A stretch of 24,638 nucleotides of DNA from a virus, in the IMG/VR virus record IMGVR_UViG_3300036770_007341, positions 1 to 24,638 of that record; one strand, given 5' to 3'. Both the position numbers and the translations under genes were made by a program. The first letter of the stretch is position 1. Every line of letters begins with the position of its first letter. Of this stretch, positions 1 to 24,638 are shown piece by piece. The notes beneath the pieces were generated by a model, which worked only from the letters and a program-made list of their open reading frames with translations, was not told the origin of the DNA and searched no databases.

Positions 1-471
1 ACGTCCAGTCGCACCAGGACTTTCTCTGGTCTCAGTCTTGACAATGTCAGCAGTTCCGGCGCCAACGCCAACGTCACTGTGAGACTCACAGGATCTGGCA
101 CCACATACAACAACAACACAGTGGAGATCACAGTGCAGAATCCCGGCACCGGCTATGCCATCGGTGACACAGTGAAGATCTTGGGCAATAGACTGGGCGG
201 GTCAACCACCACAAACGATCTCAACATGACTATCCAGGCCGTCACCACAGAGCTGGCCGGTGGTGAGCGCTTGTTCGCCATACCGATCTCTACCACTAAC
301 TCCGGTACCTTGGATCTTTCTTCCGTGAAACAGATCGGCACATCGGCTGTGCCAGGACAGGGTGTGTACCCGGACGGTCCTGAGTTGTTGGCCATCCAGG
401 TCACGGCCTTGACCACAGAAACCGGCCCTGTAGGCGAGATCCAGCTGCAGTTCCAGGAAAGCCAGGCCTAA
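1..471 (+). CDS. Virion structural protein, 3' part (5' end outside window)
   Basis: The frame is open from base 1, so the gene begins upstream; the GTG at 79 is only an internal codon. The visible 156 residues are rich in Thr, Ser, Gly and Asn, with no charged catalytic motif. They contain the segment PGTGYAIGDTVKILGNRLGG followed by TTTNDLNMTI. I recognise this Gly-Tyr/GD/LGG-ND pattern from repeated beta-rich modules of large virion proteins in marine T4-like phages (family knowledge from memory). A fibre or baseplate-associated protein is likely, but the exact role cannot be read from this fragment. Its TAA stop interlocks with the stop of the leftward Nudix gene, so the two units converge here. 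Confidence 0.7.
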   Translation, partial: TSSRTRTFSGLSLDNVSSSGANANVTVRLTGSGTTYNNNTVEITVQNPGTGYAIGDTVKILGNRLGGSTTTNDLNMTIQAVTTELAGGERLFAIPISTTNSGTLDLSSVKQIGTSAVPGQGVYPDGPELLAIQVTALTTETGPVGEIQLQFQESQA

Positions 472-893
472 CTGTCGCGAGCAAGATAGCGCTCTACAGT
501 GGCTATCTTGCTCTGCACTGCTTCCAGATTCACTGTGTTCCACAAGCCAGGATGCATGGGTCTGGGCCATGTGCCTGCTGAGATCCAGGCATAGCCTAAG
601 TGCTCGTGGTTCAGCACCGGTTGGAATTCCTGGTCAATCACGCAGACCCAGGTATTGTATTCGAAGGCGCCATCCGCTGAAGTGAATCGTTCCAATGGCA
701 CCAAGCGATCATATGCCGGAAAAAAACCCAGTTCTTCTGTGCATTCGCGCTCCATGCCGCCCAGCAAGGTCTCGCCGGGTTCGATCTTGCCTCCAGGCAG
801 ACCCCAGGCGCCGGGGTGTTTGGTATCATCACGCAAGAGGTAGAGGTAGCGTCCGGTGTCAGCGGCACGGAACCATACACCTACGGCTTTCAC
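468..893 (-). CDS. Nudix hydrolase (141 aa)
   Basis: A full Nudix box is present at residues 35-57: G35 x5 E41 x7 R49 E50 xx E53 E54 x G56 F57, which binds the divalent metal and hydrolyses a nucleoside diphosphate linked to another group. The upstream WGLPGG is also typical of MutT-like enzymes. The substrate cannot be told from sequence; phage Nudix proteins include ADP-ribose or ADP-sugar hydrolases and nucleotide sanitisers. I chose GTG at 893 because GGAGG lies 8 bases upstream and GTG overlaps the gp15 TGA stop by four bases (GTGA), implying translational coupling. The longer GTG start at 908 lies next to that same GGAGG and has no good site of its own. A metabolic gene at the end of a neck operon is unusual. 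Confidence 0.9.
   Translation of the reverse strand: MKAVGVWFRAADTGRYLYLLRDDTKHPGAWGLPGGKIEPGETLLGGMERECTEELGFFPAYDRLVPLERFTSADGAFEYNTWVCVIDQEFQPVLNHEHLGYAWISAGTWPRPMHPGLWNTVNLEAVQSKIATVERYLARDS
479..513. terminator. Perfect 12-bp inverted repeat at convergent gene ends
   Basis: The arms GAGCAAGATAGC (479-490) and GCTATCTTGCTC (502-513) are exact reverse complements around an 11-base loop. The hairpin begins 8 bases after the stop of the rightward gene and lies inside the last codons of the leftward Nudix gene. No T-tract follows on either side, so intrinsic termination is uncertain. RNA 3'-end stabilisation for both convergent messages is an alternative. Confidence 0.55.
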
Positions 894-2287
894 AGCACCA
901 GCCTCCACTGACCTCCCACATACACACCTTGATAGCTCTTGATCCAGGCATCACCAGTCCATTGATACTGTATGCCCGTGGTGATATTGGTCACATACTG
1001 CACAGCAGTCTGTGTTCTTGACGGGAACACTACCTGCCAAAACCCGTCTGCATACTCCACTATGTCATTGGCCTGGGCGATCAAGGGTCTGCCGTTGGCA
1101 CCTATCCAGGCTGTGGCCGACTGCTGATTGGTGCCGCTGCCGGTATCTTCTGTGAGCAGATAGCGTTGACCGTCCAGGGCCGAATCCAGTCCATCTCCAG
1201 GTCCGCTGATCAAGGGATTGATGACTGCATCCACCGGAGACAGCGTGTTCTGCGGTACAGTATCAATGTCCACATCATATAGCAGGAATCGATCGTCGTT
1301 GGGATCCAGCACTATGGTGCCGATTACTTCGGTGTCATCGGGTTGCGTGAAACGCAGCTGGCTCACTCCGGGTCTCAGCACGCCGTACATGTTGAGCACA
1401 GCGGGCCAGTTCAAGAAACTGTCCGACACTATGGTGGCCGGTTCTAGATCATCATTGCCGGGTTCTTGTACCAGGCTGGGCTGTCTCAAGATCTGCACCT
1501 TGTTGCCTATGATCACTGTGGCATAGTTGAAAGGCGTGATGATCTGACGGGTGCCCAGCAAGAGGTCATTGTTGACCACGGCTTCTACCAGGTCTCCTTG
1601 GGCGTCATACATGGAAGCGATCACACGCTCAACCACACCCAGTTTCTTGACCTTGGCCGGCGGTGATATCCAGATAGGCAGCGCAAAACGCAGTGTAGCT
1701 ATGTCGATGGGATTTTCTGCGCCCATGGGGATGGTGCGGTTGGTCCATTGCACGGATTCCAGTTCCACGATGGAAAGACTGGTCCAGTCTATGAAATTGT
1801 CTGTGCTCTGCACTTCTAAACTGGGATTGAACAAGGTCAGCATCTGTTCCAACAACTGCAGTTTTTGATTGGTGTTGGAAGTCCAGATGTCAAGATTGAG
1901 CGTGAGCTTGTAGGGCACCGGCATCAGGCGTTCCACGGTAAAGGCATTGCCTTGCGTGGTTTCATAGGTCTCCGTGGCAGCATCATAGGTCCGCTGTCGC
2001 ACATGGATCTTGTTCACATGGAATGGTTCCTGCATCCTGGGGCGGTCATAGTCCAGGGCCGCGATGTAGAAAGTCATCAAGGGAGTTGAAGGCAGGCTGT
2101 TGCGGCTGTTTTCCTGTATGATGGTCTGTGCCTGGCGGCTGGCATCACCATATCGCACCGGCACACGCAGCAGGGCCGCTGTTTCGGCATCTTCTTCGCG
2201 ACCGTATTCGATCTGGAAGTTGCTGATGATCCTGGTAAATTGCAGCAGGAATCGCCTTATTTGTTCGTCGTAAAAATAACTTTGAAT
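890..2287 (-). CDS. 15: Neck/tail-sheath stabilizer protein, T4 gp15-like, apparent AUU start
   Basis: The product (465 aa from the AUU) resembles gp15, the tail terminator that caps and stabilises the contracted or extended sheath at the neck. The N-terminal SYFYDEQIRRFLLQF and then LRVPVRYGD align by eye with T4 gp15 (YFYNSSFRRY and FIRVPITYAS). The middle has ERLMPVPYKLTLNLDIWTSN and QLLEQMLTLFNPSLEVQSTD, typical of cyanophage gp15. It is much longer than T4 gp15 (272 aa), with a C-terminal extension ending in Trp-rich modules. No ATG, GTG or TTG exists in the conserved N-terminus before GTG 2164, which would remove the family's first 41 residues. ATT at 2287 has AAGGAG seven bases upstream and sits one base past the endonuclease stop. 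It is followed by the Nudix gene with a 4-base overlap. Product confidence is high; the start is an inference. Confidence 0.85.
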   Translation of the reverse strand: MQSYFYDEQIRRFLLQFTRIISNFQIEYGREEDAETAALLRVPVRYGDASRQAQTIIQENSRNSLPSTPLMTFYIAALDYDRPRMQEPFHVNKIHVRQRTYDAATETYETTQGNAFTVERLMPVPYKLTLNLDIWTSNTNQKLQLLEQMLTLFNPSLEVQSTDNFIDWTSLSIVELESVQWTNRTIPMGAENPIDIATLRFALPIWISPPAKVKKLGVVERVIASMYDAQGDLVEAVVNNDLLLGTRQIITPFNYATVIIGNKVQILRQPSLVQEPGNDDLEPATIVSDSFLNWPAVLNMYGVLRPGVSQLRFTQPDDTEVIGTIVLDPNDDRFLLYDVDIDTVPQNTLSPVDAVINPLISGPGDGLDSALDGQRYLLTEDTGSGTNQQSATAWIGANGRPLIAQANDIVEYADGFWQVVFPSRTQTAVQYVTNITTGIQYQWTGDAWIKSYQGVYVGGQWRLVL

Positions 2288-2288
2288 T

Positions 2289-2822
2289 TTAGATCTCCTT
2301 ATTGCGCGACAACTTTTTGCGTTGTTCGCGCTCTAGACATCGAACAGAATGTCTCGCCTTGGCTTCTTCCGACCATTTCGTTGATGGCTTACCCTTTTTT
2401 GGTGAAACCTTGCCCTTCATAGGTCCTCCATCAATTCTCTTCCACCCTCCGTCTTTGCCTGCTGCTCGGCGACGTGCGTGTGCTTGCCTTTGAGACTCAC
2501 GCATACGTTCGATGCTTTCTGAGGAGTGTAATTTATTGCCGCCCGCTTCTCGATTGTTGTAGACGGTGATACCTTGTTGCCTATAATATTCTAACCAATG
2601 CTCTTCTTTAGAATTAAGGTCATCTATAGAAATAGCACTGTCGATGACTGTCCAGTCAAATTGCTCTTTACCGTATTTTCTAATGCTATCAAGCAAATAA
2701 CTTTTCTTACCACGTCGAGCATCGGCCAAATGCGAATACCAACGCATTTTAGGATTTTGTTGTATCGTTTGCCCTATGTAAACTTTACCGTTGGCATTGT
2801 TGGTTATTTTGTAGATGTGCAT
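2289..2822 (-). CDS. GIY-YIG homing endonuclease (177 aa)
   Basis: Residues 1-95 form a GIY-YIG nuclease domain: IYKI at the start, KVYIGQT about 10 residues later, an Arg-containing helix (MRWYSHL) and the conserved Glu in NSKEEHWLEYY. The Lys/Arg-rich remainder (SSESIERMRESQRQAH, KGKVSPKKGKPSTKW) looks like the NUMOD-type minor-groove binding tail of phage homing enzymes. The gene is visibly more AT-rich than gp14 and gp15 around it, a sign of separate origin. It lies exactly between two neck genes and ends one base before the putative gp15 start. A TAAATA box four bases before its ATG predicts an almost leaderless late mRNA. Such enzymes cut an allele lacking the insertion and spread by repair. 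Confidence 0.92.
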   Translation of the reverse strand: MHIYKITNNANGKVYIGQTIQQNPKMRWYSHLADARRGKKSYLLDSIRKYGKEQFDWTVIDSAISIDDLNSKEEHWLEYYRQQGITVYNNREAGGNKLHSSESIERMRESQRQAHARRRAAGKDGGWKRIDGGPMKGKVSPKKGKPSTKWSEEAKARHSVRCLEREQRKKLSRNKEI

Positions 2823-2826
2823 CTTT

Positions 2827-2832
2827 TATTTA
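2827..2832 (-). promoter_or_regulatory. T4-type late promoter box TAAATA for GIY-YIG gene
   Basis: On the minus strand ATAAATA is followed by four bases and the ATG at 2822. In T4 late promoters transcription begins about six bases past the last A, which here falls at 2821, within one base of the start codon. There is no room for a Shine-Dalgarno site on such an RNA. Confidence 0.6.
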
Positions 2833-2853
2833 TGTGCCAAGGTAGAAAAATTG

Positions 2854-4224
2854 CTAACTCGAAGGTTGTCCGGGCTGTGTGGGTGGAAATGGTTTGGCCG
2901 GTTTGTTGCCGCCGTCATCTCCGTTGTCTGCTCTGGGCCGCAGGATTTCAGATAGACTCTGGCGGCTGGGCACTTCGCCTAGGTCTTTGGTCCTCACTGT
3001 GTAGGTGTTGTTCACAAAGGTGCTGCGCAGAGTCGAATTGGTGGAAGAATTGTTGAGATTGGTACGCACAGAATCTTCGATCCTGACCCAACGGTTGCCA
3101 TCGTAGCGGAACAGCCGATTGGGGAAATAGTCCAGGCGCAGGCAGTAATCGCCCTGCGCTGCGCTGGCCGGAAATACCACACCTGTGGATACCGGCAGCC
3201 CATTGGGTGGTATGCCATCGCCAGTGAGATAGCCCACGGTCCAACCATCTGCGCGTGGAGTCACATCTTGGCCACCCTGTGTGCCGTCTACAGTGACGCC
3301 ACTGTCGCTGTCTAGACCATCGGGGTTGGCAGGTTGACCGTCTACCGTGGGCAAGATGTAATAGGTGGTGGTGTCATAGCCACTCAAAGGAACTTCTACA
3401 TCGGCCTGCGTGAGTATGGCATCATTGATCTGGTCGTCTTTGGTGCGTGTGCCCTGTAGATCGGCCACTGTGTCCGGGGTGTAGATCTGCCAGTAGGTGG
3501 TGTTGGTGATTTCAATGTCGGCGGGCACATTCTGCTGGGCCTGATAATACACATCTCCGTAATTTACCACGCTGCCGGTGGGATAGAAATTGCCAGGATC
3601 CCATATGGTGCTGTTGACCATGGGTCGTTTGAGCACATCCTTGTATTCCTGAGCATCCGTCAGTGGCGTGGCTTTCACACGCCAGAGATGTGGCAACCAG
3701 GTCTGGCTGAAACCCTCGGATGCAAAGGCCGCATCCTGGATCACGTAAAATCTACTCAAGGGTTCTGGAATATCGGCGTTGAGCGGATGATAATCTCTGA
3801 GATTGGGCATCTCCAGCACATCACCGGTCATGAGCTTGCGCCCAAAGGTGTCTATCATGTCGTTGTAGTGGAACGTGATAAACAGGGTATCGTTGTTCAG
3901 GAACAGACCAAACTGTGTGAGATCGAAATCAACATCCTGTGTGTTGTACACACCTCGCATGACATAAATGTCCTGATCGTAGATGCGATCTCTGTTTTCC
4001 AACAGCAGCAGATCCTGGATGTTCAAGGGACTCAGCGTGTCGTAGGTAGGCTGCGTAGCGTCTGCATTGCCACTGGCAGCGGAATCTTCTCCGCCGGGTG
4101 TGGGCCCTAGATACTTGTGTACATAGAAATCTACACCGCCCACGGTATACATTTCAGAAATAGTGCGGTCCAAAAATTGGTAGTCACGGGTACGGTTTGG
4201 ACGATACAGGCTCAATCGTGGCAT
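2854..4224 (-). CDS. 14: Neck protein, T4 gp14-like (head completion)
   Basis: The 456-aa product begins MPRLSLYRPN and carries EMYTVGGVDFYVHKYLGP, NIQDLLLLENRDRIYDQDIY, FDLTQFGLFLNNDTLFITFH and SQTWLPHLWRVKATPLTDAQ. These are the hallmark blocks of gp14 neck proteins in cyanophage-type T4-like phages, known from memory. T4 gp14 works with gp13 to form the collar that closes the filled head and docks the tail. T4 gp14 is 256 aa; this one has a long C-terminal extension with a fibre-like module (GDYCLRLDYFPNRLFRYDGN) and a Pro/Gly-rich tail. I chose ATG 4224 over the upstream TTG at 4254 because family proteins begin MPRLSLY and because the late box lies between the two. It is first in a leftward operon with the GIY-YIG gene, gp15 and Nudix. 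Confidence 0.9.
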   Translation of the reverse strand: MPRLSLYRPNRTRDYQFLDRTISEMYTVGGVDFYVHKYLGPTPGGEDSAASGNADATQPTYDTLSPLNIQDLLLLENRDRIYDQDIYVMRGVYNTQDVDFDLTQFGLFLNNDTLFITFHYNDMIDTFGRKLMTGDVLEMPNLRDYHPLNADIPEPLSRFYVIQDAAFASEGFSQTWLPHLWRVKATPLTDAQEYKDVLKRPMVNSTIWDPGNFYPTGSVVNYGDVYYQAQQNVPADIEITNTTYWQIYTPDTVADLQGTRTKDDQINDAILTQADVEVPLSGYDTTTYYILPTVDGQPANPDGLDSDSGVTVDGTQGGQDVTPRADGWTVGYLTGDGIPPNGLPVSTGVVFPASAAQGDYCLRLDYFPNRLFRYDGNRWVRIEDSVRTNLNNSSTNSTLRSTFVNNTYTVRTKDLGEVPSRQSLSEILRPRADNGDDGGNKPAKPFPPTQPGQPSS

Positions 4225-4231
4225 AGTCCAG

Positions 4232-4237
4232 TATTTA
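4232..4237 (-). promoter_or_regulatory. T4-type late promoter box for leftward neck operon
   Basis: The minus strand reads CATAAATACTGGACTATG. The box ends seven bases before the gp14 ATG, so the predicted start site (4226) leaves only a two-base leader. It lies eight bases from the -35 of the divergent sigma70-type promoter, so occupancy of the two could interfere. Confidence 0.65.
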
Positions 4238-4245
4238 TGGGCAGG

Positions 4246-4274
4246 TTGACCCAAAAACCAAAACCCGTTATAAT
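4246..4274 (+). promoter_or_regulatory. Sigma70-type (early) promoter
   Basis: TTGACC at 4246-4251 and a perfect TATAAT at 4269-4274 are separated by exactly 17 bases. Transcription would start near 4281, giving about a 23-base leader with GGAG before the ATG at 4304. This is the only near-consensus host-type promoter I found in the window. It implies that the rightward genes from 4304 are expressed early, by unmodified host polymerase. Confidence 0.8.
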
Positions 4275-4303
4275 TACAAAATACCTGTCACTGGAGAGTC
4301 CCT

Positions 4304-5449
4304 ATGAATGCTGCCACACTTAAAGCGCCTCGCGCCCTACATCCCCGCGGCGCTGACGTCAAATATACCGGAACTGAACCGGTGTGGAAGACCCAGCCCA
4401 CTTCGGAAGACCGCACCAGCCGTCTGGGCCAGGCATTCTACTGGTACGGCTATCATTATGGCAAAAAAGAAGTCAAAGAGTTCATCACGGACTGGCTGGT
4501 ACGCCATGACCGCCAGCGCGAAGCCCGAGATTTCGCTCGTGTGCCAGAAAGCATCACGGTAAACGTTTATGGCTGGTTGGCCCGCATGAACATCATGGGC
4601 CTAGAACTTACCGAATCCGAGCAACTTAAATTAGATGACAACATCCGGACCTTGGTGGAATCCGCCCGTGCTGTCAAAGCCGTGGTTGCATCAGTGGAAG
4701 ACGCAGTGGTTCGACCAAACATTCAGGATCGACTGCGAGAAAAAATGACCGAAGCCGCGGCCGAACTGGAAGCCATGTACGATGACATGATCCTGGCTGG
4801 CGGCAAGATGAGCGCAGATTTCAAACCCATGGCCGTGATCCGCGGCATGAATGTGGCTCCACAAATGGTAGGCGACATCGCGAATCATTGGAAACAGCGC
4901 CTGACGGAACTTGAAGAAGTCTTGGCTGGTAAGGATGCCCAATTGGCTGAAGGCTATGGCCAGTTTGGCAAACTGCAGATACGCAACATGGTAAAGTTTG
5001 CTGAAACTGTGATTGCGGACTGCGGATCCTATGTGCAGATCAAGAAGACCGAGCGAGCACCTCGCAAGAAGAAACCAGTGAGCCCAGAAAAACTCACGCA
5101 GAAGTTCCGGTATCTTAAAGAATTTGCCGAATTCAAACTCACTTCAGAGCCCGTGACCAAGCTGGTAAATTGCCAAGAAGCCTGGATGTACGATACCAAA
5201 AAGCGCAAGTTGATCTATGCAGTAGCAGACACCCACGTGGGCACCATGACAGTGAAAGGTACCAGCCTGGTAGGCTTCGACACCACTAACAGCATACAGA
5301 AGACACTGCGAAAGCCTGCAGAGCAGATCAAAAGCCTGCTGACCGGCGGTGTGGCTCAGCATCGCAAATTCTTCAAAGAGATCAAAGCCACGGAAGTGCG
5401 ATTCAATGGACGCGGCAACGAGCATCTGATCTTGCTCAAGATCCGTTGA
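4304..5449 (+). CDS. Conserved T4-like phage protein of unknown function (381 aa)
   Basis: I do not assign a function. The protein is soluble and charged, with no signal peptide or membrane segment. The N-terminal third is neutral; residues about 105-215 are helical and Glu/Lys rich, suggesting a coiled coil. A basic patch (KKTERAPRKKKPVSPEKL) at about 247-264 links to a C-terminal part with the motif SIQKTLRKPAEQIKSL and an end reading VRFNGRGNEHLILLKI. I recall similar C-termini in uncharacterised proteins of marine T4-like phages. The ATG at 4304 is preceded by GGAG and sits downstream of a near-consensus sigma70 promoter, so it is probably an early gene and possibly acts on host or phage nucleic acid. 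That role is inference from the basic patch and promoter only. Confidence 0.8.
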   Translation: MNAATLKAPRALHPRGADVKYTGTEPVWKTQPTSEDRTSRLGQAFYWYGYHYGKKEVKEFITDWLVRHDRQREARDFARVPESITVNVYGWLARMNIMGLELTESEQLKLDDNIRTLVESARAVKAVVASVEDAVVRPNIQDRLREKMTEAAAELEAMYDDMILAGGKMSADFKPMAVIRGMNVAPQMVGDIANHWKQRLTELEEVLAGKDAQLAEGYGQFGKLQIRNMVKFAETVIADCGSYVQIKKTERAPRKKKPVSPEKLTQKFRYLKEFAEFKLTSEPVTKLVNCQEAWMYDTKKRKLIYAVADTHVGTMTVKGTSLVGFDTTNSIQKTLRKPAEQIKSLLTGGVAQHRKFFKEIKATEVRFNGRGNEHLILLKIR

Positions 5450-5453
5450 CCGG

Positions 5454-5459
5454 TAAATA
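5454..5459 (+). promoter_or_regulatory. T4-type late promoter box for radical SAM gene
   Basis: TAAATA ends five bases before the ATG at 5465. The T4-rule start site (last A plus six) is exactly the A of that ATG, so the late RNA would be leaderless. No Shine-Dalgarno sequence is evident before the ATG. Confidence 0.6.
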
Positions 5460-5464
5460 GCGCA

Positions 5465-6433
5465 ATGCCGTTCCTTACGCCCTATGTTGATGAAACCCCA
5501 GAAGATCCGCGCAGGCTGATAGGCAATGTAGAATTTTACATCACCAATGTGTGCAATCTGACCTGCACAAACTGCAACCGTTTCAACAATCACGACTTCC
5601 GAGGTTGGCAGGCCTGGCAAGACTATCAGGCCGATTATGAAACCTGGGCACAGCATGTCAAGCTACAGCGCATCACCATCATGGGTGGCGAGCCGTTGTT
5701 GAATCCTTCGCTGTGCGATTGGGTGGATGGCATCAACCGCCTCTGGGGTCGACGGGTGCAGATCTTGACCAATGGCACTCGATTGAATCATGTGCCAGGT
5801 CTGTACGACCGCTTGGTGCAGTTTGGAGAACAAGATCGGCACCAGACCTCAAAAAATTGGCTGGGCGTGAGCCTGCACAATCTCGACGATCGTGAGCGCT
5901 GTTTCCAAGAAATTGGCCGGTTCCTCAAAGGCCAGGTACGATATCACCACCGAGATGATGCAGACAACATCGACAACTGTCATACCTGGGGTGCTCGGCA
6001 CGCGTTTGTGGACGAGAATGGCATGCGGGTGCATGTATGGGAATACGACAGTTTTTACAATGCCGCTGTGAGACCCATGCCCGGTGGTGGCTTCAGACTC
6101 TGGGACCATGATCCAGAAATGGCCCACAGCCGCTGTGGTTTTGTGATGTTCAAATGCTATCATTTCATTCGAGGACGACTGTACAAATGTGGCCCAGTGG
6201 CCTTGATGCCAGAATTTGATCAGCAACATCGATTGATGATCAGCGATCAAGATCGAGTCCTACTCAACAGCTATGAGCCATTGTCTCCCCACGAATTTGC
6301 GCAAAGAGGTCACGACTTCCTTGATCACATAGATGATGTCATAGATCAGTGCAAATTCTGCCCCATCTCCGGCGACAATGTGCAACTACGAGCAGTGACC
6401 AAACGTCAAGGTTCCAGGAGCAGTTTTGATTGA
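5465..6433 (+). CDS. Radical SAM enzyme with possible C-terminal auxiliary Fe-S (twitch/SPASM-like) region
   Basis: The motif C30-NLT-C34-TN-C37 is the CX3CX2C signature that binds the 4Fe-4S cluster and S-adenosylmethionine. GGEP at 74-77 is the SAM-contacting motif, and QILTNGT about 25 residues on is the next core strand. Further cysteines (C224, C231, C242, C296, C299) near the C-terminus resemble the auxiliary cluster region of twitch or SPASM radical SAM proteins, which often modify peptides; the spacing is not the canonical SPASM spacing. The length (322 aa) fits that group. I know related twitch-type enzymes in marine phages, but not their substrate. It overlaps the SGNH hydrolase by four bases (TTGA), so the two are likely translated together. 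Radical chemistry is confident; the substrate is unknown. Confidence 0.9.
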   Translation: MPFLTPYVDETPEDPRRLIGNVEFYITNVCNLTCTNCNRFNNHDFRGWQAWQDYQADYETWAQHVKLQRITIMGGEPLLNPSLCDWVDGINRLWGRRVQILTNGTRLNHVPGLYDRLVQFGEQDRHQTSKNWLGVSLHNLDDRERCFQEIGRFLKGQVRYHHRDDADNIDNCHTWGARHAFVDENGMRVHVWEYDSFYNAAVRPMPGGGFRLWDHDPEMAHSRCGFVMFKCYHFIRGRLYKCGPVALMPEFDQQHRLMISDQDRVLLNSYEPLSPHEFAQRGHDFLDHIDDVIDQCKFCPISGDNVQLRAVTKRQGSRSSFD

Positions 6434-7080
6434 CCAATAGGATCTTGATCACGCTGGGAGATAGTTGGCCCGAAGGAGCAGAACTAGGCGATGGCCGTCG
6501 TTATGGAGAGATACTACGGGACAGTCTGGCCTTTGATCGTTTCTTCAACTATGGATCAGCGGGAGCCAGCAACGAAGACATGCTGTATCAACTGCAGGAT
6601 TTTTTGCGTACCAACTGGAGCCAGTCTACCGAGACCACAGCCATTTTTTTTCTCACCAACCCTGCCCGCACAGCGCATTGGCCAAGATTCATGAGTTGGG
6701 ATTGGTCAGAGCCCAAAACTAAAAGATTCATGATGCATTTCCACAGAGATGAACACGAAATCATGCGAAGCAGTGCCACGGTCACGGCTCTGCAGACCTG
6801 GTGCGATAGACACAGTATCAAAGACTTTTATTTTGCCGGTTGGGTGAGATACGATCATTGGTTGCCAGGAGTGGATCTTGACAGGATCTGGGCCCAAGGA
6901 CAGGAGACAGCAGCGGATTGGTTTGGCGCCAGCCGACACAATGGGGAACATCTGTTGGATGTGGGCGATAATCCGTATATACGTCCCAATTTAGCCCACC
7001 CTAACCAGCTAGGCCATGATCTCATGGCCGACAAGTTGGCATCCTGGATAAAATCTACACCAAGACGATCTCAGAGTTAA
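6430..7080 (+). CDS. SGNH/GDSL-family hydrolase-like protein (216 aa)
   Basis: The N-terminus ITLGDSWPEG holds the block I GDS motif (nucleophile Ser12). SAGASNED about 30 residues later supplies the block II Gly, FFLTNPAR fits the block III Asn, and AHPNQLGHDLMA near residue 195 supplies the block V His. Together they suggest an intact SGNH fold that hydrolyses an ester or acetyl group on sugar, lipid or peptide. The region between (DWSEPKTKRFMMHFHRD) is family specific. The TTG start overlaps the TGA of the radical SAM gene (TTGA), making a coupled pair. No signal peptide is seen, so it acts in the cytoplasm or is carried in the virion. The joint substrate with the radical SAM enzyme is unknown. 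Confidence 0.82.
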   Translation: MTNRILITLGDSWPEGAELGDGRRYGEILRDSLAFDRFFNYGSAGASNEDMLYQLQDFLRTNWSQSTETTAIFFLTNPARTAHWPRFMSWDWSEPKTKRFMMHFHRDEHEIMRSSATVTALQTWCDRHSIKDFYFAGWVRYDHWLPGVDLDRIWAQGQETAADWFGASRHNGEHLLDVGDNPYIRPNLAHPNQLGHDLMADKLASWIKSTPRRSQS

Positions 7081-7087
7081 ATACTCT
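7073..7087 (+). promoter_or_regulatory. TAAATA late box (7078-7083) in a small hairpin
   Basis: The box overlaps the TAA stop of the SGNH gene. AGAGT and ACTCT flank a five-base loop TAAAT. The predicted RNA start is near 7089, giving about a 42-base leader with AAAGGAG before the ATG at 7131. Unlike the stronger hairpins downstream, this one does not cover the ribosome site. Confidence 0.5.
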
Positions 7088-7130
7088 TGCTCGTGTAGCA
7101 CATACACACACTCACAGAAAGGAGACTACC

Positions 7131-7352
7131 ATGAGCAAAACACCCTACGAGATCCGTCTCGATCTTCTAAAATTGGCTAACGAAGTGCTTACCACGCCAA
7201 TCTTTCAACGCCGCGAGGCATTGATACAGGAATTCCACTGCCGCTTTGAAACTGACAAACAGGCCAGTTTCCCTGCGCTGCCGGATTTCCCCAGCACTGA
7301 CACCGTTGTAGCCGAAGCTGAAAAACTCAACAAGTTCGTAAGCCAGGCCTAA
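7131..7352 (+). CDS. Conserved small protein (73 aa)
   Basis: The start reads MSKTPYEIRLDLLKLANEVL and the end FPSTDTVVAEAEKLNKFV. I recognise this two-ended pattern from small conserved proteins of cyanophages and other marine T4-like phages, where no function is established. It is predicted helical at both ends with a Pro/Phe linker (SFPALPDFPS). No membrane segment or metal site is present. A strong AAAGGAG lies seven bases upstream of the ATG, the best ribosome site in this part of the window, so high expression late in infection is plausible. It sits directly upstream of gp13. A virion or assembly cofactor role is possible but only inferred. Confidence 0.75.
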   Translation: MSKTPYEIRLDLLKLANEVLTTPIFQRREALIQEFHCRFETDKQASFPALPDFPSTDTVVAEAEKLNKFVSQA

Positions 7353-7359
7353 CGGGTCT

Positions 7360-7392
7360 GGGATTCCTTGCTAAATATCAGCAAGGAATCCC
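7360..7392 (+). promoter_or_regulatory. Late box in the loop of a perfect 12-bp inverted repeat before gp13
   Basis: The arms GGGATTCCTTGC (7360-7371) and GCAAGGAATCCC (7381-7392) are exact reverse complements. The nine-base loop TAAATATCA contains the late box (7372-7377). The right arm holds the probable gp13 ribosome site AAGGAA (7383-7388). RNA entering from upstream would fold and hide that site; RNA started at the box (about 7383) would lack the left arm and leave it free. The same hairpin could also end upstream transcripts. Confidence 0.75.
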
Positions 7393-7395
7393 ACA

Positions 7396-8163
7396 ATGGA
7401 ACAGCAACAAGACAGCCTGTCCGAGCTCAAACAAAACGTTATCGAATACGTTAAATTACAGTTGGGCGATCAGATCATCGACATTGAGCTGGACCCGGCA
7501 CACTACGAAGCGGCCTATCAAAAAACCATTGGAACCTATCGCCAGAGGGCTACCAATGCCTACGAAGAAAGCTACAGCTTCATGTATCTGGTCAAAGACG
7601 AAAATATCTATCAGCTGCCGCAGGAAGTGATATCTGTGCGTCAGATCTTCCGGCGTACCTTTGGTGATGCCACTGGACCCTTTGCTTCAAACTTTGATCC
7701 TTTTGCCCAGGCTTCGCTCAATGTGTATCTCATGAATTTCAACGTGGCTGGAGGCATGGCCACCTATGATTTCTACAGCCAATATGTGGAACTGGCTGCC
7801 AGGATGTTTGGTGGCTACATCAACTACACTTTCAATCCTGTGACGAAAAAACTGCAACTTATACGAGATCCCAGAGGTACCGGCGAAGCAGTGCTGCTGT
7901 GGACCTACAATCTCAAACCTGAGATCAATCTCCTGAGCGATTTCCAGATTTCGCAGTGGATCAAAGACTACATGGTAGCGGCCAGCAAGATGATCATAGG
8001 CGAAGCTCGTGAAAAATTCGCCTCCATAGCCGGACCACAGGGTGGCACAGCCCTGAACGGAGCAGCCATGAAGGCCGAAGCGCAGGCCCAGATGGACATC
8101 AAACTGGAAGAACTTAAAAACTACGTAGATGCTTCACAACCCCTGACCTGGGTGATAGGATAA
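7396..8163 (+). CDS. 13: Neck protein, T4 gp13-like (head completion)
   Basis: The 255-aa product carries SELKQNVIEYVKLQLGDQII, YQKTIGTYRQRA, the central FDPFAQASLNVYLMNF block and the C-terminal LKNYVDASQPLTWVIG. These are the conserved segments of gp13 neck proteins of marine T4-like phages; T4 gp13 is 309 aa. The protein is expected to bind the portal vertex after DNA packaging and to recruit gp14. It is separated from gp14 and gp15 by about 3 kb and lies on the opposite strand, whereas in T4 genes 13, 14 and 15 are adjacent and co-oriented. The ATG at 7396 follows AAGGAA by seven bases. Expression is probably controlled by the hairpin/late-box element just upstream. Confidence 0.92.
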   Translation: MEQQQDSLSELKQNVIEYVKLQLGDQIIDIELDPAHYEAAYQKTIGTYRQRATNAYEESYSFMYLVKDENIYQLPQEVISVRQIFRRTFGDATGPFASNFDPFAQASLNVYLMNFNVAGGMATYDFYSQYVELAARMFGGYINYTFNPVTKKLQLIRDPRGTGEAVLLWTYNLKPEINLLSDFQISQWIKDYMVAASKMIIGEAREKFASIAGPQGGTALNGAAMKAEAQAQMDIKLEELKNYVDASQPLTWVIG

Positions 8164-8167
8164 CGTC

Positions 8168-8611
8168 ATGAGAGACTTACTGGATCTATTGGAAGCTGTA
8201 GAACGTGGCTGTCCACCAGCAACACAGAGTATTGACATCAATCTCAAGAATCGAAAGAAGGCCATCGATGAATACATGTATGGTCCCTTGGACCCCAATG
8301 AGCCCAACGAAGAGTTCTGGGCCAGCATCGCAGCAGAATGGAACATGTCGGACCCCGAAGACGCCAAGTCTGCTCGCTGCGGAAACTGTGCTGCGTTTGA
8401 TATTACCGAGCGCATGCAGGACTGCATCGCCAAGGGCATCGGCGCCGAACTCGGTAGCGATCCCATGGACACCGTGGATGCTGGAGAACTGGGCTACTGC
8501 AAGTTCTTGAAATTTAAGTGTGCTGCAAAGCGAACGTGCATTGCTTTCGTCGAAGGTGGCCCAATCAAAGAAGACGAATACGACGATAAAGTCCGAAGTT
8601 TACAATCGTAA
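8168..8611 (+). CDS. Cys-rich conserved phage protein, possibly Fe-S or metal binding (147 aa)
   Basis: Six of its seven cysteines cluster in the C-terminal half: C71-GN-C74, C86, C111, C118 and C124. The segment RCGNCAAFD followed by GYCKFLKFKC recalls the CxxC...C...C layout of high-potential iron-sulfur proteins, whose usual motif has the form C-x-N-C, but the later spacing is longer (24 residues), so this is only a hint; a zinc site is the alternative. The N-terminal half has INLKNRKKAIDEYMYGPLDP and NEEFWASIAAEW, which I recall from uncharacterised proteins of marine T4-like phages. It starts four bases after the gp13 stop and is probably co-expressed with it. Function unknown; virion association is possible. 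Confidence 0.78.
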   Translation: MRDLLDLLEAVERGCPPATQSIDINLKNRKKAIDEYMYGPLDPNEPNEEFWASIAAEWNMSDPEDAKSARCGNCAAFDITERMQDCIAKGIGAELGSDPMDTVDAGELGYCKFLKFKCAAKRTCIAFVEGGPIKEDEYDDKVRSLQS

Positions 8612-8623
8612 AACCTATCCATT

Positions 8624-8650
8624 GCATGTGAGTCATAAATACTCACATGC
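8624..8650 (+). promoter_or_regulatory. Late box in a perfect 10-bp hairpin covering the endonuclease start codon
   Basis: The arms GCATGTGAGT (8624-8633) and ACTCACATGC (8641-8650) pair exactly around the loop CATAAAT. TAAATA spans 8636-8641 and the ATG (8647-8649) lies within the right arm. The predicted late start site is exactly 8647. Readthrough RNA from upstream would bury the start codon; late RNA would begin at it. The layout parallels the known control of T4 I-TevI. Confidence 0.75.
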
Positions 8651-9300
8651 TGATATACAGAGCAATCAACAAAATCAACGGTAAGTCTTATATAGGTAAG
8701 ACTGAAAAATCACTGGAAATTCGCCGCGAATGGCATGTCCAGTCTGTCCGACAGCAAAGTCAATTCGCATTTCATAGAGCAATATCTAAGTACGGAACAG
8801 ATGCTTTTGAATGGCAGGTATTAGATACCGCAACTGATTTGCAAGATCTAAACCAAAAAGAACAACATTATATTTCCTTGTATGAATCCTTTGGAACCAA
8901 TGGCTATAACATGACTGCCGGCGGTGAAGGACAGACTGGCTGGAATCCCTCCCCAGAAACTCGAGCCTTATGGAGCCAACAACGCAAGGGCAAAAAACCC
9001 TGGAATGCAGGAACAGCAATGCCAAAACAAACCAAGTCTGAAGAAGAAAAGGCAGCAACAAAATTAGCAGCGAACCAAAAACGCAGTGAGGCATTGAAGG
9101 GACGCAAGACCTGGAACACTGGGTTGGCAGGTACATATGCCAAGACAATGTACAAAGTCACATACAAAGATGGCACTGAGAAAGTTGGAACAAGATTGGA
9201 TCTAAATTTACCGCCCCAAACCATTGGTATGATGTTCCGAGATAAGTGCGGCAGTCGTAAATACAACATCATGAAAATTGAAAGATTATGCGAGCCTTAG
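8647..9300 (+). CDS. GIY-YIG homing endonuclease (217 aa)
   Basis: The nuclease domain covers residues 1-90: MLIYRAI and KSYIGKT form the GIY and YIG elements, followed by Arg-containing helix EIRREWH and the metal-binding Glu in NQKEQHYISLY. The next segment, GYNMTAGGEGQTG with RKGKKPWNAG and KGRKTWNTG, resembles NUMOD3-like DNA-binding repeats. The C-terminal YKVTYKDGTEKVGTRLDLN, with a following helix, looks like a sequence-reading domain of the NUMOD1 type. It is AT-rich relative to its neighbours, so it is likely mobile. It shares only the family fold with the enzyme at 2289-2822. It overlaps the next gene by 13 bases, so insertion left the downstream start intact. Confidence 0.93.
   Translation: MLIYRAINKINGKSYIGKTEKSLEIRREWHVQSVRQQSQFAFHRAISKYGTDAFEWQVLDTATDLQDLNQKEQHYISLYESFGTNGYNMTAGGEGQTGWNPSPETRALWSQQRKGKKPWNAGTAMPKQTKSEEEKAATKLAANQKRSEALKGRKTWNTGLAGTYAKTMYKVTYKDGTEKVGTRLDLNLPPQTIGMMFRDKCGSRKYNIMKIERLCEP
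9258..9263 (+). promoter_or_regulatory. Candidate late promoter box inside endonuclease 3' end
   Basis: TAAATA lies in codons RKY near the end of the GIY-YIG gene, 24 bases before the ATG at 9288. The spacing matches the leadered boxes at 7372, 14765 and 17899. It could let the next gene be expressed independently of the endonuclease, but codon content alone could also produce it. Confidence 0.4.
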
Positions 9301-9569
9301 AATTCGTTGCTGAAAAGTGGAGCCAAAAATACAAACGCTCGATAAACTGTGTGAGACCGCGCGGTTTCAGCCAACGTGCTCATTGTGCTGGTAGAAAAAA
9401 AACCGATGAAGAACAACTGGATGAACTCACGTTCCGTGGCAGCGAATGCACCAAAGACTGTTCCGGTCACAGGGCCGGTTATGAGTGGTGGCAGCGAAAC
9501 CAGAGATCCCCACAGAGTTGGAGTGTCAGTTTCAATAAAGGTGCGGCCATCGCCGCAGCCGGAGGCTGA
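9288..9569 (+). CDS. Small protein with capsid-targeting-like leader and two Cys motifs (93 aa)
   Basis: It begins MRALEFVAE, matching the MRAxEFVxE leader of three other proteins here and resembling the cleavable capsid-targeting peptide of T4 internal proteins. After the leader comes KYKRSINCVRPRGFSQRAHC, a short module I recognise from many small marine-phage proteins. A second module follows near residues 52-68, GSECTKDCSGHRAGYEWW, also recurrent in such phages. Cys and His in both could bind zinc, or the cysteines could form disulfides; neither is proven. The start overlaps the upstream endonuclease by 13 bases. Packaging in the head is inferred from the leader only. Confidence 0.72.
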   Translation: MRALEFVAEKWSQKYKRSINCVRPRGFSQRAHCAGRKKTDEEQLDELTFRGSECTKDCSGHRAGYEWWQRNQRSPQSWSVSFNKGAAIAAAGG

Positions 9570-9575
9570 CTGGCC

Positions 9576-9863
9576 ATGAGAGCCTGGGAATTTGTCACCG
9601 AACATCAGATGGTTTGGACACGGCGCAAAGTATCTGCCAGGACTGCAAAACCAGTGATGAAATGGCGCTGCGGTTCTGGTCCCAGAAAAGGCCGGGTGGT
9701 GCCCAAAGTCACGGATTGTGGTGATCAGCCCGATGTCAAAGCTCGTGAAAGGATGAAGACCACACGGGCTCGTACCAAACTACCACAGGCTCGTCGAGCC
9801 AAACGCACCAAACGCATCAATCCTACCAGCCGGCTGATCGCCCGTTTGAACAAATACCGCTAG
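9576..9863 (+). CDS. Very basic protein with capsid-targeting-like leader (95 aa)
   Basis: After the leader MRAWEFVTE the remaining 86 residues contain about 29 Lys/Arg and about five acidic residues, so the mature protein would bind nucleic acid strongly. Blocks include KWRCGSGPRKGR, a second Cys (TDCGDQ) and the tail RRAKRTKRINPTSRLIARLN. I recall homologues in marine T4-like phages with no known role. A head-packaged, DNA-binding internal protein, comparable in concept to T4 internal proteins, is the best inference. The alternative is a ribosomal or nucleoid-targeting factor. It follows the 93-aa leader protein by six bases and is probably co-transcribed with it. Confidence 0.75.
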   Translation: MRAWEFVTEHQMVWTRRKVSARTAKPVMKWRCGSGPRKGRVVPKVTDCGDQPDVKARERMKTTRARTKLPQARRAKRTKRINPTSRLIARLNKYR

Positions 9864-9883
9864 CATTGCTTTAAAATATCTGT

Positions 9884-9889
9884 TAAAAT
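9884..9889 (+). promoter_or_regulatory. Weak extended -10 candidate before exonuclease
   Basis: TGTTAAAAT gives an extended -10 (TG one base before TAAAAT), in the longest AT-rich patch between 9863 and 9896. The -35 region is poor (TAGCAT at 17-base spacing, three matches). The predicted start would be at the ATG of the next gene. I hold it as possible only. Confidence 0.25.
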
Positions 9890-9895
9890 GTCTGC

Positions 9896-10426
9896 ATGGC
9901 TGACATCATGATCGATATCGAAACCTGCGGCACCGGACCCGAAGCCTGTATCCTGACCATAGCAGCACAGTGTTTTGATCCCTTGAATCGGCACGACTTC
10001 GACCAATACAGCAGCTATTATGCTCGCATCGATCCTGGTAGCCAGCCCACGCGACGTGTGGAACAAGGCACCATTGAATGGTGGGCTACCCAGCCCGCTG
10101 CGGCGCAAGAAGAAGCATTTGGAGAAGATAATCGCATTCCCTTGACCCAGGCGCTGGCGGAACTGGGTCGCATGATCTGGCAGAGCCAAAGATTTTTCGC
10201 TAATGGGCCTACTTTTGATGCCAACATCTTAGAGCATGCCTACAAAGAAGCAGGCATGACTTTGCCCTGGAAGTTTTTCATGGTGCGAGATGCCAGGACC
10301 ATCTACAGCTTGGTGCCTACCTTGAACAAATACCCGGCCAGCCATCATGCCTTGGAAGACTGTCGCAGGCAGATCTTGCTGTTATGGGACAGCCTAGAAT
10401 ATCTAAAAGTAAGGGAATTATCATGA
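9896..10426 (+). CDS. DEDDh-type 3'-5' exonuclease (T4 DexA-like)
   Basis: The N-terminus DIMIDIETCGTG gives the first acidic pair (D7, E9). ANGPTFDANILEH supplies the second Asp motif, and SHHALEDCRRQ near the C-terminus supplies the H-x4-D motif, completing the DEDDh set for two-metal exonucleolysis. At 176 aa it is a stand-alone nuclease domain, close to DUF5051/RNase-T-like proteins and similar in type to T4 exonuclease A (227 aa). Likely roles are host-DNA turnover or RNA trimming for nucleotide salvage. This fits its coupling to dNMP kinase, which starts within its stop codon (ATGA). The start choice between ATG 9896 and the in-frame ATG four codons on is open; the upstream one is kept. 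Confidence 0.87.
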   Translation: MADIMIDIETCGTGPEACILTIAAQCFDPLNRHDFDQYSSYYARIDPGSQPTRRVEQGTIEWWATQPAAAQEEAFGEDNRIPLTQALAELGRMIWQSQRFFANGPTFDANILEHAYKEAGMTLPWKFFMVRDARTIYSLVPTLNKYPASHHALEDCRRQILLLWDSLEYLKVRELS

Positions 10427-11055
10427 TCATAGGTATTTGTGGCCTGATTTCGAGTGGCAAGGATACCATCGCAGACTATCTGGTTAACATCCACGAGTTC
10501 CGGCGAGATTCGTTCGCTGCCACCTTGAAAGATGCGGTCAGCGCGGTGTTTGGCTGGGATCGCGACATGCTGGAAGGACGCACACGATCCAGTCGAGAGT
10601 GGCGCGAGCAACCGGACACATGGTGGAGCGAAAGACTAGGACGCGAAATCACACCGAGATGGGTGCTGCAACATTGGGGCACAGAAGTGTGCCGCCGAGC
10701 ATTCCACGATGATATCTGGATAGCCAGCCTAGAAAACAAACTGCGCAGCAGCCGCGATGATGTGGTGATTTCTGACTGTAGATTCCCCAACGAAATCGCT
10801 GCCATTCGAGCCCAAGGCGGTTATGTAATTCGAGTCACTCGCGGTCCGGATCCGACCTGGTTCCAGCAGGCTCGCGAGCATTTACTTGAAGGCCGAGCAC
10901 TGCCTCACGATCTCCCACACCAGAGCGAGTGGGCCTGGGCAGCCACAGACTTTGATGCTGTGATCTGCAACGACGGATCGCTGGATCAACTATACCAGCA
11001 GATCACAGATCTGGTTCGAGATCTCCTGCTACGGCAGGATGATCTTCACGTCTAA
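10423..11055 (+). CDS. 1: Deoxynucleoside monophosphate kinase (T4 gp1-like)
   Basis: The 210-aa product begins MIIGICGLISSGKDTIADYL with the Walker A loop G7-LISSGKD-T15. Next come RDSFAATLKDAVSAVFGWDR, WWSERLGREITPRWVLQHWG and VVISDCRFPNEIAAI, all diagnostic of phage T4 gp1 dNMP kinases. These convert dNMPs (including modified dCMP in T4) to dNDPs for phage DNA synthesis. The ATG at 10423 overlaps the exonuclease stop (ATGA) and follows AAGGGA, so the two are coupled; the exonuclease can supply dNMPs that the kinase recharges. The 3' end overlaps the leftward HNH-like gene by 53 bases. Length is near the T4 enzyme (241 aa). Confidence 0.93.
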   Translation: MIIGICGLISSGKDTIADYLVNIHEFRRDSFAATLKDAVSAVFGWDRDMLEGRTRSSREWREQPDTWWSERLGREITPRWVLQHWGTEVCRRAFHDDIWIASLENKLRSSRDDVVISDCRFPNEIAAIRAQGGYVIRVTRGPDPTWFQQAREHLLEGRALPHDLPHQSEWAWAATDFDAVICNDGSLDQLYQQITDLVRDLLLRQDDLHV

Positions 11056-11347
11056 GACGTACCTCGCAGTTTCTGCACACCGACCGTAAATTCACTAAGT
11101 CTGTGTTGTCCAATCTTCCATCCATGTGATATACGCCGATCTGTGCAGCATACTGTGCTCTGAATCCACAGATGTCGCAGCGCAGTTTTTTCTTGTAGCC
11201 CACCAGCTGCCATCGAGGCGTTCGCGGTTTCTGATGACGCTGTCGCCGCACACAGTTTTCGCATCGTGATCGGTAGTGCCGCACGCCTGCGCGCACGTAA
11301 TTGACAGCACAGGGCCGAGACTGGCATACAGAACACACAGGACGCAT
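11003..11347 (-). CDS. HNH-like zinc-binding endonuclease (114 aa)
   Basis: The N-terminal half has paired Cys motifs (C5SVC8, CENC near 29-32) and a basic stretch RRQRHQKPRTPR. The second half has CDICGF, then YHMDGRLDNTDLVNLRSVCRNC, which fits the beta-beta-alpha HNH core (His, Asp, Asn, then a CxxC zinc knuckle). I recall this compact family as free-standing HNH proteins of marine T4-like phages. It runs opposite to all neighbours and its last 53 bases lie inside the dNMP kinase gene. Its own late box (11352-11357) sits four bases before the ATG. It may be mobile, or may assist packaging as some small HNH proteins do; I cannot decide. Confidence 0.78.
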   Translation of the reverse strand: MRPVCSVCQSRPCAVNYVRAGVRHYRSRCENCVRRQRHQKPRTPRWQLVGYKKKLRCDICGFRAQYAAQIGVYHMDGRLDNTDLVNLRSVCRNCEVRLRREDHPAVAGDLEPDL

Positions 11348-11351
11348 GTGT

Positions 11352-11357
11352 TATTTA
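11352..11357 (-). promoter_or_regulatory. T4-type late box for HNH gene, in a minimal hairpin
   Basis: The minus strand reads GTGTAAATAACACATG. The box ends four bases before the ATG at 11347, so the predicted RNA start (11346) coincides with the start codon within one base. GTGT and ACAC could pair around the loop, but four pairs are weak. Confidence 0.55.
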
Positions 11358-11407
11358 CACGGACCTTTGCAAAGGGCACCCTAGACTGCATTTTTTGTGT
11401 GAATCAC

Positions 11408-11413
11408 TAAATA
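11408..11413 (+). promoter_or_regulatory. T4-type late box for tail sheath
   Basis: CTAAATATT is followed by a 27-base stretch containing a purine-rich Shine-Dalgarno (AAAAAAGGA, 11425-11433) and the ATG at 11441. The predicted leader of about 22 bases and the good ribosome site suit a very abundant structural protein. Confidence 0.65.
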
Positions 11414-11440
11414 TTGATAACTTGAAAAAAGGAATCAATC

Positions 11441-14400
11441 ATGGCCTTAACATCTCCTGGCGTAGAAGTCACAGTCATTGACGAAAGTCAGTACATACCT
11501 TCTGCGGTCAATTCAGTACCCTATTTCCTGGTAGCCACTGCCGAAAACAAAGTTTCTGGTGATGGTGTCACCGTGGCTGCAGGCACCACTGCTGCCAACG
11601 TTAATCGCACCTATCTCATCACCAGTCAGCGAGATCTCGTGGCTACTTTTGGTGTTCCATTTTTCTACAACACGGCCACCGGTACTCCCATCAACGGCTA
11701 CGAGCTCAACGAATATGGCTTGCTAGCAGCCTATTCTGCACTGGGTGTCACAAATCGCGCATACATCCAGCGGGTAGATGTAGATCTCACACAGATCACT
11801 GCCAGCCTCAGCAGGCCTACTGGAGATCCTGCCAATGGTACCTACTGGTTAGACACCTCCAGCAGTGTCTGGGGCATCCAGGAATGGAACCAGACCACGG
11901 CTACATTTACTGTGCAAACTCCCATAGTAATCACGGACACCGCTGATGTGGTAAACTATAGCGGTGGTGATTACACACCCTTACAGACCATAGGCAGCAT
12001 CGGTGACTATGCTGTGAGTGCTGTGTCTTTGGATAACCAAGGCTACTACAAAAATTCCAGCAATCAATGGGTGCAGATCGGCTCTGATGCCTGGAAACTG
12101 AGCTGGCCCACAGTGCAAGGCACAGCCAGCCCCAGCAGCCTCACCAATGGCGCCAACATGTTCATCAACCAGACTCTGGTCACCGTAGGCGCCGGCGGAA
12201 CTGCGGATACAGTAGGTGGTTTCGCCACTGCCATCAATAACGCAGCCATCACTGGTGTCACAGCAGCGGCGGTCAGTGGTAGGCTGGAAATCTATGCTGA
12301 TTCCACAGCAGAAAGTGAAGACAGCTCGGCATCAGGCGGTGTGGTCAACATCGAGCTTGGACCTACCAGTAGTCAAGCTCTACTCACTGCTCTTGGTATT
12401 TCTGCCACTACATATCGTGCCCCAAATTATTTGCCGGCCTACAGCTATCAGGCGCCACGGTGGCGTTCAACGGACACAGCGCCAGCACCAACAGGATCAA
12501 TTTGGAACAACGTCAGTCCGGTAAACAATGGGCTTAGTCTGGATGTCAGCGAATACAACACCACGCTGGGCGACTTCGTGGCCCAGACCACCAATGCCTA
12601 TGCCTACGATGAAAATGCAATCTTAGCCCTAGATCCTTCAGGCGGTGGCAGGAACATACCAGTGGGTACCACATATGTGCAGTATGATGCACTGGCATAC
12701 AACACTACACCAAACTCTAATTTTGCATTCCGCATCTATGAACGTGTGGCATTGGGAGCGCTAGAAGTCACCGGCACCACCACTCCTACAAGCTTTACTC
12801 CAGGCAACTCATTTGTCATTGAGGCCAGTGCTGCTGGTACGTCAACTCTTAACACCGCAACTGTGACCATCGGCGGAACAGGTACCGTATCTGATTTTAT
12901 CACGGCCGTCAGCGCCGCAGATGTTCCTTTTGTGAGCGCCAGCGTGAACAGCGCCGGCAACATCGTGTTTACACACAGCCAGGGTGGTGTGATCTACCTC
13001 CAGAATGTCTCAGGTACCCCCATCACGGCAGCAGGTTTTACCACAAATACTCCGCTGTGCCGTCTGGATACCTTTGATGGTCTGGGCCTCGCACTCAGCA
13101 ACTGGGTCACCTCTGATCTATTCACTTATACCGCTTCTGACACGGCACCGGATCAGGATCCGGCCGATGGCCAGCTGTGGTACTACAGTGCTGTGAGTGA
13201 TGTGGACATCATGATCCAGAACAACGGTAGCTGGCTAGGCTATCAGAATGTCACCAACGATGCTCGTGGATTCGATCTGTCGCTGACCAATGCCGCAGGG
13301 CCCATAGTGGCTGCCACTGAACCCACCACACAGACCAACACAGCACAGAGTCCTTTGCAGTACGGCGATCTCTGGGTGGATACCAGCGATCTAGAAAACT
13401 ATCCGGCACTGTATCGTTGGGAGCCTGTAGACGGTGTGGACCAATGGGTGGCAGTGGACACCACTGATCAGGTCACACAGAACGGTATCCTGTTTGCGGA
13501 TGCACGCTGGGCTGGCAACGGCACCACCGATCCTGTGAGTGATCCGTTTCCTACCATCGAGAGTCTCCTGATTTCCAACTATCTGGACATTGACGCTCCA
13601 GATCCCAGCCTGTATCCTGAGGGCATGCTGCTGTTCAACACTCGTCGTTCTGGCTACAATGTCAAGAGCTTCCAGGAAAACTATTTCAATGCACAGAGCT
13701 TCCCGGATGATGTGTTGCCCACCCAAAAGAACACTTGGCTCACAGCCTCCGGCAACAGAGATGATGGAGCCATGTGGAGTGGCAGATTGGCACAGCGCCA
13801 GATCATTGTGCGCGCGCTCAAGGCCGGTATCGATACCAGCGCGGCTGCCAGAGAAGAGCAGAACGGATTCAATCTCTTGGCTTGCCCTGGATATCCTGAA
13901 CTCACGCCCAACATGATCGCACTGGGCAATGAGCGCAGCAACACCTTGTTCGTGATTGGTGACACACCCATGCGTCTGGATGCCTCTGGCAACAGCCTCG
14001 TGGCCTGGGCCACCAACAACAACGGTCTTGGACTGACCACACAGGACGGCCTGATCGCTACCAGCAACTATGCCGGTGTGTTCTATCCTTCCTGCCAGAC
14101 CACGGATCTCTCAGGCAATACCGTGGTAGCACCTCCCAGCCACATGATGACGCGCACCATCCTGCGTTCTGATGCGGTGAGTTATCCATGGTTTGCTCCA
14201 GCTGGTACACGTCGCGGCGTGGTGGACAATGCTCTGGCCATCGGCTACATTGACTCTGCCACTGGTGAGTTTGAACAGCTGGCAGTGAGCCAGAGCGTGC
14301 GAGACATCTTGTACGAGCGCAATGTGAATCCCATTACGTTCATACCCGGTGTTGGTATCACCAACTTTGGAAACAAAACTTCCACCGCGGTGACCACGGC

Positions 14401-14725
14401 CCTGGATCGCATCAACGTGGCGCGCCTGGTGGCTTATCTGCGTGGCAGACTGGAAGAGATCGGCAAGTTGTTCTTGTTTGAACCCAACGACGAGATCACT
14501 CGCAACGAGATAGCCAACACCGTGAACAGTCTCATGATCGATCTCATATCCAAGCGCGCGATCTATGATTACCTGGTGGTGTGTGATCTTTCCAACAACA
14601 CACCGGCTCGAATCGATCGCAACGAGCTCTGGGTTGACGTGGCCATTGAACCTGTGAAAGCAGTGGAATTCATCTACATTCCGCTGCGGATCAAGAACAC
14701 CGGTGAGATCGCAGCAGGAACATGA
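11441..14725 (+). CDS. 18: Tail sheath protein (gp18-like, 1094 aa)
   Basis: The N-terminus ALTSPGVEVTVIDESQYIPS, then YLITSQRDLVATFGVPFF, NGYELNEYGLLAAYSALG and NRAYIQRVDVDL are the conserved opening of T4-like sheath proteins. The C-terminus (INVARLVAYLRGRLEEIGKL, FEPNDEITRNEIANTVNSLM, YLVVCDLSNNTPARIDRNEL) is the core that polymerises around the tail tube and contracts. T4 gp18 is 659 aa, so about 430 residues are extra. They lie mainly in the middle, with at least four short modules of the form (T/E)P...G-x-(L/Y/I)-W, such as DQDPADGQLWYY and SPLQYGDLWVDT. These resemble surface or fibre repeats and probably project outward. A hairpin follows the stop, then the tail tube promoter. Confidence 0.95.
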   Translation: MALTSPGVEVTVIDESQYIPSAVNSVPYFLVATAENKVSGDGVTVAAGTTAANVNRTYLITSQRDLVATFGVPFFYNTATGTPINGYELNEYGLLAAYSALGVTNRAYIQRVDVDLTQITASLSRPTGDPANGTYWLDTSSSVWGIQEWNQTTATFTVQTPIVITDTADVVNYSGGDYTPLQTIGSIGDYAVSAVSLDNQGYYKNSSNQWVQIGSDAWKLSWPTVQGTASPSSLTNGANMFINQTLVTVGAGGTADTVGGFATAINNAAITGVTAAAVSGRLEIYADSTAESEDSSASGGVVNIELGPTSSQALLTALGISATTYRAPNYLPAYSYQAPRWRSTDTAPAPTGSIWNNVSPVNNGLSLDVSEYNTTLGDFVAQTTNAYAYDENAILALDPSGGGRNIPVGTTYVQYDALAYNTTPNSNFAFRIYERVALGALEVTGTTTPTSFTPGNSFVIEASAAGTSTLNTATVTIGGTGTVSDFITAVSAADVPFVSASVNSAGNIVFTHSQGGVIYLQNVSGTPITAAGFTTNTPLCRLDTFDGLGLALSNWVTSDLFTYTASDTAPDQDPADGQLWYYSAVSDVDIMIQNNGSWLGYQNVTNDARGFDLSLTNAAGPIVAATEPTTQTNTAQSPLQYGDLWVDTSDLENYPALYRWEPVDGVDQWVAVDTTDQVTQNGILFADARWAGNGTTDPVSDPFPTIESLLISNYLDIDAPDPSLYPEGMLLFNTRRSGYNVKSFQENYFNAQSFPDDVLPTQKNTWLTASGNRDDGAMWSGRLAQRQIIVRALKAGIDTSAAAREEQNGFNLLACPGYPELTPNMIALGNERSNTLFVIGDTPMRLDASGNSLVAWATNNNGLGLTTQDGLIATSNYAGVFYPSCQTTDLSGNTVVAPPSHMMTRTILRSDAVSYPWFAPAGTRRGVVDNALAIGYIDSATGEFEQLAVSQSVRDILYERNVNPITFIPGVGITNFGNKTSTAVTTALDRINVARLVAYLRGRLEEIGKLFLFEPNDEITRNEIANTVNSLMIDLISKRAIYDYLVVCDLSNNTPARIDRNELWVDVAIEPVKAVEFIYIPLRIKNTGEIAAGT

Positions 14726-14731
14726 TGATGC

Positions 14732-14755
14732 AGAGAGGGGAGTGATCCCCTCTCT
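14732..14755 (+). terminator. Hairpin after tail sheath gene
   Basis: A perfect 10-bp stem (AGAGAGGGGA with TCCCCTCTCT) is closed by a GTGA tetraloop, which is of the very stable GNRA type. It begins six bases after the sheath stop. No T-run follows, so it may stop polymerase weakly or protect the sheath RNA 3' end. It separates the sheath message from the tail tube promoter at 14765. Confidence 0.7.
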
Positions 14756-14764
14756 CCGATCGGA

Positions 14765-14770
14765 TAAATA
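14765..14770 (+). promoter_or_regulatory. T4-type late box for tail tube operon
   Basis: GATAAATAA lies 20 bases before the ATG at 14791, with CAGGAG (14777-14782) as ribosome site. The predicted leader is about 15 bases. It lets tail tube and following genes be expressed separately from the sheath. Confidence 0.65.
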
Positions 14771-14790
14771 AACACACAGGAGATTTCATA

Positions 14791-15429
14791 ATGTCAGTTT
14801 CATCACTACAGCGAATGACAGTACCCTTGGCGAGCGATCAGAGTTCACCTACACAGGGACTTTTGATGCCAAAATTGAGATATCGCTTCCGGGTGATGTT
14901 CGAAAACTTTGGCATCAGCAAACCAACCACTGAGCTCACCAAACAGGTCATGAGCTTCAGCCGTCCAAACCTCACGTTTGAAAACATAGATCTGCCCATC
15001 TACAACTCCACGCTGAAACTGGCCGGCAAGCACAGCTGGGCCGATGTGACCTGCGAAGTCCGTGACGATGCTTCGGGTGCAGTGAGCCGGCTGGTGGGCG
15101 AACAACTGCAGAAACAACTAGATTTCCTAGAAATGGCATCAGCTGCTTCAGGTATCGACTACAAATTCCTGACCAAAGTTGAAATACTGGATGGTGGCAA
15201 CGGAGCCATTGAGCCCACGGTGCTAGAGACCTGGGAACTCTACGGTTGTTATCTGCAGGGCGCGGATTACGGTGCTCTCAACTACGGCGCAAGCACAGAA
15301 GCGGTGACCATCAACATGACCATACGCTATGACAACGCCAACCAAAGCCCAGTGGGCGTGGGCGTTGGTACAGCACTGGGTCGTACCGCAGCAGGCGTGG
15401 TCACAGGCGCGGGCCAGGCTTCGGCCTAA
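14791..15429 (+). CDS. 19: Tail tube protein (gp19-like, 212 aa)
   Basis: The opening LRYRFRVMFENFG, then TKQVMSFSRPNLTFENIDLP and STLKLAGKHSWADVTCEVRD, form the beta-barrel tube fold of gp19, which stacks in hexamers to make the channel inside the sheath. The C-terminal half has ETWELYGCYLQGADYGALNY and AVTINMTIRYDNANQ, typical of cyanophage-type gp19. T4 gp19 is 163 aa; the extra here is an N-terminal arm and a Gly/Ala-rich tail. It follows the sheath as in T4. A strong ribosome site (CAGGAG) and its own late box fit abundant late expression. Confidence 0.95.
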   Translation: MSVSSLQRMTVPLASDQSSPTQGLLMPKLRYRFRVMFENFGISKPTTELTKQVMSFSRPNLTFENIDLPIYNSTLKLAGKHSWADVTCEVRDDASGAVSRLVGEQLQKQLDFLEMASAASGIDYKFLTKVEILDGGNGAIEPTVLETWELYGCYLQGADYGALNYGASTEAVTINMTIRYDNANQSPVGVGVGTALGRTAAGVVTGAGQASA

Positions 15430-15446
15430 CCCGCTGAGGCTGATCC

Positions 15447-16607
15447 GTGGCTAACGGAGGTGGCCCTTTTGGCCTAGGCACACAGATACTGCAGGGTTTT
15501 CTGGGAACAGAAACCCTGCGGGACTACACGCATGCCAGCCGCACATTTACCACCAACAGTTTTGAATTAAAACCTCGCTACAAGTTCCTGTTCCATGTGA
15601 GCTTCACGCTGAACACGGATCAGATACCATATCTGCGAGGTGTATTTCCAGCAGAAGAAAGCCGACAGCTCAGCCTTTTAGTCAAGACAGTTGATCTCCC
15701 CAAGTACAACATCGACACCGAAGTGCTGAATCAGTACAATCGCAAACGGGTGGTTCAGACACGCATCAACTATCAGCCTGTGAACATCACTTTCCATGAC
15801 GACGCCGGCGACAACGCCCGGCGCCTCTGGTACTACTATTTCTCGTACTATTACAAAGATCCCACTCAGCAGTATCTTTCGCCCCAGCCAACCAATGGAT
15901 CTCAAGGAGCCAGCCAGAACCGCCAGGCCGGATTTGGCTACAATGCGCGTGACATCTATGACGATGTGCAGCAGGTCAAAGACTGGGGTTATGTGGGCGA
16001 AAGCTGGGGTGACGGTACCAGCGCGGCATCCGGCAAACCGCCGTTCTTCCGAGACATACGCATCTATGGCATGGATCAAAGGAAATTTGCAGAATATGTT
16101 TTGATCAATCCTGTGATTTCAGCCTGGAATCATGATCAATATGCCTACAGCGAAGGCAACGGTCTCATGCAGCATACCATGACTGTGCAGTATGAAACCG
16201 TGAAATATTACGAAGGTGCCATCGGTGCTTCTAGACCGGACACCAACGTGCAGGGATTCGCAGATCCGGCCCACTACGATACCACTCCCAGCCCTATCGC
16301 CAGGCCCGGTTCTACTGCTACCATATTCGGTCAGGGCGGTATCTTGGACGCAGGCCTGGGTATCTTGGAAGATCTCAACAGTGGCACGGTAGGTGGCCTC
16401 ATTGGTGCTGTACAGACCGCAGGCCGTGTGTACAATACCACCAAAGGCAAAGATCTGGCCAGCATAGCCAAGAGCGAAGCCATCGCCATTGGCACCGGTG
16501 AACTGCAGCGCGGTCTGCCTGGCGCTGTGCGTCCTGTGCTGAACAGCCCCACAGGTATCTTCATACCAACACCTGCTGCCACGCGCGCCAGAGAAGGAGG
16601 AGCATAA
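15447..16607 (+). CDS. Baseplate/tail-tube-associated protein (gp54- or gp48-like)
   Basis: The 386-aa product has LRDYTHASRTFTTNSFELKP, a tube-like strand KFLFHVSFTLNT, and KTVDLPKYNIDTEVLNQYNR followed by INYQPVNITFHDD. The latter resembles the tube-fold core shared by tail tube and baseplate tube proteins. Further blocks RLWYYYFSYYYKDPTQQY, PPFFRDIRIYGMDQRKFAEY and YEGAIGASRPDTNVQGFADP are strongly conserved in cyanophage-type phages from memory. The C-terminus is Gly-rich. In T4 the tube-fold initiators at the baseplate are gp48 and gp54; I cannot tell which this matches. The GTG at 15447 has TGAGG seven bases upstream. It follows the tail tube gene by 17 bases. Confidence 0.8.
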   Translation: MANGGGPFGLGTQILQGFLGTETLRDYTHASRTFTTNSFELKPRYKFLFHVSFTLNTDQIPYLRGVFPAEESRQLSLLVKTVDLPKYNIDTEVLNQYNRKRVVQTRINYQPVNITFHDDAGDNARRLWYYYFSYYYKDPTQQYLSPQPTNGSQGASQNRQAGFGYNARDIYDDVQQVKDWGYVGESWGDGTSAASGKPPFFRDIRIYGMDQRKFAEYVLINPVISAWNHDQYAYSEGNGLMQHTMTVQYETVKYYEGAIGASRPDTNVQGFADPAHYDTTPSPIARPGSTATIFGQGGILDAGLGILEDLNSGTVGGLIGAVQTAGRVYNTTKGKDLASIAKSEAIAIGTGELQRGLPGAVRPVLNSPTGIFIPTPAATRAREGGA

Positions 16608-16610
16608 GTC

Positions 16611-16970
16611 ATGGCCAGTGTGAACTACGCCAATCTCAATCTAGATCAGACCGTGCGCATCTTTGATCAGTTTTATACCTTTGAGACTGCTGTACCTGCG
16701 GCTGAATATGATGTGGTGAACTCATATTTCCAATCTGTTATGGGCAGCCGCCAGGCCGCAGACAATTTCTCCGTGGCCCTGTTCCAGGTAGCAGAAAGCA
16801 CCGGTATTCCAGCACTCACGCTCTTGAATGAATTCCAGGGGTTGAATGGCGTAAACCTTTCGGCCAGCCTGGCCTACTATCTCAATCAGATCCGCAGCCG
16901 TGCCACCCTGCTGGGAGTGGGTGTTGCACCCACACCCAATTTCTATGCGGCACGGGCAGTGGTAAGATGA
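16611..16970 (+). CDS. Conserved phage tail/head-associated protein of unknown function (119 aa)
   Basis: The sequence MASVNYANLNLDQTVRIFDQ and the following FETAVPAAEYDVVNSYFQSV is familiar to me from cyanophage-type T4-like phages, where it lies among tail and head-completion genes. It is predicted mostly helical: ADNFSVALFQVAESTGIPAL then ASLAYYLNQIRSRATLLGV. No catalytic motif, signal or membrane segment is seen. It starts three bases after the baseplate-tube gene and its TGA overlaps the gp4 ATG (ATGA), so the three are one translational unit. A structural or chaperone role is inferred from position only. Confidence 0.78.
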   Translation: MASVNYANLNLDQTVRIFDQFYTFETAVPAAEYDVVNSYFQSVMGSRQAADNFSVALFQVAESTGIPALTLLNEFQGLNGVNLSASLAYYLNQIRSRATLLGVGVAPTPNFYAARAVVR

Positions 16971-17398
16971 AGCGCTGGGCCCAAGGCAAGTATCAGATCC
17001 TGAATCCAGACAAGTATGTGGGCCGTGGCCTGCCCACATACCGCAGCGGCTGGGAACACAGCTTCATGCGGTTCTGCGACACCAACGAACATGTGCTGCA
17101 ATGGGCCAGCGAACCGGTGAACATACCCTATCGGCACCCACTGACCGGTCGCATAACACACTATGTGCCGGATTTCATCATAACCTATCGCAACAAGAAC
17201 AACACAGTGCAGGCCGAGCTGATCGAAATCAAACCCAAAGGACAGAGCGTGATCGAATCCAAGATGAAAAGCCGAGAACGCGCCGTGGTAGCTGTGAACT
17301 ACTGCAAATGGGATGCGGCCACCAAATGGGCCCGGCGCAATGGCCTGGTTTTCCGTGTGATCACAGAGGATCAGATGTTCTGGACGGGCAAGTCATAA
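16967..17398 (+). CDS. 4: Head completion protein, PD-(D/E)XK nuclease fold (gp4-like)
   Basis: The 143-aa product carries a TnsA-type nuclease signature: E30 in YRSGWEHSFM, P68-D69 in YVPDFIITY and E87-x-K89 in LIEIKPKG. This is the set of T4 gp4 (also called gp50/65 head completion), needed to finish packaged heads, possibly by trimming DNA at the vertex. The start MKRWAQGKYQILNPDKYVGR matches the KF/Y-x-NP-x-KY-x-G opening of the family. The ATG overlaps the preceding stop (ATGA). The small terminase gene follows after 14 bases, so a packaging pair lies together. Confidence 0.9.
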   Translation: MKRWAQGKYQILNPDKYVGRGLPTYRSGWEHSFMRFCDTNEHVLQWASEPVNIPYRHPLTGRITHYVPDFIITYRNKNNTVQAELIEIKPKGQSVIESKMKSRERAVVAVNYCKWDAATKWARRNGLVFRVITEDQMFWTGKS

Positions 17399-17417
17399 CC
17401 GGTAAATACCGGATGAC
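17392..17417 (+). promoter_or_regulatory. Late box in hairpin covering small terminase start codon
   Basis: TAAATA is at 17403-17408. CCGGT and ACCGG pair around the loop AAAT, and GTCAT (17392-17396) pairs with ATGAC (17413-17417), leaving two unpaired A. The ATG at 17413 is thus inside the outer stem. The predicted late start (17414) is within one base of the ATG. Readthrough RNA from gp4 would hide the start; late RNA would be leaderless. Confidence 0.65.
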
Positions 17418-17901
17418 TCGTCGACTGCAACAATTGTTTGATTTACCAGAATCCGGTACCCCGGATGCGCAGGATCATGTGTCAGAGTTGCCCACCACTG
17501 CCACTGACATCCTGGCCCTGGACGAAACCATAGACAAGATAGACAGTGCCCTGCCCGCTGTGCGTGGACTGGAAAGCACAGATCAAGAAATGGATGAGCT
17601 GGCAGACATGGCCAAGAACAGCTACAACGATCTCATGGATCTGGGCATGCAGGTGGATAGCCGATTTGCATCAGAGATATTTTCGGTGGCCTCCAACATG
17701 TTGGGACATGCAATAACCGCCAAGACTGCCAAGCTGGACAAAAAACTCAAGATGATTGATCTGCAGATGAAAAAAGCTCGCCTGGATCAGCAACAGCCCG
17801 AGGCACCTGCCGCACACACCGGCACTGGCACAGTGCTGAGCCGCAATGAACTATTGGATCGCATCATTGGCAGCAATCGGCAAAACACACCCAAAGCATA
17901 A
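17413..17901 (+). CDS. 16: Terminase small subunit (gp16-like, 162 aa)
   Basis: The layout matches T4 gp16 (164 aa): an N-terminal LQQLFDLPESG resembling T4 LLDISDLPG, an acidic linker, then a long helical hairpin LADMAKNSYNDLMDLGMQVD and ASEIFSVASNMLGHAITAKT ending in KLKMIDLQMKKARL. In T4 the equivalent central helices form the oligomeric ring that regulates the large terminase and recognises DNA to be packaged. The C-terminal NELLDRIIGSNRQ recalls the T4 ending. Family assignment is by pattern and by position next to gp4, not by close identity. ATG 17413 is chosen because upstream in-frame codons lie inside gp4 and the late box precedes it. The large terminase is not in this window. Confidence 0.75.
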   Translation: MTRRLQQLFDLPESGTPDAQDHVSELPTTATDILALDETIDKIDSALPAVRGLESTDQEMDELADMAKNSYNDLMDLGMQVDSRFASEIFSVASNMLGHAITAKTAKLDKKLKMIDLQMKKARLDQQQPEAPAAHTGTGTVLSRNELLDRIIGSNRQNTPKA

Positions 17902-17904
17902 ATA
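17899..17904 (+). promoter_or_regulatory. T4-type late box overlapping gp16 stop
   Basis: CATAAATATT uses the TAA stop of gp16. The ATG at 17923 is 18 bases on, with AGGA (17911-17914) as ribosome site; the predicted leader is about 13 bases. TCAATA and TATTGA (17905-17919) could form a small hairpin around the ribosome site. Confidence 0.55.
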
Positions 17905-17922
17905 TTCAATAGGATATTGACC

Positions 17923-18531
17923 ATGAAGAACTTCGCAGCATACCTAGCAGAAAGCCAAAGGACCTATGATTATCGCATCAAGATCTGCGGCCCGGCTCCT
18001 GATGATTTCGTAAAAGAGCTGAAATCAAAATTGGAGCAATTTGATCCTGCCAAACTGGGCGAGGTCAAGACCACACCCATCCAGAAGGTGCCCACCGATT
18101 TTCCGGCCTTCAAGAATGACTCTGTCGCCATGTTTGATGTGAGCCTGCGCTATCCTGCCATAGAACCACAGATCAAGCAGCTGGCGCAGATCCTGGGTCT
18201 AGATCCGGATCGCATCATCATGCAGAATCTCACCTACGCCGAAGGCATGGTGGAGGAGATGGAGCGCATAGACAGCGAAAACAAAGATCTCCTGAGCGAC
18301 ACAGACTATCCTGCTCCAGACGCGGCCCAGCGCGCCCTCAAGAAAGATTACAGCACCGGACCCTATGACCATGCTGTGTTGAAGAATGCATATCGCAGTG
18401 ATTTTGCCATAGCCGGAGACAAGACTCCACCTGCCAAGACCACCAACGAATTGGCCCAGGGCGTGACCAGCCCTATGACTCGGGTAAAACGCCCACCACG
18501 CCCTGCCACAGGCGCCAACCCACAAGGATGA
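17923..18531 (+). CDS. Conserved protein with capsid-targeting-like leader (202 aa)
   Basis: It begins MKNFAAYLAESQRTYDYRIK. The first ten residues resemble the T4 internal-protein targeting peptide (MKTYQEFIAE), with LAE as a plausible prohead-protease site. The next domain (residues 12-125, YDYRIKICGPAPDDFVKELK) and VAMFDVSLRYPAI looks like an alpha/beta fold; I recall similar sequences in marine T4-like phages, function unknown. The C-terminus is disordered and Pro-rich (RVKRPPRPATGANPQ). ATG 17923 is preferred over TTG 17917 because AGGA is eight bases upstream and the leader then starts at Met. A head-interior or assembly-core role is inferred. Confidence 0.75.
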   Translation: MKNFAAYLAESQRTYDYRIKICGPAPDDFVKELKSKLEQFDPAKLGEVKTTPIQKVPTDFPAFKNDSVAMFDVSLRYPAIEPQIKQLAQILGLDPDRIIMQNLTYAEGMVEEMERIDSENKDLLSDTDYPAPDAAQRALKKDYSTGPYDHAVLKNAYRSDFAIAGDKTPPAKTTNELAQGVTSPMTRVKRPPRPATGANPQG

Positions 18532-18535
18532 TACC

Positions 18536-20716
18536 ATGACTTTTTTTTATGATCTCAACAAACGCTTGGCCAACATCGCCAAGACTGAACAGCTCAACGA
18601 AGACCAACAGGTCACGGAAAAATACATGGGTTTCAGCAAGCTGGAAAAAGACATCGCAAAGCGTGGTGATGTGCGCGATCCTGCTGCTGTGGCAGCGTCT
18701 ATCGGGCGCAAAAAATATGGCAAAGAGAAATTCCAGAAAGCTGCTGCTGCAGGCAAGAAGCTGGGAGAACAAGATCTCCAGGAAAAATGGGATGAGCCTA
18801 CCCGGGTAGCACCCTCTGAAAAAGGCAAGTACAAAGGCAAAACCAAGGCCGAGCTCAAGAAGCAGTATGATCGGCTCAAGGCCGCAGGCCCACACAAAAA
18901 AGGCTCTCCAGAGTTTGGCAAGATGCGTGAACTGGCCTTTGCGATCCGTGCCAAGTCAGATTGGGGCAAGGTAGACGAAGCTCCCAACGAAGGCAACGAA
19001 TTCTCTGGTGAGCTGGCCAAGGCCAAAGCCACGGGTGCCAAAGAGTTTGAAGTGGATGGCAAGACCTATCCAGTGAAAGAATCCGAGATCGAAGAAGGTT
19101 ATGTGGACTTTTTCGACAAGCAACAGATGTACCGCAAGATTGGCGCCGACATAGAAGGCAAGGCCGACGACTATGTCGTGACATTCAAGGACGGCAGCCG
19201 CCGTCGTTATCAAGAGATTGATGGTCGTCGCCGTGTGACCAGCCTTGAGCCCGTGGATGCCCCTGAAGAGCAAGATGCCGAAGGCAACGTGGTCAAACGT
19301 GGTCGTGGTCGACCCAAAGGTTCAGGTCGCAAGATCGGCACACGCGGCGTGACAGATGTGCGTGCCAAGAAAACTCGAGTGGCCGAAGCCACGGGCAACT
19401 TAGCCAGCATCGTACGAGCCAATCAGCGAGATGTGGATGCTTTCATGCGCAGTGGTGACCTATCAGACAGCCTCTATGAAGTGCTGTTTGATTACTACAT
19501 GGATGAAATGCCCTATGGCACAGCCAAAGCCCGCACCGGTGATCCTTATGAGTGGATTTCTGACAGATTCTATGACGACATGGGCGGTGGTAAACAAGGC
19601 ATGGCGGAAGACTACGACAAAGACGAGTATGACGAAGAAGGCGAAATGGCCATGAGCCAAGCTCGCACCATCGAGGATGCAGCTGAAGAATTGCAGAGCA
19701 TCTTGGATGCCGATGAGAACTTGCCGGAGTGGGTGCAAAAGAAAATCTCCTTGGCCAAAGAGTACATCGATTCGGCCCGCGACTATCTCACAGCCAATCG
19801 TCCTGATGAAGAGATGGATGTAGAAGTGGTAGGAGAAAAAGCCGTGAGCAAAGCACAACGTGCTGCTGCTGGCATCGCTCATGCTGCGAAAAAAGGTGAG
19901 ATTCCCAAGTCGGAACTGCGTGGAGCTTCCAAAGAAATGGCCAAGATGCCAGCCAAAGAACTCCGGAAGTTTGCCAAGACCAAAGAAAAAGGCCTGCCAG
20001 AAAAGGTCAAAGAAGAAGACAAAGAAGATGTTGAAGAGACCACTACTGCTGGCAGCGTCGCACCCTCCACAGCGGAACCCAAGACCAGCAAAGGTGGCAT
20101 GACTTTTGGCAAAGGCATCTATGACAGTTTCAATCGCCAGGTAGAAGACATGATCGCTGAAAGCATGTCGATCAATGCCAGCGACAGCACTGAAGGTGGT
20201 AAATCTCTCACAGTCACAGCATCTGACGAAGATGCCATGAAATTGGCCGCCATACTCAAGATGGCAGGCCTCAGCTCCATGCATCATGATCATGGCGCAT
20301 GCCCCACATGCGGTCAAGCACCTTGTGCCTGTGAAACCATGGAAGAAGCCTATGGTGATGCGGCGCCGACAGAAAACCAACCGGATTACCCTACCAACAC
20401 CGAAGTCAGCGATGATGCTCTGCAGTATTCGGGCGGCCTCAATCGTCCCAAGAGCACGGGCCAGACCACGGTGCCCGTGATCGCGAGCCAGCTGGATCGC
20501 CAGGTATCGGAAGAAACAGAAGAGATCGACGAAGTAGCACGCATGCGCGAGATGGCCGGTATTGGTGAAGCTGCCAAACCTGACTTCCCTGACATTGATG
20601 ATGATGGTGATCGCGAAGAATCCATAGCTAAAGCTGCCAAGGACAAAGAAAAAGCAGAAGAAGTCAATGAAGCGGTAGCAAGCAGCCTTTGGGATCTTTA
20701 CAAGAGGATCGCCTAA
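18536..20716 (+). CDS. Large charged multi-module virion-associated protein (726 aa)
   Basis: No enzyme domain is recognised. Modules in order: start MTFFYDLNKRLANIAKTEQL; VAASIGRKKYGKEKFQKAAA (about 60-80), like DUF3008-type phage motifs; a KGKTKAELKKQYDRLKAAGP helix; the segment DYVVTFKDGSRRRYQEIDGR; an AT-hook-like RGRGRPKGSGRK near 257-268; an acidic centre (EDYDKDEYDEEGE); a Lys-rich helix region 410-500; HHDHGACPTCGQAPCACE near 582-599, a likely zinc site; and DFPDIDDDGDREESI near 683-697, like a Ca-binding loop. The end is LWDLYKRIA. I recall several of these modules in uncharacterised marine phage proteins. It starts four bases after the previous gene. A DNA-contacting head-interior or scaffold-type protein is plausible, not proven. 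Confidence 0.78.
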   Translation: MTFFYDLNKRLANIAKTEQLNEDQQVTEKYMGFSKLEKDIAKRGDVRDPAAVAASIGRKKYGKEKFQKAAAAGKKLGEQDLQEKWDEPTRVAPSEKGKYKGKTKAELKKQYDRLKAAGPHKKGSPEFGKMRELAFAIRAKSDWGKVDEAPNEGNEFSGELAKAKATGAKEFEVDGKTYPVKESEIEEGYVDFFDKQQMYRKIGADIEGKADDYVVTFKDGSRRRYQEIDGRRRVTSLEPVDAPEEQDAEGNVVKRGRGRPKGSGRKIGTRGVTDVRAKKTRVAEATGNLASIVRANQRDVDAFMRSGDLSDSLYEVLFDYYMDEMPYGTAKARTGDPYEWISDRFYDDMGGGKQGMAEDYDKDEYDEEGEMAMSQARTIEDAAEELQSILDADENLPEWVQKKISLAKEYIDSARDYLTANRPDEEMDVEVVGEKAVSKAQRAAAGIAHAAKKGEIPKSELRGASKEMAKMPAKELRKFAKTKEKGLPEKVKEEDKEDVEETTTAGSVAPSTAEPKTSKGGMTFGKGIYDSFNRQVEDMIAESMSINASDSTEGGKSLTVTASDEDAMKLAAILKMAGLSSMHHDHGACPTCGQAPCACETMEEAYGDAAPTENQPDYPTNTEVSDDALQYSGGLNRPKSTGQTTVPVIASQLDRQVSEETEEIDEVARMREMAGIGEAAKPDFPDIDDDGDREESIAKAAKDKEKAEEVNEAVASSLWDLYKRIA

Positions 20717-21226
20717 GTGAAAAGCCTCCGCGAATACATTGCCGAATCCGAAGCCTGGGTTGACACTCCGGCTGTGGGAGATCACTTTGCGTTCAACGTG
20801 CGAGAAGACTATCTCTTAGAGACTTATATCCTGGAACAGGCTGATGATCGTATCACTGTGTTTGCTGACCAGACCATGTATGATATCATGGAAGGCTATG
20901 GTTTCTTTGATGAACTTTCGCTCAGCGAAAGTGCTATCAGCGAGGTTGAAATAGTTGATGAATACGGCAGTGATGACATAGATGAAGCTGAATATCAAGG
21001 TCGCAAGGTGCAGTTGGGCAAGCCCATGCAGGGCGATGTCAAGAAGTTCAAAGTCTATGTGAAAGATCCCAAGACCGGCAATGTGAAAAAGGTCAACTTT
21101 GGCGACAAGACCATGCGCATCAAGAAATCCAATCCTGCTCGCCGAAAAAGTTTCCGGGCTCGTCACAACTGTGACAATCCAGGCCCACGCACAAAGGCGC
21201 GTTATTGGTCGTGCCGCAAATGGTAA
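20717..21226 (+). CDS. Targeting-leader protein with basic C-terminal Cys module (169 aa)
   Basis: The GTG at 20717 follows the previous stop directly. The product begins MKSLREYIAESEAW, matching the T4 internal-protein leader MKTYQEFIAE at M, K, E, aromatic, I, A and E, the best such match in the window. Residues 10-90 are acidic. The C-terminal 75 residues (YQGRKVQLGKPMQGDVKKFK, then VNFGDKTMRIKKSNP and SFRARHNCDNPG ending in KARYWSCRKW) form a basic module that I recognise as very common in marine T4-like phages, alone or fused. Its role is unknown. The two conserved Cys could bind metal. Packaging into the head is inferred from the leader. Confidence 0.82.
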   Translation: MKSLREYIAESEAWVDTPAVGDHFAFNVREDYLLETYILEQADDRITVFADQTMYDIMEGYGFFDELSLSESAISEVEIVDEYGSDDIDEAEYQGRKVQLGKPMQGDVKKFKVYVKDPKTGNVKKVNFGDKTMRIKKSNPARRKSFRARHNCDNPGPRTKARYWSCRKW

Positions 21227-21236
21227 AGGAACCACT

Positions 21237-21425
21237 ATGTTAAAAATCTACAGCGAAGTCTATCCCTCTGGTGGCACCAAACCACAGGCCCCCGTGGGAG
21301 TGGCACCAGTCACTCCACCCGCTGCGCCCACAGTGGCGCCACTGTACCGACCACAACCAGTGGACATACCCGGTGTGGTCACACAGACCAATCAGCTGTT
21401 CCGACCCTACACTCCCAAGGAATAA
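21237..21425 (+). CDS. Small Pro-rich protein (62 aa)
   Basis: It begins MLKIYSEVYPSGGTKPQAPV with AAAGGA five bases before the ATG. The middle is Pro/Ala/Val rich (PVTPPAAPTVAPLYRPQPVD) and the end is QLFRPYTPKE. No fold or catalytic residue is visible. Its placement between structural genes, tight spacing (three bases to the next gene) and good ribosome site support a real gene. A linker-like minor virion component is possible. Confidence 0.65.
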   Translation: MLKIYSEVYPSGGTKPQAPVGVAPVTPPAAPTVAPLYRPQPVDIPGVVTQTNQLFRPYTPKE

Positions 21426-21428
21426 GCC

Positions 21429-21746
21429 ATGGCCAACGTCTACACTTCCGTCAGCGATCAGGCCTGGTTCACAGACAAATGTCGCATCTCCACAGGCAAC
21501 ACTGCTGTGACATTCAACGTGGATCGCGTGGCTCTTACCTATCAGCAGGCCAATGGTGTGCCCGCCACGGCCGTGACCGCAGCTGGCAACATCTATTCCA
21601 ACGCAGTGTCCGTGCCAGCCAACAGCAGCCGCGACATCTACGTGGGCGTGGGCAACAAGCTCTGGATCATTGGAGCCAACTACACTGCCACTGAGTTGGG
21701 CACAGCCTCTTCCGCCACTGCCGGAGTCAACGGCGCGGGAAGTTGA
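21429..21746 (+). CDS. Small beta-rich virion-type protein (105 aa)
   Basis: MANVYTSVSDQAWFTDKCRI is followed by alternating hydrophobic and Thr/Ser-rich strands (AVTFNVDRVALTYQ, SRDIYVGVGNKLWIIGANYT) and a Gly/Ala/Thr tail. Very few charged residues are present and there are no catalytic motifs. The composition resembles small decoration or fibre-associated proteins. It starts three bases after the Pro-rich gene and ends three bases before the first LamG-like gene, so all are one unit. Function unknown. Confidence 0.68.
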   Translation: MANVYTSVSDQAWFTDKCRISTGNTAVTFNVDRVALTYQQANGVPATAVTAAGNIYSNAVSVPANSSRDIYVGVGNKLWIIGANYTATELGTASSATAGVNGAGS

Positions 21747-21749
21747 CCC

Positions 21750-22496
21750 ATGGCCTTGGTAGTTGGCACCGGCATCACCATCGGTACCGGCATCACCATA
21801 GCGTCTGATATCGAAGTAGCCACTGCGGGTCTTGTGTTGGATCTTGATGCGGAATCTTACTCCGGATCTGGCGCATGGTTAGACAACAGCGGTGAGGACA
21901 ATGATGCTACTTTGGTTGGATCTCCCACGTTTACCTCAGGCACTGCTGCATCGTTCCTGTTCAACGGTGTCGATCAGTATGCGGAGATCGCACATGCTGC
22001 CACGCTCAAGCCCACAGCGGCCATCACCATGGAGCAGTGGCTCACTGCTGCGAACTGGACAGCTGGCACCCTGCCCAGCAATTACTTGGTGAGTTTAAGC
22101 TGCACACAGGGCGGCGGCTACAGCCACAACATCTGGGAAGGCAGTTGGAAAAGCTATGTGCGAGCCAACGGTGTTTATCAGATACCAGAGTTTGACGTAT
22201 CAGGATTTGCCGCAGGATCTTGGCATCAGTTCGTGACCACGTTTGATGGTCAGTTCACTCGCTTGTATGTGGACGGTGTTCTGGAAGACACTGTTGACAT
22301 CGGTACCTCAGGCAATGCCATACAGTACGCTTTCAACAACAGCGTGATCATCGCAGCTGAAGCTACCAGCACCACGGGCGCAGCTGGCCAATACTGGGCG
22401 GGCCGTGTGGCCATCACTCGCATCTATAACCAGGCGCTGTCGGCCACACAGGTCGAGAACAATTTTGTCGCGGTAGCACCGCGCTATGGACTGTAG
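21750..22496 (+). CDS. LamG/concanavalin-like jelly-roll protein 1 (248 aa)
   Basis: After a repetitive N-terminus (VVGTGITIGTGITIAS) comes a LamG-type jelly roll: GLVLDLDAESYSGSGAWLDN, FLFNGVDQYAEIAH, ITMEQWL, GSWHQFVTTFDGQFTRLYVD with GVLEDTV, and WAGRVAITRIYNQALSATQV. This order of strands (N-terminal value statement, SGV-Y, W-H-x-VxT-D, Y-x-N-x-AL) is classic for LamG_3 domains that bind glycans. In a phage virion such domains decorate heads or tail fibres and may hold the phage on cell-surface or environmental polysaccharide. It is followed three bases later by a second, differently diverged copy. Confidence 0.85.
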   Translation: MALVVGTGITIGTGITIASDIEVATAGLVLDLDAESYSGSGAWLDNSGEDNDATLVGSPTFTSGTAASFLFNGVDQYAEIAHAATLKPTAAITMEQWLTAANWTAGTLPSNYLVSLSCTQGGGYSHNIWEGSWKSYVRANGVYQIPEFDVSGFAAGSWHQFVTTFDGQFTRLYVDGVLEDTVDIGTSGNAIQYAFNNSVIIAAEATSTTGAAGQYWAGRVAITRIYNQALSATQVENNFVAVAPRYGL

Positions 22497-22499
22497 ATC

Positions 22500-23219
22500 A
22501 TGCCTATCGTGATCGGACCCGGCATCGAGATTGGCGCTGGCATCACTGTGGCCAGCACTGACTCGTTCGTGAATCCCACGCTGGACATAGGTTCAGCAGT
22601 CAGTGTCGTGTCACAGTCTCCTTTCGTGGGTGGCGGCAACAGCTACAGTTTCTCCAGTTCAGTCAACAGCTACATCGATACCGCGGGCAGCGCGGACTGG
22701 GCCGTGGGCACCGGCGATTTCACCATAGAGTGGTTTGGCTACCAGACCTCCACTGCCAGTTTCCAACGGGTGTTCACCGTGGATGATTTCCCTAGCATAG
22801 ACATCGGCGTCAGCATAGAAGACGCCACATTCTACTACTGGGCCAATGATGCTTTCCGCTTCAGTTCGGGTGGTGCCACTGCAATCAACACTTGGTATCA
22901 CTGGGCCGTGGTTCGTGCATCGGGTACTACCACGGTGTACCGCAACGGTTCTGTGAGAGGCAGCGCTTTTGCTGACACCAACAACATCACCAACACCACA
23001 GATCCCTTGACCATAGGCAATGAAAACACTGCCAGCACCCTGGCAGCCTTTCAGGGCTACATCACCAATTTCCGCTGGATCAAGGGCCTGGCAGTGTACA
23101 CTGGAGCATTCACAGTGCCCACATCCGCTCTCACTGCCACCGCTGCTGCCAATCCCTATGGTGGTGCAAACACCCAGGCCATACCCTCAGGAGTCACCAA
23201 GCTGCTGCTGGTGCCATAA
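22500..23219 (+). CDS. LamG/concanavalin-like jelly-roll protein 2 (239 aa)
   Basis: The start VIGPGIEIGAGITVAS mirrors that of the preceding gene, so the two share the same N-terminal module. The jelly roll reads YSFSSSVNSYIDTAG, DFTIEWFGYQ, INTWYHWAVVRASGTTTVYR with NGSVRG, LTIGNEN, and YITNFRWIKGLAVYTGAFTV. The last segment (NFRWIKGLAVYTG) is a familiar LamG ending in marine phage structural proteins. The glycan-binding core differs from copy 1, suggesting different ligands. The TAA stop doubles as part of the next late box. Carbohydrate binding is inferred from the fold. Confidence 0.86.
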   Translation: MPIVIGPGIEIGAGITVASTDSFVNPTLDIGSAVSVVSQSPFVGGGNSYSFSSSVNSYIDTAGSADWAVGTGDFTIEWFGYQTSTASFQRVFTVDDFPSIDIGVSIEDATFYYWANDAFRFSSGGATAINTWYHWAVVRASGTTTVYRNGSVRGSAFADTNNITNTTDPLTIGNENTASTLAAFQGYITNFRWIKGLAVYTGAFTVPTSALTATAAANPYGGANTQAIPSGVTKLLLVP

Positions 23220-23222
23220 ATA
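23217..23222 (+). promoter_or_regulatory. T4-type late box for leader-protein pair
   Basis: CATAAATATTCCAATG: the box overlaps the stop of the LamG gene and ends five bases before the ATG at 23228, which is exactly the predicted RNA start. A leaderless RNA is expected. No Shine-Dalgarno is present. Confidence 0.6.
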
Positions 23223-23227
23223 TTCCA

Positions 23228-23599
23228 ATGAGAGCCCGCGAATTTGTCATCGAAGCCAAAAAAGGCAAGATAACCAAACGCCAACAGTTCGGCACTGTGG
23301 GCCTGCATCTGTTTGGCGATGGAGCGCGGCAGAACAGTACCTATACCTTGAACCGACTAATGATGGCAGCAGCCATGACCGACGGGTCATTCGTGCCCGA
23401 CCTTGACGCCGAGAGCTGGATCGGCAAGGCTCGCTCGGCACATCCCTACACAGAACAAGAAGTAGAAATCCTCAAACACGCCTACAAGGCCGTGGGTGCC
23501 ACCTACACGGACCTCAACAATGGAGATCTTGACTCAGAAGAGCCACCAGGCGGCAACGACCGCAGTCCGATCCAAGGATTCAAGGGCTATCCTCGATGA
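23228..23599 (+). CDS. Targeting-leader protein, paralogue A (123 aa)
   Basis: It begins MRAREFVIEAKKGKITKRQQ; the MRAxEFVxE leader is shared with three other proteins. The body has TLNRLMMAAAMTDGSFVPDL, DAESWIGKARSAHPYT, a helix EQEVEILKHAYKAVGATY and the end NDRSPIQGFKGYPR. I recall this family from uncultured marine T4-like phages, with no function assigned. Its TGA overlaps the next ATG (ATGA). Head packaging is inferred from the leader; the basic segment after it (KKGKITKRQ) fits DNA contact. Confidence 0.78.
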   Translation: MRAREFVIEAKKGKITKRQQFGTVGLHLFGDGARQNSTYTLNRLMMAAAMTDGSFVPDLDAESWIGKARSAHPYTEQEVEILKHAYKAVGATYTDLNNGDLDSEEPPGGNDRSPIQGFKGYPR

Positions 23600-23967
23600 G
23601 AGCGCGAGAATTTGTCATGGAACAGCATCAAGGACGCCTGCGTCGCACAGCGCAACGGGCCATGCCCGGCACCTGGCGCTTCCGAGATTCAGGCATCGAT
23701 CGCGCTTATAATCTCAATCGCATCATGATGGCAGCAGCCTGTGCTGATGGCCAGAGCACTCGGCCGGTAGACATGGATGCCAGTAGCTGGAATGATCGTT
23801 TCAATACTGCGCATCCCTATACCGAAGCCGAGCACAACATGATGCGACAGGCCTTTGGCACAGTGGACACCGAATATGATCATACAGTGCCCGACCATGG
23901 CAGCCGAGAGCACCCTGGAGTAAATAAGACGAGCCCCATAAAAGGATTCCAAGGATACCCAAGATGA
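23596..23967 (+). CDS. Targeting-leader protein, paralogue B (123 aa)
   Basis: Same length as paralogue A and colinear with it: MRAREFVMEQHQ leader, YNLNRIMMAAACADGQ, DASSWNDRFNTAHPYTEAEH, QAFGTVDTEYDH and the end NKTSPIKGFQGYPR. Identity is concentrated in the leader, NR(L/I)MMAAA, SW, AHPYTE and SPI(Q/K)GF(K/Q)GYPR. The post-leader region is different and more Arg-rich. Tandem duplication followed by divergence is the simple reading. It overlaps both neighbours by four bases (ATGA), so translation is coupled. Confidence 0.78.
   Translation: MRAREFVMEQHQGRLRRTAQRAMPGTWRFRDSGIDRAYNLNRIMMAAACADGQSTRPVDMDASSWNDRFNTAHPYTEAEHNMMRQAFGTVDTEYDHTVPDHGSREHPGVNKTSPIKGFQGYPR
23921..23926 (+). promoter_or_regulatory. 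Candidate late box inside paralogue B
   Basis: TAAATA (codons V-N-K) lies 37 bases before the ATG at 23964. A start near 23932 would give a 32-base leader containing AAGGA. It may be a coding coincidence, since the VNK codons need these bases. Confidence 0.35.
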
Positions 23968-24305
23968 AAATTTCCGACATACTGCATCAGATCGCTGATG
24001 CCATAGACCAACAACCCCAAGGCGTCACAGAACCGGCCACGCAGCCTGGACTCACTCCTGACCATGACGGCACCTTCCTGCCGCCCCTGCAGGCCAAACT
24101 GGAACTGTTGAAAAAGGCTGTGGGCGTGGAAAACAGCTATGACGAGATGGCCGCTGCTGAAGAATCGGATCCCGAAGCTTCAAACTACAAGGTCACGCCC
24201 ATGGAGCCCGAAGAACAAGACGCCCTGGAGCGCATGAAGCGTGCGGCCGGCATCAACGCCGTGGTGGTGAGCGAACTCGCAGACGACGAACCTCTCGAAA
24301 GCTAG
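23964..24305 (+). CDS. Small acidic conserved protein (113 aa)
   Basis: The start MKISDILHQIADAIDQQPQG is an amphipathic helix, without the IxE leader of its neighbours. The segment DGTFLPPLQAKLELLKKAVG followed by a Glu/Asp-rich stretch is familiar from marine T4-like phage proteins. EQDALERMKRAAGIN near residue 83 resembles RMREMAGI in the 726-aa protein, suggesting a shared helical motif. No catalytic site is seen. The ATG overlaps the previous stop (ATGA). Function unknown; an assembly or head-core role is possible. Confidence 0.7.
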   Translation: MKISDILHQIADAIDQQPQGVTEPATQPGLTPDHDGTFLPPLQAKLELLKKAVGVENSYDEMAAAEESDPEASNYKVTPMEPEEQDALERMKRAAGINAVVVSELADDEPLES

Positions 24306-24312
24306 AGCCACA

Positions 24313-24638
24313 GTGGCCATCCAGAACTTTTTCACCAGCCGCGACAACAATCTAGATGGCAATACCTATGTGGGCCAGCTGGGACGGCTGTGGTTCAATC
24401 CCGACACCAATTCGATTTACGCGTCTGACGGTGTCACTGTGGGTGGCGTGCCTGTGGATCTGGCCACTGGTGCCAATGCCGCATTTGACGGCATCACTGT
24501 GAACACCATAGCGTCAGATGACAGCACCGCTGTGAGCTTCATCAGCGAAGCCAATTTCTATGAACCAGTGTTCGTGGACTCCAACATGGTGGTGTCAGGC
24601 AATATCAGTGTGACCGGCAACATCTCTCCCGCAGCGGC
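24313..24638 (+). CDS. Fibre-like virion protein, 5' part (3' end outside window)
   Basis: GTG at 24313 opens a frame still open at the window end (108 codons seen). The start VAIQNFFTSRDNNLDGNTYV followed by GQLGRLWFNPDTNSIYASDG is the typical opening of large tail-fibre or collar-type structural proteins in marine T4-like phages: a short module with LWFNP...YASDG that repeats the theme seen in gp14, gp15 and the sheath. After it come Ser/Thr/Asn/Gly-rich strands (SGNISVTGNIS), as in trimeric beta-helix fibres. No clear Shine-Dalgarno precedes the GTG; coupling to the gene eight bases upstream is likely. Confidence 0.75.
   Translation, partial: MAIQNFFTSRDNNLDGNTYVGQLGRLWFNPDTNSIYASDGVTVGGVPVDLATGANAAFDGITVNTIASDDSTAVSFISEANFYEPVFVDSNMVVSGNISVTGNISPAA

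Follow-up and report, generated by a model that had tools for sequence, protein, structure and literature searches.

In T4, the model for late phage transcription, an RNA stem over the ribosome site keeps late proteins silent in early readthrough RNA. Is the same device at work where the start codon of a putative homing-endonuclease gene lies in a perfect hairpin beside a late promoter? The locus that raises this question was found in a stretch of 24,638 bases (hereafter the window, meaning the whole stretch of DNA analysed), an IMG/VR virus record from an uncultured T4-like myovirus. Its gene content includes tail sheath, tail tube, head-tail adaptor and head-closure genes, and the closest named relatives of the sheath belong to jumbo phages, e.g. 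Atu_ph07, Phosso and PA5oct. Relatives of the head-tail adaptor are encoded on more than 590 IMG/VR stretches, 80 of which were kept (source contigs up to 317 kb). Searching GTDB contigs for the host of this clade gave two matches only, both metagenome bins (uncultured Legionella and Pacearchaeota) and too weak for naming a host. Known RNA families were not detected in the window. The locus itself comprises the following features:

8168 to 8611, plus strand: upstream gene of 147 aa, a conserved neighbour and the 5' border of the insertion
8624 to 8650, plus strand: perfect 10-bp hairpin GCATGTGAGT-CATAAAT-ACTCACATGC, with arms 8624–8633 and 8641–8650 and loop 8634–8640
8635 to 8641, plus strand: ATAAATA core of a T4-type late promoter (CATAAATA at 8634–8641)
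8647, plus strand: predicted transcription start, the A of the start codon, deduced from the 5-nt gap kept in seven sequences
8647 to 9300, plus strand: putative free-standing GIY-YIG/NUMOD3 homing-endonuclease gene, 217 aa, with PF01541 and phrog_314 matches
9288 to 9569, plus strand: downstream MRAxEFV-type gene, the 3' border of the insertion, overlapping the last codons of the endonuclease gene

Both its domain and its insertion context mark the GIY-YIG gene as a putative free-standing homing endonuclease. In the insert-free relatives L092, L136, L165 and L169 the 147-aa gene directly adjoins the MRAxEFV gene; the endonuclease is hence a free-standing insertion between genes that are adjacent in relatives, bearing out the preliminary description, which had called it not intron-borne. 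ATAAATA is absent from the 147-aa/MRAxEFV junction of these insert-free phages, which is a direct observation and indicates that the promoter came with, or originated in, the inserted cassette. The insertion is very compact: at 9288–9300 (ATGCGAGCC) the 3' codons of the endonuclease run into the beginning of the downstream gene, and the endonuclease stop codon is made of the neighbour's codons. The MRAxEFV N-terminus is common to several small proteins of the window (9288, 9576, 23228 and 23596), a repeated family that recurs in related phages.

The hairpin at 8624–8650 consists of 10 Watson-Crick pairs and the 7-nt loop CATAAAT. ATAAATA begins within the loop (8635) and finishes in the right arm (8641), which also holds the ATG at 8647; the anatomy described earlier, with TAAATA running from the loop and the endonuclease ATG in the right arm, was exact. 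Folded alone as RNA, the fragment reaches -13.7 kcal/mol (z = -5.3). Under a first-order Markov model of the window, about 0.18 hairpins with arms of exactly 10 bp are expected per window, and 0.05 with 11-bp arms (loops up to 12). When upstream and downstream flanks of other leaderless promoters were combined into chimeras, a stem of at least 9 bp covering the AUG arose in about 0.1%. The hairpin is improbable at a single site (~1e-3), yet about 0.1 such stems are expected among 101 similar leaderless promoters, so it may be due to chance.

In the predicted readthrough RNA of the window gene the AUG is never free (unpaired probability 0.00, compared with 0.42 for swapped flanks and 0.44 for the leaderless RNA). 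The late promoter lies within and beside the stem, and the predicted +1 at 8647 is past the left arm, which would leave late RNA without that arm. This is the basis for a switch like that of I-TevI, in which the readthrough hairpin hides the start codon and late RNA from inside the right arm escapes. Of the hidden start proposed earlier, one half stands, the AUG being fully paired in the predicted fold; the other does not, because there is no SD to hide. No SD at a usable distance was seen before ATG 8647, and only the AUG lies within the stem. This lack of an SD for the stem to sequester is one of several points that make the switch unlikely here.

Other hairpins of at least 10 bp in the window are found at 479–513, 7359–7393, 14732–14755 and 17014–17041. 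As window hairpins are mostly intergenic, the stem at 8624–8650 could be read as a terminator or as a stabiliser of the RNA 3' end of the upstream gene. It is followed by no U-tract and was absent from the terminator scan, on which grounds an intrinsic terminator was rejected; this whole reading has very little probability. The 12-bp hairpin at 479–513 lies between convergent genes ending at 471 (plus strand) and 468 (minus strand). A GC-rich 10-bp hairpin at 14732–14755, just 5' of the ATAAATA of the tail tube gene and with no clear U-tract, may end sheath transcripts. The remaining hairpin of interest is the following:

7359 to 7393, plus strand: perfect 14-bp hairpin with TAAATA in the loop and AAGGA (SD-like) in the right arm, directly 5' of the head-tail adaptor gene at 7396

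This hairpin matches the classic SD-hiding late-promoter hairpin better than that at 8624–8650. Similar stems of different sequence are present in the relatives L035 and L042, and most relatives are without one. Leadered relatives of the head-tail adaptor gene (gene 14; L069–L089 and others) often carry a small GGGAC..GTCCC stem with the SD in its loop, which begins near the predicted +1 and whose arm sequence varies between phages.

Comparison with orthologs bears directly on the hairpin. Six orthologs of the window endonuclease were found (L001, identical to L199; L225, L194, L181, L266 and L272), with 66–68% identity across the five aligned. The end of the same 147-aa gene precedes the ortholog in L001, L194, L181, L266 and L272; the contig of L225 ends too early to read the upstream gene. 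CATAAATA, a gap of exactly 5 nt and the ATG, with no SD, were kept in all seven sequences (window and orthologs). M1-L2-I3-Y4 is invariant across the five aligned orthologs, and since M1-Y4 is part of the GIY-YIG domain, a downstream start codon for the endonuclease was ruled out. The stem fared differently from the spacing. All ten pairs are formed by the window alone among the five aligned sequences, and two further orthologs are also without the hairpin; by inspection, L266 has two mismatches in the hairpin register. In the five-sequence alignment 58% of stem cells are paired, vs 57.2% in shuffles, and no pair was altered on both sides. Thus the I-TevI-like control put forward in the preliminary description failed the comparative test, for want of both a conserved stem and compensatory change; what related free-standing GIY-YIG genes keep is the promoter spacing, not the hairpin. 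The late start at 8647, also part of that description, is upheld as a prediction, as the box 5 nt before the ATG places +1 there by T4 numbering.

The symmetry of the repeat bears on a further possibility, that the inverted repeat is a DNA operator, overlapping the late promoter, for the endonuclease or another dimeric protein. I-TevI binds an operator across its own late promoter and represses itself (PMC2988022), and the sequence preceding the promoter, CA[A/T]GTGA..CATAAATA, is fairly conserved among the orthologs. However, the repeat symmetry is not conserved and no homing site is known here for comparison, and we consider an operator improbable.

Readthrough occlusion was also scored over 27 leaderless GIY-YIG sites; for one of them, L200, the motif scored was an overlapping copy at gap 1. 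The AUG was unpaired at 0.29; swapping the flanks gave 0.36 (p = 0.11) and shuffling the upstream sequence 0.39 (p = 0.015). The hidden-start switch draws some support from the latter comparison, though not from the former, and from L272, L194 and L225, where the AUG is also strongly paired, through different stems formed with the promoter's own GCATA. Over the 27 sites there is at most a weak signal. Against the switch, the second GIY-YIG gene of the window has no hairpin, and the leaderless-promoter class as a whole showed neither excess flank pairing (3.99 vs 3.98 bp) nor AUG occlusion. Together with the orthologs, these results led us to reject the hairpin as a conserved or general switch. 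The best reading of the sequences is that the hairpin at 8624–8650 is probably a private addition in one phage, or an accident.

Flank pairing was in excess in the leadered class (stems of at least 7 bp, 8.7% vs 1.1%). For the sheath gene this excess is largely due to an upstream terminator-like CCTTTTTT, which pairs with AAAAGG in the SD. Counted by protein cluster, leadered sites show no clearly greater SD occlusion than chimeras do. For these two reasons we do not claim that leadered promoters generally have SD-hiding stems.

The division into leaderless and leadered promoters emerges from the spacing of ATAAATA. The window has six copies, each immediately before a gene. Besides the copy at 8635, they and the second GIY-YIG gene are:

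2289 to 2822, minus strand: second GIY-YIG gene, with ATAAATA, 4 nt, ATG; no hairpin
2827 to 2833, minus strand: ATAAATA late promoter of the second GIY-YIG gene
4232 to 4238, minus strand: ATAAATA 7 nt before the ATG of a virion structural gene (MPRLSLYRP...), leaderless class
14764 to 14770, plus strand: ATAAATA with SD-containing leader, tail tube gene at 14791, leadered class
17898 to 17904, plus strand: ATAAATA with SD-containing leader, virion structural gene (ATG 17923), leadered class
23216 to 23222, plus strand: ATAAATA 5 nt before ATG 23228 (MRAREFV protein), leaderless class

A census was carried out over about 160 related contigs with 250 distinct ATAAATA sites, 208 of which lie within 40 nt before an ATG opening an ORF (at least 60 aa). 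The gaps between ATAAATA and ATG fall into two classes seen directly in the counts: 4–8 nt (n = 101) and 15–34 nt (n = 103), with only two sites at 9–14 nt. An SD core is present at 2 of the 101 short-gap sites vs 86 of the 103 long-gap sites. The 101 short-gap sites make up 22 protein clusters and are homologous, hence not independent by descent. Across IMG/VR, 59 distinct GIY-YIG starts have ATAAATA within 25 nt, 17 at gap 5 and 4 at gap 4; the remainder are scattered or form a second group at gap 15–25, often with an SD. In 14 larger clade contigs the pattern ATAAATAN{4,8}ATG gave 87 matches vs 16 for a reversed-pattern control, and the N{9,13} version 14 vs 19; these totals are summed over contigs and include G003 and G004, apparently near-identical phages. 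No short-gap excess over the reversed control was seen in T4 (4 vs 5), Syn9 (3 vs 5), PA5oct (12 vs 15) or Phosso (2 vs 2), and counts were slightly above it in Atu_ph07 (18 vs 10) and SCTP-2 (38 vs 30). By these counts, some half of the exact late promoters in this uncultured T4-like phage group have the predicted promoter-on-ATG layout.

Two lines of evidence identify ATAAATA as a T4-type late promoter, a box like TATAAATA about one helical turn before the predicted transcription start: 208 of the 250 sites precede an ORF start by no more than 40 nt, and 10 of 15 large clade contigs encode a gp55-like late sigma factor, although none was seen in the window itself, a 24.6-kb fragment. The T4 box spans -13 to -6 (PMC2988020), and by this measure a gap of 5 would set +1 on the A of the ATG, yielding a leaderless late mRNA. 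Within the clade, gap 5 is roughly matched in frequency by gap 4 and by gaps 6–7, so a transcript may in some cases begin within the AUG or have a leader of 1–3 nt.

The near ATG is also the true start in the most frequent leaderless gene, which encodes a virion structural protein (phrog_11591). Among 37 homologs, conservation begins at residue 1, with an identity of 0.63 at third vs 0.97 at second codon positions. Conservation from M1 with free third positions points to the near ATG and excludes a downstream start. The orthologs in PA5oct and Phosso have ATAAATA with 20–28-nt leaders containing AGGAG or GGGAG; either the leader was dropped by the clade or it was gained by the relatives PA5oct and Phosso. 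The ribosomal protein bS21 is encoded in 7 of the 15 large clade contigs, L333 and L334 among them; by eye, the sequence flanking bS21 in L333 is DnaK-like and ClpX-like. A phage-encoded IF3 was looked for and not found.

The proximity to the ATG allows another interpretation, namely that ATAAATA is an A/U-rich translation enhancer acting at the RNA level and not a promoter. Translation initiation without an SD does exist in some bacterial groups. However, ATAAATA also occurs 15–34 nt upstream with an SD in between, which fits a promoter and not a ribosome signal at fixed distance, and a gp55-like sigma is encoded; a role as enhancer therefore seems scarcely probable.

From the conserved spacing and the missing SD we infer the following course of events. 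With the T4-type promoter recognised by the gp55-like late sigma, the A of the AUG would be the first base of the transcript, and ribosomes would initiate at the very 5' end of this leaderless mRNA. When transcription reads through from upstream genes, this AUG would lie inside the RNA and, having no SD, be poorly translated. The two together would suffice for late-only expression without further control. The endonuclease is thus probably expressed only late, from leaderless late-promoter mRNA, with the hairpin optional: it would add AUG masking in the readthrough RNA of this phage or have no function. The same layout would serve many other late genes of the clade, virion genes included. We see about an even chance that the account extends further, this uncultured jumbo T4-like clade having relocated some half of its recognisable late promoters to the start codon, as an SD-independent leaderless class that silences late genes in readthrough RNA, with mobile GIY-YIG genes carrying the layout as a portable late-only module. 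If true, the clade would have solved the readthrough problem of T4 more simply, by loss of leader and SD, for virion genes and mobile endonucleases alike. The prediction is genome-wide: in about 20 gene families, late 5' ends should coincide with the A of the AUG or directly adjoin it. In these phages, start codons may be wrongly assigned by gene finders that rely on an SD.

The open-access literature yielded no description of T4-type late promoters that are leaderless, let alone as a large and clearly distinct class; subscription papers were mostly outside the search, which is hence weak evidence of novelty. Control by hairpin and late promoter is established for I-TevI and genes e, soc and 49 and has been extended to mobE of phage Aeh1 and to segB (PMC2988022, PMC3014915). 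T4 segB, a free-standing GIY-YIG gene, was grouped with the I-TevI mechanism, alongside the HNH gene mobE (PMC2988022), so that a switch of this kind, were it to operate here, would add one more example to an established type. I-TevI and I-TevII share with our locus a GIY-YIG endonuclease, a late promoter beside the gene and a predicted readthrough stem over the start region. In these systems, however, the stem hides the SD and the late mRNA is leadered, whereas the locus described here has no SD, a predicted +1 on the AUG and an unconserved stem; the I-TevI-type arrangement, in which a stem sequesters a consensus SD some 8 nt upstream of the AUG, is not what the window gene has. T4 segB and mobE of Aeromonas phage Aeh1 are likewise free-standing endonuclease genes with an inhibitory stem implicated (segB) or shown (mobE), but there the RBS is sequestered, and leaderlessness is not described in either source (PMC2988022, PMC3014915). 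The T4 genes e, soc and 49 resemble our proposal as late genes that are silent in early readthrough RNA and translated from late-promoter RNA. They use stems that hide the SD or AUG, whereas here the missing SD and a leaderless late RNA would mainly serve this end. In their 5'-terminal AUG and their lack of an SD, the predicted late transcripts are akin to the leaderless mRNAs of bacteria and some phages.
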